A stretch of 63,724 nt of DNA from Ruminiclostridium sp. (GTDB taxonomy: Bacteria > Bacillota > Clostridia > Oscillospirales > Ruminococcaceae). Within the stretch, counting starts at the first letter, position 1. Every line of letters starts with the position of its first letter. Both the position numbers and the translations under genes were made by a program. The stretch lies in the NCBI GenBank assembly GCA_017942025.1, contig JAGAVH010000072.1, positions 1 to 63,724 of the forward strand, read 5' to 3'. Shown here piece after piece: positions 1-63,724 of the stretch. The notes under the pieces were generated by a model, which worked only from the letters and a program-made list of their open reading frames with translations, was not told the origin of the DNA and did no database searches.

Positions 1-436
1 CTTTCCCCTGAGGAAATATATTTCGGCAAAAGTATTTGCCGAAATTGTCGCAGTTCTGCCAACTGCTGGGGCTGGGAGCAGTCCGATAGGACTGCGTGAC
101 TTTATGAAAATGCAATTTTCATAAAGTTTAGGCTCGCCGCCCCTGTAGCAGTCTGAAAGACTGCGACGGTCTTTAGACCAATGACCTCTGCTTGGGGCTT
201 CGCCCCAGCTGTCCAACGGACAGCGACGCCCTTCAGGGCAATGAAACACCCCGTGTAATACAGAGATTGCGAGCCTTTTATTATTTTGAATTACTTCAAG
301 AATTTATAGGGGGGAATGTAGGGGTCGGCGAGTAGTCCGTAAGGACTGCGGCACCCTTTAGGGTATGTCCCCTGACGACCCGTTATTTATATTACACCAA
401 TCTCCCCGTCAAACCCCAATTTTCCTCCCATAAAAA
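1..436. repeat. gene-free region of short hairpin modules
   Basis: No plausible gene is seen in the first 580 bases. The stretch is built of small perfect inverted repeats: 78-95 (GCAGTCC/GGACTGC), 98-127 (TTTATGAAAA arms), 148-164 (GCAGTCT/AGACTGC), 168-179 (GGTC/GACC), 193-207 (TGGGGC/GCCCCA), 209-223 (CTGTCC/GGACAG), 228-239 (GCCC/GGGC), 334-347 (AGTCC/GGACT) and 353-364 (ACCC/GGGT). Three times a first hairpin is followed by GCGAC or GCGGC, then a tiny hairpin with loop TTCA or TTTA, then an ATG-containing spacer. Positions 247-382 match 33090-33216. Function unknown. Confidence 0.7.
247..382 (+). repeat. dispersed repeat family B, copy 1
   Basis: The segment from ACCCCGTG through GTATGTCCC and CGACCCG matches 33090-33216 block by block: ACCCCGTGYAATACA, then TTGCRA, CCTTTTATTA, TTTGAATT, GGGGAAATGTAGGGG with small changes, CGGCGAG, and ACCCTTYAGGGTATGTCCC. 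Both copies lie in gene-free gaps and contain the small ACCC/GGGT hairpin. There is no coding potential, and I see no terminal repeats or target duplication. Confidence 0.65.
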
Positions 437-470
437 ACACCCCGCACATTTCGCCATGCGGTGTATTTTT
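437..470. terminator. hairpin with T-tract before the RHH gene
   Basis: ACACCCCGCA at 437-446 pairs with TGCGGTGT at 457-464 and is followed by ATTTTTT. It looks like a rho-independent terminator that isolates the promoter at 515-543 from upstream transcription. Confidence 0.6.
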
Positions 471-514
471 TGATTTTATTTTTCATAACTCGTAAATAAA
501 TTTATATAAAACAC

Positions 515-543
515 TTGACAAGTTATTAAAATTGTGCTACAAT
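515..543 (+). promoter_or_regulatory. sigma-A promoter for the RHH-clpB unit
   Basis: TTGACA at 515-520, a 17-bp spacer, then TACAAT at 538-543, about 40 bp before the gene. No CIRCE inverted repeat (TTAGCACTC type) and no CtsR-type GGTCAAA repeat is visible around it. The -10 region is nearly the same as that of the promoter at 6563-6591. Confidence 0.75.
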
Positions 544-583
544 TAAATCGTGATAGAGAAATACCGAAAGGAATGGATATAAT

Positions 584-1243
584 ATGAGCAAGAGTGTATA
601 TAGCTTAGTGCTTAGTGATGATATAGTGCGTGCGGTGGATAATCTTGCATACAGAATGGGCGTCAGCCGTTCTTCCCTGATAGACAGGATTTTAGCTGAA
701 AAGCTATCTGTAGAAACTCCCGAAACAAGAATGCGAAGCATTATGGAAAATATGATGCGACTTCTTGACAACGATATATTCAGGCTTCAGACCGCCGCAG
801 GTGACAGCGGAATGCTTATCCGCAGTCCTCTCCCCTACAAGTACAAGCCGACAATACGCTATTCGGTAGAGCTTTGCCGTGAAGGAAATCATCTTGGTAA
901 GCTGAAAGTAAGCTTCCGTACACAAAACGAGGCTTTATCCTCTGCTATAAATGATTTTTACAAGTGCTTTTTAAAGACAGAAGCAAAATATCTTTCAGGC
1001 ATTGCTGACGTTATTGCCCAAATCGATGGCGACAGAATGGAAAGAACGCTTAATATGCCTATAACAAAAAACGGCAGAGAAGTAACACCTGACGAGATTG
1101 CTTCATCTATTTCCGAATACGTAAAATTTATAGATAAACTTATTAAAATTTATTTTGAATATCTGTCAGACAGGAACAGCGCACTCCTGCTGATTGATAA
1201 GTTATATAAAGAAAGAATGAAAGAAACTGAGATCATCCTCTGA
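584..1243 (+). CDS. ribbon-helix-helix-like N-terminus, unknown function
   Basis: A 219-residue protein. Residues about 4-45 ([20 protein letters not shown] then a helix beginning [13 protein letters not shown]) have the strand-helix-helix pattern of CopG/Arc-type DNA-binding proteins. The remaining 170 residues are alpha-helical and unfamiliar to me. The start follows AAAGGA at about 567. The gene ends 25 bp before the clpB ATG with no terminator between, so the two are probably co-transcribed from the promoter at 515-543. Inference: it may be a transcription factor of the clpB unit or a stress-linked DNA-binding protein; nothing seen proves this. Confidence 0.7.
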
Positions 1244-1268
1244 GAACAAAAGAAAGGTGGCATATGAT

Positions 1269-3866
1269 ATGTTAAACACAAATAACTTAACCGAAAAATC
1301 AATGGAAGTAATCTCCGCCGCACAAAGCCTCGCTGTTTCATATCAGAATATGAACATCGAACAGCCTCACCTGCTTTTAGCATTGCTTCAGGCAGAAGAG
1401 GGACTTATTCCACAGCTTATAAAAAAGATGGGAGCTGATTCGGAACAGCTTGCTAAAAAGACTGAACAGCTTATAAACGGCATTTCGAAGGTCACAGGAA
1501 CAGGCCGTGAACCTGATAAGGTTTACATCTCAAACGAACTGGACAAAGCCTTTACCGAAGCTGAGGAAAAGGCAAAACAGATGAGAGATGAATATATCTC
1601 GGTAGAGCATCTGTTTTTGGGACTGCTTGCAAAACCGCAGAAGGAAATAAAAGAATTATTCAATTCCTTTGGCATTAACGAAAAGGATTTCCTTTCCGCA
1701 TTACAGCAGATAAGAGGCAGTGCAAGAGTTACAAGTCAGAATCCCGAAGATACCTACGATGTACTGAAAAAATACGGTCAGGACCTGACAGAGCTTGCAC
1801 GACACAACAAGCTGGACCCCGTTATCGGAAGAGATAGCGAAATAAGAAATGCTATACGAATTCTTTCCCGTAAGACAAAGAACAATCCCGTTCTTATCGG
1901 TGAGCCGGGCGTTGGTAAGACCGCCATTGCCGAGGGCCTTGCCCAGAGAATAGTAAGAGGAGATGTACCCGAAAATCTGAAGGAAAGACAGGTATTTTCT
2001 CTTGATATGGGTGCTCTTGTAGCAGGTGCAAAGTACAGAGGCGAGTTTGAAGAAAGGCTCAAAGCGGTATTACAGACTATAAAGAAATCCGAAGGACAGA
2101 TAATCCTCTTTATAGACGAGCTTCACACCATAGTAGGAGCAGGTAAGACCGACGGCGCAATGGACGCAGGAAATCTCTTAAAGCCGCTTCTTGCAAGAGG
2201 TGAACTGCACTGTATCGGTGCTACTACCTTAGATGAATACAGGCAGTACATTGAAAAGGATGCCGCCCTTGAAAGAAGATTTCAGCCTGTAATGGTTGAC
2301 GAGCCTACTGTAGAAGATACGATATCTATTCTCCGTGGCTTAAAGGATAGATATGAAGTCTTCCACGGTGTAAAGATACACGATGCGGCACTTATTGCCG
2401 CCGCAACCCTTTCAAACAGATATATTTCCGACCGTTTTCTCCCTGACAAGGCAATAGACCTTGTGGACGAGGCCTGTGCTCTTATAAAGACGGAAATGGA
2501 ATCCATGCCCTCAGAGCTTGACGATATCCGTCGCAGTATTATGCAGCACGAAATCGAAGAGGCGGCACTCAAAAAGGAAACAGACCGTATCTCTGTCGAG
2601 CATCTTGCAGATGTACAGCAGGAGCTGGCTTCTATGCGAGAGCAGTTCAATGAAATGAAAGCAAAGTGGGAGAATGAAAAGTCTGCTATTTCTAAAGTAC
2701 AGAAGCTCCGTGAGGAGATAGAAGCTACCAACAGTCTTATTGAGCAGGCAGAAAGAAGCTACGACCTTAACAAGGTGGCAGAGCTGAGATACGGCAAACT
2801 CCCTGGGCTTTTAAAGGAGCTTCAGACGGAGGAAGAAAAAGCGGAAACAAGCAAATCAACCACCTTCCTTCGTGACAAGGTAACTGAGGAAGAGATTGCA
2901 AAGATAATCTGCCGCTGGACAGGTATCCCCGTATCAAAGCTTATGGAGGGCGAAAGAGAAAAACTGCTCTCTATGGAAAACATCCTGCACGGCAGAGTAA
3001 TAGGTCAGGATGAGGCTGTAACGAAGGTAAGCGAGGCTATTCTTCGTTCAAGAGCAGGTATCGCAAATCCTAATCAGCCGATTGGCTCATTCCTTTTCTT
3101 AGGCCCTACGGGTGTAGGTAAAACTGAGCTTGCAAAGGCGCTTGCCGAGTCCTTATTCGATGACGAGCATAACATAGTCCGCATTGATATGTCCGAATAT
3201 ATGGAGAAATTCAGCGTGAGCCGTCTTATAGGCGCACCTCCGGGATACGTAGGATATGAGGAGGGTGGTCAGCTTACCGAAGCGGTAAGAAGAAAGCCTT
3301 ATGCGGTAGTTCTTCTTGACGAGGTGGAAAAAGCACATCCCGATGTATTTAATATCCTTCTTCAGGTGCTGGATGACGGCAGAATCACCGACTCCCAGGG
3401 ACGTACCGTAGACTTCAAGAACACTATAATAATTATGACATCGAACTTAGGTTCTAACTACATTCTTGAAGGAATCGGTGAGGATGGTGAAATTACGGAT
3501 GAGACAAAGGAGCAGGTTGAAAAGCTTCTTAAAAACCATTTCCGCCCCGAATTCTTAAACAGACTGGATGAGATTGTATTCTACAAGCCTCTTAAAAAGT
3601 CTGAGATATACCGCATTGTTGACCTTATGCTGACCGATCTTAAAAAACGTCTTTCCGATAAGGAGATAGGCTTTGAGATTTCTGATAAGGCAAAGGAATA
3701 CGTAGTCGAGGGCGGCTTCGATCCAAGCTTTGGTGCAAGACCGCTGAAGAGATTTATTCAGCGCAAGGTGGAAACCCTTATCGCAAGAAAGATAATCTCA
3801 GATGATATTGCACCCGGCACTACCCTGACTGTAGATTATGACGGCAATCAGCTTATAGTAAAGTGA
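1269..3866 (+). CDS. clpB: ATP-dependent disaggregase ClpB
   Basis: ClpB is a hexameric AAA+ chaperone that threads aggregated proteins together with DnaK. The 865 residues show the whole family layout: Clp-N repeats (about 1-150), a first AAA module with Walker A GEPGVGKT and Walker [11 protein letters not shown], a long coiled-coil middle domain (about 400-530) that separates ClpB from ClpA/ClpC, and a second AAA module with GPTGVGKT and [11 protein letters not shown], then the ClpB C-terminal domain. The start at ATG 1269 is chosen because AAAGGTGG at 1253-1260 sits 8 bp before it; a GTG at 1257 overlaps that ribosome site. A terminator follows at 3899-3924. Confidence 0.96.
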
Positions 3867-3898
3867 TTTTCTTATTACCTCCATTCATATATGCAAAG

Positions 3899-3924
3899 GA
3901 CCGCAGGCTTTTCAGTCTGCGGTC
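3899..3924. terminator. terminator after clpB
   Basis: GACCGCAG pairs with CTGCGGTC around a 10-base loop and is followed by ACAATTTT. It lies between the convergent clpB and the minus-strand gene at 3983. Confidence 0.7.
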
Positions 3925-3982
3925 ACAATTTTAATGTGGTTTGCTCTGTAGGAAAATTACTTTGTAAAAACAAATAAAGCGA

Positions 3983-4570
3983 TTAAACCATACCCAATTT
4001 TTTCATAGCCTTTAAGAATACGTCCGCTTCACCATTCGGGTTTGCCTTTTGTGTAGCTTCAATGTCAAACCAAGCATATTCAAGTCCATGAACGATAACG
4101 GGGAGCTTTTTCTTAAAATGATTCTCTATATATCCTTCCTCCTGAAGGCGTTTTGCAACCTCTGACGCTATTGACAGAAGCTCATAATGTCCCACCGGAC
4201 CTTTGCCGATATAGTTGTAATTACTGTCGTAGCTATCTTCATCTTCGCATCCGATATCGGTAATACCGTTTTCTTCGTACCACTTAAAAAGCAGGTCGGT
4301 CAGCTCATCAGGTTCAAAGGGATCGATGACGGGAATTTCGTCCTGCCGCCAGAAAGCGTAATTCCATCGTTCTTCCGAATATTGCTTTGCTCTGTCGCAA
4401 TCATCTTCCGTATTATAGCTTACAGCAAAATACGAAACGTTGCTGAACTCCTTATACTCATATGATTCGTTTGAATTTACGAAGAATGATATAGCGTATA
4501 TATCATCTTCTGACCAGGTCTCAATTATTGATTTTACCTTTTCATACATTTTTTCAGCAATATCGATCAT
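3983..4570 (-). CDS. acidic DUF4303-like protein
   Basis: A soluble, acidic 195-residue protein. The N-terminal YAISFFVNSNE segment, the central WNYAFWRQDE stretch and the C-terminal NPNGEADVFLKAMKKLG resemble the DUF4303 family, which often occurs as small cytosolic proteins in SMI1-like immunity contexts; this assignment is from memory and tentative. The ATG at 4570 is preceded by AAAGGAGAG; an upstream ATG at 4603 has no ribosome site. It is the last gene of a three-gene minus-strand group with two membrane proteins. No toxin gene is visible beside it, so an immunity role is speculative. Confidence 0.6.
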   Translation of the reverse strand: MIDIAEKMYEKVKSIIETWSEDDIYAISFFVNSNESYEYKEFSNVSYFAVSYNTEDDCDRAKQYSEERWNYAFWRQDEIPVIDPFEPDELTDLLFKWYEENGITDIGCEDEDSYDSNYNYIGKGPVGHYELLSIASEVAKRLQEEGYIENHFKKKLPVIVHGLEYAWFDIEATQKANPNGEADVFLKAMKKLGMV

Positions 4571-4625
4571 AATGACTCTCCTTTTTATATGGTGATAGTT
4601 CACAGCATTGCTACGCAGTTTTTAT

Positions 4626-5129
4626 TTATTTTATCTGAAGGCCTCTGTTTCTCAGATGTCGGATAAAATCTTCTGCAGTTCCCTTTGTGAACGAATCCTT
4701 TTTAAATATATATATCAGATTTGCTTGCGTAAAGAGTAAAATCAGGTTTTTTGTCTGTACTGCACTTCTGATATTACGATATTCCGCTTTGGCATTACCT
4801 CCGTCGGGTGCTAAATTCTGAACGTAAGTATCAGTTGCAACCGATCTTATTGTAACGTCCTCTCCAAAAAGCTCTCTGTCACGCTTTACAGACATTCTGA
4901 CAGCCTGGATATAGCGATAGATAACGATAGCAAAAAACAACGGAACAAATATGAATACCGGCCAGATATTACTGCTGCCCGATATTGCCAGCGGTATAGC
5001 AACCAAAAAGGAAGAGGCCATCACCACATAACATGCAATCAATACCTTACGCTGAAAATAAAAATATCTGAAGGTTTCCTTCGCAACCTTCTCATCTCTT
5101 ACGTAAACACTTTCAAATAACGTTTCCAT
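4626..5129 (-). CDS. two-TM membrane protein, YcxB-like
   Basis: A 167-residue protein with two adjacent hydrophobic helices (FQRKVLIACYVVMASSFLVA and a second segment rich in VFIFVPLFFAIVIY), then a soluble C-terminal part. The layout of a TM hairpin followed by a beta-rich domain ending in a helix (EDFIRHLRNRGL) is typical of YcxB-like proteins. I place the start at ATG 5129 because GGTTGGTGG lies 5-14 bp before it; an ATG at 5186 would overlap the upstream gene. Function unknown; probably co-transcribed with 5183-5812. Confidence 0.6.
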   Translation of the reverse strand: METLFESVYVRDEKVAKETFRYFYFQRKVLIACYVVMASSFLVAIPLAISGSSNIWPVFIFVPLFFAIVIYRYIQAVRMSVKRDRELFGEDVTIRSVATDTYVQNLAPDGGNAKAEYRNIRSAVQTKNLILLFTQANLIYIFKKDSFTKGTAEDFIRHLRNRGLQIK

Positions 5130-5182
5130 ATATTCCACCAACCTTTTCTTTTTTTGCAGTCCTACGTACTTTAAACCAAAAA

Positions 5183-5812
5183 TCAATATTCAGGTCTTTT
5201 TACGGCGCCTGTCCGTTCTAAAATAATATTGAAGGGAGTTTCGGAAATTCCTACCACCTTTGATAAGCGGTTGTGGATAAATCTGAATTCATAAACTTTC
5301 TTATCGGTATGTACAAAGACGTCAAATCCTCCTAAAAAGAGAAATTTACGATCTCTGTAGTCAACCTTTGTAACATCGGCATAATTTATGACTGATACTT
5401 TTCTTCTTCTGCCCTGCTGAATAATTTCCATACGATTTTCATCAGCCTTATAGAAATTATTCTTTCCTGATTTTAAAATCGCAAAGGCTACAAGAAGTGC
5501 GGCTATACTTAAAATTGCCATAATAAAAAAGATGACCATTGATATTATAAGCAGTCCGTATTCGGCGGTATTAAAGCCGAAAATAACCCTGTTGCCCTGC
5601 TCGTGTTCATAAACCGTCTTATCTATATCAGGTGGGGTAAATATCATCTGAAAGCCGAAAATAAAGCAGATAACCGCTGCCACAAGGAAGAAAATGATTA
5701 CCCCAAATATGGTAAGAATTACTACCCTTTCGCCGTCATAAGCAGTTTTGAAGGTTCCGTTTGTCTTAAAGCCGAAGCGGTCGTCAATGGGGCTGAAGGT
5801 TGTATATTCCAT
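5183..5812 (-). CDS. two-TM membrane protein, unknown function
   Basis: A 209-residue protein with two hydrophobic segments (about residues 30-55, VVILTIFGVIIFFLVAAVIC, and about 85-112, IISMVIFFIMAILSIAALLV) followed by a soluble domain with strands VSVINYADVTKVDYRDR and KVYEFRFIHNRLS. The arrangement parallels the next gene downstream, and both may carry a PH-like domain after the TM hairpin; that is inference from layout. AAAAAAGGAGGGATTTAA gives a strong ribosome site before ATG 5812. Confidence 0.65.
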   Translation of the reverse strand: MEYTTFSPIDDRFGFKTNGTFKTAYDGERVVILTIFGVIIFFLVAAVICFIFGFQMIFTPPDIDKTVYEHEQGNRVIFGFNTAEYGLLIISMVIFFIMAILSIAALLVAFAILKSGKNNFYKADENRMEIIQQGRRRKVSVINYADVTKVDYRDRKFLFLGGFDVFVHTDKKVYEFRFIHNRLSKVVGISETPFNIILERTGAVKRPEY

Positions 5813-5869
5813 TTAAATCCCTCCTTTTTTTCAGTATAACGAAAATAATCTATAAATACTATAAGAACC

Positions 5870-5995
5870 TCACGCCGTTACCGAAATCATAGATTTCGAC
5901 GGCTGAGAGAACCTTGTTATATATGTTTGTGCTTCGCACCTGCAACCTGTCGGTTGCTTTATGGGAACAAGTTCCCATAACATATACTATAACAG
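5870..5995. repeat. nested micro-hairpin cassette
   Basis: Consecutive small stem-loops: GCCGT/ACGGC enclosing CGAAATC/GATTTCG, then GTGC-TTC-GCAC, GCAACC/GGTTGC and TTATGGGAAC/GTTCCCATAA. The last three sit inside outer arms TATATGTT and AACATATA. The build resembles the arrays around the tRNA genes. The end overlaps the stop region of the lipoprotein gene, where it could act as terminator structure. Confidence 0.55.
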
Positions 5996-6532
5996 ACTTT
6001 TGTTTTGTGTTATATATTTTTCTATATTTGAAAATCCGCTTTCAAAGGGCAGGTATTCATCATTGTTATAGGTAACGCCTGCAACAAAAAAGAAATTTGA
6101 ATCCATATAAATAAAGTCGGAGCTTATTATTTCAATCTTCGTGTTCCTTGTAACAACATCGTAAAAGCCGTTTTCCTTAAGTATACGATTGTTTTCCTTC
6201 GTTACGTGAAACTGAAATTTATAATCATCAAGAGGTCTGTCCGCATTCGGAGTTCCGCCTAAAAAATTTTGTACAATGCCCGGATGATCAAAGGTAATTT
6301 CAAATATAACCTCTGTATCCGGCAGAGAATCAAGGGATAATACACTGTTTTTGTTATGCGAATTATCATAATAATACACGTCGCAGATTTCTCCGCTATA
6401 GGAGGAATAATTGTTCTTATTTCCTAAATACTTTATCATCTGATCGTTATAACCCGAACATGAAGTCAAGAGGAAAAGAGAAAAAGCGAAGCAAGAAGCG
6501 AGTAAAAGTCTGACAGCTGATTTCATATTCAT
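5987..6532 (-). CDS. lipoprotein of unknown function
   Basis: A 181-residue precursor with a signal peptide ending in the lipobox LTSC (Cys about residue 25), so the mature protein should be anchored on the outer face of the membrane. The rest is polar, with TEVIFEITFDHPG and YKFQFHVTKENNRILKENG suggesting a beta-rich fold, but I do not recognise a family. It has its own promoter (6563-6591). The micro-hairpin cassette separates it from the membrane-protein genes downstream. Confidence 0.75.
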   Translation of the reverse strand: MNMKSAVRLLLASCFAFSLFLLTSCSGYNDQMIKYLGNKNNYSSYSGEICDVYYYDNSHNKNSVLSLDSLPDTEVIFEITFDHPGIVQNFLGGTPNADRPLDDYKFQFHVTKENNRILKENGFYDVVTRNTKIEIISSDFIYMDSNFFFVAGVTYNNDEYLPFESGFSNIEKYITQNKSLL

Positions 6533-6562
6533 ACCTCCAGGATATACTTACTTATTTATTTA

Positions 6563-6591
6563 AGTGTAGCACAATATAAGGTACTTGTCAA
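6563..6591 (-). promoter_or_regulatory. sigma-A promoter of the lipoprotein gene
   Basis: On the minus strand TTGACA (6591-6586), a 17-bp spacer, and TACACT (6568-6563). The core ATTGTGCTACACTTAAAT differs from that of the promoter at 515-543 by one base. Confidence 0.75.
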
Positions 6592-6647
6592 CAACGGAAC
6601 AATTTACTATTGCTTTTGTGAAATCCTGCTACCACTTGGATAAATCA

Positions 6648-6840
6648 AGGCGAAGCCTTATATCTTTAATGGTGCATAGCCTACGGCGATATGATGCATT
6701 TGCTTCGCAAATATGATGTTGCTCCACTTCATTTCGCAATGATGCGATGTTTGCCATAAAATGTGGCGAAGCCACACATCATTCGCACAGCGAACATCAT
6801 TAGGCGAAGCCGTCATCATTTGCCGAAGGCAAACATCATT
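6648..6840. repeat. micro-hairpin array downstream of tRNA-Gln
   Basis: About 190 bp of tandem stem-loops with GAA, TTC or ACA loops: AAGGC/GCCTT, GCC/GGC, ATTTGC/GCAAAT, GTGGC/GCCAC, CGC/GCG, GGC/GCC and TGCC/GGCA. The last four are separated by the same spacer CATCATT. The array begins directly beyond the tRNA-Gln terminator. No coding potential. Confidence 0.75.
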
Positions 6841-6841
6841 C

Positions 6842-6881
6842 AAAAAACGCACCTTTGTCAGTAGACAAAAGTGCGTTTTTT
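6842..6881. terminator. terminator of tRNA-Gln
   Basis: On the minus strand AAAAAACGCAC and TTTTGTC pair with GACAAAG and GTGCGTTTTTT around a 4-base loop. The A- and T-tracts on both sides make it potentially bidirectional. It lies 3 bp after the tRNA 3' end. Confidence 0.85.
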
Positions 6882-6883
6882 GT

Positions 6884-6959
6884 TGGCTGGGGTGCAGGGA
6901 TTCGAACCCCGGAAATGCTTGAGTCAGAGTCAAGTGCCTTACCGCTTGGCGACACCCCA
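6884..6959 (-). tRNA. tRNA-Gln (CTG anticodon)
   Basis: A full cloverleaf on the minus strand: acceptor stem TGGGGTG/CACCCCA, D-arm GCCAAGCGGTAAGGC, anticodon stem CTTGA/TCAAG with loop CTCTGAC (anticodon CTG, plus-strand 6925-6927), T-arm containing GGTTCGAATC, discriminator G and an encoded CCA. The weak U1-A72 pair is characteristic of glutamine tRNAs. It is divergent from tRNA-Ser with its own promoter. Confidence 0.95.
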
Positions 6960-6996
6960 ATATTTGATTTTTATTCGTCATCCAAACGACTTAATT

Positions 6997-7025
6997 ATTA
7001 TATCACCTCTTTGACGATTTGTCAA
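6997..7025 (-). promoter_or_regulatory. promoter of tRNA-Gln
   Basis: TTGACA (7025-7020), a 17-bp spacer and TATAAT (7002-6997) on the minus strand: a perfect consensus, as expected for a stable RNA gene. Confidence 0.85.
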
Positions 7026-7068
7026 TAGTTTTTTGAAAAAATTTTTAAAATTATTTTAAAAATTAGTG

Positions 7069-7097
7069 TTGACAAATAAGTTAAGATATGATATAAT
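7069..7097 (+). promoter_or_regulatory. promoter of tRNA-Ser
   Basis: TTGACA at 7069-7074, a 17-bp spacer, TATAAT at 7092-7097, 47 bp before the tRNA. It also matches consensus perfectly and is divergent from the tRNA-Gln promoter. Confidence 0.85.
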
Positions 7098-7143
7098 ATT
7101 AAAGCAGTTGTGAAACGAGAGTTTTGCTCTGCTTTATATATAC

Positions 7144-7232
7144 GGAGAGTTATCGAAGTGGTCATAACGAGGCGGTCTTGAAAACCGTTTGGGGGCAACC
7201 CCACGTGAGTTCGAATCTCACACTCTCCGCCA
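7144..7232 (+). tRNA. tRNA-Ser (TGA anticodon)
   Basis: An 89-nt tRNA with acceptor stem GGAGAGT/ACTCTCC, anticodon stem GCGGT/ACCGT with loop CTTGAAA (anticodon TGA at 7179-7181), a long class II variable arm (TTGGGGGCAACCCCAC) and T-loop TTCGAAT. Discriminator G and CCA are encoded. The long variable arm and anticodon identify it as serine. Confidence 0.95.
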
Positions 7233-7234
7233 TG

Positions 7235-7269
7235 AAAACACCCTCATTGTGATACAATGAGGGTGTTTT
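7235..7269 (+). terminator. terminator of tRNA-Ser
   Basis: AAAACACCCTCATTG pairs with CAATGAGGGTGTTTT around TGATA, directly after the tRNA CCA end. Confidence 0.85.
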
Positions 7270-7516
7270 CAATGATATCCGTTCCTTGCGGAACGGGTGA
7301 TATATCTTCGATATGATATCCACCTTCGGTGGATGATATATGCCTACGGCATATGATGGAACGGATATTATTATGAGCGAAGCGAATAACAAGGTTCCGG
7401 GGCACCCGCTCAAAATCTTTGATTTTGTCAGCGGGTCGGGTTCTTATATCATGCTTGCGTAGCAAGTATATCATACGGCAACGCCGTATATCATATCGCG
7501 CAAGCGATATATCATT
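7270..7516. repeat. mirror-symmetric micro-hairpin array after tRNA-Ser
   Basis: Stem-loops on the left half (CCGTTCC/GGAACGG, ATATC-TTC-GATAT, CCACC/GGTGG, TGCC/GGCA) are separated by TGATAT-type spacers. Those on the right half (CTTGC/GCAAG, ACGGC/GCCGT, ATCGC/GCGAT) are separated by ATATCAT, the reverse complement. Between the halves is a hairpin with arms CCCGCT and AAAATC (about 7405-7435). The array begins immediately beyond the tRNA-Ser terminator. No gene is seen. Confidence 0.75.
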
Positions 7517-7609
7517 TCAAATCGTTAAAAGACAAGTAATCGTTAAATTACAACCATAATCGTTGATTTAGTGGAGTAATCGTTAAATTATAGGCAATAA
7601 TCGTTGAAA
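7516..7609 (+). promoter_or_regulatory. five phased AATCGTT direct repeats
   Basis: The core ATCGTT occurs at 7521, 7539, 7559, 7579 and 7600, that is at 18, 20, 20 and 21 bp intervals, about two helical turns. The fuller consensus is TAATCGTTRAAWTA. The last copy runs into the -35 box TTGAAA (7604-7609), which is followed by a 17-bp spacer and TATAAC (7627-7632). The layout is that of a binding array for a regulator acting on the gene at 7655. Same-strand repeats at about 21 bp recall LytTR-type sites, but the core is not a full match. Confidence 0.7.
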
Positions 7610-7654
7610 GATTAGAGCTTTTATGCTATAACTATTATTAAGGTGGTGAAGGAT

Positions 7655-8197
7655 ATGACTTTTGATGCGGCAAAAATGTTGCTTGAAGAAAATAATATTT
7701 CTTTTTCTGAATTGCACTTTGATAGCGTTGCCGAGTTTAGATTGCACATATCTCCTTTTGCTTACACAAAAAATGCCGGAACATATCCCGTAAAGGCTTT
7801 AGTTATCACGAGCAATAATAACCACAAGAATATTGAGTTACAGTTCATTGATGAAAATAATGACGGCAACTATACTTTTGTTGATTTGTACTTTGGTGAA
7901 TATTTCTTCGAACTTTTTGACTGCCAAGAAGAATTTTTACAACAGTCAATTACCGATGAAATAAAGAGCGTTATTTCAAATGAAGTAATAGTTATTGTTG
8001 CCAATGATTTAAAAAAAGGAAAATGGATTGGTGACCAAATTTTTGACAAAAATGAAAAAGATGGTTTTGGGTTACCTGGTTTTGAAAAAACAATGCAACG
8101 GCTTAACAAGAAGAAGGGCTTTGTTGCAAAGCTTTTTGGATCAAAAACACAATATGAAATCTATGATTGGAATTCATACCAATGCATGATTAAGTAG
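7655..8197 (+). CDS. protein of unknown function behind a repeat-controlled promoter
   Basis: A 180-residue acidic soluble protein without signal peptide. The middle (VDLYFGEYFFELFDCQEEFL) is rich in aromatic and acidic residues; the end (KKGFVAKLFGSKTQYEIYDW) is basic then aromatic. I recognise no family. I place the start at ATG 7655 since AAGGTGGTGA ends about 5 bp before it; GTG codons at 7643 and 7646 lie inside that site. The gene is monocistronic, bracketed by the AATCGTT repeat promoter and two terminators. Confidence 0.65.
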   Translation: MTFDAAKMLLEENNISFSELHFDSVAEFRLHISPFAYTKNAGTYPVKALVITSNNNHKNIELQFIDENNDGNYTFVDLYFGEYFFELFDCQEEFLQQSITDEIKSVISNEVIVIVANDLKKGKWIGDQIFDKNEKDGFGLPGFEKTMQRLNKKKGFVAKLFGSKTQYEIYDWNSYQCMIK

Positions 8198-8242
8198 GTT
8201 GCACCCCCCTTTCCCTAAAAATGCACCCCAAAAAACAGCTTT

Positions 8243-8269
8243 GCACCCCCTTACTTCAAAAGGGGGTGC
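8243..8269 (+). terminator. terminator of the 7655 gene
   Basis: GCACCCCCTT pairs with AAGGGGGTGC around 7 bases, followed by ATTTGTATT. Two further TGCACCCC copies lie just upstream (about 8200 and 8222), which could form alternative stems. Confidence 0.7.
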
Positions 8270-8296
8270 ATTTGTATTAAAATTAGGGTTAGTCTT

Positions 8297-8332
8297 CAAA
8301 AGAACTGATGCAATGCATCAGTTCTTTTTTTT
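8297..8332. terminator. second terminator hairpin
   Basis: AAAGAACTGATGCA pairs with TGCATCAGTTCTTT with a short loop and a run of eight T. It insulates the promoter at 8391-8419. Confidence 0.8.
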
Positions 8333-8390
8333 GTAGTCTTATGTATGACCATGATTTTACTGTGAGAAAATCGGTGGTTTTATTTTTTTA

Positions 8391-8419
8391 TTGAATCCCG
8401 TCCGAAAATATGATACAAT
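8391..8419 (+). promoter_or_regulatory. promoter of the 8451 gene
   Basis: TTGAAT, a 17-bp spacer and TACAAT, 31 bp before the ATG. Confidence 0.6.
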
Positions 8420-8450
8420 ATTATTATAATATTTTTCAGCAGGTGGAATT

Positions 8451-8783
8451 ATGGCTATTACTATAAATATATATTACAACGGTAAAAACGGCAATGCTAA
8501 AAAATTTGCAGAGGAGATGATTTCAAGCGGAATCGTTGATAGAATCCGTGCGGAACAGGGCAATCTCAGATATGAATATTTTATGCCCTTTGACGATGCT
8601 GAAACTATTCTGCTGATAGACAGCTGGGAAAATCAGGAGGTGCTTGATATTCATCACGCTACACCTATGATGAAGGAGATTATCAGCCTTCGGGAAAAGT
8701 ATGACCTTACAATGAAGGTTGAAAGATTTGTTTCGGACGAAGCGGGAATACCTGAAAAGGATAAGGCTTTTATAAAAAATTAA
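8451..8783 (+). CDS. ABM-domain monooxygenase-like protein
   Basis: A 110-residue protein with the one-domain ferredoxin-like fold pattern of the antibiotic biosynthesis monooxygenase (YgiN-like) superfamily: a first strand, a helix (NAKKFAEEMISSG), GNLRYEYFMPFDD, ILLIDSWENQEVLDIHHATP, and a terminal strand (LTMKVERFV). Small dimeric members act as quinol or haem-degrading monooxygenases; substrate cannot be read from sequence. AGCAGGTGG precedes the ATG. It is followed closely by the unknown gene at 8800 and the nrdG-like gene. Confidence 0.8.
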   Translation: MAITINIYYNGKNGNAKKFAEEMISSGIVDRIRAEQGNLRYEYFMPFDDAETILLIDSWENQEVLDIHHATPMMKEIISLREKYDLTMKVERFVSDEAGIPEKDKAFIKN

Positions 8784-8799
8784 AGAAGGAAGAAAAATT

Positions 8800-9162
8800 A
8801 TGAACGAAAATAAATGTACGTTTAATGAGCTTGAGTTTTTTGCACACATAAAAAAGAGACCGGGAATGTATTTCGGAGAACCTTCCCTGTTTTTTATGAG
8901 AAATTATATTTTGGGGATGCAACATGCCTTTAGTTTCTGTGGTTATCAGGATAAATTCAAGTATTTTCATTTATTTACTGAATGGTATCAGGAAAATGTT
9001 ATCAATGATGAAAGAGGCTACCAAAACGGTTATGCAAACTGGTATACTCATTTGATGTATGTAACCGCCTGTCACGACAAAGAGGCATTAGAGAGATTTC
9101 TCCGCGAATTTGAGAGATATCTGGAGGAAGTACATAATATTTCCCTGCCGGAAGTGAATTAA
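8800..9162 (+). CDS. small unknown protein
   Basis: A 120-residue protein rich in aromatic residues. It contains KKRPGMYFGEPSL near residue 18, a motif like one in the GyrB/ParE ATPase domain, but nothing else of that fold is present. Helical segments LERFLREFERYLEEVHN and FKYFHLFTEWYQEN follow. No TM segment or signal peptide. Start after GAAGGAAGAAA, 16 bp after the previous gene. No family recognised. Confidence 0.7.
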   Translation: MNENKCTFNELEFFAHIKKRPGMYFGEPSLFFMRNYILGMQHAFSFCGYQDKFKYFHLFTEWYQENVINDERGYQNGYANWYTHLMYVTACHDKEALERFLREFERYLEEVHNISLPEVN

Positions 9163-9183
9163 ATTAAAGAGGTACTATATATT

Positions 9184-9873
9184 ATGAAAATAAAAGGACT
9201 GCAGAAGCTGACATTACTTGACTACCCTGAAAAAATGGCTTGTACCGTTTTTTTAGCAGGGTGTAATTTCCGTTGTCCCTTCTGCCACAATGCTTCGCTT
9301 GTAACAAATATTGACGATGATTATATAAGCGAGGAAGAATTCTTCTCCTTTTTAAATAAAAGAAAGGGGATTTTAAACGGCGTCTGCATTACAGGCGGTG
9401 AGCCTACCCTGTATCCTGATTTAGAGGATTTTATCCGCAGGATAAAGGAGATGGGGTATCTGGTAAAGCTTGATACCAACGGCTATAACCCCGATATACT
9501 CATTGACCTTGTAAATAAAGGTCTTATCGACTATGTAGCTATGGATATAAAGAACAGCAAGGAAAAGTATGCGGTTACGGCAGGCCTTCCCTCCCTTGAT
9601 ATAACCAGAATAGAAAAAAGCGTTCAATTTCTTTTATCGGGGGCGGTTCCTTATGAATTCCGCACAACAGTTGTAAAAGAGCTGCATAACGAGGAGGATA
9701 TGAAAAGCATATCCCATTGGATAGAAAATGCTGACAGATATTTCCTTCAGAGCTTTCAGGATTCGGGAGATCTTATCGAAAACGGATATAGCGGATATGA
9801 CAAAGATTATATGCAATATTTGTTGAACATTACCAAAGATGGCTTAACAAAGGCAAATCTGCGAGGTGTGTAA
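9184..9873 (+). CDS. nrdG: radical SAM NrdG-type activating enzyme
   Basis: A radical SAM activase of 229 residues. The cluster motif CNFRCPFCH (residues about 28-36, CxxxCxxC) binds the 4Fe-4S cluster that cleaves S-adenosylmethionine; ITGGEPTL is the SAM-binding GGE motif. Length and the N-terminal LQKLTLLDYPEKMACTVFLAG fit the NrdG2-type anaerobic ribonucleotide reductase activators, which install the glycyl radical on NrdD. The nrdD gene follows 138 bp downstream but under its own NrdR-type promoter, so the pairing is by neighbourhood, not shared transcript. Confidence 0.88.
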   Translation: MKIKGLQKLTLLDYPEKMACTVFLAGCNFRCPFCHNASLVTNIDDDYISEEEFFSFLNKRKGILNGVCITGGEPTLYPDLEDFIRRIKEMGYLVKLDTNGYNPDILIDLVNKGLIDYVAMDIKNSKEKYAVTAGLPSLDITRIEKSVQFLLSGAVPYEFRTTVVKELHNEEDMKSISHWIENADRYFLQSFQDSGDLIENGYSGYDKDYMQYLLNITKDGLTKANLRGV

Positions 9874-9920
9874 ACACAATATATTGTGGTGTGGCTAAAA
9901 TTTTTTCACTTTATATTGTA
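9874..9920 (+). promoter_or_regulatory. pair of NrdR boxes upstream of nrdD
   Basis: Two related sites, CACAATATATTGTG (9875-9888) and CACTTTATATTGTA (9907-9920), agree at 11 of 14 bases and are 32 bp apart, three helical turns. Sequence and spacing match the known operator pattern of the ATP-sensing repressor NrdR. They lie just upstream of the -35 box. Confidence 0.8.
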
Positions 9921-9928
9921 TTTTCCTC

Positions 9929-9957
9929 TTGACAAATCAAGTGAAATGTATTATACT
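9929..9957 (+). promoter_or_regulatory. nrdD promoter
   Basis: TTGACA at 9929-9934, a 17-bp spacer and TATACT at 9952-9957, about 55 bp before the ATG. Confidence 0.8.
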
Positions 9958-10011
9958 TGACTTACGCTCCCGAAAAATCGGGGTTAAAAAAAGAAAGGAA
10001 GGAATCACAAT

Positions 10012-12390
10012 ATGTATAATGTTGTAAAAAGAAACGGAAAAGTAGTTGAGTTTGACATCAGCAAGATTTCCGAAGCTATAGCAAGAGCCTTTGAAGCTCA
10101 GGAAAAAGAATATAACCCCAATATCATTGATTTTTTATCGTTAAAGGTTACGGCTGATTTTGAGCCTAAAATAGAAGATCACCTTATCGCAGTGGAGGAC
10201 ATTCAGGACAGCGTTGAATCTGTTCTCGTTCAGGCCGGTTATGCTGATGTTGCAAAGGCATACATCCTTTACAGAAGACAGAGAGAAAAGCTTCGTAATA
10301 TGAAGTCTACAGTTCTTGACTATAAGAACATAGTAGACAGCTATGTTAAGGTTACAGACTGGAGAGTTAAGGAAAACTCTACAGTTACCTACTCTGTAGG
10401 CGGTCTTATTCTTAGCAACTCAGGCGCTATCACAGCTAACTACTGGTTATCTGAAATCTATGATGATGAAATCTCCAATGCACACAGAAACGCAGATATC
10501 CACATCCACGATCTTTCAATGCTTACAGGCTACTGTGCAGGTTGGTCCTTAAAGCAGCTTATCAAGGAAGGTCTTGGCGGTGTTACAGGTAAGATTACCT
10601 CTGCTCCTGCAAAGCATCTTGCTACACTGTGCAACCAGATGGTAAACTTCCTTGGTATTATGCAGAACGAATGGGCAGGCGCTCAGGCATTCTCATCCTT
10701 TGATACATATCTTGCTCCCTTCGTAAAGGCTGACAACTTAAACTATGATCAGGTTAAAAAGTGCATAGAATCCTTTATCTACGGTGTAAACACACCCTCT
10801 CGCTGGGGTACACAGGCTCCCTTCTCAAATATCACTCTTGACTGGACAGTACCTAACGACCTTGCAGAGCTCAATGCTATCGTTGGCGGCGTAGAGATGC
10901 CCTTCAAGTACAAGGATTGCAAGAAAGAAATGGATATGGTAAACAAGGCGTTTATCGAAACTATGATTGAAGGCGACGCTAACGGCAGAGGCTTCCAGTA
11001 TCCTATCCCCACATATTCAATCACCAGCGACTTTGACTGGTCTGAAACAGAAAACAACAAGCTTCTCTTTGAGATGACTTCAAAATACGGCACACCTTAC
11101 TTCTCAAACTACATCAACAGCGATATGGAGCCCAGCGATGTACGTAGTATGTGCTGCAGACTGAGACTTGACCTTCGTGAGCTTCGTAAGAAGTCAGGCG
11201 GCTTCTTCGGCAGCGGCGAAAGCACAGGTTCTGTGGGCGTTGTAACAATCAATATGCCCAGAATCGCTTATCTTGCAAAGGATAAGGAAGAATTCTACAA
11301 GAACCTCGACAGACTTATGGATATCTCCGCACGTTCACTGAAAATCAAGAGAGAAGTTATCACAAAGCTTCTCAACGAAGGACTTTATCCTTATACAAAG
11401 CGTTATCTCGGTACTTTCAACAACCACTTCTCTACTATTGGTCTTGTTGGTATGAACGAGGTTGGTCTTAACGCAAAATGGCTGAAGAAGGACCTTACAC
11501 ACGAGGAGACACAGGAATTCACCAAGGAAGTATTAAACCACATGAGAGAAAGACTTTCCGATTATCAGGAAAAGTACGGCGATCTCTACAACCTCGAAGC
11601 TACTCCTGCTGAATCCACAAGCTTCCGTCTTGCAAAGCACGATGTAAGTCACTACCCTGACATTGTAACAGCTACAGACAGAACTCAGGGCGGCGCTCCC
11701 TACTATACAAACTCTTCTCACTTACCTGTTGGTTATACAGACGATATCTTTGCGGCTCTCGATATTCAGGATGAGCTTCAGACACTCTACACATCAGGTA
11801 CTGTATTCCATGCGTTCCTCGGTGAAAAGCTCCCCGACTGGAAGTCAGCGGCATCTCTTATCCGCACCATCGCTCAGAACTACAAGCTTCCCTACTATAC
11901 ACTTTCTCCCACATATTCAGTATGTAAGAATCACGGTTATATCGCAGGCGAAGTTAATGTTTGTCCTGAATGCGGTGAAGTAACAGAGGTTTACAGCCGT
12001 ATCACCGGCTACTATCGTCCCGTTAAGAACTGGAACGACGGTAAGGCTCAGGAATACAAGGAAAGAAAGGTATATAACCCTGAAAAATTTGACGGCAAGA
12101 CACCTTCAAAGGTGGCAACTGCTGAAGAAAAGCACGAGGAGACTACCTGCAAGGCAGAGGCTGACAAACTGATGCTCTTTGCTACCAGCACCTGTCCCAA
12201 CTGCAAGATGGCGGCACACTTCCTTGAAAAGGCAGGCATTGAATTTGAAAAGGTAATGGCAGACGCCGATCCCGAACTTGCAAAGCAGTTCGGAGTGCTT
12301 CAGGCTCCCACTCTTGTAAGAGTTGCAGACGGCAATGTAGAAAAGATAGTAAACCTTTCAAACATCAAGGCATTCGTCGAAAACAACTAA
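10012..12390 (+). CDS. nrdD: class III ribonucleotide reductase fused to a glutaredoxin-like domain
   Basis: NrdD reduces ribonucleoside triphosphates with a glycyl radical under anaerobiosis. The 792 residues comprise an N-terminal ATP-cone (about 1-95, starting with NVVKRNGKVVEFDISKI), the catalytic barrel, a zinc site (CKNHGY and CPECG at about 638-652), the glycyl radical loop RITGYY (about 662), and a C-terminal extension from about 718 beginning LMLFATSTCPNCKMAAHF. The CPNC motif and PTLVRV identify the extension as a glutaredoxin/NrdH-like domain, probably the internal reductant. NrdR boxes precede the gene. A 336-bp element is inserted in its terminator. Confidence 0.95.
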   Translation: MYNVVKRNGKVVEFDISKISEAIARAFEAQEKEYNPNIIDFLSLKVTADFEPKIEDHLIAVEDIQDSVESVLVQAGYADVAKAYILYRRQREKLRNMKSTVLDYKNIVDSYVKVTDWRVKENSTVTYSVGGLILSNSGAITANYWLSEIYDDEISNAHRNADIHIHDLSMLTGYCAGWSLKQLIKEGLGGVTGKITSAPAKHLATLCNQMVNFLGIMQNEWAGAQAFSSFDTYLAPFVKADNLNYDQVKKCIESFIYGVNTPSRWGTQAPFSNITLDWTVPNDLAELNAIVGGVEMPFKYKDCKKEMDMVNKAFIETMIEGDANGRGFQYPIPTYSITSDFDWSETENNKLLFEMTSKYGTPYFSNYINSDMEPSDVRSMCCRLRLDLRELRKKSGGFFGSGESTGSVGVVTINMPRIAYLAKDKEEFYKNLDRLMDISARSLKIKREVITKLLNEGLYPYTKRYLGTFNNHFSTIGLVGMNEVGLNAKWLKKDLTHEETQEFTKEVLNHMRERLSDYQEKYGDLYNLEATPAESTSFRLAKHDVSHYPDIVTATDRTQGGAPYYTNSSHLPVGYTDDIFAALDIQDELQTLYTSGTVFHAFLGEKLPDWKSAASLIRTIAQNYKLPYYTLSPTYSVCKNHGYIAGEVNVCPECGEVTEVYSRITGYYRPVKNWNDGKAQEYKERKVYNPEKFDGKTPSKVATAEEKHEETTCKAEADKLMLFATSTCPNCKMAAHFLEKAGIEFEKVMADADPELAKQFGVLQAPTLVRVADGNVEKIVNLSNIKAFVENN

Positions 12391-12399
12391 ATAAAATTT

Positions 12400-12427
12400 A
12401 TGCCCTTGCAGTTTTCTGCAAGGGCAT
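12400..12427. repeat. 28-bp direct repeat, left copy (nrdD terminator stem)
   Basis: The stem ATGCCCTTGCAG, loop TTTT, then CTGCAAGGGCAT, 10 bp after the nrdD stop. It is identical to 12764-12791, but here the stem is followed by CAGCGTG with no T-tract. Read as the left target duplication of the inserted element. Confidence 0.85.
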
Positions 12428-12763
12428 CAGCGTGTAGACAAAGTCTTGTCTACACGCTGTCAGACGATGAAAAACGCACGTCAGCCATTGATTTTGACCT
12501 GTTCGGTCAAAATCGTCAACCGCCCCGACAGGCGTACATACGGCAAGGACGCCGTAAAGCGAACACCAAAAGTGCATCACGACGATGCACAACAAAGTGT
12601 TCGCATAAGTTACAGTTGAGGGGCGGATGACGAAGTAAGCAAAAATGCTTTAGGGAAGCCGTTTCCGGCTTCCCTAAACTTTTGTATCAACATTTTTATT
12701 TGTCCGTATGATAAGTATAAATTTTAACGCATTTTTGCGGTGCGTGAGTTTGTCTTCAGTCTG
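12428..12763 (+). mobile_element. terminator-inserted MITE-like element, copy 1
   Basis: A 336-bp non-coding element bounded by CAG and CTG. The two ends form imperfect inverted repeats (consensus CAGNNTGWAGACAAASTC, 14 of 18 matching). The left end is itself a perfect 14-bp hairpin (12428-12459). Inside are TTTTGACC/GGTCAAAA, a long-range stem CCGCCCC (12520-12526) with GGGGCGG (12620-12626) enclosing ACGGC/GCCGT, GCGAACAC/GTGTTCGC and GTGCATC/GATGCAC, then the 13-bp hairpin TTTAGGGAAGCCG (12649 on), and ACGCA/TGCGT near the right end. The right 143 bp differ from the second copy (60206-60447, inverted) at about nine positions. Perfect 28-bp direct repeats flank it. No transposase is encoded. 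Confidence 0.85.
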
Positions 12764-12791
12764 ATGCCCTTGCAGTTTTCTGCAAGGGCAT
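12764..12791 (+). terminator. 28-bp direct repeat, right copy, with T-tract
   Basis: The same stem-loop as 12400-12427, here followed by TTTTAT, so this copy keeps the functional terminator form. It now ends any nrdD transcript that reads through the element, and it lies just before the trxB promoter. Confidence 0.85.
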
Positions 12792-12808
12792 TTTATATTC
12801 CTCTTATC

Positions 12809-12837
12809 TTGACAATTACCTTTTTTTATGCTAAAAT
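12809..12837 (+). promoter_or_regulatory. trxB promoter
   Basis: TTGACA at 12809-12814, a 17-bp spacer and TAAAAT at 12832-12837. Confidence 0.75.
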
Positions 12838-12891
12838 TTTTAGTATCTCATTGTGTTTTGTGAGATCAATAAAAGCAAAGGAATTTCAGAT

Positions 12892-13803
12892 ATGTACGAT
12901 ATAATTATAGTAGGCGCAGGCCCTGCGGGACTTACTGCGGCAATATACGCAAGAAGAGCAGAAAAGACTGCTCTCGTAATTGAAAAATCCACCTTTGGCG
13001 GACAGATAACCCATTCTCCCAGGGTAGAAAATTACCCCGGCTTTGCCGTAATGAGTGGTACAGAATTTGCTGATAAATTAGTAGAACAGGCACTCGGTCA
13101 GGGTGCGGAAATTGAGCTTGACGCCGTTAACAAAATCGAAAAATCAGATAACGGCTACAAGGTTATCTGCGACGGTGGAGAATTTTTCGGCAAGGCAATT
13201 ATAATTGCTACCGGCTCGCATCACAGACAGCTTGGCATCGAAAGAGAGAATGATTTTGTAGGCGAGGGTATTTCCTACTGTGCGGTATGTGACGGCGCAT
13301 TCTACAGAGATTGCTCCGTTGCCGTTATCGGCGGAGGTAATTCAGCACTTCAGGAGGCTGTTATGCTCAGCGACATCTGCAAGGACGTAACCGTAGTGCA
13401 GAATCTTGATTTTCTTACCGGTGAGCAGAAGCTCCAGAATGACATCGAAGAAAAGGATAATATAAAGGTCATCCTTTCTGCCACAGTAACGGGCATCATC
13501 GCAGACAACAAGTTTGAGGGAATCAGACTTTCAGTAAAGGGCGAAGACGTCGAGCTTAAAGTTGACGGTGTTTTTGTTGCCATCGGTCAACAGCCTGAAA
13601 ACGAGCCTTTCAGGGACGTGGTAAAGCTGAACGAGTACGGCTATATCGAAGCAGACGAAAGCTGTCTGCCCGAAACTGAGCTGCAGGGCATATTTGTTGC
13701 AGGCGACTGCAGAACAAAGGCAATAAGACAGATAACCACAGCTACCGCTGACGGTGCAACTGCGGCAATTTCCGCTTGCAGATATATCGATTCTCTGAAA
13801 TAA
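12892..13803 (+). CDS. trxB: thioredoxin reductase (NADPH)
   Basis: A flavoenzyme that reduces thioredoxin with NADPH. The 303 residues contain the FAD-binding GAGPAGLTAAIYARRA, the redox CAVCDG pair (CxxC, about residue 130), the NADPH-binding GGGNSALQEAVML and the C-terminal FAD motif GIFVAGDC. The start at ATG 12892 follows AAAGGAATTTCAGAT and gives the standard MYDIIIVGAGPAG beginning. The next gene starts 4 bp after the stop. Proximity to nrdD is suggestive, since ribonucleotide reductases need thiol reductants. Confidence 0.95.
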   Translation: MYDIIIVGAGPAGLTAAIYARRAEKTALVIEKSTFGGQITHSPRVENYPGFAVMSGTEFADKLVEQALGQGAEIELDAVNKIEKSDNGYKVICDGGEFFGKAIIIATGSHHRQLGIERENDFVGEGISYCAVCDGAFYRDCSVAVIGGGNSALQEAVMLSDICKDVTVVQNLDFLTGEQKLQNDIEEKDNIKVILSATVTGIIADNKFEGIRLSVKGEDVELKVDGVFVAIGQQPENEPFRDVVKLNEYGYIEADESCLPETELQGIFVAGDCRTKAIRQITTATADGATAAISACRYIDSLK

Positions 13804-13806
13804 GCT

Positions 13807-14256
13807 ATGATAGTTATAGAAAAAGCCTGCAAGGAGGATTCAGCCGAAATACTGAAACTACAGTATATAGCTTATCAGAGCGAGGCTATGCTCTTTGGTA
13901 CTACCGATATTCCACCGCTGAAGCAGACTCTTGATGAGGTTTTGCAGGAATTTCAAAGAGGTATCATCCTTAAAACTACAGATGAAAACGGTAATATCAT
14001 CGGCTCTGTAAGAGCTTATTGTGAAAATGGTACAGCCTACATAGGAAAACTGATGGTACATCCCGATTTTCAGAAAAAGGGTATCGGCTCGATGCTCTTA
14101 TCGGAAATAGAAAAGCAGTTCCCCGCCCTCAGATACGAGCTTTTCACCAGTACAAGAAGTGTAAACAACATAAGGCTCTATCAGAAGCTGGGATACAGGA
14201 TTTTTAAGGAAGAGACTGTAACGGAAGAATTGCAGTTCGTTTATATGGAAAAGTAA
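13807..14256 (+). CDS. GNAT family N-acetyltransferase
   Basis: A 149-residue GNAT domain. The acetyl-CoA-binding motif A is clear at about residues 77-95 (KLMVHPDFQKKGIGSMLLSE, the Q/RxxGxG/A signature). The C-terminal NNIRLYQKLGYRIFKEE is the usual end motif. The substrate cannot be predicted. It starts 4 bp after the trxB stop, so translation is probably coupled. Confidence 0.88.
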   Translation: MIVIEKACKEDSAEILKLQYIAYQSEAMLFGTTDIPPLKQTLDEVLQEFQRGIILKTTDENGNIIGSVRAYCENGTAYIGKLMVHPDFQKKGIGSMLLSEIEKQFPALRYELFTSTRSVNNIRLYQKLGYRIFKEETVTEELQFVYMEK

Positions 14257-14263
14257 ATAGCTT

Positions 14264-14296
14264 AACCGCCCGTATGCTTAATGCACACGGGCGGTT
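14264..14296. terminator. terminator after the GNAT gene
   Basis: AACCGCCCG pairs with CGGGCGGTT around 15 bases, shortly after the stop of the trxB-GNAT unit. Confidence 0.65.
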
Positions 14297-14303
14297 GATT
14301 GTG

Positions 14304-14334
14304 CAAAAAAACGCCCTCGGAAAACCGAAGGCGT
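14304..14334 (-). terminator. tsf terminator
   Basis: On the minus strand ACGCCTTCGG pairs with CCGAGGGCGT around TTTT and is followed by seven T. Confidence 0.8.
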
Positions 14335-14394
14335 CTTATTGTGTGTGTTAGTTTTTGCTACAGAATAGCGTGTAGTTTTCGTTTAAACGAGTTA

Positions 14395-15315
14395 TTAGTT
14401 AACCATTGAAGCAACTTCGTCAGCGAAGTTGTCTTCCTTCTTCTGGATACCTTCGCCCTTTTCGAAACGAGCGAATTCAACAACCTTGATGTTGCCACCT
14501 ACAGAAGCAATGTACTTTGCAACTGTCATGTTGGGGTCCTTAACGAAGGGCTGATCGAGTAAGCAGATTTCTTCTGCGAACTTTCTCATTCTGCCTTCAA
14601 CGATCTTTTCAAGAACATTCTGAGGCTTGGGCTTAGCAGATTCTTCATTTTCCTTCTTAACGAGCTGGAGCTGAACTTCCTTTTCTTCTTCGATTACAGA
14701 AGCAGGAACGTCTGCCTGAGAAACGAACTGAGGAGCAGAAGCTGTGATCTGGAGTAAGAGATCCTTTGCACAAGCCTTAACTGCATCGCTGTTTACGTCG
14801 TCAGCTTCGAGCTTTAACATAGAACCGATGATGGAGCCGCCACCGTTGTGAATGTATGTGAAGAGGTCGCCTGACATCTTCGTGAAACGACGGATCTGGA
14901 TGTTTTCGCCGATTGTAGCGATTCTTTCTGTAAGAACGTCTGATACGAGCTCTTCTGTACCGAATGCCTTAACGTTCTTTAATGCTTCAACGTCTGCAAC
15001 GTCGTTAGCAAGAATTGTATCAGCAATGAGCTCTACGAATTCGATAAATCTGTCTGTCTTAGCTGCGAAGTCTGTTTCAACGTTGATTTCTACAACAACG
15101 CCAATCTTCTTAGCTTCGTCAACCTTAGTGTATACAAGGCCTTCTGCTGCGATTCTGCCAGACTTCTTGGCAGCCTTTGCAAGACCCTTTTCACGGAGTG
15201 ACTTGATAGCTGCGTCGATGTCGCCGCCGCATTCTTCAAGTGCTCTCTTGCAATCCATCATACCGCAGTTTGTAAGTTCCTTTAACTGCTTTACGTCCTG
15301 TGCTGAAATAGCCAT
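14395..15315 (-). CDS. tsf: translation elongation factor Ts
   Basis: EF-Ts is the nucleotide exchange factor that regenerates EF-Tu-GTP. The 306 residues start with the UBA-like N-terminal domain (VKQLKELTNCGMMDCKRAL) and hold the signature VEINVETDFAAKTDRF (about residues 75-90), followed by the two-lobed core and a C-terminal module with QPFVKDPNMTVAKYI. It lies 33 bp downstream of rpsB, the usual rpsB-tsf order, and ends at the terminator at 14304-14334. Confidence 0.97.
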   Translation of the reverse strand: MAISAQDVKQLKELTNCGMMDCKRALEECGGDIDAAIKSLREKGLAKAAKKSGRIAAEGLVYTKVDEAKKIGVVVEINVETDFAAKTDRFIEFVELIADTILANDVADVEALKNVKAFGTEELVSDVLTERIATIGENIQIRRFTKMSGDLFTYIHNGGGSIIGSMLKLEADDVNSDAVKACAKDLLLQITASAPQFVSQADVPASVIEEEKEVQLQLVKKENEESAKPKPQNVLEKIVEGRMRKFAEEICLLDQPFVKDPNMTVAKYIASVGGNIKVVEFARFEKGEGIQKKEDNFADEVASMVN

Positions 15316-15348
15316 TGTTCTATCTCCTTTATATAGTAAGATTTTTAA

Positions 15349-16089
15349 TTATTCTTCTGTTGCTTCTACTTCTGCAGCTTCTTCAGCCTGCTCAACAACT
15401 TCTGTTGTACCCTGTCTTGCTTCGATGATAGCGTCAGCCATTGCACCAGCGATGAGCTTTACTGCACGGATAGCGTCGTCGTTGCCGGGGATTACATAGT
15501 CGATTTCATCAGGATCGCAGTTTGTGTCTACGATAGCTACTACGGGGATACCGAGCTTCTTAGCTTCTGCGATGGAGATCTTTTCCTTGCGGGGGTCAAC
15601 TACGAAGAGAGCGCCGGGGAGCTTCTTCATGTTCTTGATACCGCCAAGGAACTTTTCGAGCTTTTCGATTTCGAGGTTGAGCTTAACAACTTCCTTCTTG
15701 GGGAGAAGATCGAAAGTGCCGTCTGTTTCCATTGTATGAAGCTGTTCAAGTCTCTTGATTCTCTTTTCAATAGTCTTGAAGTTTGTCATCATACCGCCGA
15801 GCCATCTTGCGTTTACATAGTGAGCGTTTGCTCTTTCAGCTTCTTCCTTGATAGAATCGGAAGCCTGCTTCTTTGTGCCTACGAAGAGAACTTCGCCGCC
15901 GTTTGCTGCAACTTCGTGGATGAAGTTGTAAGCTTCGTCGAGCTTCTTAACTGTCTTCTGAAGATCGATAATGTAGATACCGTTTCTTTCTGTGAAGATG
16001 TAGGGCTTCATTTTGGGGTTCCATCTTCTTGTCTGGTGACCAAAGTGTACACCTGCTTCAAGAAGCTGTTTCATTGATACTACTGCCAT
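15349..16089 (-). CDS. rpsB: 30S ribosomal protein S2
   Basis: S2 is needed to load S1 and complete the small subunit. The 246 residues begin with [20 protein letters not shown] and contain [36 protein letters not shown] and [20 protein letters not shown], all family signatures, with an acidic Glu-rich tail. ATG 16089 is chosen over an upstream ATG at 16155 because AAGGAGGACACTACC precedes it and the protein then starts where S2 normally does. A leader of about 108 nt precedes it. Confidence 0.97.
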
Positions 16090-16197
16090 GGTAGTGTCCT
16101 CCTTGTTTTTGGTTTTTTCCTCCGCTGTACTGACCGGCTCAAGCCGTAAGGGCACCTGAAAGCCTTATATACAGCGTGTGGATTTGCGTTTAACACG
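16090..16197 (-). promoter_or_regulatory. structured rpsB leader (candidate)
   Basis: Between the expected transcription start and the rpsB ATG the minus strand can form AGCGTG/CACGCT and CGGC-TTGA-GCCG stems. Autoregulatory S2 leaders exist in other phyla; I cannot match this to a known one. Function is inference. Confidence 0.3.
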
Positions 16198-16204
16198 CTT
16201 AAAT

Positions 16205-16233
16205 ATTATACCACATAAGTGGATATAAATCAA
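16205..16233 (-). promoter_or_regulatory. rpsB-tsf promoter
   Basis: TTGATT (16233-16228), a 17-bp spacer and TATAAT (16210-16205) on the minus strand. The spacer holds a small palindrome CCAC-TTAT-GTGG. Confidence 0.7.
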
Positions 16234-16248
16234 TATTTTTATTTTCGT

Positions 16249-16536
16249 CTATTTGAACAAACTTTTAAGAAAATTTCCTTTCTTTTTTGTTCTTATAGGC
16301 AAATCACAGCTTACGAGTATAGTATCCTCGCCTATTATTTCAATATCACACCAGTTAATACAGAAGTCGTCCTCTCTGCCCAGCAGTCCGAAGCATTTCC
16401 CACGTCCATAAACAATGATACGGCATATCTTCGCACAGCAGGTATCAAATTCCACGTCATCGACGTAGCCTATACGACATCCTGTTTTTATACTGATGAC
16501 CTCTTTGCACCGTAAATCCGAAAAATGACATAGCAT
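16249..16536 (-). CDS. YlmC/YmxH family PRC-barrel protein
   Basis: A 95-residue protein of the YlmC/YmxH sporulation family. The order matches that family: LRCKEVISIKTGCRIGYVDD, then EFDTCCAKICRIIVYG, CFGLLGREDDFCINWCDIEII and GEDTILV. It is a small PRC-barrel whose molecular role is not established; in Bacillus and Clostridia the genes are associated with sporulation. AGAAAGGACGG precedes ATG 16536. Unusually many cysteines (7) for the family. Confidence 0.8.
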   Translation of the reverse strand: MLCHFSDLRCKEVISIKTGCRIGYVDDVEFDTCCAKICRIIVYGRGKCFGLLGREDDFCINWCDIEIIGEDTILVSCDLPIRTKKKGNFLKSLFK

Positions 16537-16607
16537 AAATATCCGTCCTTTCTGAAGGTACTATATATAGATGATACTATATAAATATTTATGTATGCCA
16601 CCTGAAA

Positions 16608-17063
16608 TTATTCGTTATTTTCTTCTGCTTTCGCCTTTTCTCTGGCTCTCATATTCGCCTTATATTCAAGGTAATTCTGGAGAATGACCGCCGCCGCTAC
16701 CGCATCGATAACCTTTTTTCTTTCCTTGCCGCGCTTGTTTACATCGTTCATCATATTGTGAGCGGTAACTGTAGTGGAGCGCTCATCCCACATAACAACG
16801 GGAATTTCGAGAAAATTCTGAAGCATATCCGCAAACATACGGCATTTTTCACTTCTTGGTCCGTAGGTGCCGTTCATATTTATAGGATTGCCGACAACCA
16901 CCTCGCCTACTTCGTATTCGACAGCCGCCGCCGCTACCTTTTCTACGCATATCTGAAAATTTCTTTCGTTTATAACTCCTAAGGGAGAAGCAAGGGTTTC
17001 AGTTCTGTCACAGCAGGCAAGTCCTGTGTGGCTGTCACCGTAATCCACCGCCATAATCTTCAT
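16608..17063 (-). CDS. ruvX: YqgF/RuvX family nuclease
   Basis: RuvX (YqgF) is an RNase H-fold nuclease implicated in pre-16S rRNA 5' maturation and once proposed as a Holliday junction resolvase. The 151 residues show the N-terminal catalytic strand IMAVDYGDSHTGLACCD, the central VVGNPINMNGTYGPRSE (family GxPxxxxG region) and the DERSTTVTAH motif with a catalytic acid. The C-terminal KVIDAVAAAVILQNYLE completes the fold. It is followed by no close gene; the NUDIX gene lies upstream in the same run. Confidence 0.92.
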   Translation of the reverse strand: MKIMAVDYGDSHTGLACCDRTETLASPLGVINERNFQICVEKVAAAAVEYEVGEVVVGNPINMNGTYGPRSEKCRMFADMLQNFLEIPVVMWDERSTTVTAHNMMNDVNKRGKERKKVIDAVAAAVILQNYLEYKANMRAREKAKAEENNE

Positions 17064-17076
17064 ATTGTTTCTTCCT

Positions 17077-17574
17077 TTACTCTTTTACAAATTCAAAATC
17101 AAGCTTTTTCATATAATCGTATAATCGTGGGATTATCTTTTTCTGTCCCTGCATTTTAAGAAACTCAGGAAGTGTGACAAATTTTGCGTTCACCACTTCT
17201 TCTCTCTGCAGTTTTAAGTCAGACAGCTCTACGTCAAGCTCTACTGCATAGCAGTCAACAAAAAAGGTATTACCCGAAGCACTTCCCATAAACCTGAGCT
17301 GATCCTCTGTCACAGTAACGCCTATTTCTTCACGTATCTCCCGGATAACTGCCTCCTTGCTGGTTTCGCCTGCAATTACTGCACCGCCTGTACATTCCCA
17401 CATACATCCAAAATTCTTATCAGGATGACGTTGTGTTACAAGCAGCTTATCACGACAGGTTATCCATGCCTCGCAGATTATATGATATTCGCCCTGCTTC
17501 AGCCTCACGCCTCGTCTGTGAAGTCTGCCGACCTGGTTTCGGTTTTCGTCATAGACATCCCATAATTCAGCCAC
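17077..17574 (-). CDS. NUDIX hydrolase
   Basis: A 165-residue NUDIX enzyme. The Nudix box runs from GGAVIAGETSKEAVIREIRE through EIG (Gx5Ex7REUxEExGU), with the metal-binding glutamates in place. The N-terminal LWDVYDENRNQVGRLHRRG is typical of the IDI-like or YfcD-like group, in which a substrate hydroxyl diphosphate is hydrolysed or isomerised; substrate not assignable. I prefer GTG 17574 as start because AAAGGATGGTGG lies 5-11 bp before it, while ATG 17586 touches the ribosome site; the latter would add four residues. Confidence 0.88.
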   Translation of the reverse strand: MAELWDVYDENRNQVGRLHRRGVRLKQGEYHIICEAWITCRDKLLVTQRHPDKNFGCMWECTGGAVIAGETSKEAVIREIREEIGVTVTEDQLRFMGSASGNTFFVDCYAVELDVELSDLKLQREEVVNAKFVTLPEFLKMQGQKKIIPRLYDYMKKLDFEFVKE

Positions 17575-17610
17575 CTGTACCACCATCCTTTCTTTGAAAT
17601 TTCAGAAATA

Positions 17611-17859
17611 TCAGTTTTCCTTATATTTCTTCAGAGCCTGAGCCAGCTGGTCGGGACATGAGGTAGCCTTGCCGCCGCAGGTGATGCCATCAAGTCTTTT
17701 GATTATCTCATCGATATCCATACCCTCTACAAGGCTTGAAATACCCTTGAGATTTCCGTTGCATCCGCCGTAGACCTCTAAATTCATAAGCTTGTTATCT
17801 TCAATTTCAAGCACCATTTTTCTGGAGCATACTCCTCTTGGTACGTATTCAAATGTCAT
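17611..17859 (-). CDS. TSCPD domain protein
   Basis: An 82-residue protein with the TSCPD motif (KATSCPDQLAQAL, residues about 64-76) and conserved cysteines (GVCSRKM, GGCNGNL, ITCGGKA). The domain also forms the C-terminus of vitamin B12-dependent ribonucleotide reductases; free-standing copies are common in Clostridia with unknown role, possibly metal- or nucleic-acid-linked. It starts 1 bp after the malic enzyme stop codon, so translation is coupled. Confidence 0.85.
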   Translation of the reverse strand: MTFEYVPRGVCSRKMVLEIEDNKLMNLEVYGGCNGNLKGISSLVEGMDIDEIIKRLDGITCGGKATSCPDQLAQALKKYKEN

Positions 17860-17860
17860 T

Positions 17861-19024
17861 TTATTTACCTTCCTTTTCCGCTACTTTGGCTACTGCGTCT
17901 GCCACCGCCTGAGCCACCGATTTATCAAGGGGGCTGGGTATAATATAGTCAGGACAGAGCTTATCAGCAGTAACTATATCTGCTATCGCATAAGCCGCCG
18001 CCTTTTTCATTTCCTCGGTAATAGCCTTTGCACCAACGCTTAAAGCACCTTTAAAAATACCGGGGAAGACAAGTACATTGTTTATCTGATTGGGAAAATC
18101 GCTTCTGCCTGTGCCAACGATATAAGCGCCTGCCGCCTTTGCCTTATCAGGCATTATTTCAGGCTCGGGATTTGCCATAGCAAAGACTATCGGCTTTTCT
18201 GCCATTGATTTTACCATATCTTCATTTACAAGATTCGGTCTTGAAACACCTATAAACACATCCGCGCCCTTCATAGCGTCTGCAAGCGTACCCTTGACAT
18301 TGTTGTTATTTGTAATCAGGGCAATCTCCCTATGGGCGGAATTTTCATAATCGCTGTCCTTGTCAATAATTCCGAAAACGTCAACCATTATAAGATTGCC
18401 GATACCCATCTGAAGCAGGAATTTTCCGATTGCAATACCTGCCGCACCTGCGCCGTTTATTACAACGGTAATATTCTCCAGCTTCTTGCCTGCACATCTT
18501 ACGGCGTTTATAAGAGCCGCACCTACGACAACGGCAGTACCGTGCTGGTCATCGTGGAAAACAGGGATATCCAGCTTTTCTTTAAGCTTCTTTTCTATTT
18601 CAAAGCATCTGGGAGCGGATATATCCTCAATATTGATACCGCCGAAGCTGTCTGAAATAAGCTCTACCGTGCGGACTATTTCGTCCACATCCTTTGATTT
18701 TATGCATAAGGGGAATGCATCAACATCGGCGAACTCCTTGAAAAGACAGCATTTGCCTTCCATAACGGGCATACCTGCAAGTCCACCGATATCTCCAAGT
18801 CCGAGTACAGCCGTACCATCGGTTATTACCGCCACAAGATTCTTTCTTCTTGTCAGCTTGTAGGAAAGGGAGGGATCGTCCTTTATTTCAAGACAAGCCT
18901 GAGCAACGCCGGGTGTGTATGCAAGAGAAAGGTCCTCTCTAGTATTTATCGGCGCACGGGAAACCACCTCTATTTTACCCTGCCACTCATAATGCTTTTC
19001 AAGTGCCTGCTGTTTTACATCCAT
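17861..19024 (-). CDS. NAD(P)-dependent malic enzyme
   Basis: Oxidative decarboxylation of malate to pyruvate, yielding reduced cofactor. The 387 residues are the short bacterial form: N-terminal LAYTPGVAQACLEI with the catalytic Tyr region, GTAVLGLGDIGGLAGMPVMEGK, the metal-binding VFHDDQHGTAVVV, and the dinucleotide fold VINGAGAAGIAIGKFL. The C-terminal phosphotransacetylase-like domain of long forms is absent. AAAGGACAAAAGAAA precedes the ATG. It follows the PHP gene by 21 bp in one transcription unit. Confidence 0.94.
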   Translation of the reverse strand: MDVKQQALEKHYEWQGKIEVVSRAPINTREDLSLAYTPGVAQACLEIKDDPSLSYKLTRRKNLVAVITDGTAVLGLGDIGGLAGMPVMEGKCCLFKEFADVDAFPLCIKSKDVDEIVRTVELISDSFGGINIEDISAPRCFEIEKKLKEKLDIPVFHDDQHGTAVVVGAALINAVRCAGKKLENITVVINGAGAAGIAIGKFLLQMGIGNLIMVDVFGIIDKDSDYENSAHREIALITNNNNVKGTLADAMKGADVFIGVSRPNLVNEDMVKSMAEKPIVFAMANPEPEIMPDKAKAAGAYIVGTGRSDFPNQINNVLVFPGIFKGALSVGAKAITEEMKKAAAYAIADIVTADKLCPDYIIPSPLDKSVAQAVADAVAKVAEKEGK

Positions 19025-19045
19025 TTTCTTTTGTCCTTTTTTTCT

Positions 19046-19885
19046 TTATTTCTGTTTTAATATTCTGCTGAGAGAATCGTCGGGTGTATAGTTTGTTCCG
19101 ATAGCTATAGGATAGTGGTTATAGAAGCCGTGGAAATCCGAACCGCCTGTAACGATAAGGTTGTTTTCCTCCGCAATCTTCAGCAGCTTCTGTCTCTTCT
19201 CTTCATCTGCACTCTGATGCCATACCTCTACGCCGTCTATCTTCTTGCTTTCGATAAGCTCGTCTAAAAGCTCGAAATTATCATATACCGCAGGGTGAGC
19301 AAGTACAGCTATACCGCCTGCAGAATGTATAAGCTCCAGCACGAAATGCACCTCAGGCAAATCCTGCATATCTGTGCTTACTTCTTCGGCACAGAGTCCT
19401 GTTTTCGGATTAAAAAGATCATCATATACCTTACCGTAAAGGTCGGTTGTATAGCCGTAGTCCATAAGAGCATGCATTATATGACACTTGTAGATAACCT
19501 TATTACCGGTAGCATAGCGAAGAATGCTCTCAAGAGTTATAGGATACTTTTCCAGCACCTTCTTTGCCATCTGCTTGCCTCTTTGTTTTCTGAGCTCGCT
19601 GGTACGCAGGCAAAGTCCCTCCAGTCTGTCGGGCTTTGCAGGGTTATAGCAAAGAATGTGCGCCTTGGTGTGACGCTTGCTGTCAAAAGTTGAAAATTCA
19701 ACGGCGGGTATTACCTTTACTCCGTAACGTTCTCCGAGAACAGTAGCTCGTGAAGATGACGCAAGAGTATCATGATCGGTAATAGCAAAATAATCAATAC
19801 CGTATCTTTTCGCCTGTGCAATCGTTTCTTCTATGCCGAGGGATCCGTCGGACATAGTCGTGTGACAATGTAAATCTGCTTTCAT
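19046..19885 (-). CDS. PHP domain phosphoesterase
   Basis: A 279-residue metal-dependent phosphoesterase of the PHP superfamily. Metal-ligand motifs are visible in order: DLHCHTTMSDGSL (residues 3-15), AITDHDTLASS, PAVEFSTF, VLAHPAVYD, and VTGGSDFHGF. This set matches the YciV/TrpH-like group that hydrolyses nucleoside 3',5'-bisphosphates or degrades RNA; which applies here is uncertain. ATG 19885 follows AAGGAAGGAACC; a longer reading frame from 19987 lacks a ribosome site. First gene of a unit with malic enzyme and the TSCPD gene. Confidence 0.88.
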   Translation of the reverse strand: MKADLHCHTTMSDGSLGIEETIAQAKRYGIDYFAITDHDTLASSSRATVLGERYGVKVIPAVEFSTFDSKRHTKAHILCYNPAKPDRLEGLCLRTSELRKQRGKQMAKKVLEKYPITLESILRYATGNKVIYKCHIMHALMDYGYTTDLYGKVYDDLFNPKTGLCAEEVSTDMQDLPEVHFVLELIHSAGGIAVLAHPAVYDNFELLDELIESKKIDGVEVWHQSADEEKRQKLLKIAEENNLIVTGGSDFHGFYNHYPIAIGTNYTPDDSLSRILKQK

Positions 19886-20084
19886 AGTAGTGCCGGTTCC
19901 TTCCTTATCAAGAATGATGCTTCCGTAAGGGGTATATGCAATTCTGACGGAAACGATTTGTCTTATCCGTAAGCTCTGAAGCCACAATCATGTATATCAG
20001 AACAATAACTATATAATATTATACCACTAAAGGCGCTGTTTTGCAATAGTTTTTTGCCATTTTCTGATATCCGGAAAATAAAGA

Positions 20085-20109
20085 GGACTCCCGTGATTTC
20101 AGGGAGTCC
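20085..20109 (-). terminator. terminator of the YesL-like gene
   Basis: GGACTCCC pairs with GGGAGTCC around 9 bases; on the minus strand a TCTTTATTTT stretch follows. It lies 10 bp after the stop codon. Confidence 0.75.
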
Positions 20110-20118
20110 GTCAGGATT

Positions 20119-20940
20119 CTATTTAATAACCTTGCCGCGGGTTTTTGTACTTACTCTTATTTCCTTTTCGCTACCGCCTCTATCAACGAAAACAGCCTCA
20201 TCACTTTCATATTTGGACTTTACGGGAAGCTCGGGGTTAACCTCGCCTCTCTCTTCGTAATAAGGGTTTATAATTATCTTCTGTATCACGGGATAGCAGA
20301 TGAATACCGTAGTAAAGCACATCCACGCCAGTGGGAAGAATACAGCGCCTATGAGCGAATAGGGCAAAAGAAGCAGTATAAGCGATAACACCGCAACATT
20401 TATCACAAAGGTAAGAGCCACTCTCTTTACGCCGAGGAATACCAGGAAAAAGGCATTTTTCACAATAGCCTTTAAGCTGAGTTTAAGCGCCACTATTTCA
20501 AGGTAGATAAAGAAATGCATCATAAAGAATACACTAACAACACCTACAAAGACAAAGAGGTAAATAAAGTATTCGTCAGGAAGCTTCTTTGAAAAAACAT
20601 AAAGATGAAGCACTACAAGAACCGAAGCTATGCATATAACATCCATAATTCCGATAAAAAATGACTGCTTGAAATTTTTCTTGAATGCAGTAAAGAATTC
20701 ATCGAACAGGAAACAGGGCTGCTCCAATATAAATTTTCTCATAACGTGAGTCATAGCCGCCATTGCAGGTCCGAAAGTAACAACAGGCAGACAGAAAAGC
20801 ACGAACAGTAAATTAAGCTCTATAACCTGCCAGAACTTTCTGCCAAGTATCTCAAAATATCTGAAAAAGGGCTTTTTCTGAGGTGCATCCTTTGCTACGC
20901 CCTTACCTGAACTCTGATGGTCAAAATAACTGATTCCCAA
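20119..20940 (-). CDS. YesL/DUF624-like membrane protein
   Basis: A 273-residue membrane protein with about five hydrophobic helices. The start of the membrane part (GRKFWQVIELNLLFVLFCLPVV then GPAMAAMTHVMRKFI) is the signature of the YesL/DUF624 family, often found beside sugar ABC transporters, though no transporter is adjacent here. The cytosolic tail (about 220-273) is charged. The start is a TTG at 20940 preceded by AAGGAG. Its promoter (21121-21149) is divergent from that of dusB. Function unknown. Confidence 0.75.
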   Translation of the reverse strand: MGISYFDHQSSGKGVAKDAPQKKPFFRYFEILGRKFWQVIELNLLFVLFCLPVVTFGPAMAAMTHVMRKFILEQPCFLFDEFFTAFKKNFKQSFFIGIMDVICIASVLVVLHLYVFSKKLPDEYFIYLFVFVGVVSVFFMMHFFIYLEIVALKLSLKAIVKNAFFLVFLGVKRVALTFVINVAVLSLILLLLPYSLIGAVFFPLAWMCFTTVFICYPVIQKIIINPYYEERGEVNPELPVKSKYESDEAVFVDRGGSEKEIRVSTKTRGKVIK

Positions 20941-21292
20941 AATAACAACTCCTTAATTAGTTTAGGTAATTCTAAAACATATATGTTAACGCCGTGTTAA
21001 CAAGCTTTCAGAATTCAAATAATTCTGATTATAAACAATCTCACGCCATTAACAAAATCCTTGCTTGTGACGGACGGAAAATCTATACCGACGTCTTACA
21101 ACCGACAGCAGACAAGATATATTATACAATATTTCCGACTGATTTGCAAGCAAAATAATTTGATATTGTGAAAAAAGACGAAATTAACTTTTTTGACAAT
21201 GACGTACACCCAAAACTATTGAACAAAAAAGCAATTAGTGTTATAATTATTATGTATGCGAAACAAACTGTAGTTTAACGAGGAAAAACAAT
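20941..21292. promoter_or_regulatory. divergent promoter region between yesL-like and dusB
   Basis: A 352-bp gap. Minus-strand promoter: TTGCAA (21149-21144), 17 bp, TATAAT (21126-21121). Plus-strand promoter: TTGAAC (21219-21224), 17 bp, TATAAT (21242-21247), about 45 bp before dusB. The yesL-like leader is therefore about 170 nt; it contains CAGAATT/AATTCTG and GTTAAC repeats but no riboswitch I recognise. Confidence 0.65.
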
Positions 21293-22270
21293 TTGAAATA
21301 TATAAAGATTGGTAATGTAGAAATAGAAAAAACCGCCAGCCTTGCTCCGATGGCTTCTGTCGCAGACAAAGCTATGCGGATAATGTGCAAGCGCTTTGGC
21401 GCGGCAATGCTGACAGGAGAAATGGCAAGCTCAAAGGGGCTGTGCTACAGCGACAGAAAAACTCACGAGCTTCTGACGGTAACAGAGGAAGAACGCCCGA
21501 TGGCGATTCAGCTTTTCGGCTCAGAAAGCGAATTTTTTGCAAAAGCGGCGGTAATCGCATCAGAATACAAACCTGATTTTATTGATATAAACTGCGGTTG
21601 TCCCGTACCAAAGGTTGCAGGCAACGGTGCAGGCTCTGCGCTTATGAAAAATCCGAAGCAGATAGGCGAAATCGTCGCCGCAATAAAAAAAGTCACAGAC
21701 ATCCCCGTTACGGTTAAAATCCGCAAAGGCTGGGACGAGAACTCAGTAAACGCAGTAGATGCGGCAAAGTATGCCGAAGAGGCGGGAGCCTCTGCTATAG
21801 CGGTGCACGGCAGAACAAAAAATCAGATGTATTCCGGCAAAGCCGACCTTGATATAATAAAGGCGGTAAAAGAAGCAGTTTCCGTCCCCGTCATAGGAAA
21901 CGGCGATGTGGACAGCGCACTTTCCTGCAGGAATATGTATGATTATACAGGCTGTGACCTTGTAATGGTGGGCAGAGCCGCCTGCGGAAAGCCCTGGATA
22001 TTCAAAGAAATAAAGCACTACTTTGAAACCGGAGAGATACTTCCCTCCCCTGATACCGATACCTGCCTTAAAATTATGGAGGAGCATATAAAGCTCCTTT
22101 GTCTTGACAAGGGAGAATATACCGGAATGAAGGAAGCAAGAAAGCATACCGCCTGGTATTTGAAGGGCTGGCAGGGTGCGGCGAGATACAGAAATCTGTG
22201 CGGTTCTCTTTCCACGATGGAGGACTTTTACAGACTTTTAGAAACTATCCGAAACGAGCAGAGCATCTGA
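21293..22270 (+). CDS. dusB: tRNA-dihydrouridine synthase (DusB type)
   Basis: An FMN- and NADPH-dependent reductase making dihydrouridine in tRNA D-loops. The 325 residues form the expected barrel plus helical domain: LAPMASVADKAMRIMCKRFG (FMN site), DINCGCPVPKVAGNGAGSAL with the catalytic cysteine, VTVKIRKGWDE, AIAVHGRTKNQMYSG and VIGNGDVDSA, then VMVGRAACGKPWIF. The start is TTG 21293, 8 bp after AGGA in CGAGGAAAAACAA; no ATG fits as well. Confidence 0.94.
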   Translation: MKYIKIGNVEIEKTASLAPMASVADKAMRIMCKRFGAAMLTGEMASSKGLCYSDRKTHELLTVTEEERPMAIQLFGSESEFFAKAAVIASEYKPDFIDINCGCPVPKVAGNGAGSALMKNPKQIGEIVAAIKKVTDIPVTVKIRKGWDENSVNAVDAAKYAEEAGASAIAVHGRTKNQMYSGKADLDIIKAVKEAVSVPVIGNGDVDSALSCRNMYDYTGCDLVMVGRAACGKPWIFKEIKHYFETGEILPSPDTDTCLKIMEEHIKLLCLDKGEYTGMKEARKHTAWYLKGWQGAARYRNLCGSLSTMEDFYRLLETIRNEQSI

Positions 22271-22295
22271 TTCAGAGCAAGAGAAAGTGAGGAAT

Positions 22296-23339
22296 ATGAA
22301 AAATTCAATAAAGCTTACGGCTACAGCCATACTGACAGCGATATTTCTTTCAGGCTGTCAGCAGATAATACTTGTACCCGGAAAAACTACAGCTCCTGCG
22401 GAATCCTCGACAGATGCCGAATCCTCGTATCAGGAATCGGTTATAAAGGAATTCCCTGTAACACTTAACGGAACAGAAATCACTCAGGCTGTAAAAACCG
22501 TAGTATCACTGACCCCTGCCTACAGCGAAATACTTTTTGAAATGGGTTATGGAAACAGCGTAATCGGAGTGTGCGACTACTGTGATTATCCCGAAAAAAT
22601 AAATGATATCCCATCAGTAGGAAGCAGTACAACACCTGATATACAGAAAATAATATCGCTGAAGCCTGACCTTGTGATAACCGCAACTCCGCTTATCACA
22701 AAGGACAGAATGGCTCTGGAGTCAAAAGGGATCAAAATACTTACAATAACATCTCCCAAAACCACAGAGGAATTTCATAGCATCTACAAATTCATCGGAC
22801 TTGCCTTTGAGGGTATTATTCACGGAGAGGATAAGGGGACAAGCTCCTACAAGCAGATACATACTGCTCTGAACGAGGCTTCGAAAAATGACAAAAACAG
22901 CTTCATATACATATCGCCAACTATGGCGCTGGCAGGCGGAGATACCTTTGAACACAGCATTCTTTCAAAATTTGGCGAGAACAAGGCTGAAAAGAGCAAC
23001 GGTTATGCCAGTCCTACAGAATCAATTATCGGAAATCAGCCCGATATAGTATTTTTAAGTGACCGGTTCGAGCTTGCTGATATCGAAGAGCACACTCTTT
23101 ACTCACAGCTTGAGGCTGTAAAAAACGGCAGAGTAATAATAGTGGAGAGCATCTATTTTGAGCGTCCCACAGCAAGAATAACAAAGCTGCTTGACTATAT
23201 CAAGGACAGCATAGAGGCTTTAGGAAAGGCTGATGAAGAAACCTCCTCCGAAGAGCGATCCGAAACCGAATCGCAGGACGATGAGGACACAGCGGAAAGC
23301 GAAGAGGAAGGCTATTATGACGACGGATATTACGAATAA
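22296..23339 (+). CDS. BtuF-like substrate-binding lipoprotein with acidic tail
   Basis: A 347-residue lipoprotein: signal peptide ending FLSGCQQ (lipobox LSGC), then a periplasmic-binding domain of the BtuF/FhuD class III type (VVSLTPAYSEILFEMGYG, GVCDYCDYPEKI, PDIQKIISLKPDLVI, and ARITKLLDYIKDSIEAL). Such proteins bring cobalamin or iron chelates to an ABC importer, but no permease or ATPase gene is nearby. The last 35 residues are nearly all Glu, Asp, Ser and Tyr, not part of the fold. The start is uncertain: ATG 22296, or GTG 22287 within AAAGTGAGG. Confidence 0.85.
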   Translation: MKNSIKLTATAILTAIFLSGCQQIILVPGKTTAPAESSTDAESSYQESVIKEFPVTLNGTEITQAVKTVVSLTPAYSEILFEMGYGNSVIGVCDYCDYPEKINDIPSVGSSTTPDIQKIISLKPDLVITATPLITKDRMALESKGIKILTITSPKTTEEFHSIYKFIGLAFEGIIHGEDKGTSSYKQIHTALNEASKNDKNSFIYISPTMALAGGDTFEHSILSKFGENKAEKSNGYASPTESIIGNQPDIVFLSDRFELADIEEHTLYSQLEAVKNGRVIIVESIYFERPTARITKLLDYIKDSIEALGKADEETSSEERSETESQDDEDTAESEEEGYYDDGYYE

Positions 23340-23401
23340 GACATAACAGCAAAGAAACGGAAAACATCTGTTAAAAAAACGCATATCAGACCGCTTATAT
23401 A

Positions 23402-23430
23402 TTGACTTTTAGCATATAAAAGTGTATAAT
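23402..23430 (+). promoter_or_regulatory. alaS operon promoter
   Basis: TTGACT at 23402-23407, a 17-bp spacer and TATAAT at 23425-23430. The leader is only about 55 nt, too short for a T-box, although alaS is a frequent T-box target in Firmicutes. Confidence 0.8.
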
Positions 23431-23492
23431 AAAAAGGATGCGTAAATTCAGTAAAACTTAAAATTCTTATAAACGGAAGGACAACAAAAACT

Positions 23493-26120
23493 ATGAAATG
23501 GACAGGATTAAACGATTTAAGAGAAAGCTATTTAAGCTTCTTTGAGAGTAAAGATCATCTTCGCATGGCTTCTGCTCCTCTTGTACCCCAGGGTGATAAC
23601 TCTATTCTGCTTATCAATGCAGGTATGACTCCCTTAAAGAAATATTTCCAGGGTATTGAGGAGCCCCCTAGACACAGAGTAACAACATGTCAGAAGTGCA
23701 TCCGTACTCCTGATATTGAAAACGTTGGTAAAACAGCACGTCACGGCACATATTTTGAAATGCTCGGCAACTTCTCCTTCGGTGATTACTTCAAGCACGA
23801 GGCTATTGCATGGGCTTGGGAATATCTCACAAAGACTCTTGAAATCCCTGAGGACAGACTCTGGGTAACTATTTACGAAGAGGATGACGAGGCAGGCGAA
23901 ATCTGGGCTACAGAGGTAGGCGTACCCCGTGACAGAATTATAAAGCTTGGTAAAAAGGACAACTTCTGGGAGCACGGCAGTGGCCCCTGCGGTCCCTGCT
24001 CAGAAATCCACTATGACAGAGGCGAAAAGTACGGTCCCTTTGAAAGCTTTGAGCAGGCAAGCGACTGCGACAGAATCATCGAAATCTGGAACAACGTATT
24101 TACACAGTTTGACAACGACGGCAAGGGTAACTACACACAGCTTGCCACAAAGAACATAGATACAGGTATGGGTCTTGAAAGACTGGCCTGTGTAATGCAG
24201 GATGTTGACAATCTCTTTGAGGTTGATACAATCCAGAACATTATGAAGAAGATATGCTCTATTGCAAATGTAACCTATAAGCAGGATGAGAATTCCGACA
24301 TTTCCATCCGTGTTATCACAGACCACATCCGTTCCACAACCTTTATGGTAGGCGACGGTGTACGTCCTTCAAACGAAGGCAGAGGCTACGTTCTGCGCAG
24401 ACTTTTAAGAAGAGCCGCAAGACACGGCAGACTCCTCGGCGTAAACAAGCCCTTCCTTTATGAAGTATGCGATACTGTTATTGACGAAAACCTCACAGCT
24501 TATCCTGAGCTTAACGAAAAGAGAGAATATATCAAGAAGGTAATAAAGACAGAGGAAGAAAGCTTCGCAAAGACAGTAGACAAGGGTATGCAGATTCTCG
24601 GCGAATACATTGAGGAGCTGAAGGGCGCAGAAAACCCCGTACTCAGCGGTGACAAGGTATTCAAGCTCCACGATACCTACGGCTTCCCTCTCGATCTCAC
24701 AAGAGAGCTTTTACAGGAAAAGAACATCGGTATAGATGAAGAAAAGTTCTATGAGCTTATGGGCCAGCAGAAGGCTAACGCAAGAGCAAACCAGGCTTTC
24801 AAGGGCGGCTGGGACGAGGCTACCGCAACAGCACTGAGCGCATTCACTACAACCTTTGTAGGCTATACAGAGCTTACCGCAGAAACAAAGATTCTTGCTA
24901 TGATAAAGAATGGCGAAGTATGCGATAACGTAAGCGAAGGCGAAGAGGCTACAGTTGTTATCGAGACTGTTCCCTTCTATGCTGAAAGCGGTGGACAGGT
25001 AGGCGACTGCGGTACTATCGTTTCAGGCGATAATGTAATGCAGGTTGTTGATACCAAAAAGACAGCGGCAGGTCAGTACATTTTAAGCTGTATCGTAGAA
25101 AGCGGCAGCTTCTACGTAAACGACACAGTTACAGCAAGCGTTGACAAGACAAAGCGTATGGCTACAGCAAGAAACCACACCTGCGCTCACCTTTTACAGG
25201 CAGCTTTAAGAACAGTTCTGGGTGATCACGTACATCAGGCAGGTTCTTATGTAGATCCTTACAGATGCCGTTTTGACTTCAGCCACTTCAGCGCAGTTAC
25301 TCCCGAAGAAATCGAAAAGATTGAAGAAATCGTAAACGACGCTATACTTTGCGGTATTCCCGTTATTACAGAAGAGCTTCCTATCGAAGAAGCACGCAAG
25401 AAAGGTGCTATGGCATTATTCGGCGAAAAGTACGGTGATATCGTAAGAGTTGTTCAGGCTGGCGATATCTCCACAGAATTCTGCGGTGGTACACACCTTG
25501 ACAATACTGCAAAGGCAGGTCTTTTCAAGATAGTTTCCGAATCCTCCGTTGCATCCGGTGTAAGAAGAATCGAAGCGGTAACAGGCTTCAACGTTCTTTC
25601 CGAATACAACAAGGCAAAGGAAGTAATAAATACAGCCGCACAGACCTTAAAGGTTGCAAATCCCTCCGCACTTTTACAGAAGTGCGAAAGCATAATGACA
25701 GAAATGAGTGCAATGCACAGCGAAATTGACAGACTGAACTCTGTTATCTCCGCAAGCCAGTTAAAGGAGCTTGGCGACAGCAAGGAAGTGAACGGCATCA
25801 AGCTTATCAGCGCTACACTTTCAGGCGTTACGGGCGATAACCTCCGTAAGGCAGGCGACGAAATCAAGAACAACAACGATTCCTTTATCGCTTTACTCGC
25901 AGGTACCGCTGACGGCAAGGGTAATTTCCTCTGCATATGCAGTAAGGAAGCTATCGACAAGGGTGCAAACGCAGGTAAGATAGTTAAGGAGGTTGCCGCA
26001 GTAGCAGGCGGTAAGGGCGGCGGACGTCCTGACAGCGCTATGGCAGGCATCGCCGATATAAGCAAGATTGATGAAGCACTTGCCGCACTTGAAGGTATCG
26101 TTTCAGGTATGATAGGCTGA
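23493..26120 (+). CDS. alaS: alanyl-tRNA synthetase
   Basis: Charges tRNA-Ala with alanine. The 875 residues are full length: the class II catalytic core (RHGTYFEMLGNFSFGDYFKH, WNNVFTQF, GMGLERL), the tRNA-recognition region, the editing domain with HTCAHLLQAALR and CGGTHLDNT zinc motifs that clear Ser- and Gly-tRNA-Ala, and the C-terminal DHHA1 domain with GGKGGGRPDSAMAG. First gene of a seven-gene unit with gaps below 20 bp. Codon choice resembles nrdD and tsf, which suggests high expression. Confidence 0.97.
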   Translation: MKWTGLNDLRESYLSFFESKDHLRMASAPLVPQGDNSILLINAGMTPLKKYFQGIEEPPRHRVTTCQKCIRTPDIENVGKTARHGTYFEMLGNFSFGDYFKHEAIAWAWEYLTKTLEIPEDRLWVTIYEEDDEAGEIWATEVGVPRDRIIKLGKKDNFWEHGSGPCGPCSEIHYDRGEKYGPFESFEQASDCDRIIEIWNNVFTQFDNDGKGNYTQLATKNIDTGMGLERLACVMQDVDNLFEVDTIQNIMKKICSIANVTYKQDENSDISIRVITDHIRSTTFMVGDGVRPSNEGRGYVLRRLLRRAARHGRLLGVNKPFLYEVCDTVIDENLTAYPELNEKREYIKKVIKTEEESFAKTVDKGMQILGEYIEELKGAENPVLSGDKVFKLHDTYGFPLDLTRELLQEKNIGIDEEKFYELMGQQKANARANQAFKGGWDEATATALSAFTTTFVGYTELTAETKILAMIKNGEVCDNVSEGEEATVVIETVPFYAESGGQVGDCGTIVSGDNVMQVVDTKKTAAGQYILSCIVESGSFYVNDTVTASVDKTKRMATARNHTCAHLLQAALRTVLGDHVHQAGSYVDPYRCRFDFSHFSAVTPEEIEKIEEIVNDAILCGIPVITEELPIEEARKKGAMALFGEKYGDIVRVVQAGDISTEFCGGTHLDNTAKAGLFKIVSESSVASGVRRIEAVTGFNVLSEYNKAKEVINTAAQTLKVANPSALLQKCESIMTEMSAMHSEIDRLNSVISASQLKELGDSKEVNGIKLISATLSGVTGDNLRKAGDEIKNNNDSFIALLAGTADGKGNFLCICSKEAIDKGANAGKIVKEVAAVAGGKGGGRPDSAMAGIADISKIDEALAALEGIVSGMIG

Positions 26121-26133
26121 AAAGGAGAATAAT

Positions 26134-26472
26134 ATGGATTGCATTTTTTGTAAGATAATAAAGGGTGAAATCCCTTCAGAAAAGGTTTATGAAAGTGAAA
26201 ACGTAATAGCCTTCAAGGATATAAATCCTATGGCTCCCGTTCACATTCTTATAATCCCAAAAAATCACATCGAAGGCGCTAATGCACTTGACAAGGACAA
26301 TGTGGCAGTAGTAAGCGAAATTATGCTGGCGGCACGTCAGATTGCCGAATCCTATAACCTTGAAAACGGCTGGAGAGTCGTTACAAACGTTGGCGAAGAC
26401 GGCGGTCAGACAGTAAAGCATCTGCATTTCCACTTACTCGGCGGTAAAAAGTTAAGCATCGAATTAGCATAA
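26134..26472 (+). CDS. HIT family nucleotide-binding protein
   Basis: A 112-residue HIT protein with the N-terminal zinc-type CIFCKIIKGEIPSEKVYE and the catalytic triad motif HLHFHLLGG (HxHxHxx). HinT-type members hydrolyse adenosine phosphoramidates and aminoacyl-adenylates, which fits its place 13 bp after alaS. AAAAGGAG precedes the ATG. Confidence 0.94.
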   Translation: MDCIFCKIIKGEIPSEKVYESENVIAFKDINPMAPVHILIIPKNHIEGANALDKDNVAVVSEIMLAARQIAESYNLENGWRVVTNVGEDGGQTVKHLHFHLLGGKKLSIELA

Positions 26473-26485
26473 CAGAGGAAAGATT

Positions 26486-28585
26486 ATGATGAGGCAGAGG
26501 TTAGCAGTTATCGGATTTTCATACTTATTCGGACTGCTCCTTGCCTCTGTTTTTATTTCTGTCGAATACGCGCCTGCTGCAATAACGGCGTTTCTTGTCC
26601 TACTTTCTGTAGCGGCGGCAGTTTATCTGAAAAACGATATTATTACGTATCTGACCGTTTCCTTCACCGTAGCCTTTATCTGCTATACAGTATCAGCAAC
26701 TTTGCTGGAAGCTGAAACAAACGCTATTGCCGACGGCAGAACATATATAGTATCGGGAACTATCAAAGAAATGCAGGATATCGGAAACGACCTTGCGATA
26801 TACACCATAAGCTCTGATATAGCGGATTTTGTCATATATACCGACTCTATGGATGTGAATATCGGAGATAAGCTTACCTTAGGATGCAGTTTTACCTTAC
26901 TGGAAAATGCCGCGCCCTTCAAATCAGCGGATTATTATCTGTCACAGGGAATACGTCTGAGAGCTGTTGCGAAAACAGAAATCGATATAGAAAAGGCGTA
27001 TGGCTTTGACCTTGTACGAAGCCTGCACAGATACAGAGAAGAATTATCGCATAAGTACTCCGTTCTTTTTTCAGGCAGTGGACTTGCTATGATGAAGGGT
27101 ATCTTCATCGGAGATAAATCATCCTTTACAAGCTTTGAAAACTACTGCGTAAAGGCTGCAGGTGTAGCTCATATGACGGCGGTTTCGGGTACCCACCTGA
27201 CGCTTATCGCTTCTATCCTGGTTTTACTTTTAAAATATACAAAGCTATCAGTATTTCCGAGAGTACAGATACTGGTGATAATGTTCACGATATTCTGCTT
27301 TATGGTATTCTTCGGGCTAACCGGCTCGGTGCTTAGATCGGGCTTTATGCTGATGATACACCACTCAGCAGGTCTTTTCTACAGAAAAGGAAGCTGTCTT
27401 AGTTCTCTCGGTGGTGCGGTGTTGATAATATGTCTTATAAATCCCCTTGCCTGCCACGACGCAGGCTTTATACTGTCGGTAGCTACTACTATAGGCGCCG
27501 GAGAAATATCGCCAAGAGTTACAAAGTATCTGCTAAGCAGACATAAGCGACTGCCCGAAAAGCTTACAAGTGCAGTTTGCTGTGGTGTGTTCTCTTCCCT
27601 TATGGGACTGCCCTTGTCGCTGGTCTATTTCAATATGCTGTCCCTTCACGGCGTTGTTGTAACAATAATCACAGTACCCATTTTCACACTTGTGCTTATG
27701 CTGATGTTTCTCCATGCTATGACGGGCGGAATATTCGATTTTCTGCTTGTGCCTGCCTATCATTGCAGTAAGCTTATGATGGATATGTTTATATATGTAG
27801 CAAAGCTCCCCTATTCTCACTATCGCTACAGCTCGCCCATCACCGGCTTTTCTATGCTTGCAGGAATCATCATAGCGTTTTCAGCTGTAGTTATAATTAA
27901 AAAGCATAAGGGTACAGCTGTGCTTTTATGCTCATCCTTTGTAGTAATGCTCTATATGGGATTTATCGCAGTAGATAAGCACCTTGAAAACGGACATATA
28001 ACAATAACTCCGGGAAGTGACGGAGAAAACGGCTATGTGCTGATAACCTCTCCCAATTTCTGCGGTGCAGTTATAACCGGCGGCGGAGATTACGCCTGCA
28101 CCGGACTGCTCACTCTTATGATGGGAGAAAACAGGCGGCATCTTGATTTTCTCAGGATAACAGACAACTCCACCAATTCGCTTAAATTCGCCAGCGATAT
28201 GTACAGCGGCATATGCGATGAGATAATACTCGATACGGACGATAAATATTTAGCGGAAAATCTTGGATTATTCGAAGGCTGTGAAATATACGACACACAT
28301 AAGCTTCATAGCGTAGGTGCAGATATTCTGTTTACAACCGACAATACAGTTATAAATGTAAACGGATACGCCGTAAATATCTCAGACATAGCAAAAGCTG
28401 ACAAAGGCAGAATAAATATCTGCTATGGATATCAGAAAAGCGAGCCTGAAACCGATTCGCAGTTATTTCTTATTGATAAAAAGCAAAAGAAAATGAGCGA
28501 TATCTGTACGGCTCTTTATTATACCGAAACTAGCATAATCTTCCGTGAAAACGGATTTTCGATAAATAAGACCCACATTTACTAA
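26486..28585 (+). CDS. comEC: ComEC/Rec2-type membrane protein with degenerate C-terminal domain
   Basis: ComEC forms the inner-membrane channel for DNA entry during transformation. The 699 residues show N-terminal TM helices, a soluble OB-like segment (about 75-160), then the Competence domain (GDKSSFTSFENYCVKAAGVAHMTAVSGTHLTL is the family hallmark region) with about seven further helices. The C-terminal region (from about 505) sits where a metallo-beta-lactamase domain is expected, but at the usual THxHxDH site only LRITDNSTNS is found. Hence a catalytically dead domain is likely. No other com genes are nearby. GAGGAAAGATT precedes the start. Confidence 0.88.
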   Translation: MMRQRLAVIGFSYLFGLLLASVFISVEYAPAAITAFLVLLSVAAAVYLKNDIITYLTVSFTVAFICYTVSATLLEAETNAIADGRTYIVSGTIKEMQDIGNDLAIYTISSDIADFVIYTDSMDVNIGDKLTLGCSFTLLENAAPFKSADYYLSQGIRLRAVAKTEIDIEKAYGFDLVRSLHRYREELSHKYSVLFSGSGLAMMKGIFIGDKSSFTSFENYCVKAAGVAHMTAVSGTHLTLIASILVLLLKYTKLSVFPRVQILVIMFTIFCFMVFFGLTGSVLRSGFMLMIHHSAGLFYRKGSCLSSLGGAVLIICLINPLACHDAGFILSVATTIGAGEISPRVTKYLLSRHKRLPEKLTSAVCCGVFSSLMGLPLSLVYFNMLSLHGVVVTIITVPIFTLVLMLMFLHAMTGGIFDFLLVPAYHCSKLMMDMFIYVAKLPYSHYRYSSPITGFSMLAGIIIAFSAVVIIKKHKGTAVLLCSSFVVMLYMGFIAVDKHLENGHITITPGSDGENGYVLITSPNFCGAVITGGGDYACTGLLTLMMGENRRHLDFLRITDNSTNSLKFASDMYSGICDEIILDTDDKYLAENLGLFEGCEIYDTHKLHSVGADILFTTDNTVINVNGYAVNISDIAKADKGRINICYGYQKSEPETDSQLFLIDKKQKKMSDICTALYYTETSIIFRENGFSINKTHIY

Positions 28586-28596
28586 GGAGGGATACG

Positions 28597-29640
28597 ATGA
28601 AAACCACCGAAGAAAAGCTGGCAACAGACCTTAAAAGCAATGTATTATCTTCATTTTATTATTTTTACGGAGAAGAAAACTTTCTTACCGATATGTATGT
28701 AAAAAAGGTGCTTGACAAGGTCATCGGCAAAAATCACGATGATATAAATGTAACAAGACTAAGCGGTACATTTTCCGTCGATACTATTTACGATAGTGTG
28801 GAAAGCCTCCCTATGTTTGCAGAAAGCAAGGCTGTAGTTATAAACGACCTTGATTTAGACAAATACTCAGATGAGGACAGTGAAAGAATAGAAGAAATTC
28901 TGGAAAACATCCCGCCCGAATGTACTGTTATAGTATATATCACAGGCATTTCTGTGTCAGGCGGAAAAAAGAACAAAAACAAAGCCTATATAACAAAGCT
29001 TGCAAAACAGAAGAATTGTTCTGTCTGCGAATTTTCTCAGCTTGACGCAAATAAAATAGCAGAACTCATTATTAAAAAAGCCGCCAAAAACGGCTGTGTG
29101 ATATCAAGACAGAATGCTCTGCATCTGGTTAATTTAAACCTCTCAAATCTGGGACTTTGCTCTATAGAAACAGAAAAGCTCTGTTGCTACAAGCAAAAGG
29201 GAGAGATTACAAAAGAGGATATAGAAACTCTCATCGTAAAGCAGCTTGATACAAATATATATGCTTTATCAAATGCTATTGCAAGAGATAACAAGAAAGA
29301 AGCTCTGATGATACTCGACGACCTGATTTTGCAGAGGCTTGAGCCTGTAGTGATTCTTGCCGCTTTATCATCAAGCTACATTGACTTCTACAGAGCATCG
29401 GTTGCAAGAAACTACGGAGTAAGCTCCCAGAAGTGCACAGAGGATTTTGCTTATGCTAAAAACCGTGCCTTTGTTGTTCAGAAGGCATTCAACACGGTGG
29501 CAAAGGTAAGCCCCGGATATGTGCGTTATTGTCTGAGAACCTTGTTTGACGCAGATATAAAGCTCAAAACCACATCCATTGACAGCAGAAACATACTTGA
29601 ACAGACTGTGCTGAAGTTATTTCTGAACAAAAACATATGA
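28597..29640 (+). CDS. holA: DNA polymerase III delta subunit
   Basis: The delta subunit opens the beta sliding clamp within the clamp loader. The 347 residues fit HolA: FYYFYGEENFLTDMYVKKVL near the N-terminus, VESLPMFAESKAVVINDLDL, then CTVIVYITG, and the C-terminal helical collar with DLILQRLEPVVILAALSSSYIDFYR. Downstream of comEC is the standard Firmicute position. AAGGAGGGATACG precedes the ATG. Confidence 0.92.
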   Translation: MKTTEEKLATDLKSNVLSSFYYFYGEENFLTDMYVKKVLDKVIGKNHDDINVTRLSGTFSVDTIYDSVESLPMFAESKAVVINDLDLDKYSDEDSERIEEILENIPPECTVIVYITGISVSGGKKNKNKAYITKLAKQKNCSVCEFSQLDANKIAELIIKKAAKNGCVISRQNALHLVNLNLSNLGLCSIETEKLCCYKQKGEITKEDIETLIVKQLDTNIYALSNAIARDNKKEALMILDDLILQRLEPVVILAALSSSYIDFYRASVARNYGVSSQKCTEDFAYAKNRAFVVQKAFNTVAKVSPGYVRYCLRTLFDADIKLKTTSIDSRNILEQTVLKLFLNKNI

Positions 29641-29652
29641 AAGGTATTTTTT

Positions 29653-30246
29653 ATGATCAGATTAAAGCAGGCTGTAATAGTCGAAGGAAAATATGACAAA
29701 ATAAAACTGAGCTCCCTGCTGGACGCTGTAATAATCACCACCGACGGCTTTGGTATATTTAAGGATAAAGAAAAGCTGGCACTTATAAGAACGCTCGCAA
29801 AGAGCTCGGGACTTGTAATACTTACCGACAGCGACAGTGCAGGCTTTAAGATAAGAAATCATATAAAAGGCTGTATTACCGAAGGCGAAATCATAAATGT
29901 CTTTGTTCCGCAGATAAAGGGCAAGGAAAAGCGTAAGGAAAAGCCCTCAGCCGAAGGGTATCTGGGAGTTGAAGGACTAAACGCTGATATTCTAAGAAAG
30001 GCTCTTTCTAATGCAGGCGTTATGAGTGAAAGCAGCGAAAAAAAAGATTTTCTCGACAGAGCAAGACTTATGGATGATGGCCTTATCGGAGGCGAAAATT
30101 CATCACATAAAAGAGCTCTGCTTCTGAAGGAGCTTGGTTTGCCCGATCTCGTAAACACAAGCACACTGCTTGAAATCATCAATCGCCTTTACAGCGAAGA
30201 CGCATATATAAAAGCTATAGAAAAAGTAAACAACGAAAGGAATTAA
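29653..30246 (+). CDS. rnmV: toprim protein, RNase M5-like
   Basis: A 197-residue protein with a toprim domain: AVIVEGKYDKIKL (catalytic Glu) and LVILTDSDSAGFKIRNHI (DxD metal motif). The C-terminal half, starting about residue 95 with EGYLGVEGLN, is the DUF4093 region found in RNase M5. RNase M5 matures 5S rRNA in Firmicutes. Whether this copy does so is inferred from architecture only; no 5S gene is in the window. AAAGG precedes ATG 29653 by 8 bp. Confidence 0.85.
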   Translation: MIRLKQAVIVEGKYDKIKLSSLLDAVIITTDGFGIFKDKEKLALIRTLAKSSGLVILTDSDSAGFKIRNHIKGCITEGEIINVFVPQIKGKEKRKEKPSAEGYLGVEGLNADILRKALSNAGVMSESSEKKDFLDRARLMDDGLIGGENSSHKRALLLKELGLPDLVNTSTLLEIINRLYSEDAYIKAIEKVNNERN

Positions 30247-30248
30247 CA

Positions 30249-31688
30249 ATGGTATTTTCAACCCCTGTATTCTTGTTTTTATTCCTGCCCCTTACTCTTC
30301 TTATCTACTACGTAACACCGAAAAAGGGACAGAATCTCATAATCCTGCTTTCAGGACTGCTGTTCTACTCCTGGGGTGAGCCTATTTACGTAGTGGTAAT
30401 GCTTATCTCTACTATGATAGACTACTTTGCAGGTCTTATAATGAATAAATTTGAAGGTCGCAAGGCACCGAGAACAATCTGCCTTATCGTATCGTTAGTT
30501 ATGAATTTAGGTCTGCTGGGTGTATTCAAGTACAGCGGCTTTATCGCAGAAAATATAAATGCTATTGCAGGTCAGCAGCTTATCGATATAAATAATATGA
30601 ACTTCTTCGGAATTGAATTTTTACCGATGAATATGCTTCCTATCGGTATAAGCTTCTTCACCTTCCAGTCAATGTCCTATACCATCGACCTGTATATGGG
30701 AAATGTAAAGGTACAGAAAAATCCTATAAGTTTCGCGGCTTTTGTCACTCTATTCCCACAGATTGTCGCAGGTCCTATCGTAAGATACGACGACATAGCA
30801 AGAGAGCTTGATGACAGAACAATAAATCTCGATCTGATTTACGAAGGTATTGTAAAATTCATAATCGGTCTTGCCAAAAAGGTGCTTATCGCCAACAGCA
30901 TAGGCTCGTTATGGACAACAGTTAAAGCAATGGAAATGGGTAGTGTTTCCGTTCTGACCTCCTGGCTGGGAATACTTGCCTTTACCTTCCAGATATACTT
31001 TGACTTCTCAGGATATTCCGATATGGCGGTAGGTCTTGGCAAGATGATGGGCTTCAACTTCCCACAGAACTTTAACTATCCTTATTTATCAAAGAGCATA
31101 TCAGAATTCTGGAGAAGATGGCATATCACCCTTGGTTCCTGGTTCAAGTCCTACGTATATTTCCCTCTGGGCGGAAGCCGCAAGGGCACAGGAAGAACAG
31201 TATTCAATCTTGCTGTAGTATGGTTTTTAACCGGTGTATGGCACGGTGCAAGCTGGAATTTCATCCTCTGGGGCTCATTATACGGAGTAATAATCATACT
31301 TGAAAAGCTGTTTCTCGGAAAAATTCTCGAAAAGCTTCCCACCGCTGTAAGTATGATATATACTATGTTCTTTGTAATACTCGGCTGGGTATTATTCGAT
31401 ACCGCAGATTTGGGTGCGGCAGGCTCCTATATCGGGGCAATGTTCGGCTCAAGCGGAATACTCGCAGACAGCACATCCTTCTACTATCTTGCAACCTACG
31501 GCATAACCTTTATAATTTGTATAATAGGCTGTACCGATATTCCTAAAAAGGCAGTAGAGTTCATCCGCACAAAATCAGCGGTTGTAGTAAACTATGCAGG
31601 TATTATTGTTACAATGGGAATATTTATCCTTTGTACCGCATACCTGGTAGATCAGACCTATAACCCCTTCTTATATTTCAATTTCTGA
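30249..31688 (+). CDS. MBOAT family O-acyltransferase
   Basis: A 479-residue polytopic membrane protein of the MBOAT family, DltB/AlgI branch. Signatures: FFTFQSMSYTIDLYMG, FVTLFPQIVAGPIVRYDDI, YFDFSGYSDMAVGLGKMMGF, EFWRRWHITLGSWFKSYVYF and the putative catalytic histidine in LTGVWHGASWNFILWGSLYG. Such proteins transfer acetyl groups to extracellular polysaccharide. The adjacent DHHW protein is the usual partner. GAAAGGAATTAACA precedes the ATG, 2 bp after rnmV. Confidence 0.93.
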   Translation: MVFSTPVFLFLFLPLTLLIYYVTPKKGQNLIILLSGLLFYSWGEPIYVVVMLISTMIDYFAGLIMNKFEGRKAPRTICLIVSLVMNLGLLGVFKYSGFIAENINAIAGQQLIDINNMNFFGIEFLPMNMLPIGISFFTFQSMSYTIDLYMGNVKVQKNPISFAAFVTLFPQIVAGPIVRYDDIARELDDRTINLDLIYEGIVKFIIGLAKKVLIANSIGSLWTTVKAMEMGSVSVLTSWLGILAFTFQIYFDFSGYSDMAVGLGKMMGFNFPQNFNYPYLSKSISEFWRRWHITLGSWFKSYVYFPLGGSRKGTGRTVFNLAVVWFLTGVWHGASWNFILWGSLYGVIIILEKLFLGKILEKLPTAVSMIYTMFFVILGWVLFDTADLGAAGSYIGAMFGSSGILADSTSFYYLATYGITFIICIIGCTDIPKKAVEFIRTKSAVVVNYAGIIVTMGIFILCTAYLVDQTYNPFLYFNF

Positions 31689-31705
31689 TGAAAGGAGCGT
31701 AAATT

Positions 31706-32869
31706 ATGAAGAAAAACACACATAAGATTATAACAATAGCGCTCTTTTCTCTGATGTCGCTTGTTATCCCCGTTATTACACTGATAAACTGTTTTGTAAA
31801 TCAAGGCAAGGTTTTCAGCGAAAACGAAAACAGATATTTACAGGACTTTCCCGAATTATCATTCGATAACATTATTGATAAGGAATTCACTCCGGATTTT
31901 GAAGAATATTTCTCCGACAGAATCTTTTTAAGAGAGCAATGGATAGGCCTGAAAAACAACTTCGACAAGCTCCTGGGTAAGACTGAAATCAAAGGAATAT
32001 TCACAGCTGACGGCAGAATGATAGAAGCCTGGAAAAGCTACGACAAGGAATCGGTAAATAAGAATCTTACTGCTATGAATCAGTTTGCAGAAAAGCACCC
32101 TGACCTTAAAATGTATTTTATGCTGGCTCCCACAGCTCAGGGAATTTACGAAGACACACTTCCTAAAAACAGCGGTATAGAAAATCAGAAGGCATTTATC
32201 AAAAACTGTTACGAAAACACTCCTGCTATAACAAATATCGATGTTTTCAGCGATCTGAATGCGGCAAAGAACAACTATATCTACTACCGCACAGACCACC
32301 ACTGGACCAGTCTTGCGGCATATTATTCCTACAATGCGGCCTCTAAGATAATGAAATTCAATCCCTACACCCTTGATAATTTCAGCGTAGAGCACGCCTC
32401 AAACTCCTTCAGAGGTACACTCTATTCGAAAACTCTTGACAATGGTATCACACCTGATACTATTGATTACTACAGCCTGGCAAGCGGAGACCCCCAGGTG
32501 ATAGTATCAGTAAACAACGGCATTGAAACCAAGGAATACGGCAGTATGTACTTCAGGGATTATCTCACAAAGAAAGACAAATATTCGTCCTTTCTCGGTG
32601 CGAATGTACCGGTTCTTAACATAAAGAGTAGTATCTCCGCAGAAGCAGACAATGGCTCTCTGCTTGTTATAAAGGACAGCTATGCACATTCTCTTGTCCC
32701 CTTCCTGTCAAAGAACTACAGCAATATAACGGTTGTAGATTTAAGATATATCAACGGAACCTTTGAGGACGTGGGCGTAAATTTAGAGGATTACGGTTCT
32801 GTACTGTTTATGTACAATGTTATAACCTTCTCCCAGGATTTAAACCTAAAGAAATTAAGTTTTATGTAA
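31706..32869 (+). CDS. DHHW-motif protein, AlgJ/AlgX-like
   Basis: A 387-residue protein with one N-terminal membrane anchor (about residues 9-30) and an extracytoplasmic SGNH-hydrolase-like domain. The motif YYRTDHHWTSLAAYY (about 197-211) is the family signature; LLVIKDSYAHSLVPFL supplies the catalytic-type Ser. Together with the MBOAT protein it probably O-acetylates a cell-wall or exopolysaccharide; the polymer is unknown. Last gene of the alaS operon; hairpins follow at 32872-32890. Confidence 0.88.
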   Translation: MKKNTHKIITIALFSLMSLVIPVITLINCFVNQGKVFSENENRYLQDFPELSFDNIIDKEFTPDFEEYFSDRIFLREQWIGLKNNFDKLLGKTEIKGIFTADGRMIEAWKSYDKESVNKNLTAMNQFAEKHPDLKMYFMLAPTAQGIYEDTLPKNSGIENQKAFIKNCYENTPAITNIDVFSDLNAAKNNYIYYRTDHHWTSLAAYYSYNAASKIMKFNPYTLDNFSVEHASNSFRGTLYSKTLDNGITPDTIDYYSLASGDPQVIVSVNNGIETKEYGSMYFRDYLTKKDKYSSFLGANVPVLNIKSSISAEADNGSLLVIKDSYAHSLVPFLSKNYSNITVVDLRYINGTFEDVGVNLEDYGSVLFMYNVITFSQDLNLKKLSFM

Positions 32870-33089
32870 GCGGCGGTGTGTCACCGCTCCCATTTCTGCC
32901 TTTAAATATCATTGAGGTTAGCAAAACCTCATTGACGGCAGGAGACATAAATTGGATGCAACGATAAATTATTGTTTAGCGCTCCGCTTGGGTTATTGTA
33001 GCCCCCAACCCCCTTACCCCCTTCCCCCTTAGGGAAGGGGGATAAATGAGGGGCTACCGCCCCTTGTGACCCTTTGGGGCTACACCCCA

Positions 33090-33216
33090 AACCCCGTGCA
33101 ATACAAGGTTTGCAACCCTTTTATTAAATTTGAATTGCCACAAGATTAAAAAGGGGAAATGTAGGGGGCGGCGAGCAGAATTGCGACACCCTTCAGGGTA
33201 TGTCCCCGACGCCCCG
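33090..33216 (+). repeat. dispersed repeat family B, copy 2
   Basis: Matches 247-382 in the same orientation, from ACCCCGTGCAATACA to GTATGTCCCCGACGCCCCG, with small indels; copy 1 carries an extra AGTCC/GGACT hairpin at the position where this copy has GCAGAATTGC. Confidence 0.65.
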
Positions 33217-33230
33217 AAAAAACCGCCGAA

Positions 33231-33265
33231 GGCGGAATTGCCCGCAGGTGCAACCTGCAAACAAC
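33231..33265 (+). repeat. 35-bp direct repeat, copy 1
   Basis: From GGCGGAATTGCCC to GCAAACAAC, identical to 33334-33368. It contains the small hairpin GCAGGT-GCA-ACCTGC. Confidence 0.75.
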
Positions 33266-33333
33266 AATTTATCTTACAACAGATTTGTGACACCGCCGTT
33301 CACAAATCTTCGCCAATCGCTATGATATTAAAA

Positions 33334-33368
33334 GGCGGAATTGCCCGCAGGTGCAACCTGCAAACAAC
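33334..33368 (+). repeat. 35-bp direct repeat, copy 2
   Basis: Identical to 33231-33265. Its last bases run into the 28-bp palindromic terminator at 33367-33394. The two copies are 103 bp apart, start to start. Confidence 0.75.
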
Positions 33369-33394
33369 GCCTGAGAAGATATCTTCTCAGGCGT
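33367..33394. terminator. palindromic terminator of the CotH gene
   Basis: A perfect 28-bp palindrome (ACGCCTGAGAAGAT and its complement), 5 bp after the minus-strand stop. On the plus strand AATTTTTAT follows, so it may also stop transcripts from the left. Confidence 0.7.
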
Positions 33395-33399
33395 AATTT

Positions 33400-35484
33400 T
33401 TATCCTAAAATCTTATTGCAATAATTTATCTGTGTTTTTATGTATTTATATCTGCTTGAAAGAAAATCGTTGATGCACTTAACACTTCCATATCCGCCGT
33501 TAATAGCATCTTCTGTAGTACCTGTGCCCTCATAACGAGCAAAGAACTGATCGAAGAGCGGTGAATAGGTTGCCTCAAACATCTTCAGCTGTGTCTTTGC
33601 TCTGCTCTGCTCAAGATTACCCTCAGAAAGTCCTGTAAGCGTATTGCAGAAGTCCTCCTTGAAGGAGTTGTTTGTCATAAGATATGCAAAGCATAAAACA
33701 GCGGGATTATCCGTATCCATATCAAGAAGTCCGTTAGGCTTGTAGTTATCTTCCTTTATGGTGTTTGTACGGGCGTCACCAGAGCCGCTTATACCGCCGA
33801 ATTCCACATCATAGAGCATAAATCTCCAGCGACCATCTGCATATTCGTTACTACTGTCTGTATTTATAGTCTTCCACATAGACCAGTTTTTACCCGGCCA
33901 GTCCCACTTGTTGTTTATCCAGCATTCTACTGCAAAATAATCTCTCACAGAGTCAGGATCAACAAGCTTTATAAATTCGTTATAATCTGCGTCACTCTTT
34001 AAGTTCTTGTGAGTCTTGAAGAAGTTTTTAAGCTCTGTGAAATAGTAATCCTCTTCTTCACCCTCGGGAATTTCACCCTCGTCCAGCTTATAGCCGATTT
34101 CAAGCGCCTCAGCATCGCCCTTGTAGATTACTACATCATCCTTGTTTACACCGTGAAGGTCTTCGAGATAATCGTCTGTGTAATCTTCTTCGAGCACGTA
34201 TGCTCCCCAATATTCGCCGTTTATATATACAACGCAGGGACGTGATTTTTTGGTTTCGATTTCCATATCCTGAACAAGGGACTGCCAGTATGTATCGTTG
34301 AATTTTGCCAGGAAAGCACAGTTGCCGCCCGCACGAAGAACAAGCGTCTTGAACTTATCCATCACTTCGCCCTGGTCATTGAGATAATCCTCACCAAATA
34401 CAGCATATTTGAAATTGTTATCGCTGTAGTCCTTTCTTGCATAGAGTCTGAAGCCCTTCTGGACATCCGAGCGGGAATAGTTACCCTGCACTCTTATACC
34501 GCAGTTCTGATTTATAACCTCGGTTGCTGTGCCATCGGCAGAAAATTCGAACATAGAAAGTGCAATTTCCCTTTCCCAGTCTCTTCCCTTCTGCTTATAG
34601 TTTGCGTCAAGCGAGCGTGCTGTTTCCGGATCGCGCAGACGATTGCCGCTGAGATATTCCTTCAGCGCTTTTTCAAACACGTCACCCTTTACATATATAC
34701 CCTTTGAGCTGTCAAAAAGATCGTCATAATCAATGCTTATGCTGATTACGGCAAGATCCTTTCCTGCCGCTTTACAACTTTCTTTAAGTCCATCTATATG
34801 CTCTTCTGCTGTACCGATAAAATAGGTAGCCGCACTGTCTGCGCCAAAAGTACCGTCAGCCTTCTTTATTGCTGCTCTTACAACTGTGCATTTATCCACA
34901 TCCTTGTCAGCAGGTGCCTTTATCTCACAGGTAAATCCATCTCTCTTGCTGTTCACCTTATTGTAGCTGCCTGCAAAAAGCACAGGATCGACAGCTGATA
35001 CGACATTCTTATCACTCTTTCTGTCGGTGATATTTATAGCGCCCTTATAAAGAACGGCTGTGCCACTTAATGTAGGATCACTACCATCAAGAGTATAATA
35101 TATCTGCCCCTCATAATCAGAGCTTATCGAAAGATCAAAAGCAGAGGCATAAATGCCCGACTCCTTTGAAAAGCTCACAACAGCATCTGCTTCAGGCTCA
35201 GGTGCTTCGGTTGCCGGCGCACTTGTAGTAGTTGTAGTTTCAGGAGCTTTTGTGGTGGTTGTTTCAGGTGCCTTTGTGGTGGTAGTAGTTGTTGTGGTTG
35301 TTTCAGGTGTTGATGTTTCTGTTTTAGATTCACTTGTTGTGGTTTCTGCCTCGGACGAAACATCCGATGGTGTGCTGCTTTCTGTGATACTGCTTTCGGG
35401 AGAAGGCAGGCTTACCTCATTATTATTGCAGGAAGTAAGTAAAAGAGCAGATAATAAAAGTAACGCTAAAATTCTTTTCTTCAT
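33400..35484 (-). CDS. CotH-kinase-family lipoprotein
   Basis: A 694-residue surface lipoprotein. Signal peptide with lipobox LLTSC (Cys 19); a Ser/Thr-rich linker with repeated KAPETTTT units (about 25-95); a chitobiase-C-terminal-like domain with IYYTLDGSDPTLSGTAVLYK (about 125-145); then a CotH domain with CGIRVQGNYSRSDVQKGFRL, TLVLRAGGN, GEYWGAYVLEEDYTDDYL and WPGKNWSMWK. Spore-coat CotH is an atypical protein kinase; related domains occur in gut Clostridia surface and cellulosome proteins. Whether this one phosphorylates anything is unknown. Confidence 0.9.
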   Translation of the reverse strand: MKKRILALLLLSALLLTSCNNNEVSLPSPESSITESSTPSDVSSEAETTTSESKTETSTPETTTTTTTTTKAPETTTTKAPETTTTTSAPATEAPEPEADAVVSFSKESGIYASAFDLSISSDYEGQIYYTLDGSDPTLSGTAVLYKGAINITDRKSDKNVVSAVDPVLFAGSYNKVNSKRDGFTCEIKAPADKDVDKCTVVRAAIKKADGTFGADSAATYFIGTAEEHIDGLKESCKAAGKDLAVISISIDYDDLFDSSKGIYVKGDVFEKALKEYLSGNRLRDPETARSLDANYKQKGRDWEREIALSMFEFSADGTATEVINQNCGIRVQGNYSRSDVQKGFRLYARKDYSDNNFKYAVFGEDYLNDQGEVMDKFKTLVLRAGGNCAFLAKFNDTYWQSLVQDMEIETKKSRPCVVYINGEYWGAYVLEEDYTDDYLEDLHGVNKDDVVIYKGDAEALEIGYKLDEGEIPEGEEEDYYFTELKNFFKTHKNLKSDADYNEFIKLVDPDSVRDYFAVECWINNKWDWPGKNWSMWKTINTDSSNEYADGRWRFMLYDVEFGGISGSGDARTNTIKEDNYKPNGLLDMDTDNPAVLCFAYLMTNNSFKEDFCNTLTGLSEGNLEQSRAKTQLKMFEATYSPLFDQFFARYEGTGTTEDAINGGYGSVKCINDFLSSRYKYIKTQINYCNKILG

Positions 35485-35606
35485 AGATTGACCTTTCTGA
35501 TAGTAGCATTTGTTTTAAATAAAAAGATTTTCACCTTTTTATTATATCATTATTTTGCAAATCGTGTCAACTGTGTATCTGTTTCGTGTCTGTTTTGTGC
35601 AGAAAC

Positions 35607-35630
35607 GACCGCATCCCACCGGATACGGTC
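35607..35630 (-). terminator. terminator of the HD-GYP gene
   Basis: GACCGCATCC pairs with GGATACGGTC (one mismatch) around CACC; on the minus strand GTTTCTGC follows. It lies 16 bp after the stop. Confidence 0.6.
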
Positions 35631-35646
35631 ATCATTTTATGCTATT

Positions 35647-36939
35647 TTATTCAGCATCTGCAAATTCAGCATGCACCTTTTCAACCTTTTCTCTCATCGC
35701 TACAAAAGTATCAGCAATAACAGGATCAAACATCTGTCCGCTGCCCTTGGCAATTATGTCAAAGCACTCGTCCATCGGCATTGCGTCACGATAGCAACGC
35801 TTTTCGGAAACTGCGTCAAATACGTCAGCTACTGCCATAATTCTTGCACAAAGAGGTATCTCTTCACCTGAAAGTCCCTCGGGATATCCCTTGCCGTTCC
35901 ATTTTTCATGGTGATAACGGGCAACCTCGTAAGCCATTGTCTGAAAGGCGTCATTTCCGAGATTCTTATACGCCTCCTGTATTATCTGTCCGCCTTTTAT
36001 AGCATGGAGCTTCATTTTCAGATACTCGTCATCGTCAAGAGAGCCCGGCTTCTGAAGGATGGCATCGGGTACTGATATTTTTCCGATATCATGCATAGGA
36101 GCGGCTTTTAAAAGGTCTGTTATGTAATCCTTTGTGAGTACATTTGCATATAACCCCTTAGCAGACATTTCCTCGGCAATAAGCTTTACATACATACTTG
36201 TACGTTTTACATGTCCGCCTGTATTATCGTCACGGTTTTCTATAAGGTTTGCAAAGCCCATTATCATCTCGTCGTGATATCTTGATATTTCCTTTAGTGC
36301 AGGGTCCTCCTGATTCATATAGATGCCGAGAATGATTACTGTAACTCCTATACTTGAAATTGTAATATCGGTAAGGAATATCTGCATTACCGTAACCAAA
36401 GCAAGCACAAAAAGGAAGGTAAACACACTTGTGCGCTTATTGTTTTCTATGTATCTCCAGCTTCTTATAAAGGTACCTATAGCAAAGGCGATGTAAAGTC
36501 CCGCCATAACAAAGCAGTTATATACAGATATCTGCATATTTACTTCGTAATCCGTCAGCCAGATAGTAAGTATGTTAATTATAACAAGCAGAATATTTAC
36601 CGCAAAGGGGATAAAGATTATTATCCTGAAGCCTAAGGATTTCGGGAAAGAGCCTGTAATGTGCAGCATATAGAGGAACATCACAAAGATAACTCCGTCA
36701 AAGCATATGAGATAAATCATATGAAATACATCGATTATCTCAGGAGAAGCCATAAATTCACCCGATCTGAGAATCGTATGCACACCATCAAAAATAATGG
36801 TAATTACACCGATTGCCAGCAATTCGTCAAAAAAGCTTTCCTGTAGTCTTCTTTTGTATTTTTTTAAATCGCGATAGTATATCATAGTGATATAAAGAAG
36901 TATCACCATACATCCTACCTGAAGTAAACAACTTGTCAT
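35647..36939 (-). CDS. membrane HD-GYP phosphodiesterase
   Basis: A 430-residue protein with about seven N-terminal hydrophobic helices (1-210) as a membrane sensor, then an HD-GYP domain. The catalytic motifs are intact: MHDIGKISVPDAILQKPG (HD) and YHHEKWNGKGYPEGLSG (GYP), followed by IMAVADVFDAVSEKR. HD-GYP proteins hydrolyse cyclic di-GMP. A GGDEF cyclase is encoded at 56608. ATG 36939 follows ACGGAGGAAAACTT; an upstream ATG at 36966 would overlap the MATE gene. Confidence 0.92.
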   Translation of the reverse strand: MTSCLLQVGCMVILLYITMIYYRDLKKYKRRLQESFFDELLAIGVITIIFDGVHTILRSGEFMASPEIIDVFHMIYLICFDGVIFVMFLYMLHITGSFPKSLGFRIIIFIPFAVNILLVIINILTIWLTDYEVNMQISVYNCFVMAGLYIAFAIGTFIRSWRYIENNKRTSVFTFLFVLALVTVMQIFLTDITISSIGVTVIILGIYMNQEDPALKEISRYHDEMIMGFANLIENRDDNTGGHVKRTSMYVKLIAEEMSAKGLYANVLTKDYITDLLKAAPMHDIGKISVPDAILQKPGSLDDDEYLKMKLHAIKGGQIIQEAYKNLGNDAFQTMAYEVARYHHEKWNGKGYPEGLSGEEIPLCARIMAVADVFDAVSEKRCYRDAMPMDECFDIIAKGSGQMFDPVIADTFVAMREKVEKVHAEFADAE

Positions 36940-36962
36940 AAGTTTTCCTCCGTATATGCGGA

Positions 36963-38351
36963 TCAATTATTATCTGAAACAATATTTGAAAGCCATATGC
37001 CCTTTTTTACGAGTATAAGACCTATTACACATTTGATTATTTCAAGTCCCTGTCCGATCATATAAAGCCACATTATCGGAAGAGCAGTAAAATGTGCAAT
37101 AACAGCTACCACAGGCACTACCAACGCCCACGAGAAGACGCAGTCAAACAGAAAGGTTATAAAGGTCTTTCCGCCCGAACGTATAGTGAAATAAGTGGAG
37201 TGAAGTGTTCCGTGCACAGGCATAAACACCGCGCTGATAATTATAAACATTGTAGCAAGTCCGCGCACATTGTCAGAGGTATTATAGGCAAGTGGGAAAA
37301 GTCCCGAAAATGCCGCCATTACACCACCTACAACCACGCACATTCCACCTGAAAAGGCTATAAGACGTGGTGCCGCCTTCTTTGCCTGCTCCATTTCTCC
37401 TGCTCCCAGCAGCTGTCCGATTACCACCGATACACCTGAGCCGAAGGCAATAAACATTACATTGAACAGGTTTATAACCGTGTTTGCAATATTAAGTCCG
37501 GCGACTACATCTATACCTCTTATAGAATAAAGCTGTACAAGCATTGATACACCTGCACCCCACAGACATTCGTTTGCTGTAAGAGGAATAAGTCCCTTTA
37601 CCGTTATCCTGCCTGCAAGCTTTCCGGGTACTTTAAGACTACGGTACACGCCTTTTATAAATGCCAGCTTTCTGCTGTTTGCGTGAGTCCATATAATAAC
37701 TATACCGGCCTGAACAAATCTTGAAATAACTGTAGCAATCGCCGCACCCTCTACACCAAGCTTCGGAAATCCGAAAGAACCGAAAATAAGAAGATAGTTA
37801 AGCATAGTATTGACTAATACCGCTGCTATGCCTGCCGCCATAGGTACAGTTGCCGTTCCGCCCTCACGCAGTGTGCCTGAATATACCTGCTCAACAGTAA
37901 ATGGGATAAGTCCTATCAGCATTATAGCCATATATCGCTTTGCAAACCCGAAGGTCAGCTCAAGGTCTATGCCTTCCTCTGCCGTATGAAGATAGGCGGC
38001 TATAAGATTATCTCCGAATATTGTAAATATTAAAATTCCTATCAGCATAATAGCAACAGAGGCTATCGTCTTATATCTGAAGGTGCTTTTTACACCATCC
38101 ATATCGTTTTTTCCAAAAAACTGCGCACAGAATATTCCTGCTCCCGATAATGCTCCGAAAACCGTCAGATTATAGACAAAAAACAGCTGGTTTACTATCG
38201 CAACACCTGACATCTGTTCTGTGCCTGTCTGCCCTACCATTATATTATCTATAAGGGCAACGAAGTTTGTTATAAGATTCTGAATCATTACAGGAACAGC
38301 TATAAGCAGAGTTCTCTTGAAGAAACGACCGCTGTTTATTGTTGTTTCCAT
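36963..38351 (-). CDS. MATE family efflux transporter
   Basis: A 462-residue, 12-helix transporter of the MATE family, exporting drugs or metabolites in exchange for Na+ or H+. The N-terminal half has LITNFVALIDNIMVGQTG and GVAIVNQLFFVYNLTVFG; EGGTATVPMAAGIAAVLVNT and GFPKLGVEGAAIATVISRF are typical. Substrate unknown. The HD-GYP gene follows after 23 bp, so both may share one transcript. Confidence 0.9.
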   Translation of the reverse strand: METTINSGRFFKRTLLIAVPVMIQNLITNFVALIDNIMVGQTGTEQMSGVAIVNQLFFVYNLTVFGALSGAGIFCAQFFGKNDMDGVKSTFRYKTIASVAIMLIGILIFTIFGDNLIAAYLHTAEEGIDLELTFGFAKRYMAIMLIGLIPFTVEQVYSGTLREGGTATVPMAAGIAAVLVNTMLNYLLIFGSFGFPKLGVEGAAIATVISRFVQAGIVIIWTHANSRKLAFIKGVYRSLKVPGKLAGRITVKGLIPLTANECLWGAGVSMLVQLYSIRGIDVVAGLNIANTVINLFNVMFIAFGSGVSVVIGQLLGAGEMEQAKKAAPRLIAFSGGMCVVVGGVMAAFSGLFPLAYNTSDNVRGLATMFIIISAVFMPVHGTLHSTYFTIRSGGKTFITFLFDCVFSWALVVPVVAVIAHFTALPIMWLYMIGQGLEIIKCVIGLILVKKGIWLSNIVSDNN

Positions 38352-38498
38352 ATAAATTCCTTTTTCTACACTTTTCTGTATTTTATATATAAGATAATTT
38401 TATCATTTTTTTCTTGTTATGTCAATAGAAATCAGCTGTTAAAAAATAAACAAAAGCCTTATTTAATGCCGATTTGTGAACACCCCACAGCAAAGACT

Positions 38499-38527
38499 CG
38501 CCCGACCTCTTTTTTCGAGATCGGGCG
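38499..38527 (-). terminator. terminator of the minus-strand lacI-type gene
   Basis: On the minus strand CGCCCGATCTC pairs with GAGGTCGGGCG around seven bases, 12 bp after the stop; a T-tract is weak. Confidence 0.65.
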
Positions 38528-38539
38528 TTTTGTACAATA

Positions 38540-39535
38540 TCAGTCGCCTGTCGAATCACGCAGTACAAGGCTGTGTGACAAGGTGTAAAGATTGTGGTCC
38601 GGTGTGTCAGCCTTCATATTTTCGATAAGCTTTTCGATTACAAGCTTACCCTGAGCATAACAAGGCTGTTCAACAGTTGACAGATGGGGAACGAACATAT
38701 GAGAATATGCAATATTGTCAAATCCCATAAACATAAGATCCTTACCTATTCTGTAACCCTTTGACAGAGCATAGTTCATAGCGCCTATGGCTATCATATC
38801 GGAAATAGCGAAAATAGCAGTCGGTGGGCTGGGAAGATTCATAAGATATTCGCAACCTGTCATACCCTGCTCTGTTTCGTAGCTACCAAAATAAACATAT
38901 TCTTCATTATAAGGGATATCGTTGTCCTTTAAAGCGAGCTTATAACCAATCTCACGGTCAATACTTGACTGGCTTCTCTGAAGAGTGGTGATAAGTCCTA
39001 TCTTCTTGTGTCCCTTTCTGATAAGATAATTTACAGCGTCTCTGCCTGCCTTTACATTATCTATAGTTACCGTAAGCACATTACAGTTATCAAGTCTTTC
39101 CAGACACATGGCGATATTGTGCTTTTCACCAAGGGCGTTGATGGTATTTGCATCAAGCTTCGGGCCTAACAGAACCGCACCGTCAACAGCTCTTGAAAAC
39201 AGCATTCCGAGCAGATGCATTTCGTGGTTCGGGTCGTTCTGTGTGGTTGCGATAAGTACATCATAACCCTGCGCATAGGCTGCCGCCTCCATACCTCTGA
39301 TAACATCGGAATAGAAGCTCTGCTCTGTAGACGCTATAATGGCAAGGATTCTTCTGGTTTCGCTCTTTCTTAAATCTCTGCCAAGGAAATTCGGACTGTA
39401 GCCAAGACTTTCTACAGCGTCATTTACTGCTTTTATAGCTTCATCCGATACATTGGATTTTTTATTGAGTACACGGGAAACTGTCGCAACCGAAACGTTT
39501 GCCATCTTTGCAACATCTTTTATTGTAACGCTCAT
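38540..39535 (-). CDS. LacI family transcriptional regulator
   Basis: A 331-residue LacI/GalR repressor. N-terminal HTH TIKDVAKMANVSVATVSRVL with hinge NKKSNVSDEAIKAV, then the periplasmic-binding-like effector domain (ILAIIASTEQSFYSDVIRGM, DGAVLLGP, GHKKIGLITTLQ, PTAIFAISDMIAIGAMNYAL). The effector is probably a sugar, but no sugar genes are adjacent. ATG follows a GGGGGTAAGT ribosome site. A palindrome (39585-39598) covers its -35 region, which suggests self-repression. Confidence 0.94.
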   Translation of the reverse strand: MSVTIKDVAKMANVSVATVSRVLNKKSNVSDEAIKAVNDAVESLGYSPNFLGRDLRKSETRRILAIIASTEQSFYSDVIRGMEAAAYAQGYDVLIATTQNDPNHEMHLLGMLFSRAVDGAVLLGPKLDANTINALGEKHNIAMCLERLDNCNVLTVTIDNVKAGRDAVNYLIRKGHKKIGLITTLQRSQSSIDREIGYKLALKDNDIPYNEEYVYFGSYETEQGMTGCEYLMNLPSPPTAIFAISDMIAIGAMNYALSKGYRIGKDLMFMGFDNIAYSHMFVPHLSTVEQPCYAQGKLVIEKLIENMKADTPDHNLYTLSHSLVLRDSTGD

Positions 39536-39570
39536 ACTTACCCCCGATTAGAAATTTTATACTATATACA

Positions 39571-39599
39571 ATTATACTATATTATGAAAACCTTTTCAA
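39571..39599 (-). promoter_or_regulatory. promoter and palindromic operator of the minus-strand lacI
   Basis: TTGAAA (39599-39594), a 17-bp spacer and TATAAT (39576-39571) on the minus strand. The palindrome TGAAAA-CC-TTTTCA (39585-39598) overlaps the -35 box and resembles catabolite-type LacI operators, with CC instead of CG at the centre. Confidence 0.65.
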
Positions 39600-39761
39600 T
39601 GTGACAAATAAACAAAATTCCCACAAAAAATTTATATATTCTTACCATTTGGTCAAAAAGCTTACAAATGTGCTTAAATTTAAGTAAAAAATTCTGAAAT
39701 CGCCCCCAAAAACCAAATCTATAGTAATTTAACTAAATATTTATAGAAATTTATTGTTTTT

Positions 39762-39805
39762 TGTGATATTTGGTACTTTACAAATATCACATTTTAGGTT
39801 ACAAT
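39762..39805 (+). promoter_or_regulatory. inverted-repeat operator and promoter of the plus-strand lacI
   Basis: TGTGATATTTG (39762-39772) and CAAATATCACA (39781-39791) form a perfect 11-bp inverted repeat around 8 bp. The right arm overlaps the -35 TTTACA (39777-39782); TACAAT (39800-39805) follows after 17 bp. Confidence 0.7.
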
Positions 39806-39864
39806 ATAGTATAGAGATTCTTTAAGGTTATTACCTAAAGAAAAATAACTAGGAAAGAAGAAAA

Positions 39865-40887
39865 TTGCAGATGAAAAAGAAAAGTGTAACAATGAGCGAT
39901 ATCGCAAAGTCAATGGATATAAGCACCGTAACGGTATCAAAAGCCCTTGGAGATAAGGACGGCGTAAGCGAGGAGCTCCGTGAAAAAATAAAGCAGAAGG
40001 CAAATGAAATGGGTTATCGTTTCAGTTTCTCCTCCAAAGCATCCAAGGATGGATTCACTTTCAATATAAGCATTGTTGTAGCAAAGCATTTTATAAGTGA
40101 CGCAAGCGCATTCTACTGGGTAATGTACCGTCATATTGTAGAGCTTTTACAAAAGCAGAACTATTATGGTATCCTCGACGTTATAACCGACAAGGATGTA
40201 GCAGAAAAGAACATTCCTAATTCCGTTGCTGATAAAAAGGTAGATGGCATAATCGTACTGGGGCAGCTTGAAGACAATTATGTAAAAGAGCTTTTTGATC
40301 TTAATATTCCCGTTGTATTCCTTGATTTCTACAGCAGCGACAGTCGTACAGATACTATTTTGTCAGACAGCTTCTTCGGCTCTTATATGCTGACAAATCA
40401 CCTTATCGCAAATGGTCACAGAAACATCGGATTCTTAGGCTCTATAAACTCCACCTCCAGCATTCAGGACAGATATTTAGGCTACTACAAGGCGCTTCTT
40501 GAAAAGAATATCCCTGTAAACCCTGAGTGGGTAATTGAAGACAGAGGTCCCGATGGTACAGGCTACCCTTCCTACAAGCTTCCTGCTGAAATGCCAACAG
40601 CCTTCGTCTGCAACTGTGACGAGGCGGCGTATATTCTTTTGAATCAGCTCAAATCCGAGGGATATTCAGTACCCGATGATATTTCTGTTGTAGGATATGA
40701 CAATCACATTTATTCAACTATCGCAAATCCGAGAATTACTACTATAGATGTTGACAGCAAGAGAATGTCTGCCGAAGCAGTAGAAACCATCATCAAGAAA
40801 ATACGTGACAAAAATTATTCACGAGGCAGAACTCTCGTTACAGGAAAAATAATATACAGGGACAGCGTAAAGACGATAAAGAAATGA
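39865..40887 (+). CDS. LacI family transcriptional regulator
   Basis: A 340-residue LacI-type regulator, with HTH MSDIAKSMDISTVTVSKALG, hinge EELREKIKQKANEMGY, then an effector domain (VDGIIVLGQLEDNYVKELFD, GHRNIGFLGSINSTSSIQDR, ISVVGYDNHIYSTIANPRIT). The operator-like inverted repeat upstream suggests autoregulation or control by another regulator. Start is TTG 39865, 7 bp after AGGAAAG, or ATG 39871. Its stop overlaps the start of tatD in ATGA. Confidence 0.93.
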   Translation: MQMKKKSVTMSDIAKSMDISTVTVSKALGDKDGVSEELREKIKQKANEMGYRFSFSSKASKDGFTFNISIVVAKHFISDASAFYWVMYRHIVELLQKQNYYGILDVITDKDVAEKNIPNSVADKKVDGIIVLGQLEDNYVKELFDLNIPVVFLDFYSSDSRTDTILSDSFFGSYMLTNHLIANGHRNIGFLGSINSTSSIQDRYLGYYKALLEKNIPVNPEWVIEDRGPDGTGYPSYKLPAEMPTAFVCNCDEAAYILLNQLKSEGYSVPDDISVVGYDNHIYSTIANPRITTIDVDSKRMSAEAVETIIKKIRDKNYSRGRTLVTGKIIYRDSVKTIKK

Positions 40888-41654
40888 AGATAATAGATAC
40901 ACATGCCCACTATGATGACAGACAGTTTGATGCTGACAGATACAAGCTTATCGAAAGAATTCTCAGCGATAATGTACTTGCGTTTATAAACATCGGCTGT
41001 GATATAAAAAGCAGTAACTTCTCTGCTGATTTATCAGAAAAATATGATAATGTTTTTGCTTCTGTCGGAATACATCCGGAGATGGCATCAGACATTGAAG
41101 AAGGATATATAGAAAAATTAAAAGAGCTTGCCAAAAGAAAAAAGGTAGTAGCTATTGGTGAGATAGGTCTTGATTATCATTACGAGGGCTATGACAGAGA
41201 AAAGCAGATAAAGCTTTTCAAAGAGCAGATTATCCTTGCTAAGGAGCTTGGCTTACCGATAATCATACATTCCCGTGACGCAACCGAGGACACGATGAGC
41301 ATTCTGAGGGAATTACGTCCCGAAAAAGCGGTGATGCATTGCTATTCAGGAAGTGCAGAAACCGCCGAAGAGCTTGTTAAAATGGGCATTATGGTAAGCT
41401 TTACCGGTGTGCTGACCTTTAAAAATTCCAAAAAGGCTGTAAAAGCCTGCGAGGTTATTCCTACAGATATGCTGATGCTGGAAACGGACAGCCCATATAT
41501 GGCACCCACCGGCTACAGAGGACAGCGATGCGATAGCTCGATGACGGTAGTCACAGCGGAAAAGCTGGCAGAAATAAAGGGATTATCCACACAAGAGGCT
41601 ATCACAATCTGCAATAATAATGCCATCCGATTCTTTTGTCTTGATTTAAAGTAA
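40884..41654 (+). CDS. tatD: TatD family deoxyribonuclease
   Basis: A 256-residue TIM-barrel metal-dependent hydrolase of the TatD family, 3'-5' nuclease in studied members. Visible motifs: IDTHAHYDDRQFD, GEIGLDYHYEGYDRE, PIIIHSRDATEDTM, VMHCYSGSAETAEEL and LETDSPYMAPTGYRGQR. Starts within the lacI stop (ATGA), so translation is coupled. More often this gene sits next to metG or rnmV in Firmicutes. Confidence 0.93.
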   Translation: MKIIDTHAHYDDRQFDADRYKLIERILSDNVLAFINIGCDIKSSNFSADLSEKYDNVFASVGIHPEMASDIEEGYIEKLKELAKRKKVVAIGEIGLDYHYEGYDREKQIKLFKEQIILAKELGLPIIIHSRDATEDTMSILRELRPEKAVMHCYSGSAETAEELVKMGIMVSFTGVLTFKNSKKAVKACEVIPTDMLMLETDSPYMAPTGYRGQRCDSSMTVVTAEKLAEIKGLSTQEAITICNNNAIRFFCLDLK

Positions 41655-41698
41655 GAAATATGTTAAAATAGTAAAAACTAAGAAAGGTTATACTACGA

Positions 41699-42631
41699 AT
41701 GGAATCTGACGCCCGAAAACCAGGAAAAATAAGAAAAGCTTTACTTTACCCGTTCATACTTCTCAATAAAGGCCTTGACAAAATGCTGTCAAAGGCTCTT
41801 GGAGAAGGCTACTACGGCAAGGATAACGTAACCCAGGACGGAATTATGTCAATGGTTGACGCCGGAAATGAATACGGCAGTCTTGAGGATGAATCTGCCC
41901 AGATGATAAACAATGTGTTTGAATTCGGCGATATGGTAGCATCCGATGTAATGACACACCGAACGAATATAGTAGGGGTAGAGGTCGATTCGCCTCTTGA
42001 TGATATTGTTTATATTGCCCTTGAAAAAGGCTTTTCCAGAATACCCGTGTACAAAGATAACATTGACGCTATAATCGGCATTGTTATAGTAAAGGACCTT
42101 TTATGCCTTGTAGGAAACAATAACAAGGATAAGCTGAAGATATCCGATTTTTTAAGAGAAGTAGTATATATACCCGAATCCTGCTCCTGCTCAGACGCCT
42201 TTAAATTTCTGACAAATCTTAAAACCGGTATGGGTGTCGTGGTGGACGAATACGGCGGCACAGCCGGAATCATAACCCTTGAAGACATCATTGAATCTAT
42301 TATGGGCGATATTGAGGATGAATATGACGAAGAAATCGAGCTCATAATACCCAGGAACGGAGGAGCATACGAAGTAAACGGCGAAGCCGATCCCGAAGAG
42401 GTTCTGGAGCTTTTCGGATACCAGCTTGAAGAAAATCACGAATATGATACCATTGCAGGCTTTGTTACCGATCTGCTTGGGTACATCCCCGAAGAAGAGG
42501 GAGAGCATCCCAAGGTAAGATACAGGGATATTATGTTCAAGGTAAAGAGCGTAGAAAACAACTGTATCGAGCAGATAATAGTAAGGCCCTGCAAGGAAGA
42601 AGAGCTTGCAGAAGCGATAAGCGACGAATAA
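41699..42631 (+). CDS. CorC/HlyC-like CBS-domain protein
   Basis: A 310-residue protein with the core of the CorC/HlyC group: EDESAQMINNVFEFGDMVASD with VMTHRTNIV, two CBS domains (about 65-185; GFSRIPVYKDNIDAIIGIV and VVVDEYGGTAGIITLEDIIE), and the C-terminal FAD-linked transporter-associated domain (VNGEADPEEVLELFG). The N-terminal DUF21 membrane domain of larger homologues is missing, although a mildly hydrophobic stretch remains at residues 12-22. It may influence Mg2+/Co2+ transport. Confidence 0.88.
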   Translation: MESDARKPGKIRKALLYPFILLNKGLDKMLSKALGEGYYGKDNVTQDGIMSMVDAGNEYGSLEDESAQMINNVFEFGDMVASDVMTHRTNIVGVEVDSPLDDIVYIALEKGFSRIPVYKDNIDAIIGIVIVKDLLCLVGNNNKDKLKISDFLREVVYIPESCSCSDAFKFLTNLKTGMGVVVDEYGGTAGIITLEDIIESIMGDIEDEYDEEIELIIPRNGGAYEVNGEADPEEVLELFGYQLEENHEYDTIAGFVTDLLGYIPEEEGEHPKVRYRDIMFKVKSVENNCIEQIIVRPCKEEELAEAISDE

Positions 42632-42636
42632 AACAC

Positions 42637-42668
42637 AAAGCACCTTTGAATTTTCCCGAAGGTGCTTT
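42637..42668. terminator. terminator after the CBS gene
   Basis: AAAGCACCTT pairs with AAGGTGCTTT around 12 bases, 5 bp after the stop. Confidence 0.75.
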
Positions 42669-42733
42669 ATCTGTAATATCAGACAAATTGTAGTGAATAG
42701 AATTAACCATTACCAAAAAGAAAGGTGATGGTT

Positions 42734-43438
42734 ATGTTTTTTTCTCTATTAGGCTCTGCTCTCCAGAATCTGTTGTTCTTTGCTCTCCATTTTGACAATT
42801 CTAACTCCTTCCCACGTCAGCTTACAAGAAAAGAAGAGGAAGAGTGTATAAAGGCGGTAGCAAACGGAGATACATCCGCCAGAAACAAGCTGATACAACA
42901 CAATATGAGGCTTGTCGCCTTTATCGTAAGACGACACTATCCCGATTACCGGGATCAGGAGGACCTTATATCAATAGGTATAATCGGTCTTATACGAGCC
43001 GCAGAAACCTTTGATTATGAGCGGAGTATAAATTTTTCAACCTATGCAGGAAAATGCATAAACAATCAGATACGAATGCATTTCCGCAAAATCAAGCATC
43101 AGCTGACCGAGGTATATATGAACGAACCTATGGACTGCGACAAGGACGGAAACGAGGTCACAATGGCGGATATTTTCCCTGATGACACCTCTGTTGAAGA
43201 TGAGGCGGTTCTGAACATCAATATAAAAAAGCTGTACAGATTCATAGACGAAGAGCTTGATGACAGGGAAAAAGAAATTCTGACAAAGAGATACGGACTC
43301 TCGGGCACAGGTTATAATATACAGAAAATATACACTCAGCAGGAAGTGGCAGACGAGCTTAATATCAGCAGAAGTTATGTTTCAAGGATCGAGAAAAAGG
43401 CATTGCAGAAGCTGAAGGCGAGATTTGACGAAAAGTGA
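42734..43438 (+). CDS. sigK: sporulation sigma factor SigK
   Basis: Late mother-cell sigma factor of sporulation. The 234 residues align with Bacillus pro-SigK across the protein: a hydrophobic leader (residues 1-27, FFSLLGSALQNLLFFALHF), RNKLIQHNMRLVAFIVRRHY (region 2.1), DLISIGIIGLIRAAETFDYE (2.2-2.3), FSTYAGKCINNQIRMHFR (2.4), and QQEVADELNISRSYVSRIEK (4.2). The leader resembles the membrane-bound pro-sequence that is cleaved on activation. The reading frame is uninterrupted, so no skin element. ATG 42734 is chosen because AAAGGTGATGG precedes it. Confidence 0.9.
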   Translation: MFFSLLGSALQNLLFFALHFDNSNSFPRQLTRKEEEECIKAVANGDTSARNKLIQHNMRLVAFIVRRHYPDYRDQEDLISIGIIGLIRAAETFDYERSINFSTYAGKCINNQIRMHFRKIKHQLTEVYMNEPMDCDKDGNEVTMADIFPDDTSVEDEAVLNINIKKLYRFIDEELDDREKEILTKRYGLSGTGYNIQKIYTQQEVADELNISRSYVSRIEKKALQKLKARFDEK

Positions 43439-43476
43439 AATTATTCACGCTTTTTTATAGTGGAGATAATAATAAA

Positions 43477-43500
43477 ATCCGCAAGGAAATCCTTGCGGAT
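43477..43500. terminator. convergent terminator sigK / flavin reductase
   Basis: ATCCGCAAGG pairs with CCTTGCGGAT around AAAT. It serves the convergent genes on both sides. Confidence 0.8.
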
Positions 43501-43505
43501 AGATT

Positions 43506-44057
43506 TTATTCCCTTTCCTTAAAGGATACAAGCTCTGTGACCTTTTCACAGGGTATGCATTCCACGTCGAGATTTTCCGCATAAATGCATTTTGTATCTC
43601 TTATTCCGTACATAGTCTGTGCCAGCATTTTTACGTAGTTATATCCGAAGTCGGCATATATTCTACCGCCTGCCGTGGTTATATAGACAAGTCTTTTTGC
43701 CTTGCAGAGTCCCTTTGGTATATTTTTTTCATAAGTAAAGGTAATACCTGATACGGTTATATTTTCGATATAGATTTTAAGAAGTGCGGGAAAGCCTAAA
43801 TCCCAGTAGGGAGCGGCTATTACTATTTCGTCCGCCTCTGCAAACTGACGGGCATAGCGGAGCATTTCGTCATCAGTCTTATTTCCGGCAATAAGTCTGT
43901 CTCTTTTTTCAAGTCTTGCTTTATCAAGAGGCAGGATATTTTCATTCTGAAGAACGATTTCGGTAATATCACCGTCTGCGTTTTCAAGATATTTTCTTGC
44001 ATAGACAAGAGTTCTTGATTCCTCTCTGACGCAGGCATTTATAAAAAGGAGCTTCAT
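43506..44057 (-). CDS. flavodoxin-fold NAD(P)H-dependent oxidoreductase
   Basis: A 183-residue FMN-dependent reductase of the AzoR/NQO type. The phosphate-binding loop region is LLFINACVREESRTLVYARK; EADEIVIAAPYWDLGFPALLKIYIENIT is the family core; LVYITTAGGRIY completes the FMN site. These enzymes reduce quinones or azo compounds. ATG 44057 lies 1 bp after the leuA stop (TAAAATG), so it is translationally coupled to leuA; an ATG at 44075 would overlap leuA. Confidence 0.86.
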   Translation of the reverse strand: MKLLFINACVREESRTLVYARKYLENADGDITEIVLQNENILPLDKARLEKRDRLIAGNKTDDEMLRYARQFAEADEIVIAAPYWDLGFPALLKIYIENITVSGITFTYEKNIPKGLCKAKRLVYITTAGGRIYADFGYNYVKMLAQTMYGIRDTKCIYAENLDVECIPCEKVTELVSFKERE

Positions 44058-44058
44058 T

Positions 44059-45738
44059 TTACACCACCAGATCACTGTTATTTATAGCACTTATAAGGGC
44101 GCTCACAGAGGAGCTTACAATATCGGTGTGGAGTCCTGCGCCCCAGGAGTGCTCTGATTTGCTGTCGCAGATTTCCACATAGGCCACCGCCTTTGATTTC
44201 GAGCCGACCTCAAGGGCGTGCTCATTATAGTTCACGATAGTATAATCAAGACCAAGTCCCTTTCTTATAGCGTCGCTGACAGCGTCAAGACGACCGTTGC
44301 CCTTGCCTGTGAGGAGCATTTCTTCATTCTTATAGATAAGAGAAACGTTTGCAATGATAGTTCCATCGGACTTTGACTGCATATAATGCGCCTCGGAAAC
44401 ACGGAGCTTTGTTTCTACGTTTACAAACTGCTCCATAAACACCGAGTAAACCTCATCGGGAGATAATTCTTTATGTAAATGATCGGATACGGATTTGACG
44501 GTATAGCCGACCTTTTCTCTGAATTTAGGCGGCAGATTGACGCCGTACTTCTGCTGAAGCAGATAGCCGATTCCGCCCTTTCCGCTCTGACTGTTTATAC
44601 GTATAACGTCGCTGTCGTATTCTCTGCCGATGTCCTTGGGATCGATAGGAAGGTAAGGTACTGTCCAGTGTGCAGGGTTCTGCTCCTCACGCCACTTCAT
44701 GCCCTTTGCGATAGCGTCCTGATGAGAGCCTGAAAATGCCGCAAATACAAGTGCACCGCTGTAGGGCTGGCGATCGTAGACGTGCATACAGGTCATTTTT
44801 TCATATATTTCGGTAAGTCTTGGCAGATCGGAGAAATCAAGTCCGGGATCGACACCGTGAGAATACATATTGAGAGCAAGGGTGATTATATCCACGTTGC
44901 CTGTTCTTTCACCGTTGCCGAAGAGCGTACCCTCGATTCTGTCTGCGCCTGCCAAAAGTCCCAGCTCGCTGTCTGCTACAGCACAGCCTCTGTCGTTGTG
45001 AGGGTGGAGAGAAATAAGTACACTATCTCTGTATGCTATATTCTTGCAGACATATTCCACCTGACTTGCATATATATGAGGAAGAGACATTTCCACAGTA
45101 ACAGGGAGATTTATTATTGCTTTCCTATCAGAAGTAGGCTTCCATACGTCAAGTACCGCATTGCATACCTCCAGCGCAAAATCAGGCTCGGTACCTGTAA
45201 AGCTCTCAGGAGAATATTCAAAGCAGAAATCCCCCTGCTCCCTATCAGCATACTCCTTTAAAAGCTTTGCGCCATCTACAGCGATATTTATTATCTCTTC
45301 CTTTGACTTTCTGAAAACCTGCTCCCTCTGTGCAACGGAAGTAGAATTATACAGATGCACTATAGCGTGCTTTACACCTTTAAGTGCTTCAAAGGTCTTT
45401 TTTATGATATGCTCTCTTGACTGGGTAAGCACCTGTACCGTAACATCATCGGGTATCAGATTTCTTTCAATCAATGTGCGGCAGAATTCGTATTCGGTTT
45501 CTGAAGCCGCAGGAAAGCCTATCTCGATTTCCTTGAAGCCTATCCGCACAAGCTCCTTGAAAAAGGTGAGCTTTTCTTCAAGGCTCATAGGTACGATAAG
45601 CGCCTGATTACCGTCACGAAGGTCAACACTGCACCAGACGGGTGCTTTATCTATATAGTCCTTTTTCATCCAATCGCTACTGTCAGCAGGTGGTATAAAG
45701 TACTCCCTGCCATATTTTGAAACATCCATTTTCCCCAT
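44059..45738 (-). CDS. leuA: 2-isopropylmalate synthase
   Basis: First committed step of leucine synthesis: 2-oxoisovalerate plus acetyl-CoA. The 559 residues match the long LeuA form: WCSVDLRDGNQALIVPMSLE (catalytic Arg and metal Asp), VHLYNSTSVAQREQVF, ISLHPHNDRGCAVADSELGL, the TIM barrel through GNGERTGNVDI, and the C-terminal regulatory domain (about 430-559) that normally gives leucine feedback. ATG 45738 follows GAAAGGAAACC inside the intergenic space; a TTG at 45777 would overlap ligA. No leuB, leuC or leuD gene is near. Confidence 0.93.
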   Translation of the reverse strand: MGKMDVSKYGREYFIPPADSSDWMKKDYIDKAPVWCSVDLRDGNQALIVPMSLEEKLTFFKELVRIGFKEIEIGFPAASETEYEFCRTLIERNLIPDDVTVQVLTQSREHIIKKTFEALKGVKHAIVHLYNSTSVAQREQVFRKSKEEIINIAVDGAKLLKEYADREQGDFCFEYSPESFTGTEPDFALEVCNAVLDVWKPTSDRKAIINLPVTVEMSLPHIYASQVEYVCKNIAYRDSVLISLHPHNDRGCAVADSELGLLAGADRIEGTLFGNGERTGNVDIITLALNMYSHGVDPGLDFSDLPRLTEIYEKMTCMHVYDRQPYSGALVFAAFSGSHQDAIAKGMKWREEQNPAHWTVPYLPIDPKDIGREYDSDVIRINSQSGKGGIGYLLQQKYGVNLPPKFREKVGYTVKSVSDHLHKELSPDEVYSVFMEQFVNVETKLRVSEAHYMQSKSDGTIIANVSLIYKNEEMLLTGKGNGRLDAVSDAIRKGLGLDYTIVNYNEHALEVGSKSKAVAYVEICDSKSEHSWGAGLHTDIVSSSVSALISAINNSDLVV

Positions 45739-45766
45739 TTTTAGGTTTCCTTTCAGATTTCTGAAA

Positions 45767-48476
<2,710 letters not shown>

Positions 48477-48534
48477 AAAACACCTGCTTTGCTTACTTAC
48501 AAAGATATTCAAAGCAGGTGATTTTTATGTTTTA

Positions 48535-49959
48535 TTATTCTGACTTATAGAAAGCGGAGAATGCCTTGTAAGCCATATATACATCATTCTTTGCTGTAAT
48601 TTCAAATGGAGCGTGCATAGACAGTACCGGTACGCCAACGTCAATAGTATCAATGTTGAGATTAGCGATATAAGCCGCTACAGTTCCGCCACCGCCGAAG
48701 TCTACCTTACCAAGCTCGCCTGTCTGCCATACTACCTCATTCTTGTCAAGCATAGAGTGGATAAAGCCTACGTATTCTGCGTTGGCGTCGCTTGTGCCGG
48801 ACTTACCTCTTGCTCCTGTGTACTTGGTTACTACGATACCCTTGTTCATAAATGCGCTGTTCTTTCTCTCGTAGCCTTCGGGGAAGGTGGGATCAAAGCC
48901 TGCATTTACGTCGGCAGAAAGGCATCTGGACGCAGTCATTACTGTTCTGCCGTCGCTACCGCCGTTTTCTGCAAGGTCATAGAGGAAGAACTTGAGGTAG
49001 GAGGAGCAAAGGCCTGTATTGCCGTCGCTGCCTGTTTCCTCCTTGTCGGTAAGAACGCATACTGCTGTTCTCTCGGGGATGCCCTTCATATCAAGAAGAG
49101 CTGTGAAGGCTGTATAGGAGCATACTCTGTCATCCTGACCATAAGCACCCACAAGACTTCTGTCAAAGCCTACGTCTCTTGCCTTCATAGCAGGTACGCA
49201 TTCAAGCTCTGCACTTAAAAAGTCCTTTTCTACGATTCCGTACTTTTCAAATAATATATTCATAAGATTGAGCTTTACAGCATCGGAGGTTTCGTCCTCC
49301 TTGAAGGGACGGGAGCCGATGAGGATATTAAGTTCCTCGCCTGTTATAAGCTTGTTTGCAGGTCTCTTGTACTGCTCTTCTGCAAGGTGGGGTAAAAGGT
49401 CTGTTACTACAAAGCAGGGATCAGCCTCGTCTTCACCGATATTTACTGTGATAACTGTGCCGTCGTTCTTGGCAATAACACCGTGGAGAGATAAGGGGAT
49501 AGCTGTCCACTGATACTTCTTGATACCTCCGTAGTAATGAGTCTTGAAGTAGCCAAGCTCGTCAGCCTCATAAAGAGGATTCTGCTTTAAGTCGATACGG
49601 GGAGAGTCGATATGTGCGGCGGTGAGATTAACGCCGTTTTCAATATCCTGCTTGCCGAATACCGCAAAGATTACCGCCTTTCCTCTGTTTACTGTGTAAA
49701 CCTTGTCGCCTGCCTTATACTTTGCGTTTTTATCAAAGAGTTTAAAGCCTGCCTTTTCTGCCATTTCTACCGCTGTGGCACAAGCCTCTCTTTCAGTCTT
49801 ACCGCTGTCAAGGAACTTTTTGTAGCCCTCGCAGTATTTATCAGCCTTCTTCTGTTCTGCGTCGGACATTATAAGAGTTGCATGCTTCTTTGTATAAAAG
49901 AGCTTCTCCTTTAATTCTTCTGCCTTTGACTTAGACGCCTTTTTTGTTTCCTTTGCCAT
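48535..49959 (-). CDS. M18 family aminopeptidase
   Basis: A 474-residue zinc metallopeptidase of the M18 (aminopeptidase I) family. Metal-ligand regions are visible: VNLTAAHIDSPRIDLK (His, Asp), VLTDKEETGSDGNTG (catalytic Glu pair), and LSMHAPFEITAKNDVY near the C-terminus. The N-terminal AEELKEKLFYTKKHA is charged and helical. It probably trims peptides in the cytoplasm. AAGGACGG precedes the ATG; it sits in the long minus-strand run from prfA. Confidence 0.92.
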   Translation of the reverse strand: MAKETKKASKSKAEELKEKLFYTKKHATLIMSDAEQKKADKYCEGYKKFLDSGKTEREACATAVEMAEKAGFKLFDKNAKYKAGDKVYTVNRGKAVIFAVFGKQDIENGVNLTAAHIDSPRIDLKQNPLYEADELGYFKTHYYGGIKKYQWTAIPLSLHGVIAKNDGTVITVNIGEDEADPCFVVTDLLPHLAEEQYKRPANKLITGEELNILIGSRPFKEDETSDAVKLNLMNILFEKYGIVEKDFLSAELECVPAMKARDVGFDRSLVGAYGQDDRVCSYTAFTALLDMKGIPERTAVCVLTDKEETGSDGNTGLCSSYLKFFLYDLAENGGSDGRTVMTASRCLSADVNAGFDPTFPEGYERKNSAFMNKGIVVTKYTGARGKSGTSDANAEYVGFIHSMLDKNEVVWQTGELGKVDFGGGGTVAAYIANLNIDTIDVGVPVLSMHAPFEITAKNDVYMAYKAFSAFYKSE

Positions 49960-49983
49960 TGTGAAAACCGTCCTTTCGCTTAT

Positions 49984-50583
49984 TTAATCTTTGTTATATA
50001 ATTTGCAGTAGGTTTCGTAAGCCTTACTGATTTTATCCACATAGTGCGCTGTATCGGGATTCGGTATTTTTATAAGCTTACCGTTTTCCGAATATTCTTC
50101 ATTTTCAAGCCAGGAGCTGACGCTTCCGTTTCCTGCATGATACGCCGCCGCTATCTCGGTAAGTCCTCCGCCGAATTCTTCTGAAAGATATTTCAGCAGG
50201 TAGCAACCGTATCGGATGTTTGTTTCAGCCTCATACATGCTGTCATAGCTTATTTCGGGGTTGTTCTCCTCGTCAAGTCTGTAGCGTATCCACTCAAAGG
50301 TTTCGGGCATTATCTGCATTAACCCTCTTGCACCAAGATAGGATTCTGCCTTTTCATTAAAACCGCTTTCAGTCTTTATAAAGGCGTAGACAAGGTATTC
50401 ATCCAGCCCCGACTCCCTGCTGTAACGACTGATATATTCACCGTATTTCAGCGGATGCGTTTCCCTCTGCCACTTTTCAGCACCGTAGCTGACGCCGAAA
50501 ACCGCAAGAACGATAATTGCCGCTATGATAAATACAGTCAGCACAGTTTTTCGCGTTTTGTTTTTTCTTTTTGTTCTACTCAT
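49984..50583 (-). CDS. lytic murein transglycosylase (SLT domain)
   Basis: A 199-residue protein with an N-terminal TM anchor (about 13-32, VLTVFIIAAIIVLAVFGVSY) and an SLT lysozyme-like domain. The catalytic glutamate is in FIKTESGFNEKAES, followed by YLGARGLMQIMPETFEWI and TNIRYGCYLLKYLSEEFGG, then IAAAYHAGNGSVSSWL. It cleaves peptidoglycan between MurNAc and GlcNAc. Its start overlaps the coaE stop in ATGA. Confidence 0.93.
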   Translation of the reverse strand: MSRTKRKNKTRKTVLTVFIIAAIIVLAVFGVSYGAEKWQRETHPLKYGEYISRYSRESGLDEYLVYAFIKTESGFNEKAESYLGARGLMQIMPETFEWIRYRLDEENNPEISYDSMYEAETNIRYGCYLLKYLSEEFGGGLTEIAAAYHAGNGSVSSWLENEEYSENGKLIKIPNPDTAHYVDKISKAYETYCKLYNKD

Positions 50584-51173
50584 ATACCTCTTAATATCTG
50601 CAGGGCTGTTTTTTCTGATATATCTGTAAGCTCCTGCTGTGTGCCGTTGTTTTCTATAGCATAAAGACTTTGCTTTATGTAAAAATCTTTATCGTACTGG
50701 GAGGACAGACGGCTCTGAGCCATTTCTTTTGTAATATTATCCCTTGCCATTATACGCTCTATCGATTTTTCTCTGTCGCACACCACACTTACTACACCGT
50801 CACAGATAAAATCTATGCCGCTTTCAAAAAGTGTGGGAGCATCAAGCAGAATATATTCATTATCTGCATTTTCTATCTGCTTTATAACTCTGTAGGTTAT
50901 ATAGGGATAGATTGTGTCATTCAGTATTTTAAGCTTTTTACTGTCGTTAAATACGATATTACCCAGCTTTTTTCTGTCAAGAGTGCCGTCGGGAGTTATC
51001 ACTCCACCGAATTTTTCAGCAATTTCATTAAGGCAGGCTGTTCCCTTTTCGGTAACCTCTCTTGCCACCTTGTCGCAGTTTATTACTTCAAAGCCGCATC
51101 TTTTAAAGACATTGCTGACTGTGGTCTTTCCTGCGCCTGACATACCTGTCAGTCCGTATATCTTCTTTTTCAT
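50580..51173 (-). CDS. coaE: dephospho-CoA kinase
   Basis: Last step of coenzyme A synthesis, phosphorylating dephospho-CoA. The 197 residues start with the P-loop YGLTGMSGAGKTTVSNVF, then VINCDKVAREV, the DAPTLFESG lid region and SVVCDREKSIERIMARDNIT. The overlap with the next gene indicates co-translation. Confidence 0.94.
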   Translation of the reverse strand: MKKKIYGLTGMSGAGKTTVSNVFKRCGFEVINCDKVAREVTEKGTACLNEIAEKFGGVITPDGTLDRKKLGNIVFNDSKKLKILNDTIYPYITYRVIKQIENADNEYILLDAPTLFESGIDFICDGVVSVVCDREKSIERIMARDNITKEMAQSRLSSQYDKDFYIKQSLYAIENNGTQQELTDISEKTALQILRGI

Positions 51174-51188
51174 CAGAATACCACCATT

Positions 51189-52202
51189 TCAGATTTTTAT
51201 GACATTGAATGCCGCCGCACGAAGAAGTCTGTTATAAACAGCAGTACCCACTCCGCTTTTTTCGGGACAGCGGACATAGGCAGTCTTTACTCCGAGCTCG
51301 TCTGTGTGACGGAGAAGTGCAAAAAGATTATGTGCCTGCTCTTCTGCTGTAGCGCCGTAGCTTAATGTATTTATCTCTATACCCTGCTCGTTGCCGAATA
51401 TGACGCCGTAGACATTTTCTTGCTTTTTGCTGTTCAGAAAATCTGCCAGCGCCCTTTCATCGTCCGTTTCAATTATTATTATTTCAGCCTTAGGTGAATA
51501 ATGCTTATATTTTACGCCGGGAGAGATGACCTTTTCATTTTCCATTGGCTTTGCGAATACGTTCTTATCCGTTTCGACCTTACAGAAGCGGCTTAACATC
51601 TCTTCTGTAACTGCACCGGGGCGGAGTATCTTTACTGCCGTACCGTTATCGGTAAAGCAGATAACTGTGCTTTCTACTCCCTTTTCGCATTCACCGCCGT
51701 CTATTATGAGAGGGATTCTGCCCTTCATATCATTGTAGACGTGAATGGCTGAGGTGGGACTGGGACTGCCTGAAAGATTTGCCGAGGGAGCGGCTAAAGG
51801 AAAACCGCACATTTCTATCAGATTCAACGTATCCTCGTTATCAGGCATACGGACTGCAACCGTATCCAGTCCGCCGCTTGTAGTATCGGGTACGATATCC
51901 TTTTTCGGGAATATCATAGTCAGCGGTCCGCTCCAGAAATTATCCGCAAGAGTAAGCGCTAAGGGTGGTATCTCTCTTACCGAGTTTTTCAGCATCTCTA
52001 AACTGCTGATATGGATTATAAGAGGATTATCCTGGGGTCTGCCCTTGGCTTCGAATATCTTTGCACAAGCCTTGCTGTCATAGGCGTTTGCCGCAAGTCC
52101 ATATACGGTTTCTGTGGGAATACCCACTACCTCGCCGTTTTTTATAAGCTTCGCCGCTTTTTTCAGCACCTCGATTGAGGGCTTTAAAACTTCTGTTTCC
52201 AA
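51189..52202 (-). CDS. L-threonylcarbamoyladenylate synthase
   Basis: Makes threonylcarbamoyl-AMP for the t6A37 modification of ANN-reading tRNAs. The 337 residues comprise a YrdC domain (GEVVGIPTETVYGLAANAYD, KGRPQDNPLIIHI, PLAAPSANLSGSPSPTSA) and a C-terminal Sua5 domain (from about 220; SPGVKYKHYSPKAEIIII), so it is the long Sua5/YwlC type. The neighbour prfA is its usual partner in Firmicutes. Symbol sua5 or tsaC would both be used. Confidence 0.94.
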   Translation of the reverse strand: METEVLKPSIEVLKKAAKLIKNGEVVGIPTETVYGLAANAYDSKACAKIFEAKGRPQDNPLIIHISSLEMLKNSVREIPPLALTLADNFWSGPLTMIFPKKDIVPDTTSGGLDTVAVRMPDNEDTLNLIEMCGFPLAAPSANLSGSPSPTSAIHVYNDMKGRIPLIIDGGECEKGVESTVICFTDNGTAVKILRPGAVTEEMLSRFCKVETDKNVFAKPMENEKVISPGVKYKHYSPKAEIIIIETDDERALADFLNSKKQENVYGVIFGNEQGIEINTLSYGATAEEQAHNLFALLRHTDELGVKTAYVRCPEKSGVGTAVYNRLLRAAAFNVIKI

Positions 52203-52211
52203 TATATCACC

Positions 52212-53288
52212 TTAATTTTCGTTGCTTGCCGCAAGCTTTGCCGCTTTATCCGCTATAGCCAGTGCCTCAAACACCTCGTCACAGTCGCCGTTGAGCATTG
52301 CTTCAAGCTTATATAATGTAAGTCCTATTCTGTGGTCTGTTACACGGCTCTGGGGATAGTTATAGGTTCTTATTCTTTCGGAACGGTCGCCTGTACCTAC
52401 CTGAATTTTTCTCTCACGCGCAATCTTACTTGTCTGCTCATTCAGTTTTGCTTCATAGAGCTTACTGTAGAGCATCTTCATAGCCTTGTCCTTGTTCTTA
52501 TGCTGGCTTCGTTCCTCCTGACATTCTACCACCACGCCTGTGGGATGGTGAATGATACGGATTGCGGATTCAGTCTTGTTGATATGCTGACCGCCTGCAC
52601 CGCTGGAGCGATAGGTCTGGAATTCCAAATCAGCGGGATTTATCTCTACGTCCACCTCTTCCACTTCAGGTAGCACCGCTACGGTAATAGTTGACGTGTG
52701 GATTCTACCCTGAGTTTCGGTTTCGGGAACTCGCTGAACTCTGTGAACACCGCTTTCGTATTTCAGTTTTGCATACGCTCCCTCGCCCTCGACGGAAAAG
52801 CTGATTTCCTTATAGCCGCCAAGCTCGGTGGGATTTGAATTTATTACTTCCATCTTCCAACCCTTCAGCTGTGCGTACATAGTGTACATTCTGTAAAGGG
52901 AGTTCGCAAAGAGTGCCGCTTCGTCGCCGCCTGCACCGCCGCGGATTTCTATAATAACGTTCTTATCGTCGTCAGGGTCCTTAGGTAAAAGCAGTATTTT
53001 AAGCTCGTCCGTGTACTTCTCGATAAGCGCCTTGTTTTCTTCAAACTGTGCCTGCACCATTTCCTTGAAATCCTTATCAAGTCCGCCTTCGTCAAGCATA
53101 GCCTTTGCTTCTTCATAGTCGTCGCTGGCTGTCTTGTATTCTCTGTACTTATCTATTATGGGGTTGAGATTTTTAAGCTCCTTCATAAGATTCTTATACT
53201 GCTCCTGATCGTTTATAACATTTATATCAGTGAGCTTTTCGTTTATCTCATCAAAACGCTTTTCAAGTCCCTTTAATTTATCAAGCAT
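52212..53288 (-). CDS. prfA: peptide chain release factor 1
   Basis: RF1 reads UAA and UAG and triggers peptide release. The 358 residues contain the codon-recognition loop RVPETETQGRIHTS (PxT), and the catalytic GGQ in YRSSGAGGQHINKTESAIRI. The absence of a frameshift signal separates it from prfB. It overlaps the DUF951 gene by 8 bp at the start. Confidence 0.96.
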   Translation of the reverse strand: MLDKLKGLEKRFDEINEKLTDINVINDQEQYKNLMKELKNLNPIIDKYREYKTASDDYEEAKAMLDEGGLDKDFKEMVQAQFEENKALIEKYTDELKILLLPKDPDDDKNVIIEIRGGAGGDEAALFANSLYRMYTMYAQLKGWKMEVINSNPTELGGYKEISFSVEGEGAYAKLKYESGVHRVQRVPETETQGRIHTSTITVAVLPEVEEVDVEINPADLEFQTYRSSGAGGQHINKTESAIRIIHHPTGVVVECQEERSQHKNKDKAMKMLYSKLYEAKLNEQTSKIARERKIQVGTGDRSERIRTYNYPQSRVTDHRIGLTLYKLEAMLNGDCDEVFEALAIADKAAKLAASNEN

Positions 53289-53496
53289 TTTCCTTCTCCT
53301 TATCCTCTGTCTGTATATTTGTCGAAACTATGGATTTTATCTTTTTTTCACATTTTGCCCTGGGCGTCATAAACTCTCTGCCACAGCCCTTACATCTCAG
53401 CTTGAAATCTGCTCCTATACGCAGTACCAGCATCTCCTTACTGCCGCAGGGATGCTCCTTTTTCATAGTAAGGATATCACCTACTTTTATATCCAT
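53281..53496 (-). CDS. DUF951 protein
   Basis: A 71-residue protein with the DUF951 pattern: VGDILTMKKEHPCGSKEMLV and FKLRCKGCGREFMTPR. The single Cys upstream plus CKGC suggests a small zinc ribbon. Function unknown; it is often encoded near ychF, rpsF or prfA in Firmicutes. It heads the minus-strand run that continues to 43506. Confidence 0.85.
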   Translation of the reverse strand: MDIKVGDILTMKKEHPCGSKEMLVLRIGADFKLRCKGCGREFMTPRAKCEKKIKSIVSTNIQTEDKEKENA

Positions 53497-53648
53497 AGTT
53501 TCATCTCCTGTCTATTTAATCACATTCTATATAATTATACCACATTTTATAGTGTTTTTCAACGTTTCAATTTTAAATTCATGAAAATTTTAGCAGTATT
53601 TAAATTATTCTGACGACAGATAATAAAAATAAAAGGAGTTTTTTTAAC

Positions 53649-53972
53649 ATGAAATTAAAAGCACGATTCGAAAGCGTTGAAAAAGCAGAATATGCTTCTT
53701 CTCTTATACACGAGAAATACCCCTTTATCCACAGCGATATAACAATGCTCCACGACACAACCGGATATTACAGCTACTGCACCGTAGTTCCTAATGCAAC
53801 GGTGAGCACGGGCTATATGTCGGGGATATTCTGTCCCATATTTCCTGAAAATGCTACCAGCGAGGATGTAAGAAAATCTGCATCTGCTTTATTACAGATA
53901 AAATGCTCCCCTGAAAACTCAGGGGAGCTGGGAAAAATCATTATGTTCTGCGACGGTAGGCTGGCGGAGTAA
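53649..53972 (+). CDS. small unknown protein
   Basis: A 107-residue protein, no signal peptide. Pattern: KLKARFESVEKAEYASSLI, then a Tyr-rich strand (TGYYSYCTVVPNATVSTGYM) and a helix (SEDVRKSASALLQIK), suggesting an alpha-beta fold with duplicated ferredoxin-like elements. AAAAGGAG lies 11-12 bp before the ATG. It ends 1 bp before the convergent phosphoesterase gene. Not recognised. Confidence 0.6.
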   Translation: MKLKARFESVEKAEYASSLIHEKYPFIHSDITMLHDTTGYYSYCTVVPNATVSTGYMSGIFCPIFPENATSEDVRKSASALLQIKCSPENSGELGKIIMFCDGRLAE

Positions 53973-53973
53973 G

Positions 53974-54813
53974 TCATATTCCGAGTATTTCAGCGGCGTT
54001 CTGCCATAATTCTTCATCGGAAAAACTCCTGCCGCTTTGCTGTGACAGCTTTTCGACAAGCTTTATGCATCTTTCATTATAATGCTCGCCTGTTTTGATT
54101 ATCGCTATCATTGTTCTTGACCATACATCGGCATATTCTATAAGCCCGCTTTCATAGAATTCGTTTATAGCCGCCTCTGTGTCGTAGGGCAATTCTATAA
54201 GCTGAGGGATTATATTGTTTCCTGAAAACTCTGCTACTGCCATCTGCGCCATAGTTCTGCCGCTGACAGGAACACCCACAGAGCCGGGGTTTAACAGGAG
54301 TCTGCCGTTATTTTGATATACAAATGGCTTATGACTGTGACCAAGTATATGAAAAGGCGTTTTCTGTTGCCTTGTAAAGCTGTCAGCCGTACCATCGTCG
54401 ATCAGTATGAGCTCTCTCGGATTTTCATATCCGCCGTGACTGATTCCAAAGGGCTTGTAATTGCCTATCTGTATCTCGCTTGATACGGTAAGAGAAGAAA
54501 ACCATTCTATATCTTCATCCCTCAGATTTTCGTAGGTGTATAAAAGAGAACCCTGCTGACTGCCTTTATCAAATGTTGTACCGTTTTTAAAGGCACTTTC
54601 CATATACTCTTCTCGGTTTCCTTTTATATAAAAGCATACATGATTTCTCGCAAATTCCTTTATAGCATCAAGCGTTCTTACCGGATAAGGCAGATCGGAG
54701 ATATAATCGCCCAGATAGCAGATATGTTCTATATTGTTTTTTTCTATGTAATCATAGCAGGCTGACAAAGCATGGTAATTGCTGTGTATGTCTGATAAAA
54801 AAGCAATCTTCAT
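53974..54813 (-). CDS. calcineurin-like metallophosphoesterase
   Basis: A 279-residue metallophosphoesterase. The five metal motifs are present: IAFLSDIHSNYHAL (D-x-H), CYLGDYISD (GD), YIKGNREEYM (GN with RE in place of HE/HD), ISHGG, and HILGHSHKPF (GHxH). It belongs to the YfcE-like small phosphodiesterase group; substrate unknown. AAAGGAGTAGGGTA precedes the ATG; a folded 104-nt segment lies just upstream. Confidence 0.88.
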   Translation of the reverse strand: MKIAFLSDIHSNYHALSACYDYIEKNNIEHICYLGDYISDLPYPVRTLDAIKEFARNHVCFYIKGNREEYMESAFKNGTTFDKGSQQGSLLYTYENLRDEDIEWFSSLTVSSEIQIGNYKPFGISHGGYENPRELILIDDGTADSFTRQQKTPFHILGHSHKPFVYQNNGRLLLNPGSVGVPVSGRTMAQMAVAEFSGNNIIPQLIELPYDTEAAINEFYESGLIEYADVWSRTMIAIIKTGEHYNERCIKLVEKLSQQSGRSFSDEELWQNAAEILGI

Positions 54814-54827
54814 TACCCTACTCCTTT

Positions 54828-54941
54828 AAAATCAAAACCCGAAGCAGGGAGATAACGACTTGTACAGCTGTGCCGCAGAGCCTGACACTCTGTTATTGCG
54901 GCAGTTCAAAACTGCTTTAGGCGGATGCTCCTGCCTTCGGG
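54828..54941 (-). ncRNA. structured intergenic RNA or compound terminator
   Basis: On the minus strand CCCGAAGGCAGG (54941-54930) pairs with CCTGCTTCGGG (54848-54838), enclosing GCAGTT/AACTGC (54915-54901), GCCG/CGGC with inner CAGAG/CTCTG (54902-54872) and ACAGCTGT (54871-54864). TTTTGATTTT follows the closing stem. It could end the DUF4230 transcript as a multibranched terminator, or act as attenuator of the phosphoesterase gene 15 bp further on. No known riboswitch class is recognised. Confidence 0.55.
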
Positions 54942-54953
54942 CTTTGTTATTTT

Positions 54954-55616
54954 TTACTGAGCTGTTGTGGATTCTGACTGCGTACCTGAAGCGCTTGTCA
55001 GCGCATCGGGATTATTTGTTCCGTCATCTGTGACATAAAGCCAGGTGACATAATATTCTTTACCTACGTTTTTTCCAAGGTTGCTGACATAATCCTCTAT
55101 AAGCTTCTGTGCTCTCTGCTGGGCGCTTTTAAGTAATGTCATATCATTAGACGCCACATTCTGCATTTCTCTCTGCGCTTCTTTGAAAGCGGCAGTCTGA
55201 TCCTCGGCAGTTACTGCCGCAGAATCATTAGCCACTATAACAGAGCGGTGATCGAGAGTAGCTTCGTCAACCTTTGTACCGAGAACCTTTGCGGGCGGCA
55301 TAGTGATAGTTACCTTTTCATCCTCTACCATTACATTTACAAGAGAGGCGTCTATACCTATAGTTACAACCCCTGAATATTCTATCCAGAAGTGCTTGTC
55401 CTTTGTAAACCATAAGAAGGATTCTGCCTTCTCTTCGTAGAACTTTGCCACATTGTGATAGTAGCATTCCATTGTTGCAAGCTCACAGATAGACCTCATC
55501 TTGGTTATTTCAGGCTCGGGTATCTTTTCGGGGACGGAGCTTTCATTGCCGGAACTGCAAGAGGCAAGTGAAAAACACATAACGAGGGATAAAGCCAAAG
55601 CGATTATCTTTTTCAT
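54954..55616 (-). CDS. DUF4230 lipoprotein
   Basis: A 220-residue precursor with lipobox FSLASC (Cys about 20), so membrane-anchored. The body has the DUF4230 pattern: a helix, then IEYSGVVTIGIDASLVNVMV, VTITMPPAKVLGTKVDE and a long amphipathic helix (MTLLKSAQQRAQKLIEDYV). Function unknown. It overlaps the stop of its paralogue upstream in ATGA; the two are about the same length and architecture and look like an ancient tandem duplication. Confidence 0.8.
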   Translation of the reverse strand: MKKIIALALSLVMCFSLASCSSGNESSVPEKIPEPEITKMRSICELATMECYYHNVAKFYEEKAESFLWFTKDKHFWIEYSGVVTIGIDASLVNVMVEDEKVTITMPPAKVLGTKVDEATLDHRSVIVANDSAAVTAEDQTAAFKEAQREMQNVASNDMTLLKSAQQRAQKLIEDYVSNLGKNVGKEYYVTWLYVTDDGTNNPDALTSASGTQSESTTAQ

Positions 55617-56239
55617 TCCTCCACCTCCGGCACAATTATTTCAAGGGTGTATTCATTATCAAGCTGACTTACGAAAGGAGTTATCAGGGCAGTTATAACA
55701 TTCTCTGCATTCTGCTGAGCGAATGTGTATATATCCTTCTGTCGTCTGCTTTCTGTAGTTGCGTCCTCAATGCACGCCTTGTACGCTTCCTCGGCTACCG
55801 AAGAATTATTGGCGGCGGCATTCTGGAATATGTAGTCAAGGGTGGTTATATCAACAGTTACATCTGTGATTGTAACCTCGGGAAGAGTGGCCGTGATTTT
55901 CTTAGCTTCGTTATCAACAGAAAGCTCTACCTTGTCAAAATCTATTCCTGCCTTTATCTTGGAACAATAGCTGACGTAATAATCAATATTTATCGGCTTT
56001 TGTTTGTTGTAAACCTTGGCAACGCCGTTATATACAGCCTCAAAGGTAGAAAGCTCGCTGACATCGATAACCTCTTGCAGCATCACCTCGGTTATCAGTT
56101 CCTTTTTAGGCTCTTCGGGTTTTTCGCCTGATGATATTATCGCCAGAACTACCGCAACTGTCACAAGAACAATGATAACTACAAATGTTACGATAGTTTT
56201 ACCCGAAATAAAGATTCTGGTGTTGTTGTTATTCTCCAA
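55613..56239 (-). CDS. DUF4230 membrane-anchored protein
   Basis: A 208-residue paralogue of the next gene, with an uncleaved N-terminal TM helix (about 13-33, IVTFVVIIVLVTVAVVLAII) instead of a lipobox. Shared elements: YYVSYCSKIKAGIDFDKVEL, ITATLPEVTITDVTVDI and a C-terminal helix (TFAQQNAENVITALI). Start is TTG 56239, preceded by AGGGAGG 9 bp upstream. Function unknown. Confidence 0.78.
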   Translation of the reverse strand: MENNNNTRIFISGKTIVTFVVIIVLVTVAVVLAIISSGEKPEEPKKELITEVMLQEVIDVSELSTFEAVYNGVAKVYNKQKPINIDYYVSYCSKIKAGIDFDKVELSVDNEAKKITATLPEVTITDVTVDITTLDYIFQNAAANNSSVAEEAYKACIEDATTESRRQKDIYTFAQQNAENVITALITPFVSQLDNEYTLEIIVPEVEE

Positions 56240-56404
56240 ATATGCTACCTCCCTTTAAATTATTCGTCATTTTCCGACATTTTCATTATAGCATAATATA
56301 TACAAAAAAATCAATATTATAGTAAAGTTTTTTCGTCAAAATATATATTTATTAAGCAATCAAATAATTGAGCAAATAAATTTTCATTTTTACTGTTAAA
56401 ACTA

Positions 56405-56433
56405 TTGCATTTTACTAGATTATGTGCTAAAAT
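56405..56433 (+). promoter_or_regulatory. promoter of the diguanylate cyclase gene
   Basis: TTGCAT at 56405-56410, a 17-bp spacer and TAAAAT at 56428-56433. It leaves a leader of about 165 nt with a CTCTTT/AAAGAG hairpin (about 56463-56489); no cyclic-di-GMP riboswitch is recognisable. The rest of the 368-bp gap is AT-rich. Confidence 0.6.
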
Positions 56434-56607
56434 TATCCTATATGTAAAATTTAGAGGTATGTGCTCTTTTATTCTTTCGGAAAGAGAACAAAAGAAGCAA
56501 TCAAGCTATAGATAAAAAAACAATAAAGTAGAAAATCACAACCAACGGACTGGGATATAAACAGGAATATATTCAGCCCACCGATCAAGGAAGGCGTCTA
56601 AAACCAA

Positions 56608-58350
56608 ATGAAAAAATCTCTCAAAACCAAATTCGTCGTTATGACGTTTATTTGCGTACTGCTTGCCGCCATATCAATGGGCGCTGTCAGCCTTATAAGC
56701 TCAAGGCTTGTAGTAGACAAAAACTCAAGATCCATAATAACTCTCACCGCATCCAAAAATGCGCAAAGCATAAACACTATAATGACAAGCATTGAACAGT
56801 CGGTAAAGATAGCCCGCACCTATGCCGAAAATATGTTCACCTCTATTGACGACTATCGTTACAACGAATACAGCCTCGGTGAATATTTGTCGGATATTGA
56901 AACACTGCTTGAAAACGCGGCAAAAAACACACCCGGCGCTATATCCACATACATAAGATTTGCACCGGAATTCGAATTACCACTGGAAGGCTGTCTCCTT
57001 GTGTATAACGAAAATGGTGATCCTAACCCTCCGGACGAGTATTCAGAGGAGGAGCCCTCTACCGAACCAGGCTTCTATCCTCATTCTATGACAGATATAA
57101 GCAAGCTGAGTGTGCAAAAAGACAGTATGTGGTACTTTGCCCCCAAAATGACAGGTAAGCCACAGTGGATCGACCCTTATGTAGACTCAAACCGTGCCGA
57201 AAACACCCAGATAATTTCCTATGTAATGCCCGTAATGAAGGGTGGAAACTTTATCGGAGTCATTGGTATGGACATTGATATGAAGCTGGTTATCTCCACC
57301 ATCGACAGCGTCAAGGCATATGATACAGGCTTTGCTTATCTGTGTAACGAAAAGGCAGAGCTTATCTATCACAAGAATTATCCCAGGGGCATATCCAACG
57401 AAAATTTCAAGTCCTTCTTCGGAGTAGACAGAGAAACTCTTATAAACGCAAATCCTGACGACATTGTCTCTGCTCCTACCACAGACGGCGGTCAGAGAAT
57501 GCTCTCGGTACAGCGTCTTGCGAACGGCATGATACTTGTACTGACAATCCCCAACGAAGAAATAGAAGCCGACAGAAACGCTCTTATGGGTCAGATCGGA
57601 CTTATACTCTTTATTGTGCTTGGCGTAACCTTCATCGTAACTATGGAAACTGTAACCTTCCTCTTCAAGCCCATCAAGCATCTGACAGAGGTATCAAAAC
57701 AGATAGCATCAGGCGACCTTGATGTAGAGATTGTCTGCAAGTCAAAGGATGAGATAGGCACTCTTGCAGACAGCTTCAGAACGACGGTTGGCGAGCTTAA
57801 ACGGTTTATTTCAAAAATCAACAAGCAGGCGTTTACCGACGCCGCAACGGGCGCCGGCAACAAGGCTGCTTACGCTGAAGCAATAAAGAGAGCGGAAATA
57901 GTTGCAAAGCACCCTGGTTCGGGTTACGCTGTAATTGTAATGGATATAAACTATCTCAAGATGTATAATGACAGACACGGTCACGAATTCGGTGATATGC
58001 TTATTTCTGACGCATCGGAAATAATCCACAGAATATTCGCAGATTACGAAATATTCCGTATCGGCGGTGACGAATTCGTATGCATTATGCTTAATCCCGA
58101 ATCTGACATATGTGAAAAGCTGAAGGCTGAATTCAAAGCGGCAGTAGATAAATTTAACGAAGGCTCAACAAGATACGAGCTTGGCTTACATATAGCAATC
58201 GGCTATTCGGAATATAAAGGCTCTGATTCCCACGAAACCTATGCCGATGTATTTGCCCGCGCGGATAAGGATATGTACTATGATAAGATAGAGATAAAGA
58301 AAAACATCACAATGCCTGAGGGCTATGTTGATGACAGAACAGTAAATTAA
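56608..58350 (+). CDS. membrane diguanylate cyclase (Cache-HAMP-GGDEF)
   Basis: A 580-residue sensor: TM1 (about 9-30), extracellular Cache domain (about 35-310), TM2 (about 325-348, LILFIVLGVTFIVTMETVTF), HAMP (about 350-405), GGDEF domain (about 410-575). The active-site motif IFRIGGDEFVC is intact, so it should make cyclic di-GMP from GTP. The inhibitory I-site RxxD, expected five residues before GGDEF, is replaced (FADY). The ribosome site AAGGAAGG is rather far (about 14 bp) from ATG 56608. Confidence 0.92.
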   Translation: MKKSLKTKFVVMTFICVLLAAISMGAVSLISSRLVVDKNSRSIITLTASKNAQSINTIMTSIEQSVKIARTYAENMFTSIDDYRYNEYSLGEYLSDIETLLENAAKNTPGAISTYIRFAPEFELPLEGCLLVYNENGDPNPPDEYSEEEPSTEPGFYPHSMTDISKLSVQKDSMWYFAPKMTGKPQWIDPYVDSNRAENTQIISYVMPVMKGGNFIGVIGMDIDMKLVISTIDSVKAYDTGFAYLCNEKAELIYHKNYPRGISNENFKSFFGVDRETLINANPDDIVSAPTTDGGQRMLSVQRLANGMILVLTIPNEEIEADRNALMGQIGLILFIVLGVTFIVTMETVTFLFKPIKHLTEVSKQIASGDLDVEIVCKSKDEIGTLADSFRTTVGELKRFISKINKQAFTDAATGAGNKAAYAEAIKRAEIVAKHPGSGYAVIVMDINYLKMYNDRHGHEFGDMLISDASEIIHRIFADYEIFRIGGDEFVCIMLNPESDICEKLKAEFKAAVDKFNEGSTRYELGLHIAIGYSEYKGSDSHETYADVFARADKDMYYDKIEIKKNITMPEGYVDDRTVN

Positions 58351-58355
58351 GAACT

Positions 58356-58382
58356 ACTGTGCAGAGTTTTGCCCTGCACAGT
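58356..58382 (+). terminator. terminator of the cyclase gene
   Basis: ACTGTGCAG pairs with CTGCACAGT around 9 bases and is followed by AATTTTTTT. Confidence 0.85.
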
Positions 58383-58411
58383 AATTTTTTTGACTTTTTT
58401 TTAAAAACCTA

Positions 58412-58440
58412 TTGATATTAGTAGTAAAATAGTATATAAT
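58412..58440 (+). promoter_or_regulatory. nifS-nifU promoter
   Basis: TTGATA at 58412-58417, a 17-bp spacer and TATAAT at 58435-58440. Confidence 0.75.
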
Positions 58441-58521
58441 AGAAATCGGACTAAATAAGTGCGGTTTCGGCATATAAATAAAAAAGCTGAAGCTCTTTAT
58501 ATAAAGAAAGGAAATGACAAA

Positions 58522-59718
58522 ATGCTGAAGACAAGAATCTATCTTGACAATGCCGCTACCACAAAGGTAAGCGACAAGGTATTAGAGGCTATGCTTCCTT
58601 ACTTAAAGGAAGGCTATGGTAATCCCTCCTCCATCTACACTCTCGGCAGAGAGGCGGCAATCGCTGTAAATAACGCAAGAAAGCAGGTAGCAGACGCTCT
58701 CGGTTGTGAAGAAAACGAGGTTTACTTCACCAGTTGCGGAAGTGAAAGCGATAACTGGGCAATAAAGGGTACCGCAAAGCTGATGGCGGCTAAAGGCAAA
58801 AAGCACATTATTACATCAGTTTTTGAGCACCACGCAGTTTTACACCCCTTAAAGGCTCTTGAAAAGGAAGGTTACGAGGTAACATATCTTCCGGTTTACG
58901 AAAACGGTGTAGTAAAGGCAGAGGATGTGGCAAATGCAATCCGCCCCGATACTGCTTTAGTTACAATTATGTACGCCAATAACGAAATCGGTACTATTCA
59001 GCCTATCGCTGAAATCGGTGCTATCTGCAAGGAAAAGGGTGTAATATTCCACACAGACGCTGTTCAGGCTATCGGTAACGTTCACATCAACGTAAAGGAA
59101 CAGAATATCGATATGCTCTCTCTCAGCGGTCATAAGATTCACGCTCAGAAGGGCTGCGGTGTTCTTTATATCAATAAGAAGTACCGTCTGCCCAACCTCA
59201 TCGACGGCGGCGCTCAGGAAAGAAACAGAAGAGCGGGCACAGAAAACGTCCCCGCAATCGTTGGCCTTGGCGTTGCTCTTACAGAGGCTACTGCAAATAT
59301 CGACAGCAAGAATGCTAAGTTAAAGCCCTTACAGGATAAGATATATGACGCTGTTATGAAGATTGACAGAGTTCATTTAAACGGTGACAGAGAAAGAAGA
59401 ATGGCAAGCAACTTAAACTTCTCCTTTGAAGGTGTTGAGGGTGAAAGCCTTCTGCTCCAGCTCGACCTTCAGGGTATTGCTGCATCCAGCGGCTCTGCTT
59501 GTACATCAGGCTCCCTTGATCCCTCTCACGTGCTTCTATCTATAGGACTTCCCCACGAAATAGCACACGGCTCACTGCGTATCTCAATGTCAGAATATAC
59601 AACGGAAGAAGAGGTAGACGCATTACTTCAGGTACTGCCTGAAATCATTGCAAAGCTCAGAAGTATGTCGCCCTTATGGGAACACATAATCAAGGGCGAG
59701 ACCTTTAAAATAAAGTAA
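58522..59718 (+). CDS. nifS: cysteine desulfurase (NifS/IscS)
   Basis: A PLP enzyme delivering sulfur from cysteine for iron-sulfur clusters. The 398 residues show [20 protein letters not shown], the PLP region [15 protein letters not shown], the Schiff-base lysine in [15 protein letters not shown] and the active cysteine in [20 protein letters not shown] 58522 follows AAGAAAGGAAATGACAAA; a GTG at 58459 would add 21 residues without a ribosome site. nifU is 27 bp downstream, forming the minimal cluster system seen in many Clostridia. Confidence 0.95.
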
Positions 59719-59745
59719 AACATACCGAAAGGAAGGACATAAATA

Positions 59746-60177
59746 ATGTTATATTCAGAAAAAGTAATGGACCATTTCGCAAACCCCAGAAATATAGGCG
59801 AGCTTGAAAACGCTGACGGCGTTGGTGAAGTTGGTAATGCAAAGTGCGGAGATATCATGAAGATGTATCTCAAGATAGACGGCGGCATCATCACAGACGT
59901 AAAGTTCAAGACCTTTGGCTGCGGTGCGGCTATAGCAACAAGCTCCATCGCTACAGAAATGATCAAGGGTAAGTCTGTAGAGGACGCTTTAAAGCTCACA
60001 AACAAGGCGGTTGTAGAGGCTCTCGACGGTCTGCCTCCTGCAAAGATCCACTGCTCTGTTTTAGCAGAGCAGGCAATCAAGACTGCACTTGCTGATTACT
60101 ACACACGTCAGGGTATCGATCCTACACCTATCGTTGGTGTTATCGAAGAGCATTGCGAAACCTGCTGTGAAGACTAA
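59746..60177 (+). CDS. nifU: iron-sulfur cluster scaffold NifU/IscU
   Basis: A 143-residue scaffold protein receiving sulfur from NifS. The three cluster-ligand cysteines are in GNAKCGDIMKMYL, FKTFGCGAAIATSS and AKIHCSVLAEQ. The C-terminus adds EEHCETCCED, a cysteine-rich tail common in clostridial NifU. A 242-bp element is inserted in its terminator. Confidence 0.94.
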   Translation: MLYSEKVMDHFANPRNIGELENADGVGEVGNAKCGDIMKMYLKIDGGIITDVKFKTFGCGAAIATSSIATEMIKGKSVEDALKLTNKAVVEALDGLPPAKIHCSVLAEQAIKTALADYYTRQGIDPTPIVGVIEEHCETCCED

Positions 60178-60181
60178 GAAA

Positions 60182-60205
60182 CAAGGGGCTGAGTTCAGCC
60201 CCTTA
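60182..60205. repeat. 24-bp direct repeat, left copy (nifU terminator stem)
   Basis: CAAGGGGCTGA and TCAGCCCCTTA around GT, 4 bp after the nifU stop, identical to 60448-60471. It is followed by CAGACTG, not by a T-tract. Confidence 0.85.
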
Positions 60206-60447
60206 CAGACTGAAGACAAACTCACGCACCGCAAAAATGCGTAAAGTTTTATACTTATCGTACGAGCAAATAAAAATGTTGATACAAAAGTTTAGGGAAG
60301 CCGAAAACGGCTTCCCTAAAGCATTTTTGCTTACTTCGTCACCCACCCCTCAATGTACTTCTGTACACCTATCGGGGTGGTTTCCTCGTCTGCGTGCGTT
60401 TTTCATCGTCTGACAGTGTGTAGACAAATGACTTTGTCTACACACTG
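60206..60447 (-). mobile_element. terminator-inserted MITE-like element, copy 2
   Basis: A 242-bp copy of the element at 12428-12763, in opposite orientation. On the minus strand it starts CAGTGTGTAGAC (15-bp hairpin, 60447-60414) and ends CTTCAGTCTG. The internal stem is CCACCCC (60343-60349) with GGGGTGG (60374-60380), and TTTAGGGAAGCCG forms the same 13-bp hairpin (about 60291-60320). Compared with copy 1 it lacks about 100 bp of extra hairpins in the variable middle. Perfect 24-bp direct repeats flank it. Confidence 0.85.
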
Positions 60448-60471
60448 CAAGGGGCTGAGTTCAGCCCCTTA
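60448..60471 (+). terminator. 24-bp direct repeat, right copy, with T-tract
   Basis: Same stem-loop as 60182-60205, followed by TATTTTTCC, the complete terminator form that presumably served nifU before the insertion. Confidence 0.85.
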
Positions 60472-60495
60472 TATTTTTCCACCATATTAAAGCAT

Positions 60496-60522
60496 AACCC
60501 GTGAAGAAATTCTTCACGGGTT
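60496..60522. terminator. terminator of the XRE gene
   Basis: AACCCGTGAAGAA pairs with TTCTTCACGGGTT, nearly loop-less, followed on the plus strand by ATTTTG. Confidence 0.7.
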
Positions 60523-60555
60523 ATTTTGATATCTCACATATAAAGTGGAATTTGA

Positions 60556-61215
60556 TTATCTCTTTTTGTAAATCACCAGCTCGGGATTTTGTCCATCTTC
60601 CTCATAGGTACAGACTAAAAGGAAATCCATATTAGCCGCTATACCAAAGCACCTGCCCCCGAATTCACTTTCAAGCTGACTGCCAAGATAGGTCTGCTTA
60701 TCATCAAGGAATTTCACTTTTTCTCCGTTTGGTAAAGTGTATTCCAGATTGATAAATTCACCCGACAGCACGTTTAAATTTTCAACTCTGGGCAATCCTT
60801 CGATATGTAAAAGCGTATTGATTTCGTGAATCAGCTGTTGTTTAAATTCTTCGAGTTTTTCTTTTCCACCGATTTCTGCGTATTGCTTCCAGATATCAAG
60901 GGTGTATTCACCGTCGGAATAGCACCATTTACAGTATTCCTCGTTGAAAAGTCCGTCCTTGTCACGACCGAGATTGCAGTCGTCAATCGACATACCGCAG
61001 CACTCACAGATAAGCTCTCTCGGAGAGCCGAGGAGTGTATTGATGGACACGTCAAACAGTTTTGAAAGTAGCTTGAGCGTATCTATACCGGGCATCGTTT
61101 CGCCGGTTTCCCATCTGGATACAGCCTGCCTTGTCACAAATATCTTTTCGGCAAGCTCCTCTTGTGAGAGTCCTTTTTTCGTTCTTAATTCGTAGATAAT
61201 ATCTTTCGTTTCCAT
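60556..61215 (-). CDS. XRE-type regulator with zinc-ribbon domain
   Basis: A 219-residue protein: an N-terminal Cro/C1 helix-turn-helix (RTKKGLSQEELAEKIFVTRQ then AVSRWETGETMPGIDTL), a zinc-ribbon-like module (CECCGMSIDD and EEYCKWCYSDGEYT, about 70-105), and a C-terminal domain of unknown type (VCTYEEDGQNPELVIY). The regulator-plus-ribbon fusion is common in gut Firmicutes, target unknown. AGGTGGTG precedes the ATG. A palindrome over its own -35 box suggests autoregulation. Confidence 0.85.
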   Translation of the reverse strand: METKDIIYELRTKKGLSQEELAEKIFVTRQAVSRWETGETMPGIDTLKLLSKLFDVSINTLLGSPRELICECCGMSIDDCNLGRDKDGLFNEEYCKWCYSDGEYTLDIWKQYAEIGGKEKLEEFKQQLIHEINTLLHIEGLPRVENLNVLSGEFINLEYTLPNGEKVKFLDDKQTYLGSQLESEFGGRCFGIAANMDFLLVCTYEEDGQNPELVIYKKR

Positions 61216-61243
61216 AAAATCACCACCTGTATTTTGTGGTTAT

Positions 61244-61272
61244 ATTATATCACGAGTTGTCAGTATTGACAA
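61244..61272 (-). promoter_or_regulatory. promoter and operator of the XRE gene
   Basis: On the minus strand TTGTCA (61272-61267), a 17-bp spacer and TATAAT (61249-61244). The palindrome TTGTCA-ATAC-TGACAA (61257-61272) covers the -35 box. Confidence 0.7.
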
Positions 61273-61448
61273 GCAACTGTATGTTGCTATCCGCTTACCG
61301 AATCGTTATTTATCATCAAGCAGATTATAACAAGTTTCAACGTAAAAATTATGACTTAAAACACAAAGCCACCTTTGACACAAAATCAAAAGCGGCTTTA
61401 ATTACTTCTGTAAGACCATCCGACCTATGCGGCTTCATTTTTCTTTTA

Positions 61449-62858
61449 TCAGTGAGTAAGAAGAAGAAGTGCTATAAACATAAGTGCGAGTACGTAGGTG
61501 CTTACCTTTACCTTCTTGCCGTTGCCTGTGAAAAGCTCGATAACTACGTGAGAAATCATACCGAAGGCGATACCGTAAGAGATGTTTCCTGTAAAGGGCA
61601 TAACCGCTACTGTAAGAAAGGCTGGAACTGCAATTTCAAGCTTGTCCCAGTCTACGTCCTTTATAGAGCTCATCATAAGGACACCTACATAAAGAAGTGC
61701 GGCGGCGGTTGCACATCCGGGAATAAGCTGTGCTATAGGACTTAAAAACATTGCTATAAAGAAGAATATAGCGGTAAATACTGAGGTAAGACCTGTTCTG
61801 CCGCCCTCTGCAACGCCTGCTGTGGATTCGGCAAAGGTGGTAACTGTGGATGTACCGCAGACAGCACCGACACAGGTTGCAATAGCGTCAGAAATCATAG
61901 CCTGATTTACTCTTGGGATATCGTCATCCTTTGTAAGCAGATTACCCTTGCGGCAAGCGGCATATAGATTGCCCAGAGTATCGAACATATCGACCATACA
62001 GAATGCAAGAGAGGTTGTGATAACAACGATTATAAAGTTTGCCAAACCGTTTGCTTCTATAAAGCGTGAGAAGTCGAAGCCTTCGGTAAACACCTTACCG
62101 AGTGACTGCTCTGTAAATTCACCGAATGCGGCAAAGGGGCTTGTAAGGGAGATGTTGAGCTTTTCATAGAAGCCGGGGATTGTGAGTCCAAAGAGGTAGT
62201 ACATCGCCATACCGATAAGTATTCCCCATAATACGGAGCCTTTTATATTCTTCTTTGACATAACCACTATAGCAAAGAAGGAAATGAGGCATACTACTAA
62301 AGGCATAATATCAGACCACGCCATATTGAGTATGTTGAAGGAGCCAAGCTCCATTCCTGATGAGGTCACCTTGACAACGCCTGAATTTTTAAGTCCTAAA
62401 AGGGCAATAAAAAGGCCGATACCTGCGGGGATGCCTGCTCTTACCATTGCAGGAATAGCGTCGAAAATCTTTTTTCGAAGTCCTGTAACTGTAAGCAGTA
62501 CAAATACGATACCGTCAATAAGCACAAGCACCATTGAGTTTGCATAACTGAAGCCGAAGCCTATGCAGACTGTGTGTACACAGAAGGCGTTAAGTCCCAT
62601 ACCGCTTGCCTGAGCCAAAGGCAGATTTGCAAGAAGTCCGATAAGCAGAGTGCCTATGATAGCCGATATGGCTGTGGCAATATAAACTGCACCAAAAGAT
62701 ACGCCAAGAGGGTTTGAACCATCACTAAGCGGATTTGAGAAAATGTTGGGGTTTACCATAAGAATATAGACCATTGCAAAAAATGTTGTAAGTGCCGCCG
62801 AAAACTCTGTTCTTATCGTAGTTTTACGAGCGGTCATTTCAAAAAATTTGTCCAGCAT
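61449..62858 (-). CDS. AzgA-type purine permease
   Basis: A 469-residue, about 13-helix nucleobase transporter of the NCS2/AzgA type. Signatures: FFAMVYILMVNPNIFSN at the N-terminus, LANLPLAQASGMGLNAFCVH, a substrate-binding region with MVDMFDTLGNLYAACRKG, and CGTSTVTTFAESTAGVAEGG. It likely imports adenine, guanine or hypoxanthine. ATG 62858 follows AAAAGGAGAGCATGT. The leader is about 45 nt and contains no purine riboswitch. Confidence 0.92.
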   Translation of the reverse strand: MLDKFFEMTARKTTIRTEFSAALTTFFAMVYILMVNPNIFSNPLSDGSNPLGVSFGAVYIATAISAIIGTLLIGLLANLPLAQASGMGLNAFCVHTVCIGFGFSYANSMVLVLIDGIVFVLLTVTGLRKKIFDAIPAMVRAGIPAGIGLFIALLGLKNSGVVKVTSSGMELGSFNILNMAWSDIMPLVVCLISFFAIVVMSKKNIKGSVLWGILIGMAMYYLFGLTIPGFYEKLNISLTSPFAAFGEFTEQSLGKVFTEGFDFSRFIEANGLANFIIVVITTSLAFCMVDMFDTLGNLYAACRKGNLLTKDDDIPRVNQAMISDAIATCVGAVCGTSTVTTFAESTAGVAEGGRTGLTSVFTAIFFFIAMFLSPIAQLIPGCATAAALLYVGVLMMSSIKDVDWDKLEIAVPAFLTVAVMPFTGNISYGIAFGMISHVVIELFTGNGKKVKVSTYVLALMFIALLLLTH

Positions 62859-62888
62859 ACATGCTCTCCTTTTAATAAAATCGTAATA

Positions 62889-62917
62889 ATCCAATAATAA
62901 CACACTTTGCGGCAAAA
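62889..62917 (-). promoter_or_regulatory. purine permease promoter
   Basis: On the minus strand TTGCTT, a 17-bp spacer and TATTAT, upstream of the permease gene. Coordinates are approximate by a few bases. Confidence 0.55.
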
Positions 62918-62976
62918 AGCAAGAATACCTCTGCGATTGTTTCAACCTTTGAGTTAATAGGAGTATTTTCAGAAAA

Positions 62977-63002
62977 AATCCCCATCCTTGAGGATGGGGA
63001 TT
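62977..63002 (-). terminator. terminator of the FN3 repeat gene
   Basis: AATCCCCATCC pairs with GGATGGGGATT around 4 bases; on the minus strand a six-T run follows. Confidence 0.85.
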
Positions 63003-63013
63003 ATTCATATGAT

Positions 63014-63724
63014 TTATGCCTTTGGAGTAACATTTACCGCATTTGAATAGATTACTGTTCCATCTGTCATTGTGACCTTGATAAGATAGGTATATTCAAA
63101 ATTGTTGGTAAGTCCCTTTACTACAGCGGATGTTCCGCTTATGTTGGCAATAAGGCTGTACTCCCCTGCCTTGTAGCGGATAATCTGATAGTAGCTTGCG
63201 CCCTCTACCGCTGTCCAGCTGAGTGTTGCCTGCTTATCGCCTGCGATTGCTGAAAGTACGGGCTTTGCTGTTTCTCCCTTAGGAGTAACGTAGATTGCAG
63301 TTGAAAGGGAGAATCTGCCGTCTTCTGCTACCGCCTTGATAAGGTAGGTATATTCGAAGTCGTTTGTAAGTCCCTTTACTACGGCGGATGTACTCTTTAT
63401 AGTAGCAACAACGGAATATGCACCCTTATTGTATCGGATAATCTGATAGTAGCTTGCACCCTCTACCGCTGTCCAGCTGAGTGTCACCTGCTTGTCGCCT
63501 GCGATTGCTGAAAGTACGGGCTTTGCCACTTCTGCCACAGGAGTAACATTTACCGCATTTGAATAGATTACTGTTCCATCTGTCATTGTGACCTTGATAA
63601 GATATGTATATTCAAAATTGTTGGTAAGTCCCTTTACTACAGCGGATGTTCCGCTTATGTTGGCAATAAGGCTGTACTCCCCTGCCTTGTAGCGGATAAT
63701 CTGATAGTAGCTTGCGCCCTCTAC
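63014..63724 (-). CDS. fibronectin type III repeat protein, 3' part, cut by the window
   Basis: The last 236 residues of a larger protein whose start lies beyond the right edge. About 2.5 fibronectin-III-like domains of 86 residues are seen, each with KPVLSAIAGDKQ, TLSWTAVEGASYYQIIRY, a strand pair, TSAVVKGLTN and FEYTYLIK. Adjacent domains differ, alternating A and B. The open frame continues to 63724 without a start. Such repeats link catalytic or binding modules on secreted surface proteins of Clostridia. No anchor or dockerin follows the last domain. Confidence 0.88.
   Translation of the reverse strand, partial: VEGASYYQIIRYKAGEYSLIANISGTSAVVKGLTNNFEYTYLIKVTMTDGTVIYSNAVNVTPVAEVAKPVLSAIAGDKQVTLSWTAVEGASYYQIIRYNKGAYSVVATIKSTSAVVKGLTNDFEYTYLIKAVAEDGRFSLSTAIYVTPKGETAKPVLSAIAGDKQATLSWTAVEGASYYQIIRYKAGEYSLIANISGTSAVVKGLTNNFEYTYLIKVTMTDGTVIYSNAVNVTPKA
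63027..63724. repeat. 516-bp tandem repeat within the FN3 gene
   Basis: Positions 63027-63208 and 63543-63724 agree at all but one position over 182 bp. The period of 516 bp is twice the 258-bp domain unit, so pairs of domains have been duplicated recently. Confidence 0.85.

Follow-up and report, generated by a model that had tools for sequence, protein, structure and literature searches.

A short non-coding element of Ruminiclostridium lies between whole copies of terminator hairpins, probably as a non-autonomous partner of hairpin-duplicating IS1182-family elements

The window (the whole stretch of 63,724 nucleotides of a Ruminiclostridium genome that was analysed) raises the question of how a short piece of DNA can have come to lie between two complete copies of one terminator. 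The piece is 336 bp long (12428-12763), its first bases are CAG and its last CTG, and its terminal 18-mers, CAGCGTGTAGACAAAGTC on the left and CAGACTGAAGACAAACTC on the right (reverse-complemented), match at 14/18 positions. The direct repeats on either side, ATGCCCTTGCAGTTTTCTGCAAGGGCAT at 12400-12427 and at 12764-12791, are identical over 28/28 bp, and each consists of a 12-bp stem with a TTTT loop. The gene downstream of the element is thioredoxin-reductase-like (TIGR01292, 331 bits, just below the cut-off of 343). An earlier sequence-only reading had described the segment with its 18-bp imperfect inverted repeats and had taken the perfect 28-bp repeats to be the terminator hairpin of nrdD, and on both points our analysis agrees with it. 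G numbers below denote genomes (G075, G077 and G028 are relatives of the window's genome, G427 belongs to a different genus of the same family) and L numbers denote loci. The features are as follows.

10012 to 12390, plus strand: nrdD (NCBIfam NF006126 and TIGR02487), upstream of the element; its terminator is the insertion target
12400 to 12427, no strand: nrdD terminator hairpin, left copy of the target-site duplication, 28/28 to the right copy; single identical copy in G075
12428 to 12763, plus strand: MITE-like non-autonomous element, CAG...CTG, 336 bp, with a hairpin copy at each side; 32 complete copies in its own genome share its ends; site empty in G075, G077 and G028
12428 to 12445, plus strand: left terminal inverted repeat CAGCGTGTAGACAAAGTC, 14/18 to the right repeat and 16/18 to the left end of the G427 IS1182-family element
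12428 to 12459 (left 32 bp), no strand: perfect 14-bp hairpin at the element's left end, equal to two left-end repeats head to head
12649 to 12678, no strand: internal 13-bp hairpin, TTTAGGGAAGCCG / CGGCTTCCCTAAA; comparable ones in L022, L027 and L029, among other copies
12746 to 12763, minus strand: right terminal inverted repeat CAGACTGAAGACAAACTC, read on the minus strand, 14/18 to the right end of the G427 element
12764 to 12791, no strand: right copy of the duplicated nrdD hairpin, then a T-rich tract
60182 to 60205, no strand: hairpin copy beside the second element, 24/24 identical to 60448-60471
60206 to 60447, minus strand: second family copy within the window (L022), 242 bp, between 24-bp hairpin repeats; empty in G075
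60448 to 60471, no strand: hairpin copy on the other side of the second element

The longest mechanical reading frames of the 336-bp element are 65 and 76 aa, and an IS1182-type transposase gene is absent from it. By its sequence the element is not itself an IS1182 insertion sequence and would rather be a non-autonomous partner that works like one.

The element is one of many in its genome. The assembly (G000) is a fragmented MAG of 2.53 Mb in 80 contigs, 83% complete. A DNA search with the element gave 73 matches, 40 of the 80 first-look candidates being scored, and the end motif, searched as a pattern, occurred 60 times forward and 59 times in reverse, its reversed control not once in either direction. 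From the stretches fetched, 32 complete canonical copies of 239-337 bp were catalogued, truncated or decayed copies being left out; the 68 rows printed were these 32 in both orientations and four spurious pairings, which were dropped. In 32/32 copies both element ends have, 0-3 bp away, a hairpin whose stem is 7 bp or longer, and the left hairpins are 32 different sequences. When single ends were counted, truncated and decayed copies included, 87/92 flanks held a hairpin (43/44 left, 44/48 right), compared with 22/2970 random window positions holding a left-side hairpin of the same kind. Further copies whose flanks fold as hairpins, which the sequence-only reading had advised looking for, are thus abundant. 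The five flanks with no qualifying hairpin are in L023, L100, L104 (two ends) and L105; the one in L023 has a hairpin with one mismatch, below the score limit used, and the one in L105 looks like a chance motif inside a gene. At least four A upstream of the left hairpin or at least four T downstream of the right one were found within 8 nt in all 32 copies, as expected for terminators. The element showed no preferred orientation towards the T-rich side (13 copies T-rich on the right, 15 A-rich on the left, 4 ties; n = 32, a hairpin of 26 bp being assumed for the seven copies with no aligned duplication). Short, non-coding, bounded by terminal inverted repeats and a target duplication, and present in 32 complete copies, the element is, as judged from these sequences, a non-autonomous MITE. 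In other species of the genus, G019 (L076, L082, L085) and G026 (L069), there are diverged families of elements whose ends are of this kind and which likewise lie between near-identical hairpins.

In 25/32 copies the hairpin on the left can be aligned with that on the right as a 21-35-bp target duplication, exact in 12 and with one to five mismatches in 13. The sequence-only reading had counted further copies lacking flanking direct repeats as evidence against an insertion, and such copies do occur in part, since seven (L002, L005, L099, L012, L101, L013 and L110) have no straightforward duplication. Three of them (L002, L005, L099) carry the same hairpin on both sides, diverged in loop or stem. 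Two others carry two different hairpins for which a partner exists at another copy: L012 has partners on one side at L108 (36/36 matching) and on the other at L023, and L101 has one at L030 for one side and none found for the other. These mismatched hairpins are such as recombination between copies or assembly misjoining would give. L013 and L110 have unrelated hairpins on their two sides, and no partner was found for either copy. In L027, L106, L002 and L005 the left and right loops differ and the stems are still paired, L027 having a compensated stem pair as well; template switching or selection on the stem are possible causes of the loop differences.

Full-length elements with comparable behaviour were found in relatives at several distances. 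PF13751 was present at E 0.001 in 8 of the 40 genus genomes searched (out of 71 members), the window's own genome not among them. One locus in G060 (L114) holds the end of a transposase gene and an element right end, CAGCTTGTAGAAAAAC, with a hairpin directly after, and a 124-aa transposase fragment from it (P0001) was used as a query. It matched in 8/71 genus genomes and, at E 1e-20, in 31/396 family genomes, with 59 loci in named genomes. Of the loci whose open frame reached 400 codons, 38 had their flanks analysed (one repeat dropped), and 23/38 display an exact or near-exact hairpin duplication. Among the other 15, seven are cut by a contig end, two have no recognised right end, three differ in their left and right hairpins (L228, L142, L149), one lacks the right hairpin (L200), and L136 and L182 are one locus occurring twice, with an 8-bp repeat, TAGCTCAA. 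The single-contig genome G427 has 24 left ends, 20 two-ended copies and an exact hairpin duplication of 22-54 bp in 19/20 of these; its 54-bp palindrome duplication at L271 is the longest seen. The element ends in G427 were first set by direct repeats alone, with the end motif unused. NCBIfam NF033551 identifies IS1182-family transposases here with 406 and 390 bits (cut-off 270), the 406-bit match being that of G427, which also carries PF05598 and PF13751. The G427 element resembles the MITE in its left end (16/18) and in its target duplication, but is autonomous, about 1525 bp long and resident in a different genus of the same family.

A sample of the phylum widened this set. An IS1182 match at E 1e-60 was present in 60/299 genomes, and among the 30 loci fetched a hairpin duplication was seen at eight (L279, L280, L282, L283, L289, L293, L300, L302). 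Six loci (L278, L286, L287, L288, L292, L294) have GGGGCTGTC-like ends and no target duplication, and may represent a branch that replaces hairpins, as IS1272 does. Two of the 30 have a 9-bp repeat, one (L285) has different hairpins, and for 11 the ends were not resolved by the script. The last two, L298 and L305, have CAG-like ends with hairpin duplication absent, and CAG-like ends alone consequently do not predict it. At L298 the insertion sequence, whose ends are CAGACTGTGTGAAAAC, sits between two inverted-repeat arms, GGGGACGG and CCGTCCCC, with no duplication, and is perhaps an insertion into, or replacing, a loop. Hairpin duplications also occur on plasmids, of 17 bp in Brevibacillus (L341) and of 19 bp in Rhizobium NLR16a (L340). 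In Rhizobium WYJ-E13 (L339) a shared hairpin was 24 bp in one analysis and inexact at the CAG boundary in another, and an Arthrobacter record (L338) gave no clear ends. In G081 (L126, about 1928-1956) one hairpin stands between two IS1182-type ends facing it, as if it were a shared target.

The sequence data thus display full-length IS1182-family elements with the same hairpin-duplicating outcome as the MITE and with very similar, not identical, ends. The likeness to IS1182 elements that the sequence-only reading pointed to is upheld by them, and they are full-length elements carrying a transposase, for which it had advised looking. In a tree of 45 of the 48 transposases chosen (the motif filter removed L293, L296 and L298), one clade of 27 rows takes in 20 of the 22 duplicating rows, L196 and L300 lying outside; its other members are five unscored rows, one row whose two hairpins differ and one whose repeat is 8 bp long. 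The branches of L170 and L196 are very long, probably from a wrong reading frame picked by the script, and the tree therefore gives no demonstration of a single origin for the duplicating elements.

For DDE transposases the length of the target duplication is usually typical of the enzyme. Here it was measured in 39 insertions of full-length elements selected for a detectable duplication (19 belong to G427, 6 to the phylum sample and 14 to other loci; L279 and L300 were left out, their CAG ends being unrecognised by the script), the minimum sought being 8, 14 or 15 bp by set, so that very short duplications could escape outside G427. Lengths ranged from 20 to 54 bp (median 28), and 38/39 duplications were exact. 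All were centred on the hairpin dyad, with an asymmetry of 0 in 39/39 when centres were confined to the duplication and in 38/38 when the dyad was searched freely 30 bp beyond either side (L157 was not rebuilt). Duplication length followed palindrome length (Spearman 0.84, n = 39), and on both sides alike the palindrome ended between 1 bp inside the duplication and 6 bp outside it. The duplication began with A in 33/39 and ended with T in 34/39. The 25 aligned duplications of the MITE gave the same picture with more scatter (asymmetry 0 about the dyad in 20/25; rho 0.71 with hairpin length). Judging from these sequences, a fixed stagger does not explain a duplication length that varies, is centred on the dyad and tracks the hairpin. 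Variable length together with exact centring speaks for a target that itself holds the joined positions close to each other, as an extruded cruciform would.

The scheme that we propose is as follows. An IS1182-type DDE transposase, supplied in trans, would bind the CAG...CTG ends and, on each strand, link an element 3' end to the target at the hairpin's 5' foot. The hairpin would thereby be left single-stranded on both flanks, and gap repair would yield one whole hairpin on each side. The enzyme would presumably recognise the junction of the extruded cruciform, where the feet are close whatever the stem length. Each hairpin copy would keep one outer flank, so that the T-rich tract stays attached to a hairpin; for this reason termination is probably largely spared and the insertion nearly neutral. 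We lean, if only slightly, towards the wider view that CAG-ended IS1182 transposases integrate at the four-way junctions of cruciforms extruded in living cells, that the stagger (20-54 bp) is set by the target hairpin and not by the enzyme, that the duplication ends record the position of the cruciform, and that MITEs exploiting this made terminators nearly harmless landing sites genome-wide. The sequence-only reading had suggested a transposase that recognises the palindrome, perhaps as a cruciform. Targeting and duplication of hairpins are borne out by the counts given above (32/32, 25/32 and 39/39 centred), and the extruded cruciform is what we infer from them.

The same element and family could also be at work with a transposase that reads the two-fold symmetry of a linear duplex, for instance as a multimer contacting both arms. 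Dyad centring in 39/39 is expected under either model, the palindrome extends 1-6 bp beyond the duplication on each side in 17/39 so that the joint is not always at the outermost pair, and the preference for an initial A would suit such a reading as well. However, a spacing of the joined positions that varies between 20 and 54 bp with exact centring is hard to achieve for a rigid complex on linear duplex, and no common target sequence was seen by eye besides the A/T at the joint. We regard a linear-duplex target as possible but rather unlikely.

The source of the transposase was approached through the element ends. The MITE ends match those of IS1182-family elements at 16/18 and 14/18 positions in G427, 14/16 in L289, 13-14/16 in L282, 13/16 in L283 and 12-13/16 in G060, and none of 20,000 random 16-mers matched at more than 11/16. 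It is because of these matches of 12-16 bases and the shared target behaviour that we infer mobilisation of the MITE in trans by the transposase of an IS1182-type element. Taken together with the duplications, we would put at close to nine in ten the probability that the element is a MITE of the CAG-ended, hairpin-duplicating part of the IS1182 family, its ends being joined at hairpin feet by a transposase acting in trans.

Mobilisation by another, unrelated transposase family that shares the ends is improbable. It would accord with the own genome (83% complete) giving no match to an IS1182-type transposase with PF13751 (E 0.001), P0001 or NF033551 (E 1e-60), only these three having been sought. 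G028, which also carries the MITE, likewise yielded no IS1182-type transposase, and no transposase gene was seen at the solitary ends inspected in G019, G026, G014, G025 and G028 (three loci in six frames). An intact PF13751 gene in the genus (L113), considered as a lead to a partner, showed no CAG-type ends. Against an unrelated mobiliser stand, besides the end matches and the common hairpin duplication, the IS1182-type remnants in the same genus that have similar ends beside hairpins (L114, L126, L130).

Comparison with sister species shows that insertion was into hairpins that were already there. A search of the genus with the C-terminus of NrdD found 5/71 genomes at E 1e-40, the own genome included. 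At the nrdD site G075, G077 and G028 have one hairpin and no element, and the more distant G078 also has no element. G075 matches the joined window flanks across the junction with the identical 28-bp hairpin. The G077 hairpin (L237) has the same stem with an AAAA loop versus TTTT in G000 and G075, that is, the hairpin inverted, and hairpin loops seem to turn over fast, by flipping or rewriting. With joined flanks, ten more sites were looked for in four relatives, and single-hairpin empty alleles were found at seven of them (L015, L021, the second window copy L022, L033, L035, L039, L109). At L035 the relative's hairpin has another sequence, and at several other empty sites the loop differs. 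The L008 site is occupied in G077 (L320, L328) by a 241-bp insert between two hairpin copies, where the G000 copy is 335 bp; either repeated use of one hairpin or conversion between copies could account for the different inserts. L032 gave split flanks only, 86 bp apart in G077 and too close to hold an element, and L006 gave no informative match in relatives. In total, a single-hairpin empty allele exists at 8/11 sites looked up, and the comparison with empty sites that the sequence-only reading had called for is thereby answered, in sister species rather than strains.

It is highly improbable that the hairpins belong to the element, or that selection built a second terminator beside an old repeat with no duplicating insertion. 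Such a history might be read from the loops that differ within some pairs (L002, L005, L106) and from the unrelated hairpins at four copies, but it is contradicted by 32 different hairpins at 32 sites and by the empty sites, where sister species have a single hairpin, at most sites the same one, and no element. An assembly artefact, for which a fragmented MAG with several of its 80 contigs ending inside copies gives some occasion, is ruled out as a general cause by the 19 exact duplications among 20 two-ended copies of single-contig G427, and chance is ruled out by the one-side background rate of 22/2970.

Long variable repeats are given for IS1182 in ISfinder. Part of the hairpin duplication, including the repeats of the catalogued ISEfa7, may accordingly be known to curators. 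ISEfa7, an IS1182-like element of Enterococcus faecium plasmids, resembles the MITE in its ends, CAGACTGTAGACAAAGTC / CAGACTGTAGACAAAAGC, the first of which is 16/18 identical to each MITE end (counted by eye), and in a 20-bp hairpin duplication (L343, NZ_CP040874). It differs in being full-length (1536 bp) with its own transposase and in its distant host. Two of its many copies were looked at, and in L342 an IS256-family gene interrupts the left flank. The remark in the sequence-only reading that no element with exactly such ends was known needs correction in this light, as CAGACTGTAGACAAAGTC means that the ends are not unprecedented.

Targeting of hairpins is established in the family. IS1272 and TnSha1 of staphylococci are described, in passages of PMC4923244 and PMC5678879, as IS1182-family elements that target hairpins, confirmed transcription terminators among them, with no sequence consensus, and both papers cite a review for the targeting of palindromes by some IS1182 members. 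According to passages of PMC4923244, the stem-loop is deleted or replaced when IS1272 or TnSha1 inserts, and the target is not duplicated; in the MITE, by contrast, the whole stem-loop is duplicated. Replacement of the IS1272 type does not fit the MITE, which has hairpins on both sides in 32/32 copies and one hairpin in the empty alleles. In an excerpt of PMC5678879, Wan and colleagues draw whole-hairpin duplication as a hypothetical pathway b, beside the deletion pathway inferred for IS1272, and as drawn there pathway b is exactly the duplication scheme proposed here. Apart from it, the matches listed from the open-licence literature (including PMC4923244, PMC10969869, PMC9208149 and PMC3281130) contain, in the portions returned, no account of IS1182 elements duplicating whole hairpins, nor of a MITE like this one. 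REP-targeting insertion sequences, as described in part of PMC1525189, also use palindromic intergenic DNA, but their target is one repeat family (REP), whereas the hairpins used by the MITE are unrelated in sequence. We rate as new the MITE family and the hairpin-duplicating IS1182 set with its quantitative rule for length and centring, and as known the targeting of hairpins by the IS1182 family (IS1272).

With a duplication length set by the secondary structure of the target, and with exact centring, the long-standing question of in vivo cruciform extrusion at ordinary terminator palindromes can be put directly to a natural enzyme. The rebuilding of the hit terminator on both sides also suggests a reason why dozens of insertions can be borne by one bacterial genome at little cost. 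With duplicating elements beside the hairpin-deleting IS1272 within IS1182, one family could show how the outcome is switched.

Two minor observations concern the window and its assembly. A Gut-1 RNA (Rfam RF01706, 66 bits) adjoins a tRNA gene at 7270-7344 of the window. Among the contigs of the own genome several end inside element copies (e.g. C8/C67, C65/C46 and C22/C3), and matching hairpins on two contig ends pair those contigs, which could serve for contig ordering.
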